Positions 1 to 46,741 of a DNA stretch of 46,741 bases are shown here, in pieces. The stretch spans positions 1 to 46,741 of the forward strand of contig JASJCX010000016.1 of NCBI GenBank assembly GCA_030065255.1, given 5' to 3'. A program made the translations under genes and the position numbers. The DNA comes from Calothrix sp. MO_167.B42. GTDB taxonomy: Bacteria; Cyanobacteriota; Cyanobacteriia; Cyanobacteriales; Nostocaceae. A model generated the notes under the pieces. It saw only the letters and a list, made by a program, of their open reading frames with translations. It was not told the origin of the DNA and ran no database searches. Each line of letters starts with the position of its first letter. Positions within the stretch are counted from its first letter, which is position 1.

Positions 1-1
1 A

Positions 2-150
2 AGGATACTGCTGGTCATTCAGGGGTGACACCCCTGAATGACCAAAAAATAGGGGTTTGAGGAGCGCAGTCGCACTCCTATTAATAACTCGAAATCCCTA
101 TTCATTCGTTGGAATGAGGGGTCAGACCTACCATTCGCCAGCAGTATCCT
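2..150. repeat. Nested inverted repeat, MITE-like element
   Basis: A 13-nt sequence at 2-14 (aggatactgctgg) returns as its exact reverse complement at 138-150, so the segment has terminal inverted repeats about 149 bp apart. Just inside the left arm, 12-44 forms a perfect hairpin: ggtcattcaggggtg at 13-27 is followed by one base and its complement at 29-43. There is no coding potential. The arrangement resembles a small non-autonomous element or a cruciform-forming intergenic repeat. The window begins at this element, so its left border may lie outside. The element class is inference. Confidence 0.5.
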
Positions 151-240
151 CAAAGAAGTCGGGGATCTGTGGTCCCTGGTGAATTAATGTGGTGAAGTAC
201 TAAAGATTTCCAGCCCCTGACTTGGGCTATGGGGTTAATC

Positions 241-308
241 TAAAATAGACAACGGATATGTATTATCTACTTTCCAAAATCTAAAATCTAAAATCTAAAA
301 TTGGTTGA
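241..308. repeat. STRR composite repeat beside lspA
   Basis: This copy of a dispersed repeat starts with a tagacaacggata block and runs into tandem 7-mers of the type aaatcta. It ends at the lspA stop codon. Related copies lie at 5423-5484, 30917-30983 and 32302-32369. Heptanucleotide tandem repeats of this kind are known as STRRs in heterocystous cyanobacteria. The copies are visible by eye; their function is unknown. Confidence 0.75.
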
Positions 309-779
309 CTAATCTCTACGGGTTGTAGGCGTTGTTTTAAAAGTTGCTATTAGTAAAGACACAATTCCAATATTAATAAATACATCAGCCAAGTTAAATA
401 CAGGAAAGTTAATCAGGCGAAAATCCAAAAAGTCAACTACATAACCTAAAACAAACCTATCTATGCCATTACCCATAGCTCCACCTAATATACAACCATA
501 ACCAAGCCATTGCCAAAAATGTAAGGTTGGTGCGAAACAAGCCAAAACTATTAATGCCAAGCTCACACCCAAAGACAGCCAACGCAACCACCCCACCTGA
601 CCTGTAAATAAACTAAATGCTGCACCAGTATTTGTGACATATGTAAAATGAAAAACCCCTGATATTATAGGTAGGGTTTCTTTGAGATTAAAATTTTTGA
701 CTACCAGATATTTTGTTAGTTGGTCTAAGAAAAAAGTAACAAAAGCAGTAATCCAGAAAAAGCGGTTTTTCCAACGCAT
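309..779 (-). CDS. lspA: Lipoprotein signal peptidase (signal peptidase II)
   Basis: LspA is the inner-membrane aspartyl protease that cuts the signal peptide from diacylglyceryl-modified prolipoproteins. The 156-residue length is normal for the family. The three conserved blocks are present: VTNTGAAFS (residues 48-56), GNGIDR followed by GYVVDF (103-117) and FPVFNLAD (125-132). D116 and D132 fit the catalytic aspartate pair. Four hydrophobic segments can be seen. It lies upstream of nothing else in its direction; bioY, on the same strand 98 bp away, is transcribed first, so the two may be co-transcribed. The PstS-type protein in this window has a lipobox and would be a client of this enzyme. 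Confidence 0.95.
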   Translation of the reverse strand: MRWKNRFFWITAFVTFFLDQLTKYLVVKNFNLKETLPIISGVFHFTYVTNTGAAFSLFTGQVGWLRWLSLGVSLALIVLACFAPTLHFWQWLGYGCILGGAMGNGIDRFVLGYVVDFLDFRLINFPVFNLADVFINIGIVSLLIATFKTTPTTRRD

Positions 780-877
780 AATTTAGTGAATTGATAGTCA
801 AAAAATTTTAGATTTTAGAATGAATTCCACAGGTCAGTTTTTGTGTTAGCTTAAATTTATTAAAATACTTTCAGGGT

Positions 878-1465
878 TTAGTAAAACATTATGTGTCTTA
901 GCACGTAGGCGATCGCAGTTACAGCACAAACCACAGCTAATTGTCCTGGCAATGCTAACCAAGAATATTTATAAATTACCTGCAATAGTGTTTCATTCCC
1001 CGTACTTTGCAATTGCAAAATATGACTGATAATCAAATAAGTGATACCGCAGATGTGAACAGTCAGCAAACCAGAAACACAACTAAAAGCTAAGGTTTCT
1101 AATTTCGGTCGAGCCTGAAATGCCAAAAAACCACAAACCCAAGCTCCAGGAATAAAACCCAACAAGTAGCCAAATTGGGACAATTTGACATAACCAATTC
1201 CACCACCCTCGGTAAATACAGGCAACAAGGTTAAACCCATAACTAAGTAGGCTATTTGAGACAGGGCACCTGCATTTTTTCCCCCCAAACATCCGACCAA
1301 TAATACACCACCAATTTGAAACGGCACTCCCAAAGGAATAGTATGGATGTCTTGTTTAACCCAATTCCACGGAAAGGTGGTGATATGAGCTTCCAGAAAA
1401 GTTCCCCCTATGGTTAGCATTAAGCCAATCATAGACCATAGTAATTGATTGGATGCGGCTAACAT
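878..1465 (-). CDS. bioY: Biotin transporter BioY (ECF S component)
   Basis: The 195-residue, very hydrophobic protein has about six membrane segments. It carries the GYLLGFIPG-type motif (residues 100-108) of BioY, the biotin-binding S component of energy-coupling factor importers. BioY captures biotin at the plasma membrane and works with a shared EcfA/EcfT module, or at low efficiency alone. No ECF ATPase or T component is encoded in this window, so any partner must be elsewhere. The start at 1465 gives a typical BioY N-terminus. lspA follows 98 bp downstream on the same strand. Family assignment rests on length, topology and the loop motif; substrate specificity is by homology. Confidence 0.85.
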   Translation of the reverse strand: MLAASNQLLWSMIGLMLTIGGTFLEAHITTFPWNWVKQDIHTIPLGVPFQIGGVLLVGCLGGKNAGALSQIAYLVMGLTLLPVFTEGGGIGYVKLSQFGYLLGFIPGAWVCGFLAFQARPKLETLAFSCVSGLLTVHICGITYLIISHILQLQSTGNETLLQVIYKYSWLALPGQLAVVCAVTAIAYVLRHIMFY

Positions 1466-1491
1466 TTACAAACTACTCATGTAAAAAAGTC

Positions 1492-1714
1492 TCATTTTAA
1501 GTTCAAAGCTCTCAAAGTGAACCACCCACACTTTCCCTGACGGTATACTGTAGGCTTCCCAATTCATCGGGGATTGCCTCTAGAACAGGTCAGTTCTATT
1601 GGTCTTAAATTCCCTCCTACTTCTGGAGTCTTGGTTCCCAAGACCCAAAATTATTCTGGCAACATTTACCTCAAAGTTTGGTTTTCACTTAGGGCACTGA
1701 TGTTCAGACTCCCA
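1492..1714 (-). pseudogene. Decayed tnpB (IS200/IS605 group) C-terminal remnant
   Basis: Reading the minus strand, one frame from 1714 gives a Cys-containing segment (EHQCPK), an in-frame stop, then FEVNVARIILGLG. This resembles the zinc-ribbon and RuvC-III end of TnpB, where CPxC is followed by a DRDVNAA-type helix. The tail continues in another frame as GTKTPEVGGNLRPIELT, then a stop, then GKPTVYRQGKCGWFTL and a terminal stop at 1492. LRP-x-E tails are common at the end of cyanobacterial IS1341/IS605 OrfB proteins. At least one frameshift and two internal stops make it non-functional. The N-terminal two-thirds is not recognisable upstream. The assignment is from memory of the family without a search. 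Confidence 0.55.
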
Positions 1715-2030
1715 TAATTCTACCAGAATTTGTTCCTCCTGCCCCTTGTCCTCTTCCCTGAATCCCCTAAGAGCGACTTCCCACCCCGACTGGTAGACGT
1801 GCACGGACTTCCTATCATGGCATCAACTGCCATCTCAACACCTCTGTATGGGGTAAGTATAAGCCTGACTATGGTTTTAGGTAAAGTATTAAATTTTACT
1901 TGAATTGCAAGTACGATTGTCATATTTGAATTTCTGAGCAAATGAAAATTTATATGCAAGGTTATCTTTTTTCCTTGAAAATTAAATTTTGCAAAAGTTA
2001 CTGTAAAGAAGATATCTTAGAACTTGCACT
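1715..2030. other. Spacer without recognised gene
   Basis: The first half is comparatively GC-rich and may be more eroded insertion-sequence DNA. A 79-codon minus-strand reading frame across it has no recognisable motif and runs into AT-rich sequence. The second half is AT-rich and leads into the pstS promoter region. No RNA gene was recognised. Confidence 0.5.
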
Positions 2031-2049
2031 CTTAACCTGACCTTTACCA
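2031..2049 (+). promoter_or_regulatory. Pho box (SphR/PhoB-type operator) of the pst operon
   Basis: Two direct repeats, cttaacct at 2031-2038 and ctttacca at 2042-2049, are spaced exactly 11 bp start to start. This matches the cyanobacterial Pho box built from 8-bp units close to CTTAACCT. It lies 56 bp upstream of the pstS start. A third unit is not clear. By knowledge of SphS/SphR regulation it would activate the operon under phosphate limitation. Binding is inferred. Confidence 0.7.
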
Positions 2050-2104
2050 TTGGGAATTATAGTTATAAACGCTTAGGATAAGGTTACTAAAATCAGACAT
2101 AGTT

Positions 2105-3265
2105 ATGTTCTTAGAATTCAAAGTAGCAAAAATTTCTCCCCTAGTGAGAAAACTCCCAGTATTAGTACTTACAGTTGGTCTTGCTGCTTGTGGTGGTACC
2201 ACCGACACAGCGACTCAAAGTGATCCTGGTGCCGATAGTGCAACCAAAACAGCTGCCACTAGCACAGGAAATTTAGATTTGGGTGGCAATCTCACCATCA
2301 ATGGTGCGGGGGCTTCTTTTCCTGCTCCTTTGTATCAGCGTTGGTTTGCAGATTTGAATAAAAAGTACCCCAATTTGCAAGTTAACTATCAGTCAGTTGG
2401 TAGTGGTGCTGGGGTCAAGCAATTTAAAGCTGGTACAGTAGATTTCGGTGCTAGTGACGTGGCAATGAAGGATAAAGACATTGCCGAAATTGATGCCAAC
2501 AAAGGAGTACTTTTGCTGCCAATGTCTGCTGGTAGTGTAGTTTTTGCTTATAACTTACCTGGAGTCGAAGACCTAAAATTATCCAGAAAAGTTTATGTTG
2601 ACATTCTTTTAGGTAAGATAAAAAAATGGAACGATCCCAAGTTGGCAGCAGCGAACCCTGGAGTTAATCTTCCTGACAGCAACATTACCTTCGTGCATCG
2701 TTCAGATGGTAGTGGAACAACAGGTGTATTTACCAAACACCTGAGTGCCATTAGTCCAGAGTGGAAAAGTAAAGTTGGTGAAGGCAAAACCGTAGAATGG
2801 CCCACTGGTGTAGGTGCTAAGGGTAATGAAGGTATAACAGCTCAGATTAAACAAACTGAGGGTTCCATTGGTTACGTTGAGTATGGTTATGCCAAACTAA
2901 ACAACATTTCCTTTGCCACCTTGGAAAATAAAGAAGGGGAATTTGTTAAACCTTCTGATGAGGCTGCATCCCGAACTTTATCCGCAGTTACTTTACCATC
3001 AAACTTGCGTGCCTTCATTACAGATCCAGAAGGAAAGGAATCCTATCCAATTGTCACCTATACTTGGATTCTAGCTTACAAAAAATATGACAATCCTGCC
3101 AAAGCTAAAGCAGTAGAGGTAATGATTGAATATGGCTTAACTGAAGGTCAAAAGGTAAGTAAAGAACTTGGTTATGTCCCCTTACCAGAAAACGTGGTGA
3201 AGAAAGTTGCAGCAGCAGCAGATAGCATTGCTCCCGATTACACAATTTCCGTGGCTAGTAAATAA
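2105..3265 (+). CDS. pstS: Phosphate ABC transporter substrate-binding lipoprotein PstS/SphX
   Basis: This is the extracytoplasmic phosphate receptor of the Pst importer, 386 residues long. The N-terminus has a basic stretch, a hydrophobic segment and a lipobox LAAC with Cys29 as the predicted lipidated residue. The mature protein opens with a low-complexity Asp/Thr/Ser linker, then the PstS hallmarks GAGASFPAPLY (residues 67-77), SVGSGAG, FGASD and RSDGSGTTGVFT, which line the phosphate site. A Pho box precedes it, and pstC, pstA and pstB follow on the same strand, giving the complete importer. No strong Shine-Dalgarno is seen before the ATG at 2105. Cyanobacteria often keep both sphX and pstS; the sequence alone does not settle which paralogue this is. 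Confidence 0.93.
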   Translation: MFLEFKVAKISPLVRKLPVLVLTVGLAACGGTTDTATQSDPGADSATKTAATSTGNLDLGGNLTINGAGASFPAPLYQRWFADLNKKYPNLQVNYQSVGSGAGVKQFKAGTVDFGASDVAMKDKDIAEIDANKGVLLLPMSAGSVVFAYNLPGVEDLKLSRKVYVDILLGKIKKWNDPKLAAANPGVNLPDSNITFVHRSDGSGTTGVFTKHLSAISPEWKSKVGEGKTVEWPTGVGAKGNEGITAQIKQTEGSIGYVEYGYAKLNNISFATLENKEGEFVKPSDEAASRTLSAVTLPSNLRAFITDPEGKESYPIVTYTWILAYKKYDNPAKAKAVEVMIEYGLTEGQKVSKELGYVPLPENVVKKVAAAADSIAPDYTISVASK

Positions 3266-3375
3266 AATACAAGGGATAATCACTATCCCTAAATATTTCA
3301 ATCAATAGCCCAATAATTTAATTCATAGTGTGGTTCGCTCCCACACTTTCGGCCGTTTGTAGGTCAGTTTATTTC

Positions 3376-4326
3376 ATGGATATACAAGACGGAAGTATTC
3401 ACACCAGAATTCAACCTCGATCGCAATTAGACAAATTATTGGATCGCGGTTTCATTTGGTTGACACAATTTTTTGCATTTGCGATCGCAGCTGTTTTATT
3501 GTGGATAGCATTTCAGGTAGGTGCTCAAGCCGTACCTGCCATGCAAGAGTTTGGGCTTGGTTTTTTAGCCAACAGTGCTTGGAACCCTGTAAGAAATGAC
3601 TACGGAGTGCTACCACAAGTTTATGGAACTTTGGTTAGTTCTTTTATTGGTTTACTAATATCTGTACCCATTGGTGTCGGCACCGCTGTTCTCCTGAGTG
3701 AGGATTTTTTACCATCCAAAATAAGGACAGTGATGGTATTCTTGGTAGAACTATTAGCAGCTATTCCCAGTGTTGTATATGGCATTTGGGGAATTTTTGT
3801 CTTGGTTCCCATTTTGACAAATATCGGCAAATGGCTACATGGTGTCTTGGGTTGGCTACCAATTTTTAGCAGTCCTCCCACAGGACCAGGGATGTTACCT
3901 GCTGGGGTAATATTAGCCATTATGACCTTGCCCATTATTACAGCAATTTCCCGGGATGCCCTGATATCTGTGCCTTCTAGTTTGCGCCAAGCAGCTTTTG
4001 GATTAGGGGCTACCCGTTGGGAAACAATTTTGAAAGTTCTGATTCCCGCAGCATTTTCTGGCATTGTCAGTGCGGTGATGTTGGCTCTGGGCAGGGCAAT
4101 GGGGGAAACTATGGCTGTTACCATGTTAATTGGGAACGCCAATAAAATAAATTCTTCCCTATTGGCACCAGCCAATTCCATTGCTTCTTTGCTCGCAAAT
4201 CAGTTCGCAGAAGCAGATGGGTTGCAAGTTGCAGCATTAATGTACGCTGCCTTAGTGCTGTTTTTTTTAACTTTGATAGTTAATATTCTCGCTGAACTAA
4301 TCGTCCTGCGAGTCAAGCGGATCTAG
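3376..4326 (+). CDS. pstC: Phosphate ABC transporter permease PstC
   Basis: PstC is one of the two membrane subunits that form the phosphate channel. I place the start at ATG 3376 (316 residues). The frame can be opened at GTG 3328, but that adds 16 residues lacking family character. Six hydrophobic segments are present. The cytoplasmic coupling loop SSLRQAAFGLGATRWETILKV sits in the second half and contacts PstB. The motif AMGETMAV follows it, as in other PstC proteins. It starts 110 bp after pstS and ends 22 bp before pstA, so it is part of one operon. Confidence 0.93.
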   Translation: MDIQDGSIHTRIQPRSQLDKLLDRGFIWLTQFFAFAIAAVLLWIAFQVGAQAVPAMQEFGLGFLANSAWNPVRNDYGVLPQVYGTLVSSFIGLLISVPIGVGTAVLLSEDFLPSKIRTVMVFLVELLAAIPSVVYGIWGIFVLVPILTNIGKWLHGVLGWLPIFSSPPTGPGMLPAGVILAIMTLPIITAISRDALISVPSSLRQAAFGLGATRWETILKVLIPAAFSGIVSAVMLALGRAMGETMAVTMLIGNANKINSSLLAPANSIASLLANQFAEADGLQVAALMYAALVLFFLTLIVNILAELIVLRVKRI

Positions 4327-4348
4327 CATTTTGTGTGTTTGATATTAT

Positions 4349-5245
4349 ATGGACTCTAGTTTTTCCGATCTGCCAGACAGCGACTCGATCCGTAAAAGCT
4401 TAAGTCGCTCCCCCTCCTCTCCCCGCACCCTGTTTAATAGCTTGATGAATGGGGTAGCAATGCTTTGTGGAGTATTGGCTTTATTACCCTTGATGGCAGT
4501 GTTATCTTACATTCTCATTAGGGGTGTAGGTAGTCTCAATTTGAGCATATTCACAGAACTACCGCCACCTCCATTAGTAGAAGGGGGGGGCTTCCGTAAT
4601 GCTATTTTCGGCACCTTTTTGATGGTAGGCATTGCTGCATTAATTACCGTTCCCTTCGGAGTATTAGCAGCAATCTATTTAGTTGAGTTTAGCCCTGAAG
4701 CAGTATCCCGTTGGATTCGGTTTGCAACTAACGTTCTCAGTGGCATACCCTCAATTATTGCTGGGGTATTTGTTTATGGTTTACTTGTCTCGACAAAAAT
4801 TGTCGGATTTTCGCCCATTGCTGGGGGCGTGGCTTTATCAGTATTAATGTTGCCAATTGTGATTCGCACCACCGATGAAGCTTTGCAATTAGTCTCAGAT
4901 GATTTGCGACAAGCTTCTGCGGGTTTAGGAGCCACTAATTTCCAGACGGTAACAAAAGTAATATTACCAGCAGCTTTACCCGCAATTATCACTGGAGCGA
5001 CTTTATCAATTGCTCGGGCTGCGGGGGAAACTGCTCCTTTAATATTTACAGCTTTATTTTCTCAGTTTGCTTTTAACGGCTTGTTTCAACCCATTGCTTC
5101 CCTTGCTGTTTTGGTGTTCAATTTTGCCATTGTTCCCTATCCCAATCAGCAATCATTAGCATGGGCAGCTTCCTTAATTCTAGTATTGATGGTTTTGATT
5201 ACCAGTATAATTGCTCGCTGGGTCGCTAGTCATAAATCTCATTAG
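4349..5245 (+). CDS. pstA: Phosphate ABC transporter permease PstA
   Basis: PstA is the second channel subunit. It has 298 residues with six predicted membrane spans after a roughly 30-residue Ser/Pro/Arg-rich cytoplasmic start. The coupling loop DDLRQASAGLGATNFQTV and the following ARAAGETAPLIF are classic for PstA. The gene begins 22 bp after pstC. It is separated from pstB by 250 bp containing a copy of a dispersed repeat, so expression of pstB relative to the permeases may be affected by that insert. Confidence 0.93.
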   Translation: MDSSFSDLPDSDSIRKSLSRSPSSPRTLFNSLMNGVAMLCGVLALLPLMAVLSYILIRGVGSLNLSIFTELPPPPLVEGGGFRNAIFGTFLMVGIAALITVPFGVLAAIYLVEFSPEAVSRWIRFATNVLSGIPSIIAGVFVYGLLVSTKIVGFSPIAGGVALSVLMLPIVIRTTDEALQLVSDDLRQASAGLGATNFQTVTKVILPAALPAIITGATLSIARAAGETAPLIFTALFSQFAFNGLFQPIASLAVLVFNFAIVPYPNQQSLAWAASLILVLMVLITSIIARWVASHKSH

Positions 5246-5422
5246 CCCTAAGGAATTATGAAGAACAAAAGGATACAAGCCCCTAAATTTAGAGACTTTC
5301 AAATAAAAAAAATAACCAATCACTCGAAATGCAGGGGAACAGGGGGAGTAAAGCAATTAGTTCAAGTCTAAAAATTGAGTAATTTATTTTTTGGTGTTCC
5401 CTTATTTATGGAAAAGTGGGAT

Positions 5423-5484
5423 AAATCCAAAATAGACAACGGATAACGGATTATCTGTTTTTCAAAATCCAAAATTGATTGACT
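5423..5484. repeat. STRR composite repeat between pstA and pstB
   Basis: The 53-nt core is nearly identical (2 mismatches) to a copy at 32302-32354. It contains aacggat units followed by aaaatcc units, that is, two kinds of 7-mer. It ends about 12 bp before the pstB start codon and lies inside the pst operon. The remaining 5246-5422 is AT-rich with no recognised gene. Confidence 0.8.
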
Positions 5485-5495
5485 AAAAAATTATT

Positions 5496-6302
5496 ATGGC
5501 TACTAATATTGATACTGCCAACCAAACACAAACCGTCTTGAGAACAGAGGGTTTGAAGGTTTACTATGGCAGTTTTTTGGCACTGAATGATGTTTGGTTA
5601 GATATACCCAGAAACCAAGTAACAGCATTTATTGGGCCTTCTGGATGTGGTAAAAGTACTTTACTGCGATGCTATAACCGCCTTAACGACCTAATTGAAA
5701 TATTTCGGGCTGAAGGCAAGGTTTGTTACTATGGCGAAAACCTCTATGCTTCTCATATCGATCCCGTAGAGGTGCGTCGCCGGATTGGTATGGTATTTCA
5801 AAAACCAAACCCTTTCCCCAAATCAATTTATGACAATATTACCTTTGGTCCCAAAATTAATGGGTTTAAAGGGGATTTAGATGAATTAGTAGAACGTTCC
5901 CTCAGACAAGCTGCTTTGTGGGATGAAGTCAAAGACAAATTACGCCAGAGTGGTTTATCCTTATCTGGAGGACAACAGCAACGCTTGTGTATTGCCCGGG
6001 CAATCGCAACCCAGCCTGATGTAATTTTAATGGATGAGCCATGTTCTGCCCTTGACCCCATCTCTACATTAAAGGTAGAAGAACTGATTCACGAACTCAA
6101 GCAACGGTATACCATTGTCATTGTTACCCACAATATGCAACAAGCATCCCGGGTATCTGACAAAACTGCCTTTTTCAACGTCGAACCCACAGAAAAAGGA
6201 GGACGCATTGGCTATCTGGTAGAGTACGATAGAACTGAAAATATTTTTCAAGATCCTCAACAGGAAGCCACAAAAGAATATGTAAGCGGTAGATTTGGCT
6301 AA
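5496..6302 (+). CDS. pstB: Phosphate ABC transporter ATP-binding protein PstB
   Basis: PstB is the ATPase that powers phosphate import. The 268-residue protein shows the Walker A motif GPSGCGKST (residues 47-55), the Q-loop in [11 protein letters not shown] (98-108), the signature LSGGQQQR (156-163), Walker B VILMDEP (176-182) and the switch His in [22 protein letters not shown] is specific to PstB among ABC ATPases. The ATG at 5496 lacks an obvious Shine-Dalgarno and is preceded by repeat DNA. It is the last gene of the pst operon; no phoU follows. Confidence 0.95.
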
Positions 6303-6343
6303 ATATAGCGACAGTTGGAAATACACTATATCAAAATCAAAAT

Positions 6344-6379
6344 TAAACTCCTTGTATTTGTATATGTATGGGGAGTTTA
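6344..6379 (+). terminator. Possible terminator after pstB
   Basis: An 8-bp inverted repeat, taaactcc at 6344-6351 and ggagttta at 6372-6379, encloses a 20-nt AT-rich loop about 40 bp after pstB. The stem is short and no long T-run follows, so this is only a candidate. Confidence 0.35.
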
Positions 6380-6411
6380 TTCGTAGTTAAAATAAATCTA
6401 AGTAAATGTGC

Positions 6412-6447
6412 AGTACATCACCGCTGTATAAAAAACAATGATGTACT
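6412..6447. repeat. 9-bp inverted repeat (agtacatca/tgatgtact)
   Basis: Arms at 6412-6420 and 6439-6447 are perfect, with an 18-nt loop. The spacer 6303-6712 also has a short direct repeat (ttttttgtacta) near 6517-6540 and two HIP1 octamers, but no coding region. The inverted repeat could be a regulator site or a weak hairpin. Confidence 0.4.
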
Positions 6448-6712
6448 ACACAATATCACTAATGACTACCAGGAGCACGTAAAGGTAGCAAGGATAATTA
6501 TAGTTCATTTGCACTATTTTTTGTACTATTTTTTGTACTAATGGTGCGTACTTAAAAATATTATTAGTTAGCGATCGCCTTCTCAGTCTTAAAGATCATC
6601 GAATTTTGGAGTTAGCGATCGCTCATATATACTAGTGGTCAAAGCAGATGGAATCAGGTTGTGTAATCAGTATATTGTTGATTTATAGAGAATGTCGCTT
6701 AATTAGTAATAA

Positions 6713-6964
6713 TTAATGCGTGACTAAATTCCGTGCCTTGTCAGTAGTTTTGGGTATAGATTCCCGATAGTGTGAGTCTAGCCAGCAACGTGGTAAGACT
6801 TCACCGGAAGGAAATGCTAATTCTGTCTTCTGATAAGAAGCAGGATCTTGCATTTCTTCACCACAATGGTCTACTCCTGTTACATCTGTTATACAGGGGT
6901 TAAATAGCTTATCTAGGGTAATAATCTCGATGATATCTCCCGTAGATTTATGCATCAAGAACAT
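6713..6964 (-). CDS. Conserved small cyanobacterial protein, function unknown
   Basis: The 83-residue acidic soluble protein has features I recognise from a small cyanobacterial family: an N-terminal KSTGDIIEI strand region, LFNPC, a central GEEMQDP segment and the near C-terminal FPSGEVLPRCWLD. Such proteins are sometimes labelled acetyltransferase in databases, but no acetyl-CoA fold can fit in this length and I see no such motif. Three cysteines are present (LFNPC, DHCGEE, PRCWL). It is a stand-alone gene, with no operon partner on its strand nearby. It lies next to an insertion-sequence end remnant. The assignment as a real gene rests on the conserved motifs. Confidence 0.65.
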   Translation of the reverse strand: MFLMHKSTGDIIEIITLDKLFNPCITDVTGVDHCGEEMQDPASYQKTELAFPSGEVLPRCWLDSHYRESIPKTTDKARNLVTH

Positions 6965-6971
6965 AGTAATC

Positions 6972-7213
6972 CTCCCATGTCAAGTGCTTGTGACATACTC
7001 CCACACCGAATTAGAGATTACAGTGTGGGCTTCTCACCAACTCCTGAAGATTGCATAGGATACTCGATGAGCTTTATTAACGATACGGGATGCCCCTCCG
7101 CACCGAGTTTTATTGAATCCTATCTAAATACTATAACGAACACAGTAAGTCAACCGAAAACCGTCATACTTTGCAACTTTTAGATTTTCCCTAGTGGTTC
7201 ACCACTAGGCTAA
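6972..7213 (-). mobile_element. IS200/IS605-type end remnant (non-autonomous, PATE-like)
   Basis: On the minus strand the segment ends with a hairpin whose arms are cccacac (7000-7006) and gtgtggg (7023-7029), followed by gagtatgtcac. This matches the right-end or omega-RNA hairpin I associate with cyanobacterial tnpB elements. At the other side, cctagtggt (7190-7198) and accactagg (7201-7209) form a second strong hairpin, as expected for a left end. No tnpA or tnpB frame lies between, so it would be a palindrome-bounded non-autonomous derivative of about 240 bp. A 77-codon plus-strand frame over it is a by-product. Family assignment is from recall. Confidence 0.45.
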
Positions 7214-7387
7214 AAATGGAGAGTCGGCAGTTGGGAAGAGGTTTTTTTACTGGGGGGCTAGCAAGAAATTGTTTGCAACAGGCCGTGGATTTTAACTTTA
7301 TCGGTAATAACCGAAGGTTTGATAGAAATAAGACTTTCCTCTTTTTTTGTCAAATTACCGTTAGTTTACGTAATTTTTTGACATCTT

Positions 7388-7411
7388 TAGCAATTCTTTA
7401 AAGGATTGCTA
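7388..7411. repeat. 24-bp near-perfect palindrome upstream of kinase gene
   Basis: tagcaat at 7388-7394 and attgcta at 7405-7411 flank a cttt/aaag core, giving a near-perfect palindrome about 95 bp before the kinase start. It could be an operator or a hairpin at the 5' end of the transcript. The surrounding 7214-7506 shows no credible gene; a 61-codon frame has no protein-like character. Confidence 0.4.
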
Positions 7412-7506
7412 GCAAAATTAACCTGGTAAAATTTGGCTATTATTTGAATAATGGGATTAAGTGTTTAATGTTCGCCTTCATACCTCCAGCAGCGAGTTGA
7501 TAGTAC

Positions 7507-9087
7507 ATGAGCTACTGCTTAAATCCCATCTGCTCCAAACCCCATAATCCAAAAAATACCGATAGATGCCTAGCTTGTGGTGCAAAACTATTATTACGCG
7601 ATCGCTATCAGGCAATAAAATCATTAGGTCAAGGTGGTTTTGGTGCCACATTTTTGTCCAGAGATAAAGTCCTACCAGGGGAACCTCCTTGTGTAATCAA
7701 GCAATTACGCCCATCAGGAACCACATCCCACATGTTACAAATGGCCAGGGAACTGTTTGAGCGAGAAGCTTTAACCTTAGGTAGGATTGGTAATCACCCC
7801 CAATTGCCTCGACTTCTTGATTATTTTGAAGATGGCGAGCAATTTTACTTAGTTCAAGAATATATCGGTGGTTCTACTCTCCAGCAAGAAGTCAAGGTAA
7901 ATGGGGTTTTTAGCGAGGCAGGGGTTAAACAATTTTTGAGCGAGGTTCTCCCTTTAGTAGAATATATCCATAGTCAAAAAGTCATCCATCGGGACATTAA
8001 ACCAGCTAACTTGATTCGCCGCACTCAAGATGCCAGATTGGTAATGATAGACTTTGGTGCAGTGAAAAACCAAATTAGCCAAACAACAGCAGCACAATCG
8101 GGACAAACTGCTTTAACTGCATTTGCAATTGGGACTCCGGGTTTTGCACCTCCAGAGCAAATGGCAATGCGTCCAGTTTATGCCAGTGATATTTATGCCA
8201 TAGGAGTAACGTGTATTTATTTGTTAACAGCTAAATCCCCCAAAGATTTGGAATATAATCCCACAACTGGTGAAATGATGTGGGAAAACCTAGTAGAAGT
8301 AAGCGAGCATCTAGTAGGGGTATTGCGAAAAATGCTGGAAGTATCAGTTCGTAATCGCTACCAAGCTGCCAAAGAAGTCCTCAAAGATCTAGAAATGGAA
8401 CCATATCTAGATAGCTTATCTCACAGTGTATTGGTTCAATCTTCTAACGGTATCAAAGGTAATGAGCAAGATATGGATTCTGGCAGTTATTCTTCTCATA
8501 ATTTGTCTAACGCAGGTGTGGCACAAGTCGCAGCCGCAATTCGTGCTAGAAAAGCCAAATTAGGGGAAACAATGGGGGTAAAAATGACAGGAAAAAAAGG
8601 TGTGAATAATCTGACCACTAGTTTAAACCATAAAAATAACCACTCTTCACCAACACGGCAATTAAATTCTGAAAGTTTGCAAACAGCTTATATGAAAGGA
8701 AGACGAGATTTTTCTTCACATTATTTAAATATGCTGAATTTACAAGGTGCAGACTTATCAGCAGCAAATTTTCATGCTTCAAAGTTAGAAAAAACGAATC
8801 TACAAAAAGCTAATCTACAAAATAGTGATTTTGGTAGAGCTAGTCTCAATCGAGCAAATCTTAGAGATGCAAATTTGACCAAAGCTTATCTCAACTCCAG
8901 TGATTTAGAAGGTGCTGATTTAAGAGGAGCAAATTTAAGTTATGCCTATCTGAATAATGCTAACTTGAGGGGAGCCAATCTGTGTGGAGCAAATATGTAT
9001 GGAGCAAAAGTATCAGAAGAACAAATAGCTTTAGCAAAAACGAACTTTTTGACAATCCGCCCTAATGGTAAACGAGGATTTATGTGA
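7507..9087 (+). CDS. Ser/Thr protein kinase, SpkB-like, with pentapeptide repeats
   Basis: This is a eukaryotic-type (Hanks) kinase of 526 residues. It begins with a four-cysteine zinc-ribbon-like motif (C4, C9, C21, C24). The kinase domain follows from about residue 34: glycine loop GQGGFG (41-46), VIK lysine K65, catalytic loop HRDIKPAN (161-168) and DFG at 182-184. A polar linker (about 310-395) leads to a run of A(D/N)LxxA pentapeptide repeats (about 408-505) that would form a right-handed beta-helix. The same Cys-kinase-pentapeptide order is found in SpkB of Synechocystis, which is linked to oxidative stress, so an SpkB orthologue is likely. No membrane segment is seen. An FHA-domain gene lies downstream on the same strand. 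Confidence 0.9.
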   Translation: MSYCLNPICSKPHNPKNTDRCLACGAKLLLRDRYQAIKSLGQGGFGATFLSRDKVLPGEPPCVIKQLRPSGTTSHMLQMARELFEREALTLGRIGNHPQLPRLLDYFEDGEQFYLVQEYIGGSTLQQEVKVNGVFSEAGVKQFLSEVLPLVEYIHSQKVIHRDIKPANLIRRTQDARLVMIDFGAVKNQISQTTAAQSGQTALTAFAIGTPGFAPPEQMAMRPVYASDIYAIGVTCIYLLTAKSPKDLEYNPTTGEMMWENLVEVSEHLVGVLRKMLEVSVRNRYQAAKEVLKDLEMEPYLDSLSHSVLVQSSNGIKGNEQDMDSGSYSSHNLSNAGVAQVAAAIRARKAKLGETMGVKMTGKKGVNNLTTSLNHKNNHSSPTRQLNSESLQTAYMKGRRDFSSHYLNMLNLQGADLSAANFHASKLEKTNLQKANLQNSDFGRASLNRANLRDANLTKAYLNSSDLEGADLRGANLSYAYLNNANLRGANLCGANMYGAKVSEEQIALAKTNFLTIRPNGKRGFM

Positions 9088-9607
9088 TGAAAATTTGCAT
9101 AATTACTACAAAAGATAAAGCTATTGAAAACATATTTTATATATTTTTTTGAGATTTTTTTTATCACTAGTTCTGCATATAGATAATTCTCACAATTCAA
9201 TTTAGTCTATGAATCGGATAATCGACTTCTTATCAATTGTACTAAACATAAAATATTAGATTACATGAATAAACACGTAGAAGCAGGAAAATAAGTATCA
9301 ATATTTACTTTTGTTGAGATTTTGTTAGCATTTAGTGAGTTATATTTCTTCAAGATAAAATGTATAAAAAAGTACTAAAAAATCATGTGTACGCGCTCTT
9401 TTCATGGTGAAATGTTAATTTTTACTAAATTTATAGTGTATAACTTAATTCCATCAGTCAAAATTTGATCAAGATGTAAACGAGTTAATGGTAATATTAA
9501 ATACCAAGGAGGAATAACTTTTGACTTGAGACTGAAACTAAATTTTTGTGCTGTGAATATTAGTATTAGTAATTTACGTCTATTCCAATTATTAAACCTC
9601 ATCTGTT
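9088..9607. other. AT-rich spacer, no convincing gene
   Basis: This spacer between the kinase and the FHA gene is very AT-rich. A minus-strand frame of 66 codons (9402-9602) has hydrophobic/basic character but no recognised family. A good Shine-Dalgarno-like string (aaggaggaat, near 9507) leads into no open frame. No RNA gene or terminator is obvious. Confidence 0.4.
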
Positions 9608-10372
9608 ATGGCTGATTTATTAGAAGAAGAACTAGCAAAGCGACTAAGTTTATATCAAGGATTTCTCAGATTATATGAGCGCAATACTGCCTTAATAGAT
9701 GATCTGCTCCAGTCGGAAGATCAATATCAGCCCACAGAAAAAGAATTTACACAGCTTTATTTACAGGGTGTGGTGGATGAATCGGAAACTTATATAACCA
9801 CCAATTTATCTACAGGTAATACACAAAAATTACTACAGCCACAGCAAATATGGACTATTGGTAGAGATAATAATAATGGCATCTGTATTGCCGATCCCTA
9901 TCTATCCAATCGTCATGGAGCCATTCAATATATTCCAGAGCGGAGAAATTTTTATCTAATCGACTTTAGTAGCACAAATGGCTCCTATGTGAATGGAGAG
10001 CCTATTTATCAACCAACTAAACTTAAAGATGGTGATTGCATCCGTTTAGGTAAATTGAGTTTTTCATTTTTTGTCAACCATAATACTAAAGTTCTACCTA
10101 GTGTAGCTGTAGAACTATTGATGCAGTTAATACCTAGAGTTGATAATAGGAATGGTGATGAAAATCAAGTATTGTCAGCATCCTCAAAAGGCAAAATATT
10201 AAGTGATGCTGAAGCGACTTTAGAAATGATCAAAACCCCAGACAAAATCAACCATGTAGATAGAAGAAAATCTCACCAATCTTCTCACCAATCCATGTAT
10301 CAACAACGTTCAGATATTTTGGACAAATTTTTTAATAGACACAACAGACAAATTCCCAATAATTTTAGCTAA
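9608..10372 (+). CDS. FHA-domain protein
   Basis: The 254-residue soluble protein has a forkhead-associated domain, a phosphothreonine reader, at about residues 78-145. The binding residues are in place: G85-R86, S100-N101-R102-H103 and S122-T123-N124-G125 followed by YVNG. The N-terminal 60 residues are helical and acidic, and the C-terminal 100 residues are polar and probably disordered. It follows a Ser/Thr kinase on the same strand after 520 bp, so it may read kinase targets, but the gap argues against a tight operon. The partner is unknown. It is convergent with recA. Confidence 0.85.
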   Translation: MADLLEEELAKRLSLYQGFLRLYERNTALIDDLLQSEDQYQPTEKEFTQLYLQGVVDESETYITTNLSTGNTQKLLQPQQIWTIGRDNNNGICIADPYLSNRHGAIQYIPERRNFYLIDFSSTNGSYVNGEPIYQPTKLKDGDCIRLGKLSFSFFVNHNTKVLPSVAVELLMQLIPRVDNRNGDENQVLSASSKGKILSDAEATLEMIKTPDKINHVDRRKSHQSSHQSMYQQRSDILDKFFNRHNRQIPNNFS

Positions 10373-10504
10373 TTCTGGCAAACCCAAATGAAAGGATACG
10401 ACATCTGAAAAATGATCTGCCATGAAAAACATTATGAGATGCCGTACCCCCAAATATTGGTTTAACTAACTATCCTTTGGTGTTGCGGAACAGAGTGGGG
10501 AACA

Positions 10505-11590
10505 TCAATCCTCTAAATCATCATCATCTTCATCGTCAGTTGCTTTATCATTAGTTGTTTTCCCCACAGAATTAGCAGAAACCATAGCCCCCATTTCTAG
10601 CTTTTCTCGCACCAACTTTTTGATTTGTTCGGCAACCTCTGGGTTTTCTTCTAAATACTTAATTGCATTATCCCGACCTTGAGAAATATTATCACCGTTA
10701 TAGCTATACCAAGCTCCCTTACGGATAATAATCTTAGTTTCTTCTGCTAAATCCACAACACAACCTAGGGTAGAAACACCTTTACCGAAAATAATATCAA
10801 ATTCAGCAATTCTAAAAGGCGGAGCGACTTTATTTTTTGCTACTTTGACCTTCACACGAATACCAAAATCCTCCGTACCTTTTTTCAATGTTTGAATGCG
10901 ACGAATATCTAGACGTACTGAAGAATAATATTTTAATGCATTACCGCCAGTTGTAGTTTCCGGACTGCCGTAGGTAATACCAATTTTTTGACGTAACTGG
11001 TTGATAAACATCACCGTACAACCAGATTTACCAATATTACCAGTAATTTTACGTAAAGCTTGGCTCATTAACCTTGCCTGTAATCCTACATGGCTGTCAC
11101 CCATATCCCCTTCTATTTCAGCACGGGGAACTAAAGCCGCTACGGAGTCTACAACCACAATATCCACCGCAGCAGAGCGAACTAGCTGATCGACTATTTC
11201 TAAAGCTGCTTCCCCAGTATCAGGTTGGGAAACGAGCAAATTTTCAATATCAACCCCTAAAACTCCTGCATAGGCTGGATCGAGGGCATGTTCTGCGTCT
11301 ACATAGGCTGCAATTCCTCCCTTTTTTTGGATTTCAGCAACTGCATGTAAAGCCACTGTGGTTTTACCAGAACTTTCAGGACCGTAAATTTCAATTACCC
11401 TGCCCTTGGGTAAACCGCCACCCAAAGCTAAATCCAGGGTTAGTGCTCCACTGGAAATGGTCTCTATTTTCATCCGGGTAGCATCACCCAAACGCATGAT
11501 TGTCCCTTTACCAAAGGTACGCTCAATTTGGTTTAGCACCATATTGAGTGCTTTTTGTTTGCCAGCATTATCAGTGGTGTTAACAGCCAT
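10505..11590 (-). CDS. recA: Recombinase RecA
   Basis: RecA is the DNA strand-exchange ATPase of homologous recombination and the co-protease of the SOS response. The 361-residue protein has Walker [10 protein letters not shown] (residues 70-78), a Walker B region ending [10 protein letters not shown], loop L1 [19 protein letters not shown], loop L2 with [10 protein letters not shown], and a C-terminal acidic tail ([10 protein letters not shown]) that modulates DNA access. Length and order are standard. It is monocistronic here. I see no clear LexA box in the 50 bp before the start. Confidence 0.97.
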
Positions 11591-12156
11591 TCCTACCTCT
11601 ATGTATACGGAATCTAGAATATCAATTCACTAATCATCAATTGGGAGAGAAGAGAATGTGGGGGTGCGGGGATTATAAAGAAGTACTTCTTCCCCATCAT
11701 ATGACCACACTCCCCCCCTCACCTAACCAAGGATATTGGCATTATTGAATCGGTGTTCTAGGGTGTGTTGGTTTAGTAATCTAAATAGAACAGATATACT
11801 ATTTTAGCCAGAAATTGCTGGCATGGAACTCAAGTATTAGAAATTTTGACAAGATTTTAACCCAATACGGTTGGTTCAGTTAAGAAAAATCGTCGGTTGG
11901 ATTGAGAGACTTCTAAACGCCACTTGGGACAATGGGAGGAACCTTGGCAAAGCATTGGTTCCCAAGCTTACTCAGAACAAATTAAATTCCTTCATGGTCA
12001 AAGGGCAAATAAACAAATCAATCATTAATCACAAAGCAAGAAACTGATATATTAAACTATACAAATGAAAAAGAAAAAACAGCTTTGAAAACAACGGCTA
12101 TTTTTCTTAAATATTGATTGATTCTACGTGTGCTAGATATTTATAATCTTAAATCA
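11591..12156. other. Spacer between recA and cheA-like gene
   Basis: The spacer holds C-rich and G-rich short tracts, then AT-rich sequence. A stretch near 11862-11920 (caatacggttggttcagttaag type) resembles sequence I have met as a dispersed repeat in Nostocales, but only one copy is present here. No tRNA cloverleaf or gene was found. Confidence 0.3.
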
Positions 12157-15100
12157 TTAATTAACGCTGATTATAATACCCTCTAGAGTCCGCAGTAATT
12201 CCTGTTCATTATAGGGTTTAGAGAAGTAAGCTTGGGCTCCCAATTGCATTGCTAATTGCCGATGCTTTTCACTACTGCGAGAGGTTAACATGGCAACTGG
12301 TATATTTTTCAGTTCTTCATTGGATTTGACGCGTCCTAAAAAGCCATAACCATCAACCCGAGGCATCTCAATGTCGCAAATAACTGCTTGTACCCTTAAA
12401 CCACTTTCTAGTTTTTCCAGAGCATCTTGCCCATCTTTGGCTTGTTCTACCTGATATCCCCCTTTTTCTAAGGTGAGGGCTAAAAAACGGCGCACATTAA
12501 TTGAATCATCAATAATCAGAATGCTACCTTTGCTTTTCCTGGATATTTCTACTGGTTGATTCTGAGCTGGTGACAGGAATACGCTTTTTAATCTTGCCGA
12601 TGGTAATTGATTTTCTTTGGGAGTATCCTTGTGATTAGCAATCCAATATAATAGCTCGTTAATATTTACCAAGGGTACAACCCGCCCATCACCGAGAATG
12701 ATACAATTACTGAAACTTTTGGGTAGGGGAATATTACCTTCCACATGACGAATTGCTACTTCCTGCTCTCCCCAACAACGCTCCACAACTGCTGCTAATA
12801 AATTACTTCCACTGTTAACAATCAATACACTATTAGCATTAATTGCTGCTGGTGTTTCCAATTCATAGTTGTCATACCGGGGACAATTAAACTCAAAATA
12901 CTGCCCTAATCTAATTAATGGCAACATAGTACCTTTGTAGTTGAGCATTTCGCTGTTTGCCATGGGAAATATTAAATCGTTTTGGAGTAAAAACATTTCT
13001 TCCACCACATCGGTAGGAAATGCCAATAACATCCGGTTGGTTTCCACTAGTAATATTTTGGCAACGGAAAGGGTAAATGGTACTAGTAAGTTAAAGGTAG
13101 TTCCACGGCCTAATTCTGTATCTACTTTGATATCTCCCCGCACTCGTTTGAGGTTGTTGCGGACCACATCCATACCTACTCCCCGCCCAGATAATGCTGT
13201 GACTTGCTCACAGGTACTAAATCCTGGTTCAAAAATTAGGGATAATAATTCTTCATCGCTGGCATTACTAATTAGATTATGATCCAAACCCATGGCAATG
13301 GCCCGGTTGCGAATTTTATCTAGGGAAACGCCTTGCCCATCATCGCTGACTTTGATAATGATCCGATTGTTTTGCTGTGATGCTTGAATGGTAATTAATC
13401 CCTGTTCTGGTTTACCCAGACTACGGCGGATATCTGGTGTTTCAATGCCATGATCGAAAGCGTTACGCAACAGATGCATCAAGGGATCGGTTAGTGATTC
13501 GAGGATGTTGCGTTCAATTAGGGTATTAGCTCCTTCTACCTTGAGTTGGACGTTTTTACCATATTCTACGCTTAAGTCCCGCAAAGCTCTGGGGAAGCGA
13601 TCCACTAAGTCTGATAGGGGTCGCATTCTCACCCTCGTCAGCTTACTTTGTAATTGTTTTGATGTTTTGTTGAATTTACGGGCAATTTTATCGGTATCAT
13701 TCAGGCTGACTTGCAAATCTGTTGACACTTCCTGTACCTGAACGATGGTTTCCATCACATCCTGGGACAGTAGACTTAATTCGCTATAGCGATCCATTTC
13801 TAAGGCATCAAATCCCACATTCATGCTTTGTAGGGATTCGTTATTTGCCAACCCTAGCTCAGAAGAATGAACTTCCCCATTGGTAGCGATCGCTGGGGAT
13901 GAAGTGCTGCTAGGCTGTAAATTATGGGTGGCTATTTTGTCATATCCAGTGCGTAGTTTTTGATTTTCTCGCTCCAAAGTTTGTATTCTCTGGGAGAGAT
14001 TGCCCATTAATTTACGCAATCTTTCTAGTTGTAGGTTTAACCCATTGCGCTGGATAATTATCTCTCCAAATAAATCATTAATTCCTTCCAATTCTTTGCT
14101 GGAAACTCTGACCGTATTTTCCCCTGCTTCACTGCGATGATTAGCTGGAATTGGGTCAATTTTTGGCTCTAAATATTGGTGTTCTGTATGGTTTAATTCC
14201 TCTAAACTGACGGTTTGTGGCACTGCTTCGGATAGGATATTTTCATCGGCAAAGGCTGCTGACAATGCCTGGAAATTAGTTGCCAAAATCTCATCAATAT
14301 CACTACCTACCAAAGTCTCATCGGATACTTCCGTTTCTCGATCGGGTGTTGTCGTCTCATCAGTTGATGAAGATAGGGAAGGGAAATTAGTGGATTCTAA
14401 AGCAATATCATCTGGGGAAATTTGTCTGGGTAAATTATCCAACTGATTGGTTAACACCAGAGCTTGCGATCGCCTCCACGCATTCAGTGCTGCTTGGGCA
14501 ATGTTTGGAATATTATCTGCCGTGGCAGTTTCTAAGTGGTTGGTAACTGATTGACAAAGTTCGGTAAAGGCCTGCAACTGCAACATTTCTCCCAAACCAC
14601 CCAACTCCATGGCCATGGTACTTACTTGTTCTTGTAAGTCTGCTCCAAAAGTATCTGCCAATATGGTTTCTAAATGCTGTAAACTTTCTTCCACCTCGGT
14701 TTCAAACAACAGAGGAATAATATCCTGTCCTTCTTCTGGTGAGAGAATAGTTGTGGCATCTTCGGGGGTGGGATCTCCCAAGCGATCGTGCAATTGTGTA
14801 AATACTGGATAACAACAATCTGCCAACCACTGTTGGTCGATAGTATTCCCTTCTGATTGTAAATCTACTATCTGGCGCAGCCAATCAACTCCAGACAGTA
14901 GTAAGCTTTGTAATTGGGTATCCAATTGTAGAGAATTTTTCTGAGTTTTTAAAACCTTAAAACAGTCTTCTAAACGGTGGGATAAATCCGAAAGTTCGCG
15001 AAATCCCATCATTCCCGCCCCACCCTTGATTGAGTGAGCGGCTCGGAGTGCGGCATTAATTTTTTCTAGGTCAATCCGGTTGCTGGAGTTGATTTCTAAT

Positions 15101-15183
15101 AATACGCTTTCTAGGGTATTCAAATAATCCGTTGCTTCTTCCAGGAACTGCATTTGGATTACTGATTCTTTGTCTTGTGACAT
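12157..15183 (-). CDS. CheA-type hybrid histidine kinase with C-terminal REC (HmpE/PilL-like)
   Basis: This 1008-residue protein is the central kinase of a chemosensory cluster. An N-terminal HPt domain has phospho-acceptor H50 in AAHSIKGGAG. A second, degenerate HPt-like helical region without His lies at about 155-245, followed by an acidic linker. The CheA dimerisation helices (about 358-530) lead to the ATPase domain with N-box LLRNAFDHG (571-579), G1 SDDGQG (613-618) and SGRGVGMDVV (665-674). A CheW-like regulatory domain (about 700-850) and a receiver domain (about 886-1005, D892/D893 and phospho-acceptor D937, SKPY) complete it. The same layout occurs in PilL/HmpE/PixL proteins that control type IV pili-driven gliding. 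The gene follows the MCP gene by 61 bp and is the last of its operon. Confidence 0.9.
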   Translation of the reverse strand: MSQDKESVIQMQFLEEATDYLNTLESVLLEINSSNRIDLEKINAALRAAHSIKGGAGMMGFRELSDLSHRLEDCFKVLKTQKNSLQLDTQLQSLLLSGVDWLRQIVDLQSEGNTIDQQWLADCCYPVFTQLHDRLGDPTPEDATTILSPEEGQDIIPLLFETEVEESLQHLETILADTFGADLQEQVSTMAMELGGLGEMLQLQAFTELCQSVTNHLETATADNIPNIAQAALNAWRRSQALVLTNQLDNLPRQISPDDIALESTNFPSLSSSTDETTTPDRETEVSDETLVGSDIDEILATNFQALSAAFADENILSEAVPQTVSLEELNHTEHQYLEPKIDPIPANHRSEAGENTVRVSSKELEGINDLFGEIIIQRNGLNLQLERLRKLMGNLSQRIQTLERENQKLRTGYDKIATHNLQPSSTSSPAIATNGEVHSSELGLANNESLQSMNVGFDALEMDRYSELSLLSQDVMETIVQVQEVSTDLQVSLNDTDKIARKFNKTSKQLQSKLTRVRMRPLSDLVDRFPRALRDLSVEYGKNVQLKVEGANTLIERNILESLTDPLMHLLRNAFDHGIETPDIRRSLGKPEQGLITIQASQQNNRIIIKVSDDGQGVSLDKIRNRAIAMGLDHNLISNASDEELLSLIFEPGFSTCEQVTALSGRGVGMDVVRNNLKRVRGDIKVDTELGRGTTFNLLVPFTLSVAKILLVETNRMLLAFPTDVVEEMFLLQNDLIFPMANSEMLNYKGTMLPLIRLGQYFEFNCPRYDNYELETPAAINANSVLIVNSGSNLLAAVVERCWGEQEVAIRHVEGNIPLPKSFSNCIILGDGRVVPLVNINELLYWIANHKDTPKENQLPSARLKSVFLSPAQNQPVEISRKSKGSILIIDDSINVRRFLALTLEKGGYQVEQAKDGQDALEKLESGLRVQAVICDIEMPRVDGYGFLGRVKSNEELKNIPVAMLTSRSSEKHRQLAMQLGAQAYFSKPYNEQELLRTLEGIIISVN

Positions 15184-15244
15184 GGTGTTTACCTTCCTTG
15201 TTCAAGAGTCATTAGTTATGAGCGAAAACAAAAACAACTGACAA

Positions 15245-18055
15245 CTAACTTACTCGAAAGGTACCGACAGTCGCTTGTAACTGTTGAGAAATCTCCACAG
15301 TTTGTTGTAAAGAAGCGGAAACTTGACGGGACGATTCACTACTTCCCTGGGAGGTAGCGGCGATTTCTCTCATCAATTGGCTGACAGTTTGAGCGGTTTG
15401 TGCTTGATATTTGGTGGCGGCGGAAACTGACTGTACAAGGGAATCAATTTGGCGAGAGACTGCAAAAATTTGCTCTAAACTCTGTTTGGTACTATCGACA
15501 ATTTGTGTCCCTTCCACTACTTGGGTGACACCTAATTCCATCGCTTGTACCAAATCGCTGGTTTCTTGTTGAATATTTTCGACAATGCGTTCGATTTCTT
15601 GAGTTGCAGCACCAGAGCGGGTAGCTAATATTCCTACTTCTTCTGCAACTACTGCAAACCCTTCTCCTTCTTCCCCTGCACGGGCGGCTTCAATCCCAGC
15701 ATTAATGGCCAATAAATGGGTTTGCATGGCAATTTCATTAATTAAAGACACAACATGGGTAATTTGCTGGGTTGATTCTCCCAGGCGCTTTACTTTCTTA
15801 GCTGTGTCACCCACTGTTTCTCTTAAGGAGAGGATATTTTGTACAGTCATTTCCATGGCTTGTCCACTGTCTTGAGTGGTGGTGGCAGCTTGATTTGCCA
15901 CTGTAGCAGCTTCTTGGACACTTGACTCCAGGGTAATCATGGAATCATTCATTTGGTCTACTGTATCTAATACCCGATTGATTTCTGTGGTTTGATTCAG
16001 TGCTGATTGTGCCAGTTGGCGAGTGGCTGTTTCGCTAGTTGCTAAGGAATTATTGATCTGAGTGGCTGTTTCTTGAACTTGGGTAACAATGAAACGCAAA
16101 CTTTCGATAATTGAATTAAAAAAGTCAGCTACGGTACCTATTTCTCCCGATGTGATTTCAGCCCTTACTCTTAAGTCGCCGCTAGCTGCTCCTTCTACAT
16201 CATTCAATAAGTCTAAAATTTGTAGTTGCAGTTCTTCTTTTTGTTGCTGCTCTTTTTCCCTTGCTTGCTCTAATTCTTCTAAAACGTTTGCTTGTTCTAA
16301 AGCATAGCCAACTTGAGTGACTAACTGCTTGAATAAGTCTATTTCTCCTTGTTGCCAATCATGGGGAGCTTGGCAATGGTGAACAATCATTAATCCGAGC
16401 AATTCTCCACCATTCATAATTGGTGCAATTAAGTTAGCTTTAACTGCATACTTCTCCAACATTGCCACATAACACTGAGCATTAGGCATTGTCAGCTCTG
16501 TGTAAATGTTAGATATTGCCTGTACCTGTACTCTGCCGTCTTGATAACTTTGAGCATGAAGTTCTTGAAAACAGGGATCGTCAATCACTTCTCCCAGAAT
16601 TGATAAGCAATCTGGTGTGCATGACTCGGCGACTATCTTACCATGCCAATTGTCGGAGTTGAATTGATAAATAACTGCCCGGTCGGCATTGAGTACGTAA
16701 CGAATTTGCTCTACAGATGTGCTGAAAATATCTTCTTTTCTCAGACTTTTGCGAGTCAGTAGGGTCACATCTGTCAAAGACTTTTCCCTTTCTGATTCTA
16801 AATCTCGCTGTTTGATGAGCAACTGTAATTGCTCTGCCATTTGGTTAATATTGTCACCCAAAACACCCAATTCATCTTGGCGATTAATGTGTAAACGGGT
16901 ATTAAAATCCCCTTGGCCAAGTTTTGTCACTGCTTCTGTGGCTTGGAGAATGGGTTTTGTCGCCCTACGGGCAAGCAAGGCTGCAATCGCTCCTACAATT
17001 AATGCTGTTAATCCCGTACCAATGGCAATGGTTAGCAGTAATTCTCTTTTGGATGCAAAGGTATTTTCTTCATTGATGGCAGTTATTACTTTCCATTGTA
17101 AATTAGGGAAATCCTTCAAGGTAGGTATAGGCACATAGCTAACTAATTCTGCTTCTGAATTACTTTCATTATTTACAACAATAGTATGGTTTTGCTGTTT
17201 ATTTGCTAGTTTTGCTAATGGTTTATACTCGTCTGTAATATTCTTGCCTACATATTTGTTTTCCGAACTCAAGAAAATAGTTCCAGAAGCATCTGCCAAA
17301 TGATATTCTTGACCAACTCCAATAAATGCATAATTTTTCAGGACTGGTTCAAGTAGCCCAATAGGCATCCTAGCTCTGATAATGGCATTAGTTGCCCCTG
17401 TATCAGGATTTTTGATTGGTGCTGCTATGTATACGTTTGTCTGCCCTGAGTTTTTGGATTTCATTACCTGGGTAATGTGGGGACGATTTGTTTGCTTTAC
17501 TTTTTGGAAGTAAGAACGATCTTTATAGTTGGGCAGGGTATAACCTGTGGATTGGACAATGGTATCCCCATTGAGATCGAAAATTGCAATGCTGTCATAT
17601 ACCTGATTGACTTCAATAAATTTGTCTAGTATCTCCTGTTTTGTTTGCACATTTATATATCTATTAAAGTTATTGCGAGTCACTATAGGCAGACTTGTCA
17701 AAACTTCAATATCCCCATATCTTTCCGACATAAAAAGCTTGACTTTATCTGCAAAGTCTGTAGCTGCTGCTTCTTGGCGCTGGGATATTTTTTCACTTAA
17801 AGAATCACTGGCTAATTTATCTGCAAAAAATCCTATACCCAAAACAGGTAGGGTACTAATAGCGATGGCAAAAATAGTTGCTTTTGCCTGTAAACCAATC
17901 TTTTTATTAGCTTTAGCTGACCGATGCTGATTAGTACTACCATTTATGTTTCTATGGGATGGTTTTTCAGGAACATTAGTATTTTCTAATAATGATAAAT
18001 TCGGTGAGCTATTTTCGAGCTTATTGCCCTGTGCATCATCTGTTTTGTTGAACAT
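15245..18055 (-). CDS. Methyl-accepting chemotaxis protein with Cache and cyanobacteriochrome-like GAF
   Basis: This 936-residue receptor has a cytoplasmic tail, TM1 (about 58-78), a large external dCache-like sensor (about 80-335), TM2 (about 339-362), HAMP (363-415), a GAF domain (about 430-590), a second HAMP-like linker and the MCP signalling domain. The hairpin tip [20 protein letters not shown] (772-791) is close to the universal one. The GAF has DPCF at 493-496 and C528-Y529, which align with the DXCF motif and chromophore-binding Cys of PixJ-type cyanobacteriochromes, followed by VKANLIAPI (538-546) and [11 protein letters not shown] (554-564). The protein may therefore sense both a periplasmic ligand and light. 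His at 529 is replaced by Tyr. It sits between the CheW and CheA genes, 61 bp from each. Confidence 0.9.
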
Positions 18056-18116
18056 AAATTATTGTCCTGTTTGTATATGATTAAGGTACTACAGCAGATT
18101 TTTTTATGAGTACAAT

Positions 18117-18605
18117 TTAATCAACGAGAAGCATGGAAGACTGCACAATTGCTCGCGCATCTAGCACTAACAATATTTCTTGCGTTTGGACAACACACCC
18201 TCTTAAATATGGAACTAAACTAGTTGCTACTTGCCCAATGGGAGAACGAATATCATCAGGCATAAATTTAATCGTACCTTTGACATTATGTACAACTAAA
18301 CCTAATAATATTGATTCGACTTTAATCACGATAATATTAAATTGTCGGCTCCGATAATGGGTCGATTCTAAATTGAGAATCATGGACAAATCAACAGCCC
18401 AAATAATGCGGCTTCGCCAACTCATTAAACCCATAATGCAAGCTGGCATATTAGGCATAGGAGTTATTATTTCCCCTGGTACAACAATTGCTTCTTGGGT
18501 ATGTTTAACAGATAATACAGCAGAGGTTAATGGATTCAGGTAAAAATTAAGATAAGCCTCTCCCTGGGTTTTTACATTATTGTGCGAAGTTTGAGAGCTA
18601 TTCAT
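18117..18605 (-). CDS. CheW-like adaptor (HmpC/PilI-like)
   Basis: The 162-residue protein has the CheW pattern: AYLNFYLNP at the start, a VPGEIITPMPNMPACIMGLM loop that is typical where CheW meets receptor and kinase, then RIIWAVDLSMIL and a C-terminal domain. CheW couples the MCP to CheA in the array. It lies between the PATAN-REC gene (174 bp upstream) and the MCP gene (61 bp downstream). No enzymatic motif is expected or seen. Confidence 0.88.
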   Translation of the reverse strand: MNSSQTSHNNVKTQGEAYLNFYLNPLTSAVLSVKHTQEAIVVPGEIITPMPNMPACIMGLMSWRSRIIWAVDLSMILNLESTHYRSRQFNIIVIKVESILLGLVVHNVKGTIKFMPDDIRSPIGQVATSLVPYLRGCVVQTQEILLVLDARAIVQSSMLLVD

Positions 18606-18779
18606 AAACTATGATGGGGGAACACATTTTGCACAGCAAGTTTAGATGATTAATAAAGAGTTATCGATTAATTTTAAATGTGATATTACATCTTAGCAAG
18701 CAGCTAATAATTATCATATTTATTTCAATCATATATGAGGGTAATAACAGGTTAAAAAAGCGGTATATGTTACATAAAT

Positions 18780-19850
18780 TCATTTGCCGATCATCAAATG
18801 TTTAAATACAATCTTCAATAATTCCGCCTGATTGAATGGTTTAGTCAAATAGCCTGAGGAACGAACCATTTTTGCTTTCGCTTTATCTAAAAACCCTGTT
18901 CTTCCAGTCACCATAATAATAGGAGTATTCTTAAATATTGAATGCCTCCGGAGCAAAGAACATAATTCATAACCATCTAAATTTGGCATTTCCACATCCA
19001 GAAGAATTAGATCTGGTTTATGACGTAGAATTTGCATTAAAGCTTTGACTGGATCGTTAATTGTGATGACAAAAAATGCATTTTCATCTAAAAAGCTTTT
19101 AATAGATTTTAATATAGTCGGACTATCATCTATACAAGCAATAGTATAGAGATGTTCTTCAATTGATGAATTAAATGTTGAATTTTGGTTATAATCAGGA
19201 TGTTCAAAATTTTTCTTTGGTGATGGTGGCACGAGGTGTTGTTGTGTAGATGGAGAGCCATTATTTGTAAATTCTGGTACGGGATTATCCATTGTATTGA
19301 AAGAATAAATATTCTGCTTATTGGTTAATTTTTTTTGGCAATGCTCCACTAATAGTCGTATTTCTAATCGACAAAACTTAGGTAGTCCATCCAATGAGGA
19401 TTCCTGACTAAACTCATATTTACCTAATTTTAAAGCCAGAAAAGATTCTAGAGTCTCTTTAGCTAGTTCATCTATTAAAACTGCTGCTTCAGTTGTATTA
19501 ATATAATCTTGCTTGACTAAATAGCAAATCACACTGTAATCAGTAGGTATTGGAGGCTGCTTATCTGCTGCATTGTTGAATATAAAACCTGCTTGTAACC
19601 AGTCAGAATTATGAAAATTAGGAATATTTTTATTCAGCTTTTGCAAGTAGTATTCAAGCCGCTCAAATAAATCTTTTGAGTGGGAGGCATAAATTAGTTT
19701 ACCTGCTTCTAGATAAATAGACCAAAATTCTGTGTACGTAGTAAATATACGCAATCTACCTGTAGCTCTGCGGCTGGTTAACTGAGCTAAAAGAGATAGA
19801 GGGTATATTTTTTGTAAGAAGCTATGGCTATCTATATGGATTGCACTCAT
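18780..19850 (-). CDS. PatA/PixG-like response regulator (PATAN + REC)
   Basis: I start the gene at ATG 19850, where a purine-rich agggaaaa precedes it (356 residues). The frame stays open to 19910, but the extra 20 residues look non-native. Residues about 8-200 match the PATAN/DUF4388 pattern (SLLAQLTSRRATGRLRI, then YLEAGKLIYA). After a Ser/Pro-rich linker comes a receiver domain with paired acidic residues D241/D242, phospho-acceptor D285 in LLDVEMP, VTGR and TKPF. PATAN-REC proteins such as PixG, PilG-type regulators and HmpA sit at the head of cyanobacterial pilus-motility clusters, as here. No separate CheY-only gene lies between it and CheW. Confidence 0.85.
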   Translation of the reverse strand: MSAIHIDSHSFLQKIYPLSLLAQLTSRRATGRLRIFTTYTEFWSIYLEAGKLIYASHSKDLFERLEYYLQKLNKNIPNFHNSDWLQAGFIFNNAADKQPPIPTDYSVICYLVKQDYINTTEAAVLIDELAKETLESFLALKLGKYEFSQESSLDGLPKFCRLEIRLLVEHCQKKLTNKQNIYSFNTMDNPVPEFTNNGSPSTQQHLVPPSPKKNFEHPDYNQNSTFNSSIEEHLYTIACIDDSPTILKSIKSFLDENAFFVITINDPVKALMQILRHKPDLILLDVEMPNLDGYELCSLLRRHSIFKNTPIIMVTGRTGFLDKAKAKMVRSSGYLTKPFNQAELLKIVFKHLMIGK

Positions 19851-19910
19851 TTTATTTTCCCTGAAGTTAAATAATGTGGAAGGGATATTTAGTTTTAGGC
19901 GACAATTCAA

Positions 19911-20590
19911 GTCAACGACATCAAAGCTTTCTTAGCACAAATATACAATTTATACCTCGTATTGATGAATATATTCAATGCCAGGTTTATTTTTTAGAGA
20001 AAGGAAATTTTTATTGAAGTTTAATTTATTACTATTTTATCTACTTATACTGAGATTATCAGATTTTCTTTCGATGAAAAGTGAAAAAGAATTAAAAATT
20101 AAATGAAGTGAGTAATAAGAATTACATCATCCGGTACAAGTAACTATAGTTTAAGTTGTAAAAAACACGGAAACTAATGTACTTAAAGATACATAATTTT
20201 TGTGTTTCAAGTATAGTAATATACAATTAAATTATGACATTATTGAACGTTAAAACCTATGATTGGCAAATTTTTGATGTGCGTCTAGTGTTCCACCAAC
20301 TTAATTTTGCAAGGTAAACCAACTAAGCAACTTCTTCTCTCTTCCTCTGTGTTCTGTTGCGCCTAGAGCGGTTTTTTTCTCTACCCCTCATAACTAATGC
20401 AATGAACTATTAGTACCTAGCACTATGCTCCCCCATAAAAAAATAATATCATGTGCGGATGAATACTTATAAAACCTCACCCGCCTGCGGCACCCTCTAC
20501 CTATTAAGGAGAGGGTAAGAGAGGGTTGGAGTGAATCAAGCAGAAATTATAAGTAATTAAGCTAACTTGATATAAATTCTATAAACAAGC
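19911..20590. other. Long AT-rich spacer upstream of chemosensory operon
   Basis: This is the probable promoter and leader region of the minus-strand chemosensory operon together with the downstream flank of rpmA. It contains a short GC-rich patch near 20478-20535 with cctcacccgcctg and aggagagggtaagagagggt, a repeat-like sequence common in cyanobacterial spacers. No gene or RNA was recognised. Confidence 0.35.
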
Positions 20591-20600
20591 TTAAAAAACT

Positions 20601-20631
20601 AAAGAGCTAGAATGCGAAATTCTAGCTCTTT
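20601..20631 (-). terminator. Rho-independent terminator of rplU-rpmA
   Basis: A perfect 13-bp stem, aaagagctagaat at 20601-20613 and its complement at 20619-20631, has a 5-nt loop. On the minus strand it is followed by tagttttttaa, a T-rich tract. It lies about 90 bp after the rpmA stop codon, a normal place for the operon terminator. Confidence 0.8.
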
Positions 20632-20718
20632 GAATTATGGAAGACTTTGACCATTAGTTTATTCGTTGTCCACCTACATTAATATAGGTAGGTTAGAACA
20701 CGAAAATCAGTCAATTAA

Positions 20719-21000
20719 CTAAGATACATTGGCTGGAACTTCAGCAACAGCAGGGTAAACACTTATTTTCTTACGACTTTTACCTTTACGTTCAAAGGTA
20801 ACAATACCATCAACTAAAGCAAAAAGAGTATCATCGCTACCAATACCCACATTGCTACCGGGATGGAATTTAGTACCCCGCTGACGCACTAAGATATTAC
20901 CTGCGCGAACAACTTGACCACCGTAACGTTTTACACCTAGCCGTTGAGCATTAGAATCACGACCATTACGAGTACTACCTGTTCCTTTCTTATGAGCCAT
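20719..21000 (-). CDS. rpmA: 50S ribosomal protein L27
   Basis: The 93-residue basic protein begins [20 protein letters not shown], which is the L27 signature whose N-terminal tail reaches the peptidyl-transferase centre. [18 protein letters not shown] and [17 protein letters not shown] follow as in all L27 proteins. The Ala after Met argues for the unprocessed type, without the extra Firmicute prepeptide. It follows rplU by 28 bp on the same strand. Confidence 0.98.
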
Positions 21001-21028
21001 AATTTCCTTTTATATATTTGTTTTAGTA

Positions 21029-21421
21029 CTATTCTACTGCTGCTGTCACGGGTGCATTATCTGCATTGCTAGCAGTTGCGACTTCTTGAAATGCTAGTAT
21101 TGACCCATTGAGACTAATGGAATTAATCATCAATCTGGTGATTTCTTGGCGGTGTCCACGCTTTTTACGAGTTTTCTTTTTCGGCTTCATTTTGTATACC
21201 AGGACTTTACGACCCCTAAGATGTCGTATTACAGTCCCTTCTACTGTTGCTCCTGCAACCAAAGGTTGTCCTATGGTTACTTCGCCTTCATGGTTAACTA
21301 ACAAAACAGATTCTATACTAACTTTTTCGTCTGGCCCAGTTGAAAGCAGTTCAATATCGTAAAAACGACCTGGTTCTACTCGTAATTGCTTACCACCAGT
21401 CTCAATAATTGCGTAGGTCAT
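21029..21421 (-). CDS. rplU: 50S ribosomal protein L21
   Basis: This 130-residue protein starts [18 protein letters not shown] and contains the basic L21 core [16 protein letters not shown] (about residues 77-92), which binds 23S rRNA. The C-terminal extension beyond residue 100 (Ala/Val-rich) is longer than in E. coli L21, as is common in cyanobacteria. It is the first gene of the rplU-rpmA operon. The 21422-21590 leader may hold the promoter; I see no defined leader RNA. Confidence 0.97.
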
Positions 21422-21666
21422 TAAAAATTGTCCTTAGATTTGCCGTACAGGTAGCTGGTTAGTCAATGTACATTGTGTGTACACGAGTAGCTAAATGCTG
21501 CTACTTTCCAGCTTTTATTGTGTATCTACCCGATCCGAGCAGGAATTAGACAGACAATCTCTTATTATAGATGAAAAAATGTACTTGGGTCAATAGAATG
21601 CTGGATTATCTATAAAAAAAGTTACACCAATACAATTTATAGATAATTTTTGCATAAATTCATGCT

Positions 21667-21822
21667 TCACACAGGGGAAAAGGATGGAACAGACAAAGTA
21701 CAGGCTTTCCAATTTGATTCGACTGCTACATTTAATAGTTTACATGTACCACCACGTTGTCCTTCTGGAGTATAGTAGCGACAATAGCGGCAAATTGAAA
21801 TAAAATCTTTTATTTTCGTCAT
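21667..21822 (-). CDS. Small Cys-rich conserved cyanobacterial protein (51 aa)
   Basis: This gene is shorter than 60 codons. The minus strand from ATG 21822 reads MTKIKDFISICRYCRYYTPE, continues GQRGGTCKLLNVAVESNWKA and ends CTLSVPSFSPV before TGA at 21667. Four cysteines (C11, C14, C27, C41) in a CxxC...C...C order suggest a metal site or redox-active centre. I believe similar ICRYCRYYTPEG proteins are widespread in cyanobacteria. The function is unknown. It lies alone, and no clear Shine-Dalgarno is seen. Confidence comes from the motif pattern and codon-frame integrity rather than from context. Confidence 0.7.
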   Translation of the reverse strand: MTKIKDFISICRYCRYYTPEGQRGGTCKLLNVAVESNWKACTLSVPSFSPV

Positions 21823-21985
21823 AATTTTTAGATTGGGATTGAATAAAGTTATTAGTTTAGGACTTACCCAACTGGCATATTTTTTGATCTAGGGGAGGCA
21901 AAATGCGGTGTAGATTTTCTTCTGTGCATTATTGCCGTTGTGTGAACCACACAAAGTGTTTGAACTTTTAATCACAACTGATAAA

Positions 21986-22028
21986 GTCACGCACCAATTA
22001 CCGATTGTGACAACCAGCTTTAGTCCTG
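21986..22028 (+). repeat. 43-bp direct repeat, copy 1
   Basis: This copy matches 23663-23705 at 37 of 43 positions in the same orientation. Both begin gtcacgcacc, carry a gtgac complement inside and end cagctttagtcctg. Immediately downstream, 22021-22060 is a tandem duplication of a 20-bp unit starting tagtcctgtagttgttga. The pair of 43-bp repeats brackets the nucleotidyltransferase gene. Spacer 21823-22430 has no other recognised gene. Confidence 0.75.
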
Positions 22029-22355
22029 TAGTTGTTGAATTAGTCCTGTAGTTGTTGATAATTAATATTTCCAATTTTAAGTATGGCAGGAATTCTTGGC
22101 AAAATTTAATAAAATCTTTATACCTAAATAAAAATTTATATAAGTCTATATTATTATGGATATTCATAGTTAGGTATAAAATTTAGTTTATATCCATCAA
22201 CATTTAAGTATGTCATTGTATGTTGATAATTAAGTAAAAATTTTAAACAAAATTATATTCTTGGCAATTATGACTGACCAGATTCCATAAAAGCATCCTT
22301 TCAGCTAACCTCCTATAAGCTAAAGAAGAAAGTTAGTTATTATAGCAAGAGGCTC

Positions 22356-22389
22356 AGATCCCCGACTTTTCAAAAAAAGTCGGGGATCT
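22356..22389. repeat. Perfect 15-bp hairpin (agatccccgactttt)
   Basis: Arms at 22356-22370 and 22375-22389 are perfect complements with a 4-nt loop, 42 bp before the nucleotidyltransferase start. The right arm recurs as aagtcggggatct at 156-168. It is a dispersed repeat rather than a gene-specific terminator, though it could act as a transcription barrier. Confidence 0.75.
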
Positions 22390-22430
22390 AACTTTTCACA
22401 AATGATTTAAGATTGCTATAGTTATCAATT

Positions 22431-23522
22431 ATGAAAAGAATTGACGTTGAAAAAAGAACTATTTTTATTGGTTTGTCAGGAAGTCATGGTTATGGTTTAA
22501 ACCGTCCAGATTCTGATTATGATTACCGGGGAGTATTTATCGCTCCTAAAAAATATTATTTAGGCTCTGACAAAATTGAGCAGAAAGATAAGGGTTGGGA
22601 TGAGCCAGGAATATTCAATTTTTTGGATAATAATCAAGATACAGTCATTTATGAATTAAGGAAAATAATTCATTTATTATCTGGAGCGAATCCTAATGTT
22701 TTAGAATTATTGTGGTTGCAGGAGTACCCTTTTATAAATGATGTTGGCAAGTATTTAATCAGCCATAGAAATATATTTTTGAGTAAAAAAGTTAAGCATA
22801 CTTATGTTGGTTATGCTTTTGCTCAAATCAAAAAAATGGAAACACATCGCAAATGGTTATTGCATCCTCCACAGAAGAAACCAGTGCCGACTGATTTTGG
22901 AATAGAAAATGAAACACCACTAATCAAAGAAGAGTTAAATGCTTTTTTGGAGTATCTTTATAATTTAATTAGAGGTAAAATTGAATTTTTAGCAGAGTCG
23001 GAACAATTATATCAATTATTAACAGCAGATATTGATTTCAAAGGAGTATTGAAACAATATACCTTACCTGACGAAACCCTAGAATACACTCAAAAATTAA
23101 CTAATAGTCGCAAGGATTTTATTCGCTTATTACAAAAAAGCCAAAGTTATCAAGGTGCTTTAAGAGAATGGAAAGCCTATATTTCTTGGCAAGAAAATCG
23201 AAATCCAACCAGAGCAGAAATGGAGAGGAAGTCTGGATTTGATTTAAAACATGGAATGCACTGTATTAGATTGCTGCGTAGCGGTTTAGAAATACTAAAA
23301 ATGGGAAAATTGACTGTAGATAGAAGGATAGCCGGTGATGCTGATGATTTGAAGGCTATTCTCAGGGGCGAAGTCACTTACGAAGAAGTGATGCAAATGG
23401 CAGAAGATTTAGTAACGCAAATGGATATTGTTTACGAAGGTTCTATCTTACCTCACAGACCAAATCTAGAGGAAATTAATCAACTATGTATAGAACTTGT
23501 GGAAATGCAAGGATGGGATTGA
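22431..23522 (+). CDS. Predicted nucleotidyltransferase (COG3541/YcgL type)
   Basis: The 363-residue protein opens with the Pol-beta-type nucleotidyltransferase motif: GLSGSHGYGLNRPDSDYDYR (residues 14-33), with the G-S pair and the acidic D27/D29 (and D31) that would bind two metals. The rest is mainly helical and includes a conserved NPNVLELLWLQEYPF segment after the catalytic fold, as in the COG3541 family. The transferred nucleotide and target are unknown; related folds act on tRNAs, proteins or as antitoxins. No toxin-like partner lies beside it. The gene is flanked by 43-bp direct repeats and heptamer arrays, so it could be an acquired segment. Confidence 0.8.
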   Translation: MKRIDVEKRTIFIGLSGSHGYGLNRPDSDYDYRGVFIAPKKYYLGSDKIEQKDKGWDEPGIFNFLDNNQDTVIYELRKIIHLLSGANPNVLELLWLQEYPFINDVGKYLISHRNIFLSKKVKHTYVGYAFAQIKKMETHRKWLLHPPQKKPVPTDFGIENETPLIKEELNAFLEYLYNLIRGKIEFLAESEQLYQLLTADIDFKGVLKQYTLPDETLEYTQKLTNSRKDFIRLLQKSQSYQGALREWKAYISWQENRNPTRAEMERKSGFDLKHGMHCIRLLRSGLEILKMGKLTVDRRIAGDADDLKAILRGEVTYEEVMQMAEDLVTQMDIVYEGSILPHRPNLEEINQLCIELVEMQGWD

Positions 23523-23542
23523 GAGATATGGCGCTACGCGCA

Positions 23543-23605
23543 AGTAATGAGTAATGAGTAATGAGTAATGAGTAATGAGTAATGAGTAATGAGTAATGAG
23601 TAATA
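23543..23605. repeat. STRR array, 7-mer agtaatg, about nine copies
   Basis: Eight perfect copies of agtaatg run from 23543 to 23598, and a ninth ends agtaata. The array begins 20 bp after the nucleotidyltransferase stop. It produces a false minus-strand frame of repeated ITHYSLL. Copy number is likely to vary between strains. Confidence 0.95.
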
Positions 23606-23662
23606 AGGCGTAGGGTGTGTGACGCGCCCAAAAGATTTGAACGTAGCAACGAGAATTGTAGC

Positions 23663-23705
23663 GTCACGCACCAACTAATAATTGTGACACGCAGCTTTAG
23701 TCCTG
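23663..23705 (+). repeat. 43-bp direct repeat, copy 2
   Basis: This is the partner of 21986-22028 (37 of 43 identical, same orientation), about 140 bp after the nucleotidyltransferase gene. The gtcac/gtgac ends can form a short stem. Confidence 0.75.
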
Positions 23706-23710
23706 AGATA

Positions 23711-23745
23711 ATCCGTTATCCGTTATCCGTTATCCGTTATCCGTT
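23711..23745. repeat. STRR array, 7-mer atccgtt, five copies
   Basis: Five perfect tandem copies of atccgtt are present. The reverse complement, aacggat, is the unit found inside the composite repeats at 5423, 30917 and 32302, so this is the pure form of that component. Confidence 0.95.
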
Positions 23746-23827
23746 GTATATTTTGGGTTAATCATGTTTAAAATTAGCATTTAGCAATGAATATTAAAGA
23801 GTTATGACGATTTGTTACTAACAATGA

Positions 23828-24127
23828 TTAAAGAGTTGTAATTAAATCAGCAAATCCGTAAATACTAACAATTAGTAAAAGTAAAGCTGTAAATTGAGTG
23901 ACAATTTTTTGACAAGATGGAGCAAGTTGTTCCCGAATTAAAATAGAAATAGATGCACCAACTACAAAACTCAAACCTAATACTATATAAGCTGGTCTTT
24001 CAGGAGCAAAAGTAGAAAGTACTAACATTGTGATCGCTAATACCAACATTAACAGTTCTACCACCCGAGGAGGGTTGTGTTGACTAGCAAAAATCAAGCT
24101 ATTAAACCAGAAATTCCAACTTCTCAT
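23828..24127 (-). CDS. Small membrane protein, unknown function
   Basis: This 99-residue protein has three hydrophobic segments: about 24-41 (LLMLVLAITMLVLSTF), 47-64 (IVLGLSFVVGASISILI) and 79-97 (FTALLLLIVSIYGFADLI). The N-terminus is soluble with aromatic residues. No motif points to a function. It is isolated between repeat DNA and the gyrA-type gene. The length and clear membrane pattern support a real gene; a family name cannot be given. Confidence 0.6.
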   Translation of the reverse strand: MRSWNFWFNSLIFASQHNPPRVVELLMLVLAITMLVLSTFAPERPAYIVLGLSFVVGASISILIREQLAPSCQKIVTQFTALLLLIVSIYGFADLITTL

Positions 24128-24377
24128 AACTATTTTAATTGTTTTGGGTAGTGAGCTTTAAACCAAGGGGTTAAGTGCAAAGTTAAACACTGAAATAGGG
24201 CTTGCTGAATCAGCCTATAGAGATATAAATACGGCAGACTCTAAATAATCATACCGCGAGTGCAAAAACCTTGACAGATATCAATCACTAATTACACCTT
24301 ATCTACCTTGATAACTGTAGTTTTATTCACAGTTATTAGTAAAAATTTATATATTTATTCTTTAAGTTTCATTATCC

Positions 24378-26903
24378 TTAAACATCAGAATTGGATTTAT
24401 CTAAATCTGTAACAGAAATAATTTTTTCATCCCGAGATAGGACGATGATATTTTCTCCAGTACTGCTTCTATTTACCAAGGGAATTTGACTAATATCAAT
24501 GCGCTCCACTCGGTCTTTGTTAGTAACAATTGCGACTTCTCCATCTAAACTAGATGATAGGATGGCTGCTAAATTATCAGTTTTGTTGATAAATTTCAGG
24601 GCTTGAGTGCCTAAGTCGCCGCGATGGGCAAATTTAATGTCGTTTATTGTCAGGCGTTTTGCATATCCTTCTTGGGTAAATAGGAATATGTGGCGCTCTT
24701 TTGCTAGGGTTGTGCAACCAATCATTTGTTGATGTTTCAACAGTCGCAGTCCTTGTAAACCCATGGCTGTACGCCCCATAGCTGGTAATTCTGCTTCACT
24801 CATGGGAAAACGCAATAATCTACCACTAGAACTACCTATAATTAATTGTTCATCAGGATGGACAAACTGGATAAATGATAATTCATCGTCATCTTTCAAC
24901 TTGATAATAGTGATACCACGACGACTCATTTGAGCTAGTTCGTTCAAGCCAAGGCGCTTAATCCTACCTCGTTTTGTCAGCAACACTAAATCCTTCTCTT
25001 CTAGTTTCTCTGGAAGTAAGAAGCGACTGACAACAGTTTCCGTAGCTAACTGAGCAGTATTACTTAGTAAAGTAATGAGGGGCTTCCCTCTGGCTGCACG
25101 TCCTGTAGCCATGGGGATATCTGCAACTTTCACGGGGTATATTTTACCTGTGTTAGTTAATATTAGTACATCCTGGGCGCTATCAGTCAGATTAGTTTGC
25201 ACAATAAAATCATGATCTGGAATACTGGTATCAGCTTTAGATTTTTTGCTAGAAGGTTGCAAACGCCGGACATATCCCCGATGGGTAAATTCTAAAATAG
25301 CTTTTTGGGGAGGTTCTTCCAAGGCCACATTTGAGGATGGCTGATTGGCTGAACTTTTGCTACTTGAACTTTTTTGCTGTTCTAGTCCTTTAATTTGCAG
25401 GGGTTCTTCTCCGATATGAGTGCGCCGTGGATCGTTATATTTACGTTTAAGCGATCGCAGGTCTTTTTTCAATGCCTTTAATAATTCTTGACGATTGTTA
25501 AGCAAATTATGCAATTCTTCTATCTTTTGGTTTAGTTGTGTAAATTCTTGTTGTAAGTTTTGCTGTTCTAAACTGGTTAACCTACGTAATGGCATGGATA
25601 GGATGGCATCTGCTTGTTGCTCAGTAAAATTGAGGCGGCTTTGGAGATTTTGTTTGGCAGTACTACCATCAGCAGCTTGCCGGAGAATTGTAATTACGTC
25701 ATCCAGATTAGCTAATGCTGTTAATAAACCTGCGACTAAATGGGAGCGACTTTCTGCTTTGTCTAATTCATAGCTGTAGCGACGGTTGAGTGTTTGTTCT
25801 CGGAAATGTAAAAATTCCTGTAACAGTTGGCGCAAACTCAGTTGACGGGGTTGTCCCTCGACTAATGCGAGTAGAATCGCCCCAAAGTTAGTTTGTAATG
25901 CTGTTTGGCGATACAAACTTTGTAAAACCTCTTCGGGTTGGGTATCCCGTTTCAATTCTATTACTACCCGCATCCCTTCGCGATCGCTCTCATCCCGGAT
26001 ATCGGAAATTCCCTGGAGACGGCCATTATTCACCAAATCGGCGACTTTTTCAATCCAACCAGCTTTATTGACTTGGTAAGGTAATTCTGTAACTATAATC
26101 GCTGTGCGTTTTTTACTACCCCTACTACGGGCAATTTCTTCTAACTGAGTTACTCCCCGCATGACAATACTACCTTTTCCGGTAGTATATGCTTCATGGA
26201 TACCTTGATGACCAACAATTTGTCCCCCTGTAGGGAAATCTGGCCCGGGAATTAGCTCAAATAGCTTCTCATCGGACAAATTTGGGCGATCGATTAAAGC
26301 AATCAATCCATCCACCACTTCCCCCAAATTGTGGGGAGGGATGTTAGTTGCCATACCCACAGCAATCCCAGCGCAACCATTAAGTAATAAAAATGGTAGT
26401 TGGGCAGGTAAAACAGTGGGTTCTTGCTGGGAATTATCGAAGTTGCCAATAAATTCTACCGTTTCTTCCCCAATTTCCGTCAGCATTCCCTCATTGCCAA
26501 TGGGCGCTAATCGTGTTTCCGTATAACGCATTGCCGCCGGGGGATCGTTATCTACACTACCAAAATTCCCATGTCCTGCCAGCAAAGGATAACGGCTGGA
26601 AAAGTCTTGTACTAATCTCACCAAAGCATCATACACCGCTTGGTCGCCGTGGGGATGGTATTTACCCAGCACATCCCCCACCACACGGGCGCATTTACGA
26701 TAGGGACGATCTGGTGTCAGCCCCAACTCATGCATGGCATATAAAATGCGGCGATGAACGGGCTTTAAACCATCACGCACATCTGGCAATGCTCGTCCTA
26801 CAATTACACTCATGGCATATTCTAAATAGGACCTTTGCATCTCAGTATGCAGAGCCGTAGTAATTACCTGTCCCTTGGAGAGAAGGTTTAACTGTTTTGC
26901 CAT
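24378..26903 (-). CDS. gyrA: Type IIA topoisomerase subunit A (GyrA/ParC family)
   Basis: This subunit cuts and rejoins DNA in gyrase or topoisomerase IV. The 841-residue protein starts with the breakage-reunion domain: [20 protein letters not shown] (38-57), KYHPHGD (81-87) and the active-site Tyr127 in AAMRYTE. A coiled-coil tower and the six-bladed C-terminal domain follow. A Ser/Lys/Gln-rich insert near 510-535 ([12 protein letters not shown]) separates the core from the C-terminal domain. The GyrA box (QRRGGKG type), needed for DNA wrapping by gyrase, is poorly kept; the nearest match is MSRRGITI. The protein could therefore be the ParC-like paralogue present in many cyanobacteria. No subunit B gene is adjacent. 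Confidence 0.9.
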
Positions 26904-27104
26904 GAGTTTTTACCTAAATTTTAACTATACAAAAGTTACTGTGACTGAAGACTCCAGCAAACACAGCATAACGGATGAAATGTCGTTCCTTACAAAATCT
27001 TGATAGTCAGATACCAAATATCAGTAGTATTATCCTTGATGTTAAGGATACTTTTTGAGTAAAAGTCAGTAACAATTTCTATCATCCCTATTAGTGAAAT
27101 TTCC

Positions 27105-27512
27105 ATGAAAACAGTTTTAATTGTTGAAGACGATTTAATTAATGCTCGGGTTTTTTCTAAAATTTTGACCAAAAGAGGGGGCCTCAATGTTAAGCATACT
27201 GAAAATGTAGATGAGGTCATGAAAATTGCCCAGGCCAAAGAAGCAGACATTATTTTAATGGATGTTTCTCTTTCCCGTAGTGTTTACCAAGGTAAGTCTG
27301 TGGATGGCATCAAAATTACCCAAATGCTCAAATCAGATCCCAACACAGCCGATTTGCCTATTATCCTCGTAACTGCACATGCTATGGAAGGCGATCGGGA
27401 AAATTTTCTCAAACAAAGTGGTGCTGATGGTTATATTTCCAAACCAGTTGTAGATCATCAATATTTTGTTGAACAAATCATTTCCCTACTCCCCACAGAA
27501 AACAACCACTAA
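27105..27512 (+). CDS. Single-domain response regulator (CheY/DivK-like)
   Basis: The 135-residue protein is a receiver domain only. D9/D10 bind magnesium, D53 in LMDVSL is the phospho-acceptor, T in LVTAHAM and K in YISKPV complete the active site. The loop after the phospho-acceptor is extended by several residues (SRSVYQGKSVDG) compared with CheY. VTAHAM is typical of DivK-type regulators. There is no kinase next door, so the cognate partner is unknown; a distant chemosensory or hybrid kinase could serve. It is divergent from the gyrA-type gene. Confidence 0.9.
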   Translation: MKTVLIVEDDLINARVFSKILTKRGGLNVKHTENVDEVMKIAQAKEADIILMDVSLSRSVYQGKSVDGIKITQMLKSDPNTADLPIILVTAHAMEGDRENFLKQSGADGYISKPVVDHQYFVEQIISLLPTENNH

Positions 27513-27665
27513 TTTCAAGTTCCGTTGCCCAATTATTGGTTTTTATTGGGCTAACTACTAATTACTAATAATATACATGTACTATTAAATATAATTTAAA
27601 GCAAGGGGCGACGTTTCCCACAGAACTACTGGAACCATAGCAATGGGCATATTGGTTAGGGCAGT

Positions 27666-27723
27666 TGAGGTGATGAGGAGGTGAGGAGATGAGGGGATGA
27701 GGAGGTAATGAGGAGATGAGGAG
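27666..27723. repeat. Purine-rich gatgaggag-type repeat tract
   Basis: The tract consists of irregular tandem units of gaggtgaggagatgagg type. It is one of several low-complexity tracts in the 790-bp spacer 27513-28303, which has no gene. A short taactct 7-mer array follows at 27741-27761. Confidence 0.8.
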
Positions 27724-27916
27724 TAAAGCAATTAAAACTCCTAACTCTTAACTCTTAACTCACGGTTCGCCCATTTTAAATTGAGGCGCGAAAAAAGCTG
27801 GACGATTTAATCGGGGTTCTAGCCTGTAATTCAAATGTACTCTCGTTTCACCTTTGTGCGATCGCATAAAAATACAGTTTTAAAAGGGGGATGGTAGTTC
27901 AAGTTCAATTTAGGTA

Positions 27917-28044
27917 ATATCATGTCCGGGGGCATACCCATAGTATGTCATTGCGAGTGAAACGAAGTGAAACGACGCAATCACAAGGTCTTTGGGATTG
28001 CTTCCCTTCGGTCGCAATGACGGTTATTTAAACGGACATGATAT
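27917..28044. repeat. Palindromic element with terminal inverted repeats
   Basis: Outer 12-bp arms atatcatgtccg (27917-27928) and cggacatgatat (28033-28044) are perfect complements. Inside, gtcattgcga at 27947-27956 pairs with tcgcaatgac at 28012-28021, with further partial pairing toward the centre. The inner unit matches a very widespread bacterial palindromic repeat (gtcattgcgag...ctcgcaatgac). The whole forms a MITE-like 128-bp element. Confidence 0.7.
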
Positions 28045-28129
28045 AAGTCCCTAAAACCATTGCCACACTTAGATTATATATTTTTGGGCAATTTCTCGAA
28101 CTCCAAAAAAAATGAGCGAACCGGGAGTC

Positions 28130-28192
28130 TTAACTCCTAACTCTTAACTCTTAACTCTTAACTCTTAACTCTTAACTCTTAACTCTTAACTC
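28130..28192. repeat. STRR array, 7-mer ttaactc, nine copies
   Basis: Nine tandem copies run from 28130 to 28192 (the second is ctaactc), followed by decayed copies to about 28210. The same 7-mer is present in three copies at 27741-27761. Confidence 0.95.
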
Positions 28193-28230
28193 CGAACTGT
28201 CAACTATCAACCCAAGGATTGCATAAAGAT

Positions 28231-28255
28231 AACCGGGGGCATTTGCCCACCGGTT
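28231..28255 (-). terminator. Possible terminator of the TPR gene
   Basis: On the minus strand, aaccgg plus gggc pair with gccc plus ccggtt around a short loop, with one bulged base, about 50 bp after the TPR stop codon. The stem is GC-rich in an AT-rich context. Only a broken T-tract follows (ttatcttta), so this is tentative. Confidence 0.35.
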
Positions 28256-28303
28256 GCAGGAGATTGTGGATATTGACTGTATGGCGATGGTGAAAATGTG
28301 GAT

Positions 28304-29173
28304 TTAATTAGAACCCAAGGTTCTATCCTTTTTTTGCACAGTATTTTGGATACGGGGTAATTCCAGGAATTGTTTCGTATCGCCAATTAGCCGTTTCCCC
28401 CAGAGATTTTCTTTGAGAAACTCTAGATTTGAGTAACGAATATCGATGCCTAGGGCGCTTTCTCCCATGGCAACAGCTTTTTGACGTTCTCCCTTTTTAT
28501 AAAAAGCTACAGCTAAAGCTAGTAAAGGCTCTGCGGCATTTTTTTCAATGGCAACAGCTGATTGCCATTTCTTAATAGCACCAGAAACATTACCTTTCTC
28601 GTATAAAATTAGGCCAATATTGTTAATTGCGGGCCAAAATTTTTTATCTTGGGAAACAGCCTTATTATATTGGGCAATGGCATCTGGAAATTTACCCAGC
28701 ATATAGTAACCATTGCCCAAATCAAATAGTCCCTCGGAATCGTTGGGTTTAATCTTTAACCCAGCTTTGTAATATCCCACAGCAGCTGGGTATTTTTTTT
28801 GCTGAAAATGAGCTGAACCCAAAGCAAATAATACATCTGCATTTTGGGGATTGAGGGATTGGGCTTTTTGAAAGGAAGAAATTGCTGTATCGAAATCTTT
28901 TTTCTGGAGAAACAAGCCACCCAGGAGGAACCAGACTTTATCATTTTTTGGGGCTAATTGGCTGGCTAGTCTGGCTCTTGGTAAAGCTAGCTCAAACTGC
29001 TGAAATTGTGCAAGTTGAGCCGCTTCTTGGGCTAAACTCAATCCTTGCCGCTCTAATTTTTGTTGATCGAGTTGCAATGTATGGGGTATGAGTGCTTGTG
29101 CTAAAGCTGGTTTTGCCATGCCCCACAAACTACAAACCGCCATAATGGAAATCAAACGAATGATTTTAGGCAC
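28304..29173 (-). CDS. Exported TPR-repeat protein
   Basis: The 289-residue protein starts with a Sec signal peptide (hydrophobic residues 4-20, probable cut after ALAQ at about 26). The rest is tetratricopeptide repeats: units beginning near KVWFLLGGLF, ADVLFALGSAHF, SEGLFDLGNGYY and AINNIGLILY show the W/L-G-Y/F-A spacing of TPRs. Such proteins act as periplasmic or lumenal scaffolds for complex assembly. No catalytic motif is seen. It is divergent from the membrane-fusion protein gene at 29458, so a shared control region lies between them. The partner is unknown. Confidence 0.8.
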   Translation of the reverse strand: MPKIIRLISIMAVCSLWGMAKPALAQALIPHTLQLDQQKLERQGLSLAQEAAQLAQFQQFELALPRARLASQLAPKNDKVWFLLGGLFLQKKDFDTAISSFQKAQSLNPQNADVLFALGSAHFQQKKYPAAVGYYKAGLKIKPNDSEGLFDLGNGYYMLGKFPDAIAQYNKAVSQDKKFWPAINNIGLILYEKGNVSGAIKKWQSAVAIEKNAAEPLLALAVAFYKKGERQKAVAMGESALGIDIRYSNLEFLKENLWGKRLIGDTKQFLELPRIQNTVQKKDRTLGSN

Positions 29174-29457
29174 ACTACCGCCTCTTAAGCATTACTAAAA
29201 GAATATTCATTTTACAGATAGCTGGAACTATCCGCCGTTAAGGGTAAAACGAAATGTTACAGTCATTTTTTCTAGTGTATCAACTTTAAACCGGAACAGA
29301 TGCAATCAATTCACTCGTCCGGATGAAGTAATAGGATCGCAATTATCGCTAATATGAATAAAGGTAAAGTTATTCTTGAAGTTAAGACATAAGTATGGTC
29401 GGAAGCTCTGGGTAAATAAAAATTCTATCAATAAAAATTCAAACATAGAGGACACAG

Positions 29458-30912
29458 ATGATTGTCAGGCACATACAACTACCTGTAATTGGTAAAATTA
29501 AGCATCCAGGACCTTGGCTAATTGGATTAGTAGGGGTGATCGCGACTGTGACAGTTGGTACAGTGGTAGTCTCCAAGGTCTTAACTGGTTCCCAAACTAG
29601 CAATGAAATGATTCAGGAGTTGACCATTCCTGTGGCAGCAAAAAACATTACTTTACGAATTCCTGCCAGTGGTAACGTTGTCCCAGTTAGAAGTGTAAAT
29701 ATTAGCCCCAAAAATCCTGGTATTCTCAAAAGCTTACTGGTGGAACAGGGCGATCGCGTAGAAAAAAATCAAATCATTGCCCGCATGGACAGTGCAGATA
29801 TCCAGGCACGCATTGCCCAGGCAAAGGCAAATATTGCTCAATCCCAAGCCCAATTAGACCAAGCTTTAGCGGGTAATCGTTCCCAGGAAATTACCCAGGC
29901 AAAAGCTCGCTTGGCACAGGTACAAGCCCAGTTCGCAGCCGCAAAAGCAGGTAATCGTCCCCAGGAAATTGCCCAGGCCAAGGCCCAGGTAGATGCGGCC
30001 AGAGCGAAGGTAGTATTAAGTGAGGAACAGGTAAAGCGTTACCAGTATTTATACCGACAAGGGGCAGAAAGAAAACAACTGCTGGAGCAAAATATTAGTG
30101 AAGATCGCACAGCTAAAGCCAATCTCAGGGAAGCCCAAAAACGCCTAGCTTTGTTACAAAGTGGTAGCCGGGTAGAAGATATAGAACAGCGACGAGCCGT
30201 TGTCATGGAAGCCAAAGCAGCCTTGGAATTACTAGAAAGTGGTTCTCGTCCAGAGGAAATTGCCCAACGCCGAGCCGCATTAGCTGCTGCCAAGGCCCAA
30301 TTACAAACCGAATTGGTCAATTTAGAAAATACAATTATCCGCGCTCCTTTTAGTGGGGTAATTACACAGAAATATACTAATGTCGGTGCATTTGTAACTC
30401 CTACCACCTCCGCTTCCGCCAGTGCATCGGCAACCTCCAGCTCTGTTGTTGCTTTGGCATCGGGGGTAGAAGTACTGGCAAAGGTGCCAGAGGCTGATGT
30501 GGGCAAAATTAAGCAAGAACAGCCAGTGGAAATTGTCTCTGATGCTTATCCAGGACAGGTATTTAAAGGCCGCGTCCGCTTGATTGCTCCAGAAGCAGTT
30601 AAGGAAGATGGGGTAACTTTATTTCAAGTGAAAGTCGGCATTGATACGGGCAAACAGGAATTAATTTCTGGCTTGAATGTAGATTTAACCTTCCTGGGCG
30701 AACAAATAGAAAATGCTTTCATGGTGCCCACGGTGGCAATTGTGACAGAAAAAGGTAACACAGGGGTATTGATTCCTGATAGTAAAAATCAACCCCTATT
30801 TCGTTCCATTACCATCGGTTCCCAAGTTAAAGATCAAACCCAGATTTTAGACGGGGTAAAACCAGGCGATCGCATTTTTCTCAATCCCCCCAAAAACTAC
30901 AAGCGCAAGTAA
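29458..30912 (+). CDS. Membrane-fusion (HlyD/DevB-like) periplasmic adaptor
   Basis: The 484-residue protein has one N-terminal membrane anchor (about 19-40). A barrel-sandwich half motif comes next (VRSVNISPKNPGILKSLLVE), then a long alpha-hairpin with internal repeats such as GNRSQEITQAKA and GSRPEEIAQRRA (about 140-285). The second lipoyl half (IIRAPFSGVITQ), beta-barrel and membrane-proximal domains end the protein. Adaptors of this class link an inner-membrane ABC or RND pump to a TolC-like channel. It lies 71 bp before a MacB/DevC-like permease, forming an exporter pair. DevB of heterocyst glycolipid export is a family member; the cargo here is unknown. Confidence 0.88.
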   Translation: MIVRHIQLPVIGKIKHPGPWLIGLVGVIATVTVGTVVVSKVLTGSQTSNEMIQELTIPVAAKNITLRIPASGNVVPVRSVNISPKNPGILKSLLVEQGDRVEKNQIIARMDSADIQARIAQAKANIAQSQAQLDQALAGNRSQEITQAKARLAQVQAQFAAAKAGNRPQEIAQAKAQVDAARAKVVLSEEQVKRYQYLYRQGAERKQLLEQNISEDRTAKANLREAQKRLALLQSGSRVEDIEQRRAVVMEAKAALELLESGSRPEEIAQRRAALAAAKAQLQTELVNLENTIIRAPFSGVITQKYTNVGAFVTPTTSASASASATSSSVVALASGVEVLAKVPEADVGKIKQEQPVEIVSDAYPGQVFKGRVRLIAPEAVKEDGVTLFQVKVGIDTGKQELISGLNVDLTFLGEQIENAFMVPTVAIVTEKGNTGVLIPDSKNQPLFRSITIGSQVKDQTQILDGVKPGDRIFLNPPKNYKRK

Positions 30913-30916
30913 CCCG

Positions 30917-30983
30917 AAAAATAGACAACGGATAACGTTTTTAAAAATCCAAAATCCAAAATCTAAAATCTAAAATCTAAAAT
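30917..30983. repeat. STRR composite repeat abutting a start codon
   Basis: The tagacaacggataacg block runs into tandem aaatccaa/aaatcta 7-mers that continue directly into the ATG at 30984. The repeat fills the whole gap between the adaptor and permease genes and leaves no Shine-Dalgarno. Confidence 0.85.
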
Positions 30984-32201
30984 ATGAATCTAGTTGAAAG
31001 CCTACAGATGGCAGGCAAAACCCTGGTGTCGAATAAGTTGCGTAGTACCTTGACTATGCTAGGAATTATCATTGGTAATGCTTCGGTAATTGCCATGGTT
31101 GGGGTGGGAGAAGGGGGACAAAAGTTTGTCGCCAATCAGTTGCAGTCCTTGGGAACCAATGTCCTGTTTGTCTTACCGGGAAATCAAGAAACCCAGCGTA
31201 TTATTAGGGATACCCCAAAAACCTTAGTATTGGCAGATGTGGAAGCAATTGCCACCCAAGTACCAACCCTTGCTGCGGTTACGGGGGAGTTAACTAGTAG
31301 ACAGTTAGTGACTTATCAGAACCGCAATACTAATGTAAATATTATTGCTACTACCTCCAGTTTCCCAATAGTCAGGGATTTTGATACAAACAAAGGTCGA
31401 TTCTTTTCTGACATAGATATCAAACGCAACAACCAAGTCACTGTTTTAGGTGCTGACTTGGCAGAAAAATTGTTTGGGAATCGTAATCCTGTGGGGAAAC
31501 AGTTAAGAATTAAAAATATTAGTTTTCAGATTATTGGGGTTTTAGAAGAAAAAGGGTCAACCATAGGCATTAATTATGATGAAACAGCACTGATACCAAT
31601 TACAACGGCTGCTAACAAAATTGTCGGTAAAACTTCTCCCTATGGCATTGAGTTAACTTACCTAATTGCTGCGGCCAAAGATGAAGATAGTGTGGATGCT
31701 GCACTGTTTCAAATTACAAATTTATTACGGTTGCGCCATAAAATTACTGGGGAAGATGACTTTACTATCCGTACCCAAAAGGATGCATTACAAGTCGTTG
31801 GACAAATTACTGGTGCTTTGACATTAATGTTAGCTGCCATCGCCGCTATTTCCCTGATTGTAGGCGGTATTGGCATCATGAATATTATGCTAGTATCCGT
31901 CACCGAACGCACCCAAGAAATTGGCCTACGCAAAGCAATTGGTGCTACCCAACAGGATATACTCCTCCAGTTCATCATTGAAGCAGTAATTCTCTCCGGT
32001 GCAGGGGGTTTAATTGGCACAGCCTTGGGTTTGGGAGGAATATTACTAGTAGCCAGTTTAACCCCCATCGAAGCCAGTGTTTCCGCATCTGCCATTGCGA
32101 TCGCGGTCAGTGTATCTGGTTGTATAGGTTTATTTTTCGGTGTTTTCCCAGCCCGTCGTGCCGCCCAATTAGATCCGATTGTGGCATTAAGAAGTGCTTA
32201 A
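30984..32201 (+). CDS. MacB/DevC-like ABC permease (FtsX fold)
   Basis: The 405-residue protein has the MacB_PCD/FtsX layout. A first membrane helix lies in the conserved NKLRSTLTMLGIIIGNASVI (18-37), then a large periplasmic domain (about 50-260). Three C-terminal helices follow, beginning with the ISLIVGGIGIMNIMLVSV region (about 284-301), and include RTQEIGLRKAIGATQ, a family hallmark. It should work with the adaptor upstream and an ABC ATPase of the DevA/LolD type. No ATPase gene follows, and no Walker motifs are in the protein, so the ATPase must be encoded elsewhere or lost. The export substrate is unknown. Confidence 0.88.
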   Translation: MNLVESLQMAGKTLVSNKLRSTLTMLGIIIGNASVIAMVGVGEGGQKFVANQLQSLGTNVLFVLPGNQETQRIIRDTPKTLVLADVEAIATQVPTLAAVTGELTSRQLVTYQNRNTNVNIIATTSSFPIVRDFDTNKGRFFSDIDIKRNNQVTVLGADLAEKLFGNRNPVGKQLRIKNISFQIIGVLEEKGSTIGINYDETALIPITTAANKIVGKTSPYGIELTYLIAAAKDEDSVDAALFQITNLLRLRHKITGEDDFTIRTQKDALQVVGQITGALTLMLAAIAAISLIVGGIGIMNIMLVSVTERTQEIGLRKAIGATQQDILLQFIIEAVILSGAGGLIGTALGLGGILLVASLTPIEASVSASAIAIAVSVSGCIGLFFGVFPARRAAQLDPIVALRSA

Positions 32202-32301
32202 TTTGACAAAATTTTCAGCCATGGCAATTGGTTATCAGTGTATATATTGAGAAATTCCAGAGTTGCTTCACGGTTGACACAGGACCATGGAGCCAATCGG
32301 T

Positions 32302-32369
32302 AAATCCAAAAGAGACAACGGATAACGGATTATCTGTTTTTTAAAATCCAAAATCCAAAATTTATTAAC
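32302..32369. repeat. STRR composite repeat, near-identical to 5423 copy
   Basis: The first 53 nt differ at two positions from 5423-5475. The spacer 32202-32976 around it is otherwise without a recognised gene, apart from a doubtful minus-strand frame. Confidence 0.8.
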
Positions 32370-32601
32370 TGCACAGTGGTAAGCTGCGTAGCATACTGAT
32401 GTTGATTTATTTTTGAACAATGATCACGGTAATAGTATAATCAAACACCTATTATTTGATACCATAAACCATCTATTTATCCTGAACAGATGAACTCTGG
32501 GAGGAAAACGTAATTATATACATAATTTATAAACTTGCTAACAATGGATTACTACTTCCAGGAGGAAGGGAATATCAGTTAAGTGAGAGGGGGGAACTGA
32601 G

Positions 32602-33075
32602 TCAAAATAAATTCTTTTGTGACTGTAAAATCGGCAAAGTTATCTTGGTATACCAGTAGTAGAGCGTGGCGGAAATAAACCCATTATTTCCACTAGCAAT
32701 CAAAGCTGGTGCGAAAAGCATTTTGTTAGGACAGTTCCTCTGCAACAGCCATATTGAATTCCCCATAGCCGTAATATTTTTAACCTTGTAACGACTGGAG
32801 TATGAATTAACAAGCTCATGCATCCACACAATGCTGTGAAAAATGCTTGGGCTTGCCTGATAGTTATTTCTAAAATGGATAATTTTTTGATTGTATTTAA
32901 AATCGTATTCTATTTGACGGTATCCATTAACAGCAAGTATCCATGATGTAAATTTAGCTGTGGCTATTGAGCCGCTATGAACGTGAATGATACTAACTAT
33001 ATCGATAATGCTATTTGGAACAAACAAGTATATCACCGGCTCAAACTTGCCCTCAGCCTGAGCTTGCGACGACAA
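32602..33075 (-). other. Doubtful minus-strand ORF overlapping the TPR gene start
   Basis: This 157-codon frame is open across 375 bp of non-coding spacer plus 99 bp of the oppositely oriented TPR gene. The protein would be rich in Ile, Tyr, Asn and Ser and matches no family I recognise. Candidate starts inside the spacer are not supported by a Shine-Dalgarno. Given the AT content, an open frame of 125 codons in the spacer is unusual but not impossible by chance. It could be an eroded gene. Confidence 0.15.
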
Positions 33076-35160
33076 ATTCTCATTGGAGTGTGTGACGATT
33101 TAAGCTTGAGAAATCAAGTAGCGACTCATTTACACTCTACCTTGGCATATCCAGTGGGCCAAGTATTACGTCAGTCAAGTAATGAACAACAAGAAGCTAG
33201 TACCCCTGCTTATCCTCGCATTGTTACCCTACGTTTAAATTTAACCGATCCCAATCCAATTATTCAGATAGATCGATGGTTGAATAAATATCCACCACCA
33301 ATTGTTGGAGGTAATCCTGATAGTCCTGGTAAACCACTACCCATACCAACTTTCCAAATTGTCGGCGTTGAACAGTTAACTCGGCAATCAGTAGCTGTGC
33401 AACGTATGTTTTTAAGATCTTTACGTTTAACAGAGCAGTATTTGTCTAAGGATGACTTTAGTCGCTGTTTTGAATCGAGTTTACTACTATGGATTCCTCG
33501 TCCTTGGTTATATGTAATTAAGAATTCAGCACCACAATTTTGGCAATATCGTAGTGGGGTATTTGTATTTGCTGGAGAACCCACACCTCTAATCCAACCT
33601 CAAGATACATCAGAAAGTGTTGATGATTTTCACAGTGATGAACCTGAGAATTTAAAGCAATCCCTTTTCCCAGAATCTCCGAATAAATCAGAATCAGAAT
33701 TAGCGCAAAAATTACTTGTTACTCGTGCAGGTAAACCCCAGGATGAAGTTCAAACTCCTCCAATCAACAAACCAGTCAAATTAGAATTACCCCCACAGCA
33801 GCAATCTGAAGATGAAAATGTCACTGCTTCTCCAAATGCATCACTAAATTTATCTCACATTAATCAAGAATTAAGTGAATTAGTCCTTAGCACCATTAAT
33901 ACCCTCAATTACCAAGCAACTGAAGAAGAAAAGCAAGCCAAGCAAATTGTGGAGGAAATTGAGGCATTACACGCTCAACAAGCATCTCCAGAAAAGTTGG
34001 CAGCCGCATATCAAAGTTTAGGTAATTTATATCGACTGCAAATTGAACAAGGATATGCCACCTTAGACAATCTGATGGTGGCAATTATGTCCTACCAAGA
34101 AGCGATTACCTATGATGATAGCTCACCCCAGGTACCGGATATTTTGAATGACTTGGGTACACTTTATTGGATGTTACATCGTATACCTCCCAAATCTGAT
34201 TCAAGTACATCATATATTGAGCATGGGATTGAATTTTACCATTTAGCACTGAGAATGATTTCCCCAGATACCCATAGTGATACCTATGCCAGAATTCAGA
34301 ATAACTTGGGAACTGCTTATGGGGATTTAGCCAGATGTTCTCACCCCGCAGAAAATTGGCAAAAAGCAATATCAGCCTACAATCAAACACTCCTTTATCG
34401 TACAGAGTCGGTTGACCCCAGTAAATATGCATCTTGTCAAAACAACCTGGGAACGGCTTATTGGCATTTAGCACAGTACGAGCAACCAGTTACCCATTTA
34501 CAAGATGCGATCGCATCCTATAACCTTGCTCTTAAGTACTACAGTGTTGAGTCAGAGCCTCTTAAATATGGGATGATCGAAAATAATATCGGTACTGCTT
34601 ATTGGAATTTAGCTCAATATGACAATCCCAGGGTAAATTTACAACTAGCGATTGATGCCTACCAAGAAGCTTTAAAATATCGAACTCCGGCAAATCTACC
34701 TGTAGGTTGTGCGACTACCCAAAATAACCTGGGTACTGCCTATTGGCATCTGGCTAATTTAGATGGAACTACTAAGGAAAAAAAGCAAAATTTACTGATT
34801 AAGTCCATTGAAGCATATGATGAAGCCTTGGCTTTAGGTCATTCTTTGAGTGATACTAATTTAAGCTTCGACCTATTTGCTACCCATAATAATCTGGGAC
34901 TTGCCCATTATCAATTGGCAACGGAACAATTAATTGCTAGCGATAAACAGACCATTTCTCACCATTTAGAAATTGCATTAGCCAATCACTTACAAGCCTT
35001 AGATGGATTTAGGGAAAACCCAGAAACCTACCAATCAACATTGGCTTATGTGACTAAAACTGTTCGTGCTTTCCATGAGCAATTAGGTATACAAGGGCAA
35101 AATTTAGCCCTATCTAAAATTCCGGGTCAATTATTATCAGAGATTATGCCTAGATTATAA
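32977..35160 (+). CDS. Large TPR protein with N-terminal ATPase-like region
   Basis: The 727-residue cytoplasmic protein has three parts. Residues about 1-200 contain RRQILIGVCDDLSLRNQVA and look like the start of a degenerate P-loop domain found in cyanobacterial TPR proteins; no clean Walker A is present. A Pro/Gln/Glu-rich linker follows (about 205-300). The C-terminal half carries repeated TPR units with the signature NNLGTAYWHLA or close variants (about residues 446, 488, 529 and 576, then NNLGLAHYQLA). The repeats suggest a scaffold for protein binding. It is transcribed away from xseB, with which it is convergent. I recognise the architecture as cyanobacterial but cannot name the function. 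Confidence 0.75.
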   Translation: MNVNDTNYIDNAIWNKQVYHRLKLALSLSLRRQILIGVCDDLSLRNQVATHLHSTLAYPVGQVLRQSSNEQQEASTPAYPRIVTLRLNLTDPNPIIQIDRWLNKYPPPIVGGNPDSPGKPLPIPTFQIVGVEQLTRQSVAVQRMFLRSLRLTEQYLSKDDFSRCFESSLLLWIPRPWLYVIKNSAPQFWQYRSGVFVFAGEPTPLIQPQDTSESVDDFHSDEPENLKQSLFPESPNKSESELAQKLLVTRAGKPQDEVQTPPINKPVKLELPPQQQSEDENVTASPNASLNLSHINQELSELVLSTINTLNYQATEEEKQAKQIVEEIEALHAQQASPEKLAAAYQSLGNLYRLQIEQGYATLDNLMVAIMSYQEAITYDDSSPQVPDILNDLGTLYWMLHRIPPKSDSSTSYIEHGIEFYHLALRMISPDTHSDTYARIQNNLGTAYGDLARCSHPAENWQKAISAYNQTLLYRTESVDPSKYASCQNNLGTAYWHLAQYEQPVTHLQDAIASYNLALKYYSVESEPLKYGMIENNIGTAYWNLAQYDNPRVNLQLAIDAYQEALKYRTPANLPVGCATTQNNLGTAYWHLANLDGTTKEKKQNLLIKSIEAYDEALALGHSLSDTNLSFDLFATHNNLGLAHYQLATEQLIASDKQTISHHLEIALANHLQALDGFRENPETYQSTLAYVTKTVRAFHEQLGIQGQNLALSKIPGQLLSEIMPRL

Positions 35161-35352
35161 TTGATAAACATTTATCAAAATTATCAAATTGAGTCAAGCT
35201 AAATATTAATCAAAAAGTTAATTAATTTTGAAAAATTAAGAAATATATAGCAATTTCAGGTTGAGTAAAATACAGTTTCGTGCAATGTAACTCCCTGTAA
35301 ATAAAAATTGCATCAATTCTGTGTGTATTCTATTAAAGTGAAAATCGCCATA

Positions 35353-35586
35353 TTAATCATCTTGTAAAGTTTCAATTAATAAATCTACCTGCTGTTGCCG
35401 TCCCTGCAAAAAAGTTTGACATTCTTGCAAATACTCAACTGCTTGGGAGAATTGCTCAAATATCTGCTCCAAATCTAAATCTCCCGCTTCAATACGACCA
35501 ATAATTCCCTCTACTTGTGCCACCTTTTCTTCGTAACTCCAAGTAGGCATTTCATCACTCTTAATTTCTTTCTTGACTCCAGCCAT
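35353..35586 (-). CDS. xseB: Exodeoxyribonuclease VII small subunit
   Basis: The 77-residue helical protein has the XseB pattern: [20 protein letters not shown] (16-35), then [20 protein letters not shown] and a C-terminal helix. Several XseB chains coat each XseA in the ExoVII complex, which degrades single-stranded DNA. It lies 95 bp downstream of xseA on the same strand. The spacer is filled with a heptamer repeat that ends within about 5 bp of the ATG. Confidence 0.93.
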
Positions 35587-35587
35587 A

Positions 35588-35634
35588 GGATTTTAGATTT
35601 TAGATTTTAGATTTTGGATTTTAGATTTTAGATT
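35588..35634. repeat. STRR array (aaaatct 7-mers) upstream of xseB
   Basis: On the minus strand, six to seven 7-mers of aaaatct/aaaatcc end just before the xseB start codon, leaving no room for a Shine-Dalgarno other than the repeat itself. Confidence 0.9.
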
Positions 35635-35681
35635 CAGTTGTCACCCATTTAAGTTGTATATGTGTGTTTATTGACAAAACG

Positions 35682-36938
35682 TTAAATCTTCTTTTTCCCT
35701 GCCCCCTGCCTCCTGCCCCCTGCCTCCTGCCCTTTCCTGACTTCCACTACCTGCATCCTTGCTGCTCCCGCACCTAAATGTACCAACACTTCTTCTCCTA
35801 TTTTTAACTCACCAGCACTACGAGCGATCGCTCCATTTTCTTGTCTTACCACCGCATAACCACGCTTCAACACTGCTTTGGGATCTAAAGTTACCAACTT
35901 TTGTCGTAATATGTCTATATGCTGGCTTGCTTGTTGTAATTTTCCTGTCGTAGCTGTTATTAATCGCTGACATTGCCAATCCCGTGCCCGCATTTCCTGT
36001 TCTACTTGCTTATCTAAGCGCAAACGCCGCAAACTATTTTCCAATCCCTGGAGCTGATTTATCCTAATTTTCAACTCCCTATTCACAACTTGTTGCAAAA
36101 CAGCAATTCGCTGTCGGTGGCGATTGTCTAAATCCGCAAGTAAAGGCACAACTAGCTCTGCTGCTGCCGTTGGAGTATGCACAGCCACATCTGCGACTAA
36201 ATCTACTAACAATTCATCCCGTTGATGGCCAATACCAGTAATTACCGGAATAGAACAATTAGCAACGGCTCTAATCACCCGCTCATCATTAAAACAAGCT
36301 AGTTCCTCCACTGCACCACCGCCCCGGGATAATATTAACACCTCTGCCCTTCTATCTTTTTCTACCCTTTGAATTGCTCGAACAATGGAATCAGGTGCCT
36401 GTTCTCCTTGGACAGTGGCGGGGGAAAATAGTATATGCAAAGCGGGATATCTCGATTTGAGAGTCTCTTGCATATCTCCCCAAGCAGCAGCAGTAGGAGA
36501 GGTGACAATGCCAATGGTTTGGGGATGGTAGGGAAGGGATTTTTTCCTTTCTGGAGCAAATAGCCCTTCTTGCTGCAAGCGGTTTCTCAATTGTTGGTAG
36601 CGTAACCCCTGCAAACCAACTCCAACAGGTAAAACTTGCCACACACTCAGTTGATATTCTCCCCTTTGGAGATATAAACGAATACTACCTAAGACTGTAA
36701 ATTTTTCCCCTACAACTGGCGACTGCACTAGTTTCCCTAATTGGCTTTTCCACACTACACATTTAATCGCAACTCCAACTTCTGGATCTTGTAAAGTAAA
36801 GAATACCCCACTACGGTGGTGGTTGGCGCTAGACACTTCACCAGTTACCCAAACTTGGCGTAGTTGTGGATCTTGTTCTAATAAACTTTGGATGTAGTCT
36901 GTGAGTTCAGCAACTGAAAGTACTGTGTTGGAAGTCAT
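35682..36938 (-). CDS. xseA: Exodeoxyribonuclease VII large subunit
   Basis: XseA is the catalytic subunit of ExoVII. I take ATG 36938 as the start (418 residues), because MTSNTVLSVAELTDYIQ fits the family N-terminus; the frame reaches 36983. An OB-fold nucleic-acid-binding domain (VWVTGEVSSANHHRSGVFFT) is followed by the catalytic domain with IGIVTSPTAAAWGDM, LILSRGGGAVEELACF and PVITGIGHQRDELLVDLVAD. A coiled-coil domain then precedes a C-terminal beta segment ending near VQVVEVRKG. The last roughly 14 residues (EAGGRRQGAGKKKI) are read from a heptamer repeat and are not family sequence. xseB follows. Confidence 0.94.
   Translation of the reverse strand: MTSNTVLSVAELTDYIQSLLEQDPQLRQVWVTGEVSSANHHRSGVFFTLQDPEVGVAIKCVVWKSQLGKLVQSPVVGEKFTVLGSIRLYLQRGEYQLSVWQVLPVGVGLQGLRYQQLRNRLQQEGLFAPERKKSLPYHPQTIGIVTSPTAAAWGDMQETLKSRYPALHILFSPATVQGEQAPDSIVRAIQRVEKDRRAEVLILSRGGGAVEELACFNDERVIRAVANCSIPVITGIGHQRDELLVDLVADVAVHTPTAAAELVVPLLADLDNRHRQRIAVLQQVVNRELKIRINQLQGLENSLRRLRLDKQVEQEMRARDWQCQRLITATTGKLQQASQHIDILRQKLVTLDPKAVLKRGYAVVRQENGAIARSAGELKIGEEVLVHLGAGAARMQVVEVRKGQEAGGRRQGAGKKKI
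35698..35732. repeat. STRR array (ccctgcc) inside the xseA 3' end
   Basis: Five 7-mers alternate between ccctgcc and ccctgcctc-type phases within the coding frame. They encode Gly, Gln, Arg and Ala residues at the end of XseA. A related ccctgcc stretch occurs at 41019-41029 and 41084-41094. Confidence 0.9.
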
Positions 36939-37082
36939 TTGCGTTATGGAATTTAACCAATTGTGCGGGTTTAGGTAAAACACTTCTCAAACAGGTAAGT
37001 TTTGTATAGAGGACTTACCCTCAGAGGTTAGCTCCTCTGTAAGAGGCATTATTAACTTAATTTTAATAATCTATATATTTTT

Positions 37083-37367
37083 CTATACTTCAACCGTCAC
37101 TCCATATCAAAAGGCAACATAACCCTGCAAAAGCTTTAGCTTTATCTTTGGCATTGGGACAATACCAAGCTGCATCATTCATTCATTTGTCCATTAACTT
37201 CAATATCATGCTGAGTGAGCAACACCTTTCCAAGGACAAGACGTTTGGGCGTTACTGCCTTGGCAAAACCTATAGTGTAGGGAGTCGGGTGGGAAATAGT
37301 GATTACCCTCTACCACTATCGTGTTATCACTTTCGGCTAAAACTGCTCCATTCCCAGTTGCTTTTAC
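37083..37367 (-). pseudogene. DUF427-family pseudogene
   Basis: The minus strand reads VKATGNGAVLAESDNTIVVE, then GNHYFPPDSLHYRF and TSCPWKGVA, which is the front two-thirds of a DUF427 domain (usual form: AVLAESDxTIVVEGNHYFPP, then TxCPWKG). A frameshift follows. IEVNGQMNE continues in a second frame, NDAAWYCPNAKDKAKAF in a third, and GYVAF-stop-YGVTVEV in a fourth, where the stop replaces the expected Trp. The initiator position holds GTA. At least three frameshifts and one nonsense change are visible, while the total span equals about 95 codons, a full-length domain. The gene is dead but recently so, as little sequence is lost. A plus-strand frame at 37148-37405 is an artefact. Confidence 0.8.
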
Positions 37368-37409
37368 CACAGATCAAATTGCTAAGATACTTTACATACA
37401 AATAATATT

Positions 37410-38058
37410 ATGTTTTGTTGGCATTTTGCTGGCATTTAGTATATTTACCACAGCCCTACTTATTTAACTTATTAGTGAATTTCATGAAGAAAAATGTAGA
37501 GATAACCGACTCAAAATAGTGAGAAATTGTGAATATTTGGCTTGCTTTGAGGCATAATCTACACTAAACTAAGTTTCACTCAGTATTACATCAATGAGAA
37601 TTTTCTTCGCAATACGCAGTATAGTTATTCAAACAAGATTACTCGAATAGCTTGCTTGCTTAGTACAAACTAAGCTCCCTTGTTTATCACATAACAGTTA
37701 TAATTCAGAAAAATTAATCACAATTACTCTCTATTAATGTAGTATTGTAGTTTGAAAAGTTCGGTTTTCAACATTATTCGTGGGAAGATATCTTAAAATT
37801 ATAGATGGGAGTTTTCATGGGTTCCCGGGTCGTAATCTTCTCCTCTCGGACAATATGAACACTAATTTTCCAGTGAATATGCCCAGAGAATTAACTATGT
37901 GCTAGGGTTTATCCTTGAATATCTTCATCGTATTTTTCCCTATTGTTTAGACCACAAGTCATTTTTGTTCGCAAAAATTGTACTTGGATACATACTGATG
38001 AGACCTTATCTGCTGGAATAGCTATATTGATAGGACGAAAATAGATCATTTCTGAATT
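37410..38058. other. Spacer upstream of zinc-ribbon gene
   Basis: This AT-rich spacer follows the DUF427 pseudogene. I see no second gene, tRNA or strong hairpin. It presumably carries the promoter of the 38059-39323 pair. Confidence 0.4.
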
Positions 38059-38304
38059 ATGGCAAGCAAGTACGTAAACGTAAGAGAGTACACTGTCAGA
38101 GCACATAAACGACTGATTCGCACTAGGGTTTTTAATTTTGTTTGTAAGCAGTGCAATCAGAGTACAAAGCGAGAAACCTATGGACCTAGACCTTTATACT
38201 GTGAAGGATGTCGTCCTCCCCAGGCTCCAAGAAAATCTATTATGCGCTCTCAAAAAGCCAAGCCTAGAGCAATGGCTTATAACAGTGATCTGGATTTAAA
38301 CTAA
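38059..38304 (+). CDS. Small basic zinc-ribbon protein, conserved in cyanobacteria
   Basis: The 81-residue, strongly basic protein has two CxxC knuckles, C29/C32 and C48/C51, which would bind one zinc ion. The N-terminus ([20 protein letters not shown]) and the segment [18 protein letters not shown] look conserved. It is not ribosomal protein L33 or L36, whose spacing and length differ. The tail is rich in Lys, Arg and Ser. It lies 23 bp before the double winged-helix gene on the same strand, so the two are probably co-transcribed. A nucleic-acid-binding role is plausible from charge and zinc ribbon, but it is inferred. Confidence 0.75.
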
Positions 38305-38327
38305 CTAGAAATTTTATCAAAACATAA

Positions 38328-39323
38328 ATGCACGGACAATTACAGCCTCCTCCGAAATCATTGCTGGAACCAATTCTAGAACCTCTTTTAGAGTTACGAG
38401 ACCATTATGCTGGCCTTGTGGCAGAGTATGAAACTTTATACAAGCAAGCACAAGCGCAACTTATTCATGTAGAAGGTTTATTATCAAATTGGTCTGGTGA
38501 TAGCTCCATAAATAGTCGAACTAGTATGGGGCAAACTGCTGCATCTGCCTTAATCCCTCCCAGTAATGGGATTAATAATTTGCTAGAAACTGAGTCTATC
38601 CAACCTCAAGAAAAAGACTCAGATAGTGTGGACTCGAATGATTCGCCTTCCCCAGAAGTAGTTTCTTCATCCTTCCCACAAGCATCTCCAACTAAATACC
38701 CTAACTCCAGCCATTGGTCAGAGATACCATTATTAACCCAACATCGAACTTTAAGCCGCATCCAAGCTATAGAAAGGGTATTAGAAGAAAATGAGGGAAC
38801 CGTATGCCATATTGATTTTATTGTGCGATCGCTTTATGGAGACTTGGAGTCAACTTTATTTAAGGTAGTTAAAGGTCGGGTTCACTCTTCACTCACCCAC
38901 GGAAAAGAAAAGGGCTATTGGTCTGCTGTCCCAGATGAGCCAGGCTGTTATACCTATGATTTAAGTAAGGTAGCCCACAAAAAGGGTAGAACGAAATCTC
39001 AAGTGGGTAAAAAAACTACCAAGAAACCTTTGCTGATTCCTAAAACTAGGAGCATCCCCTTAGCACCTAAATATGAGGGTAAATTCCTGATTGATGCAAT
39101 GTCATCATTACTGCAAGATAGGCCCAAAAAGGCTTTTAGTGTGGCGGAAATTATGGATGGAATCTATGGCGAACTCACTGAAGAACAAATCAGACACATA
39201 AAAAGTGCAGTCCTCAATGAACTCTCCAGAGGTCATAGAATCGGTAGATTTTCTCGGGTTCCTGGCAAAATCGGTTTTTATACCTGGAACTTAAAGATGT
39301 ACCAAGATGCTAATTCTGGCTAA
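38328..39323 (+). CDS. Protein with two winged-helix (HARE-HTH-like) domains
   Basis: The 331-residue protein begins with a short coiled coil (about 12-52), then a Ser/Pro-rich linker (55-135). Two related domains follow: residues 142-212 (RIQAIERVLEENEGTVCHID) and 251-323 (LIDAMSSLLQDRPKKAFSVA). Both end in a similar hairpin, VPDEPGCYTYDL and VPGKIGFYTWNL. The pattern of three helices and a beta wing resembles HB1/ASXL restriction-endonuclease (HARE) HTH or RNA polymerase delta-type winged helices, which bind DNA or DNA-associated proteins. The pair with the zinc-ribbon gene 23 bp upstream suggests a common function in nucleic-acid transactions. The family is known to me only as conserved hypothetical. 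Confidence 0.75.
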   Translation: MHGQLQPPPKSLLEPILEPLLELRDHYAGLVAEYETLYKQAQAQLIHVEGLLSNWSGDSSINSRTSMGQTAASALIPPSNGINNLLETESIQPQEKDSDSVDSNDSPSPEVVSSSFPQASPTKYPNSSHWSEIPLLTQHRTLSRIQAIERVLEENEGTVCHIDFIVRSLYGDLESTLFKVVKGRVHSSLTHGKEKGYWSAVPDEPGCYTYDLSKVAHKKGRTKSQVGKKTTKKPLLIPKTRSIPLAPKYEGKFLIDAMSSLLQDRPKKAFSVAEIMDGIYGELTEEQIRHIKSAVLNELSRGHRIGRFSRVPGKIGFYTWNLKMYQDANSG

Positions 39324-39401
39324 AATCATTGATTCATAAGATTTGGCACAAAGTTATCGGTTTATAGTCGGAGGAATGTCAAAGTCAGGATACAAGGAGA
39401 T

Positions 39402-39426
39402 AAGGAAAAATATTTTCTTTTTCCTT
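39402..39426. terminator. Hairpin between convergent genes, probable bidirectional terminator
   Basis: aaggaaaaa (39402-39410) and tttttcctt (39418-39426) form a perfect 9-bp stem with a 7-nt loop. It lies between the plus-strand winged-helix gene and the minus-strand permease gene. The A/T runs on each side of the loop resemble bidirectional terminators. Confidence 0.5.
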
Positions 39427-39453
39427 GTAAGATAAGTTTCACAAAGCTTTTCT

Positions 39454-40737
39454 CTACTGATGTTTCCGATTTTTGTGCCAAATTAAACCAACGACTATCA
39501 AACCTAGACCTATTTGCCAGACAAATGAATCTACCCAAAAAGCAAGAAACAAACAGGACACTAGACCAAACCAAGTTATCCAAATTGGATAAAGCCTTGC
39601 TGATGGAGTTAGTCGTAAAGCTGCTAAATTGGTAATCCCATAATAAATTAGCACGGTAAAGGCACTGAAAGACCAAGTGGTTTTAACGTTTCCCACCAGG
39701 ATTAATAAGCAAATACCAATACCAACAAATAGTACAGCCCAGTAGGGAGTGGTTTGTTGTTGGTTTAAATGGGCTAAAAATCTTGGTGCATCTCCCCGAC
39801 GACCCATGGCTAACAAAACCCTGGATAAACCTACAATTAAGTTGAGTAATACTCCCAACATGGCTGTCATTGCACCTACTGTGACAATTAAGGCGCTGCC
39901 CTTGCCCATGACTGTTTGGGCTACAATCTCTAGGGGCGCAGTATTTGCCGAAGCATTGACCGTACCTAGAACATCTACCCCCACCACTGCAATACCTACA
40001 GTTGCTACTGCCATGTAAAGTAGCATTACCAACAGCAAGCAAACAATCATGGCTTGGGGAATAGTTTTTCTGGGGGTTTTTACTTCTTCTCCCAATGTTG
40101 CAATCCGACCATACCCTGTATAGGCAACGAACATTAAAGCACTGCTCTGGAGTATGTTTGCTGGAGAAGCGGCAAGTAAGGGAGTAAGATTATTTGTTCC
40201 CTCTTGAATCGCCTGGGGAAGGCAAGCAAGAATAAAGAAGCACAAAGACAGTAGTGTGATTGATACAATTATCACATTAGTAATATGGGAGCGACGAATG
40301 CCATTAAGTACAATTAACGTCATGGCAATCGCAGCTATTAAGGCAAGGGGAATTAATAAGTTGGTATCCCAGCTGGCAATACGTACCAAGTAGCCAGCAA
40401 AACCCAAAGCCGCCGTGGCAGCAGAAGCAGTCTTTGCCACTAGAAACATCCAGCCAGCAGTAAAACCCCAAGCTGAGTTTAAATATTTGTACCCGTATTC
40501 ATAGGTTCCACCACTCACAGGATGATTAGCTGCTAATTGGGCGCTGTTGAGTCCGTTGCAGGTAGCGACTATTGCTCCAATTGCTACTGCTATTAACACC
40601 CCCGAACCAGCAATGCCAGCAGCAATACCAATACTGACAAATACACCTGTACCGATAATAGAACCCAGCCCCATAAGGGTGGCACCAAAGACCCCTAGCT
40701 CTCGTTTGAGTTGGGTTCGGGGATTAGTTGTAGGCAT
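39454..40737 (-). CDS. APC-family amino acid permease
   Basis: The 427-residue protein (start taken at ATG 40737, MPTTNPRTQLKREL; the frame opens at 40767) has twelve predicted membrane helices. The first helix carries GLGSIIGTGVF, the glycine-rich substrate-binding motif of the amino acid-polyamine-organocation superfamily. PVSGGTYEYGYKYLN after helix 2 and FVAYTGYGRIATLGEEVKTP in helix 6 and its loop are also typical. It is probably a secondary importer or exchanger for amino acids; the substrate cannot be told. It is monocistronic. Confidence 0.88.
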   Translation of the reverse strand: MPTTNPRTQLKRELGVFGATLMGLGSIIGTGVFVSIGIAAGIAGSGVLIAVAIGAIVATCNGLNSAQLAANHPVSGGTYEYGYKYLNSAWGFTAGWMFLVAKTASAATAALGFAGYLVRIASWDTNLLIPLALIAAIAMTLIVLNGIRRSHITNVIIVSITLLSLCFFILACLPQAIQEGTNNLTPLLAASPANILQSSALMFVAYTGYGRIATLGEEVKTPRKTIPQAMIVCLLLVMLLYMAVATVGIAVVGVDVLGTVNASANTAPLEIVAQTVMGKGSALIVTVGAMTAMLGVLLNLIVGLSRVLLAMGRRGDAPRFLAHLNQQQTTPYWAVLFVGIGICLLILVGNVKTTWSFSAFTVLIYYGITNLAALRLTPSARLYPIWITWFGLVSCLFLAFWVDSFVWQIGLGLIVVGLIWHKNRKHQ

Positions 40738-40792
40738 ACAGAAATTCCCGCTGTGCAAATACATCACTCTTGTTTTATACCCTGTTATGGGG

Positions 40793-40838
40793 AAAGGGAA
40801 CAGGGAACAGGGAGTGTGGGGAGTGTGGGGAGTGTGGG
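40793..40838. repeat. G-rich tandem tract (ggagtgtgg 9-mers)
   Basis: Three copies of ggagtgtgg follow two of gggaaca-like units. The tract lies upstream of the permease gene in the 40768-41130 spacer, which holds no gene. Confidence 0.8.
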
Positions 40839-40990
40839 CAGAGAGAAAGAGGGAAAGAACCCTATAAATGAATTAAAAACAATTGAATTCCTTTGAATTC
40901 CTTATGGTGTTTTGAATCGGTATTAAGTAAGTCGGCACAATAGAACCAAACTATGTGAAAAAAGTAAATAGGGCTAAAACCCTCTTTCCC

Positions 40991-41094
40991 CCGTTCGGCT
41001 GAGCTCACGGCCGAAGCCTGCCCCCTGCCCCCATTCGGACTTCGGCGTGAGCTCAGTCGAACGCTGAGTTCACGGCCGAAGCCTGCCCCCTGCC
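40991..41094. repeat. GC-rich duplicated 25-bp repeat
   Basis: The 25-bp sequence starting tcacggccgaagcctg is present twice (about 41005-41029 and 41070-41094), each ending in a ccctgcc tract. Between the copies is a partly complementary cggcgtgagctcagtcgaa unit. The GC content is far above the neighbourhood. It lies just after the ABC-2 permease stop and may hinder transcription by folding. Confidence 0.8.
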
Positions 41095-41130
41095 TTATCC
41101 TGATTGAGAAAACTTAAGACATGTGTCTAC

Positions 41131-42036
41131 TTATGCTAAAGTACGTCGCAATCGTGGCTGAATAATCAGTAATGATACCAAGGCAAACCCAAACAGTACG
41201 AGCAACGAACCACCAAAAGTTACATCACCCCAAAAAGCTTGCATCACCACACTACTCAGTTGCCAATCACCATGAATATAAAGGTAGCGAATGGGTTCAA
41301 TGGCATAACTGAGGGGATTAAGGGTAGCCACAATTTGTAACCAATTGGGCATAAAAGATAATGGAGCCAAGGCAGTGCTAGCAAACAGTAATGGCAGATT
41401 AGTCACAAAAATGACTGCGATTAATTCAATGTGTCCGGGAAGGGCAAAAGCCAATCCCAAACTGATGGCAGTTACACCCAAGGCAAGTAAAAAGACAATT
41501 AGAGCGATCGCACCTAAGCCCGCAGCATCTGGTAATCCTGCCCCTAAAAATGCTGCTGCGGTGACAATTACTGCTGCCTGTATAAAACTTTGGCTAATGA
41601 TAAAAATCGCAGAAGCTAGAACAATGGAAAACCTAGATGCTAGGGGAGCTACCAGTAATCGATTTAAAAAACCAAATTCCCGGTCGAACATCACCGGTAA
41701 ACCAGCATTCAGCGCCCCGGCAAAAGCAGTAAAAACAATTACACCTGCCCCTAGGAATTGACCGTAATTTGTCGTAGCACCAAAAATCCCTTTGGGTGCA
41801 TTTTGGAATAAAGCACCAAACAGTACTAACCACATTACCGGCTGAATAATTCCCGCCAGCAGGGTAGAAGGGCGGCGTTTGAGCTGAATAAACAAGCGAC
41901 GGGTTAAAGCCATCGTCTCTTGTACCAATTCAGCAAAAAAGTTGGGTGCAGTGTCAGCATAGCCCTGGGGCGATGCAATTTCCTGCCAATTATTGATATC
42001 CGTTGATGGTTTTGGAGGTATAACAGTTCCACTCAT
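41131..42036 (-). CDS. ABC-2 type transporter permease
   Basis: The 301-residue protein has about six membrane spans and the ABC-2 membrane domain pattern of DrrB/NodJ exporters. An N-terminal cytoplasmic segment ends in LTRRLFIQLKRRPSTLL, an amphipathic interface helix. The first spans follow (GIIQPVMWLVLFGALF). The segment LAPLSFMPNWLQIVATLNPL before the last two spans is the hallmark. It pairs with the ATPase gene 155 bp upstream on the same strand to form a drug-, lipid- or polysaccharide-type exporter. The start codon is preceded by a heptamer repeat. The substrate is unknown. Confidence 0.88.
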   Translation of the reverse strand: MSGTVIPPKPSTDINNWQEIASPQGYADTAPNFFAELVQETMALTRRLFIQLKRRPSTLLAGIIQPVMWLVLFGALFQNAPKGIFGATTNYGQFLGAGVIVFTAFAGALNAGLPVMFDREFGFLNRLLVAPLASRFSIVLASAIFIISQSFIQAAVIVTAAAFLGAGLPDAAGLGAIALIVFLLALGVTAISLGLAFALPGHIELIAVIFVTNLPLLFASTALAPLSFMPNWLQIVATLNPLSYAIEPIRYLYIHGDWQLSSVVMQAFWGDVTFGGSLLVLFGFALVSLLIIQPRLRRTLA

Positions 42037-42039
42037 GGC

Positions 42040-42085
42040 AATTTTGGATGTTCGATTTTAGATTTTGGATTTTAGATTTTAGATT
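42040..42085. repeat. STRR array (aaaatct) upstream of ABC-2 permease start
   Basis: On the minus strand, several aaaatct/aaaatcc 7-mers end a few bases before the permease ATG at 42036, in the gap between ATPase and permease genes. Confidence 0.85.
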
Positions 42086-42191
42086 GGAAAATAGGAAGTT
42101 AGGAGTTGGAAGCCTTTAATTTTTCACTACTTTCCCTCCTTCACTCCGAGCGGGGAAACCCCGCCCCTACTCCTCCACTCCTCCTCACCCT

Positions 42192-43211
42192 CTATCTCAT
42201 ATTTTGTTTCTTTTCTGCTTTAGGATCGCGGGTTCCAGCAGCAGCTAATTCTGCATCTAATAGGGTGCGTCCTGTGGCGGCGAGGTAAACATCATCTAAA
42301 CTAGGGCGAGATTGGGCAATGCCAAACACGGGTAATCCAGCACCATTTAAAGTTTCTTGAATATTGTTCATCACACCATGTTCGGGGGTAACAACCAAAT
42401 TCAAGGAGTTTCCCTGGGCATTATTAATGATAATTTCTTGGACAAATGCTAGCGATCGCAATAATTCTTGAGCTTTTTGCGCTTCTTCCACGGGGGAAAA
42501 TTCACGGATACGTAAAGTAATGCGATCGCCGCCTACCCGATCTTTTAATTCTGATGGTGTACCAGTAGCAATTACCACACCGCGATCGATAATAGCCACG
42601 CGATCGGCTAATGCGTCCACTTCTTCTAAATAATGGCTAGTAATTAATACCGTAGTTCCAGCCTCCCGCAAATTGCGGAGAAATTCCCAGACGATAAATC
42701 GACTTTCAATATCTAATCCTACGGTGGGTTCATCTAATACCAATACATCCGGGGAATGGAGTAAACCCGCAGCTAAATCCAGACGCTTGCGGATACCACC
42801 AGAATAAGTACCAGTTTTTTGATCGGCATATTCTTGTAAACCCAATAGCTGTAAAATTGCATCAATTCGTGAAGCGATCGCAGCTTGGGGAAGATGGTAA
42901 AGTGCCGCTTGGAGTTGCAGAAGTTCCCTTCCAGTCAGCATTTTATCCAATGCCACTTCCTGGGCCACATAACCAAGCCTTCTTCTGGCATTTCTGGGGT
43001 TGGCAATCGCAGAAATTCCAGACACTTCTATTTTGCCTGCATCTGGTGTTATCAGAGTACACAATGCCCGGAGGGTAGTAGTTTTACCTGCACCATTGGG
43101 ACCGAGTAAACCAAAAATTTCTCCTGGTTGTACTTGGAAAGAAACATCTTTAACGGCTTCAACCGAACCGTAGCACTTTTTTAGGTTTTCAATGAAGACG
43201 GCGGGAGCCAT
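42192..43211 (-). CDS. ABC exporter ATP-binding protein (DrrA/CcmA type)
   Basis: The 339-residue ATPase has Walker A GPNGAGKTT (37-45), signature YSGGIRKR (136-143), Walker B VLVLDEP (156-162) with GLD, and the H-loop SHYLEEVDALADR. A C-terminal domain of about 100 residues (after ATGTPSELKDRVGG) matches the DUF4162-type extension found in DrrA-like exporters. It is the first gene of the two-gene exporter operon. The tail ARTLLDAELAAAGTRDPKAE is a usual feature of these cyanobacterial proteins. Confidence 0.92.
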   Translation of the reverse strand: MAPAVFIENLKKCYGSVEAVKDVSFQVQPGEIFGLLGPNGAGKTTTLRALCTLITPDAGKIEVSGISAIANPRNARRRLGYVAQEVALDKMLTGRELLQLQAALYHLPQAAIASRIDAILQLLGLQEYADQKTGTYSGGIRKRLDLAAGLLHSPDVLVLDEPTVGLDIESRFIVWEFLRNLREAGTTVLITSHYLEEVDALADRVAIIDRGVVIATGTPSELKDRVGGDRITLRIREFSPVEEAQKAQELLRSLAFVQEIIINNAQGNSLNLVVTPEHGVMNNIQETLNGAGLPVFGIAQSRPSLDDVYLAATGRTLLDAELAAAGTRDPKAEKKQNMR

Positions 43212-43539
43212 GACAAGTTAGCCTTAACTATACAAATCTCAACAAAGTCTATCTCTATTCTAGAAGTTAAGGGCAGAAGTAGGGTATGTTATGGCACGAA
43301 ACATATCTTGATGCCAATGCATCAGCTTTTTGTATCAGCTTTTTTTGGTATGGGAGTAATTCATATGCTTGATCGCCAACACCGTATTAATACACATATC
43401 GGTATACTGTATCAGAGGTCAAAATGGTAACTCTCAGGGTAATTACGATTGTATGATTGTGACGTATTCTAATAGTATGCTTGTTTTGATGTTTTATTTT
43501 AGGTAATTTTGTGGCATTTCTAATCATTGCCATCCATAA

Positions 43540-43773
43540 AATTTACTCAAAATTGTTAGCAATGGTTCTGCAACGGGAAGAATTAATATATGGTTGCAAC
43601 TAGATATTGAAGCCAAACTTGAGCACTGGGTGCCTGATGGGAGCAGTTTGTTTTGGAGGTGGAAAAAAAATTTGGCTGGCAAAAATTTATGGGATGAACA
43701 ACTCAAACAGACTTGCAAAATTCTGAGGAGCAATGAAAATTGCCGTCAAACCTGGGAAAAGAATTATGATTAA
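43540..43773 (+). pseudogene. Start-less ORF fragment, family not recognised
   Basis: After a stop at 43537-43539 the frame is open for 77 codons to TAA 43771, with no ATG, GTG or TTG near its beginning. The translation looks protein-like: SNGSATGRINIWLQLDIEAK, EHWVPDGSSLFWRWKKNLAG, then a Lys/Asn/Cys-rich end. The Trp-rich amphipathic pattern suggests the tail of a real protein whose front has been lost. I do not recognise the family. A second frame (ATG 43734, 51 codons) overlaps it and ends within the next start codon, which may be chance. The rest of the spacer 43212-43887 shows nothing clear. Confidence 0.35.
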
Positions 43774-43887
43774 AGATTTCTTAAATTCATATAAATTTGA
43801 ACCCATGAGGTTCCATATCACAAAACTCTATTCTTATTTAGACAAATTATTATTTATTCGACTGCTATTGAGGCAGGGAAGCAGTGC

Positions 43888-46741
43888 ATGAAATCCCAAG
43901 TAAAAAAAACTAAACCGACAATTTTGGTTGTCGATGACGAACAAGATAACCTAGATTTGCTTTACCGTACCTTTTATCGTCAATATAAGGTGCTTAAAGC
44001 AACTTCTGGTCCGGATGCACTCAATTTGTTGGCAAAAGAAGGGGATGTGGCTGTAATCATCTCAGATCAAAGAATGCCAATGATGAGTGGGACGGAATTT
44101 CTGAGTTTGACTGCAACTCAATACCCAGACATCATCAGAATAATTTTAACTGGCTACACTGATGTAGAAGATTTGGTAGATGCGATTAATACTGGTAAGG
44201 TATTCAAATATGTCACCAAGCCTTGGGAAGCAGAGGAGCTGGCAGTGGTTGTTCGTCAGGCTCTAGATACCCACAATGTTCTCAAAGCTAGAACCCAGGA
44301 GTTGACTCGCACCCTACGGCAAGAATCTCTGTTGAATACGGTGACAAACACTATTCGCGGAGCTTTAGACTATGGGCAAATTCTCCAAACTATTGTTGAT
44401 AGTGTCGGCCAGATGTTGGAAGTGGATGTATGTCTTTTACGTCCCTTCCAAAATGGAAAGCTGGTTCATGAAGGGTTTGTATATCAAAAACGAGCTAACC
44501 TGGAAAATGCAGAGTCATCAGAGGATAATTCCGCCCATCTGTCTGTGTTGACTCAAACAGTTTGGGAAACCAATGAAGTGCTGGTAATTCAGGATGTTAA
44601 CAATGATGAGCGAATTTACGGGGATACAATTGAACTTCAGCAACGTGCCGCAGCTTTTTCCCAGGCTAATATTTCTTCCAGTCTCATTGTACCTCTGATT
44701 TGTCGCCAAGAGTTAATGGCTGTAATGGCGTTGCATCAGTGTCATGGAGTAGAGGAATCCCATCAACCAGAGCAAAGACTATGGGAAGATGATGAGGTGA
44801 AAATGTTGATGATGCTTGCCGACCAAGCAGCTTTGGCTTTATCTCAGGCTTATGCTTACGAACAAGTGCGTTCTTTGGCTAAACGAGAAGTCTTGATTAA
44901 TACCGTTACCAGTTCCATTCGTTCTAGCTTAGATCCCCAGGAAATTTTTGCCGCCATTACCCAACAGCTGGGACAAGCACTACAGGTTGATGGTTGTGTC
45001 CTATCTTTGTGGACTCAGGAAGATGAGTATGTAGATTGTGTCGGTTTGTATGATGCTATCGCCAACAAAGACGAGCAAAATCTGGGGAATATTCCTCCCC
45101 TGAATCATCAGCAATTACCCCAGTCCCAAGTACCTATCCGGGGAAACCCAATTCTCCAGGAGATGTTGCGGACTCAAGAACCAGTAATTGTGGGAGATAT
45201 GAATCATATTTCTCCCCAAGATAAGGGTTTTGATTTACCTTTGAGGGATATATCACGATCGCTAATGGTGGTTCCACTATTAGCAGATGGTAAAAGTATT
45301 GGTAGTATTACCCTACGGGAAATTGCTAGGGCTCGCCAGTGGACTACTTCGGAGGTGGAACTAGCAAAGTCAGTGGCAGCTCAAGCCGCCATCGCTGTAC
45401 AACAATCCCGCTTGTATCAAACAACAAGGGAACAAGCGGAACGATTGTTAGAACTGGATAAACAAAAAACAGAATTTTTCCAAAATATTTCCCACGAATT
45501 TCGTACTCCCATTACCTTAATTCAAGGGCCATTAGAATCCGCAGTTGCTACGGGTGATGGTTTATCCCCAGAACAAAGTACCATCGCTCTGCGAAATTCC
45601 CGACGTTTGCTGAGACTGGTAAATCAGCTGCTAGATCTCCAGCGTCTTGATGCCAAGAAAATGCAGCCTAGTTTCCGTCCCTGCGATTTAGTGGAATTTG
45701 TCAATCAAATTGTGGAGTCATTTAGTCCTTATTGTGAAAAAAAGGAAATCAGTGTTTTAACCCAATTAGAACCATGTCCTCAAGTATATTTAGATGCTGA
45801 AAAATTTGACAAAGTAGTTTACAATCTCCTGTCAAATGCCATGAAGTTTACCCCTTCAGGTGGTACAATTACGGTCACCATCAAACAAACTGGCGAGGAT
45901 TGTATATTAGAGGTCACAGATACTGGTATTGGCATTGCAGAACAGCAAATCCCCCATTTATTCGAGCGTTTTCGTCAAGCAGAAGGTTCAGAAAATCGTT
46001 CCTATGAAGGCACAGGTTTGGGTTTAGCATTGGTGAAAGAATTAGTGGAAATACATGGGGGTAACATCACTGTTCAGTCAGTTTACGGTGAAGGTACTAC
46101 CTTTACAGTTTCCTTAATACCTGGAGCTAACCACCTACCCCCAGAACAAATCCAAGAAGCATCCACTCAAGTAAATATAAATCGTGCAACGGTAGAATTA
46201 GCAGACTTAGAATTAATTGAATCCATAGAAGATATTGAAAATATTAAAATAGAACTACCTGAAAACAAAGAATATAATAATTCAACTAATGGTAAAGGAC
46301 ACTTAATTCTAGTTGTAGATGATAATCCAGATTTGCGAACTTATGTATCTCATACCCTGACAGCCAGTGGGTATAAAGTACAAACTGCTCGTAATGGGGC
46401 GGAAGGTTTCCAGATAGCCAAGCAAATAACACCCAATCTAATTATTAGCGATTTGATGATGCCTTTGGTATCTGGGTTGGATATGATTCAAATGATTCGC
46501 AATCAAGAGAATTTAAGGGGAATACCAATTATCCTATTAACAGCCAAAGTCGATGAAGAGACTAGAATTAGCGGTACGGAACAGGGGGCAGATGCCTATT
46601 TAGCTAAACCATTTAACGATCGCGAACTTCTGGCAGAGGTAAAAAATCTTCTAGCCTTGAAGGAAAATGAAAAGCGGGTTGTGGAATTAAATTCCTACCT
46701 GACAGAATCTGTACTCCAGCGTTTTCTCCCGCCTGCATTGG
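43888..46741 (+). CDS. cyaC: CyaC-like multidomain REC-GAF-GAF-kinase-REC protein (partial, runs off window)
   Basis: The gene starts at ATG 43888, after a purine-rich gaggcaggga, and is open to the window end (951 codons). The domains are: receiver 1 (about 11-125; D16/D17, phospho-acceptor D60 in SDQRMP, TKPW), two GAF domains (about 145-310 and 330-505), a histidine kinase with HisKA box around H536 (SHEFRTP), the HATPase domain with NLLSNAMKFT and GLGLALVKEL, and receiver 2 (about 805-925; phospho-acceptor D855 in SDLMMP, AKPF). The last residues, SYLTESVLQRFLPPAL, are the segment that leads into a class III adenylate cyclase domain in CyaC of Anabaena and Spirulina. The cyclase part is expected beyond the window and cannot be seen. 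The product would convert a phosphorelay signal into cAMP. Confidence 0.8.
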   Translation, partial: MKSQVKKTKPTILVVDDEQDNLDLLYRTFYRQYKVLKATSGPDALNLLAKEGDVAVIISDQRMPMMSGTEFLSLTATQYPDIIRIILTGYTDVEDLVDAINTGKVFKYVTKPWEAEELAVVVRQALDTHNVLKARTQELTRTLRQESLLNTVTNTIRGALDYGQILQTIVDSVGQMLEVDVCLLRPFQNGKLVHEGFVYQKRANLENAESSEDNSAHLSVLTQTVWETNEVLVIQDVNNDERIYGDTIELQQRAAAFSQANISSSLIVPLICRQELMAVMALHQCHGVEESHQPEQRLWEDDEVKMLMMLADQAALALSQAYAYEQVRSLAKREVLINTVTSSIRSSLDPQEIFAAITQQLGQALQVDGCVLSLWTQEDEYVDCVGLYDAIANKDEQNLGNIPPLNHQQLPQSQVPIRGNPILQEMLRTQEPVIVGDMNHISPQDKGFDLPLRDISRSLMVVPLLADGKSIGSITLREIARARQWTTSEVELAKSVAAQAAIAVQQSRLYQTTREQAERLLELDKQKTEFFQNISHEFRTPITLIQGPLESAVATGDGLSPEQSTIALRNSRRLLRLVNQLLDLQRLDAKKMQPSFRPCDLVEFVNQIVESFSPYCEKKEISVLTQLEPCPQVYLDAEKFDKVVYNLLSNAMKFTPSGGTITVTIKQTGEDCILEVTDTGIGIAEQQIPHLFERFRQAEGSENRSYEGTGLGLALVKELVEIHGGNITVQSVYGEGTTFTVSLIPGANHLPPEQIQEASTQVNINRATVELADLELIESIEDIENIKIELPENKEYNNSTNGKGHLILVVDDNPDLRTYVSHTLTASGYKVQTARNGAEGFQIAKQITPNLIISDLMMPLVSGLDMIQMIRNQENLRGIPIILLTAKVDEETRISGTEQGADAYLAKPFNDRELLAEVKNLLALKENEKRVVELNSYLTESVLQRFLPPAL

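Follow-up and report, generated by a model that had tools for sequence, protein, structure and literature searches.

The 46,741-nt stretch of Calothrix sp. MO_167.B42 DNA analysed here (the window) carries a same-strand run of four genes encoding a PatA-type response regulator, CheW, a chemoreceptor (MCP) and a CheA hybrid kinase, separated by gaps of 174, 61 and 61 nt (Table 1). The features of a PixJ-type operon, namely a PatA-type regulator, CheW, a photoreceptor MCP (classed as such from its sequence) and CheA, occur together, and a stand-alone CheY is absent. The chemoreceptor has two hydrophobic segments that flank dCache_1 on both sides, and the dCache_1 region also matches the sensor of sporulation kinase D (4jgo, E 1.5e-5). 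A sequence-only reading of this DNA had placed an external dCache domain and a DXCF-type GAF domain on one chain ahead of a single CheA, which agrees with the Pfam assignments and the operon; its coordinates and residue numbers are correct, the span it marked (16286..16768) corresponding to amino acids 430-590.

Table 1 Features of the chemosensory operon and of its receptor, in window coordinates.
Feature	Position	Strand	Basis or remark
PatA-type response regulator (DUF4388 and receiver)	18780..19910	(-)	Pfam; first gene of the run
174-nt gap, site of the CheY gene of relatives	18606..18779	(-)	Without a CheY frame in the window
CheW	18117..18605	(-)	Pfam; 61 nt before the MCP gene
Chemoreceptor (MCP), 936 aa	15245..18055	(-)	TM1, dCache_1, TM2, HAMP, GAF, MCP signalling domain
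Transmembrane candidate 1, aa 57-79	17819..17887	(-)	Kyte-Doolittle scan
dCache_1, aa 86-325	17081..17800	(-)	Pfam PF02743, E 3.5e-15; predicted outside the plasma membrane
Transmembrane candidate 2, aa 338-363	16967..17044	(-)	Kyte-Doolittle scan
HAMP domain, aa 360-411	16823..16978	(-)	Pfam
GAF domain, cyanobacteriochrome type, aa 441-586	16298..16735	(-)	Pfam, PDB alignments, AlphaFold model
DXCF motif D493-P-C495-F496	16568..16579	(-)	C495 codon 16571-16573; aligned with TePixJ DPCF
Loop with 2-residue insertion, about aa 511-513	16517..16525	(-)	Gives spacing 33; window's genus (Calothrix rhizosoleniae group)
3-residue insertion, about aa 524-526, then C528 and Y529	16469..16486	(-)	Nostocaceae-type clade
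Canonical cysteine C528	16472-16474	(-)	Within QCYV; Y529 next
MCP signalling domain (MCPsignal), aa 747-893	15377..15817	(-)	Pfam
CheA hybrid kinase	12157..15183	(-)	Pfam: Hpt, dimerisation, HATPase, CheW-like, receiver; 61 nt after the MCP gene

The GAF domain matches 53 distinct PDB sequences at E up to 0.01. The best solved match is 6oap (E 2.9e-34), followed here by 3vv4, which we take to be TePixJ (E 2.1e-26), and by the sequence common to 4fof and 4glq (E 2.3e-25); the identities of the remaining PDB chains are likewise our assumption. 3w2z is also among the matches; 4glq is TePixJg and 3w2z is AnPixJg2 (PMC11284453). Alignment of the window sequence, and also of a 53-row profile, places the window DPCF on the DPCF of TePixJ and QCY on its ECH, with the C495-to-C528 stretch longer by five residues, as one 2-residue and one 3-residue insertion. 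The alignment to TePixJ, which had been proposed as a check, therefore puts both cysteines in the expected columns and agrees with the earlier claim that C495 of DPCF and a second cysteine, C528, occupy the bilin positions of PixJ-type domains. In TePixJ, D492 and N535 sit at the bilin and C522 lies on helix alpha-4 (PMC6955287). The window protein retains the pocket residues D493 and N541 and has Tyr529 and Met532 at the positions of TePixJ H523 and Q526. An AlphaFold model of the GAF domain (mean pLDDT 84, pTM 0.81) has C528 (model residue 104) inside helix 102-111, the canonical cysteine of TePixJ being helical as well, and C495 (model residue 71) just ahead of helix 72-79. A third cysteine, C483 (16607-16609), lies 12 residues N-terminal of C495 and is present in four of four genomes of the window's genus; the usual residue at this position in the other dual-Cys homologs is Phe, Leu, Tyr or Trp. 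The window's genome (80% complete) holds three heme oxygenase matches above the cut-off and one PcyA match (346.5 bits vs a curated cut-off of 206), genes that predict a supply of phycocyanobilin in the cell. The same genome gives 28 matches to the GAF domain, 26 of which were aligned, nine with both cysteines. We regard the GAF domain as quite probably a dual-Cys DXCF cyanobacteriochrome within a chemoreceptor, and as a putative bilin-binding domain.

Homologs were sought in 218 genomes of the same family. In 150 of them matches reached E <= 1e-90, some of which fall on paralogs or on receptors that lack the GAF domain; 160 loci reduce to 137 distinct homologs. Both cysteines occur in 72 of these, neither in 55, the DXCF cysteine only in 6 and the canonical one only in 1, with the region missing from 3. 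C495 and C528 are present in 72/72 dual-Cys homologs by definition of the group; the Asp and Pro of the motif are also present in 72/72 and the Phe in 71/72, so the DXCF motif is not a chance occurrence. The spacing of 33 between the cysteines, five above TePixJ, and the Tyr in place of His after C528, both noted from the sequence beforehand, are confirmed, the former as a trait of the window's genus and the latter as a trait of the lineage. The residue after the canonical cysteine is Tyr in 70 of the 72 dual-Cys homologs and in 69 of the 71 dual-Cys rows of the tree described below; the spacing in those 71 rows is 31 in 65, 33 in 4 and 28 in 2. Similarly, among 81 rows made up of the window and the best 80 named loci (of 481 that passed), 62 have both cysteines, with a spacing of 31 (56 times), 33 (4 times) or 28 (2 times). 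The out-group loci L247 and L270 have a spacing of 28 and CH as in TePixJ; the 3-residue insertion and the change from His to Tyr therefore mark the Nostocaceae-type clade, a family name taken from its named members. The four rows with a spacing of 33 are the Calothrix rhizosoleniae group (the window, Calothrix rhizosoleniae SC01, Calothrix sp. MO_167.B12 and MO_192.B10), so the 2 further residues mark the window's genus. CY with a spacing of 28 occurs in four further GAF domains of the window's genome, three of them on one protein (contig C178). The Cys-less homologs L098, L134 and L136 carry 8-10 extra residues at the site of the 2-residue insertion of the window's genus.

The longer loop also bears on the alternative that bilin is bound through C528 while C495, shifted by the loop, forms no second link, giving a photoreceptor without a blue state. 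The five extra residues would fit such a shift, and model confidence is lowest just here (mean pLDDT 60 for residues 71-80, a block that includes C495). However, L158 is the only row to have C528 without C495, and D-P-C is invariant in the 72 dual-Cys homologs across spacings that range from 27 to 33, which makes this alternative unlikely.

A tree was built from 132 of the 137 homologs, one per genome (130 in the family), with the GAF columns excluded; L055 and L057 (no GAF), L178 (partial), L058 (a different, longer protein) and L177 (its genome's second copy) were left out. The 130 family orthologs comprise 69 with both cysteines, 55 with neither, five with the DXCF cysteine only (L054, L169, L170, L175 and L176) and one with the canonical cysteine only (L158). 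One clade of 56 rows holds 54 of the 55 Cys-less rows. Genus g7, which its named members suggest to be Nostoc, contributes 47 rows, of which 45 have neither cysteine and none has both; among the best 80 named loci (of 481 that passed), 20 carry the title Nostoc, 16 with neither cysteine and 4 with both. The tree makes the remaining Cys-less row, L051, a neighbour of the window's genus (SH-aLRT 99), a placement that is unsure because the row is long and oddly composed. The tree requires a minimum of 3 changes at C495 and 5 at C528. Loss events are too few for a coupled loss of the two cysteines to be shown statistically, and a sign test on independent pairs cannot reach significance. Amino-acid binding by the dCache domain was considered and set aside: we take R-x-W-Y to be the amino-acid-binding signature of dCache domains, the window stretch reads D-R-S-Y-F and R180 is present in 78/132 rows, so no dCache ligand is claimed.

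Where the cysteines are gone, the remainder of the pocket changes as well. D493 is present in 72 dual-Cys (n=72) but 45 Cys-less (n=55) homologs, N541 in 70 and 28, and R508 in 67 and 17, respectively; R459, Y463, C561 and W567 are invariant in both groups. With branch lengths fitted domain by domain on one fixed tree, the ratio of branch length in the Cys-less clade to that elsewhere is 0.440 for GAF, 0.205 for dCache and 0.191 for the MCP signalling domain, the sum for elsewhere omitting the end branches of L051, L053, L054, L056, L175 and L176. The rate tests also exclude L131 and L163, two interrupted genes that had been represented only by their longest open piece. Parsimony gives a GAF change, measured against dCache and MCP together, of 1.75 (1.44-2.10) in the Cys-less clade; the corresponding value for the 33-row clade, the largest with both cysteines, is 0.79 (0.66-0.94), with 0.94, 0.66 and 0.52 in parts of it; three small dual-Cys clades give 0.85, 0.88 and 0.92, and a three-row clade that has lost only the canonical cysteine gives 1.12 (0.87-1.41). 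In the main Cys-less clade the pace of GAF evolution, measured against that of the neighbouring domains, is thus roughly doubled, and pocket residues erode. The ratio is also raised, at 1.56 (1.14-2.14), in the 8-row dual-Cys clade that adjoins the Cys-less clade, and relaxation may therefore predate the loss of the cysteines; a neighbouring 3-row dual-Cys clade gives 1.16 (0.80-1.58). The Nostoc GAF domain may have moved to a non-bilin ligand.

Elsewhere the GAF domain is missing altogether. Six genomes (L273-L278) have the operon with a receptor of only about 750-775 aa, whose matches to the window receptor leave out the GAF region largely or entirely; Pfam finds no GAF in 6/6 of these receptors, MCPsignal in 6/6 and dCache_1 in 4/6. 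They may reflect loss of the GAF domain and not its original absence. Such receptors, together with the joint loss of both cysteines in the 56-row clade and in L051, would fit a GAF domain that in the window organism, too, is a non-light-sensing spacer, structural or small-molecule-binding, as proposed for the Nostoc-type orthologs. Against this, both cysteines, D493 and N541 are present in four of four genomes of the window's genus, and the GAF domain there is better conserved than dCache (78-79% vs 59-68%); we consider a spacer role in this organism improbable.

The gene order of the operon is widely shared, PatA-CheW-MCP-CheA being found in 170/178 loci (genomes in two collections counted twice); of the eight exceptions, three have no PatA match, three have no CheA match and two have a different order. 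Of 181 loci tested for a CheY gene in the interval from PatA to CheW, 174 have one; the other seven are L275 and three genomes of the window's genus that are each counted twice. The best CheY match in the window's incomplete genome is 42% identical. A megablast search of the operon against plasmids gave no matches. There is only a very slim chance that the receptor is part of the hmp system of hormogonium motility: relatives share the gene order PatA, CheY, CheW, MCP, CheA, which in hmp presumably begins beside hmpF, but one g7 genome carries both a window-type operon and a separate hmp-like operon (L284), so the operon of the window is very likely not hmp. The CheA of L284 (2031 aa) is 39% identical to the window CheA, vs 70% for the ortholog; its MCP (984 aa) has HAMP, MCPsignal and a weak TPR, with no dCache or GAF found by Pfam, and the visible start of its divergent gene looks, by eye, coiled-coil. 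HmpF homologs often adjoin such systems (PMC12288463). Inspection by eye of the ORF lists of the window and nine relatives found no HmpF coiled-coil gene beside the operon, and on this ground and that of the second, hmp-like operon the hmp identity was dropped. Two-regulator systems of this kind are tied to type IV pili in a review (PMC12288463), and the operon probably steers these pili.

Among characterised receptors, PtxD of Nostoc punctiforme is likewise a cyanobacteriochrome chemoreceptor, of hormogonia, in a cluster with CheA, CheW and CheY homologs (PMC5812497). It has seven GAF domains, whereas the window receptor has one, and a ptx identity was rejected for this reason. A 1641-aa open frame with multiple GAF domains on contig C275 is a better ptx candidate in the window's genome. 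With TePixJ and PixJ1 the receptor shares the DPCF cysteine, a canonical cysteine on the same helix and the fusion of GAF to MCP; it differs from them in its outside dCache domain, in five more inter-cysteine residues and in Tyr and Met in place of H523 and Q526. TePixJ, like PixJ1, presumably lacks an outside dCache domain. The parts given for PixJ1 in PMC5812497 are transmembrane, GAF and MCP. That source also describes a pix cluster that unites a PatA-type (PATAN) regulator, CheW and CheA with the receptor, as here, the window's operon differing in having no CheY gene (PMC5812497). In UirS of Synechocystis, too, one chain bears a cyanobacteriochrome together with a membrane domain that senses a ligand (PMC5812497), but this protein is a sensor kinase with an ethylene-binding domain, and the window protein is a chemoreceptor with dCache. 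A chemoreceptor joining dCache to a cyanobacteriochrome was not found among the papers listed from the literature searched, which mostly excluded subscription journals, and an earlier description is possible; the part of PMC8846402 consulted mentions cyanobacteriochromes and dCache apart from each other. We class the receptor with the PixJ kind, as a variant set apart by its dCache domain, its longer loop and the loss of the light module in relatives.

For a dual-Cys cyanobacteriochrome in this setting, bilin binding, colours, photocycle, signal direction, dCache ligand and pilus output can be inferred along the following lines. C528 would hold phycocyanobilin from the cell's own synthesis, perhaps after isomerisation to phycoviolobilin, and C495 would add reversibly to C10 of the bilin, so that the dark state would absorb blue light and the photoproduct green or teal light. 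A light-driven change in the GAF domain would pass through the long C-terminal helix to the MCP coil and alter the activity of the operon's CheA, and occupancy of dCache would act on the same coil through TM2 and HAMP. CheA would then phosphorylate the PatA-type regulator (in relatives also CheY), steering the type IV pili of motile filaments.

More broadly, though we put the chance at somewhat less than even, the receptors could form an undescribed family of type IV pilus receptors in heterocyst-forming cyanobacteria that read a ligand and blue/green light on one chain, in which the light input was uncoupled about twice by loss of both cysteines and elsewhere by absence of the GAF domain, leaving ligand receptors. 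With the light input lost in Nostoc, common model strains could have hidden such a family. If the GAF domain binds bilin, a single receptor would allow a direct test of how chemical and light cues are summed in a chemosensory array. Related filamentous cyanobacteria offer a natural comparison, their versions of this operon having a dual-Cys, a Cys-less or a GAF-less receptor. The sub-lineage distinguished by the conserved longer loop and by Tyr next to the canonical cysteine has no reported colours in the literature searched.

A set of paralogs (L291-L296, about 1100 aa, with two GAF domains) matches the window receptor from the dCache region through GAF; Pfam reports no dCache in L291. Two genomes of the window's genus have a CheY, 70-71% identical to the query, that adjoins such a paralogous two-GAF receptor. 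The paralogs of the window's genus (L291, 5818-9111; L292, 6691-10053; L296, 953-4255) carry the cysteine pair in neither GAF domain, and L294 and L295 have DPCL and CY in the second.
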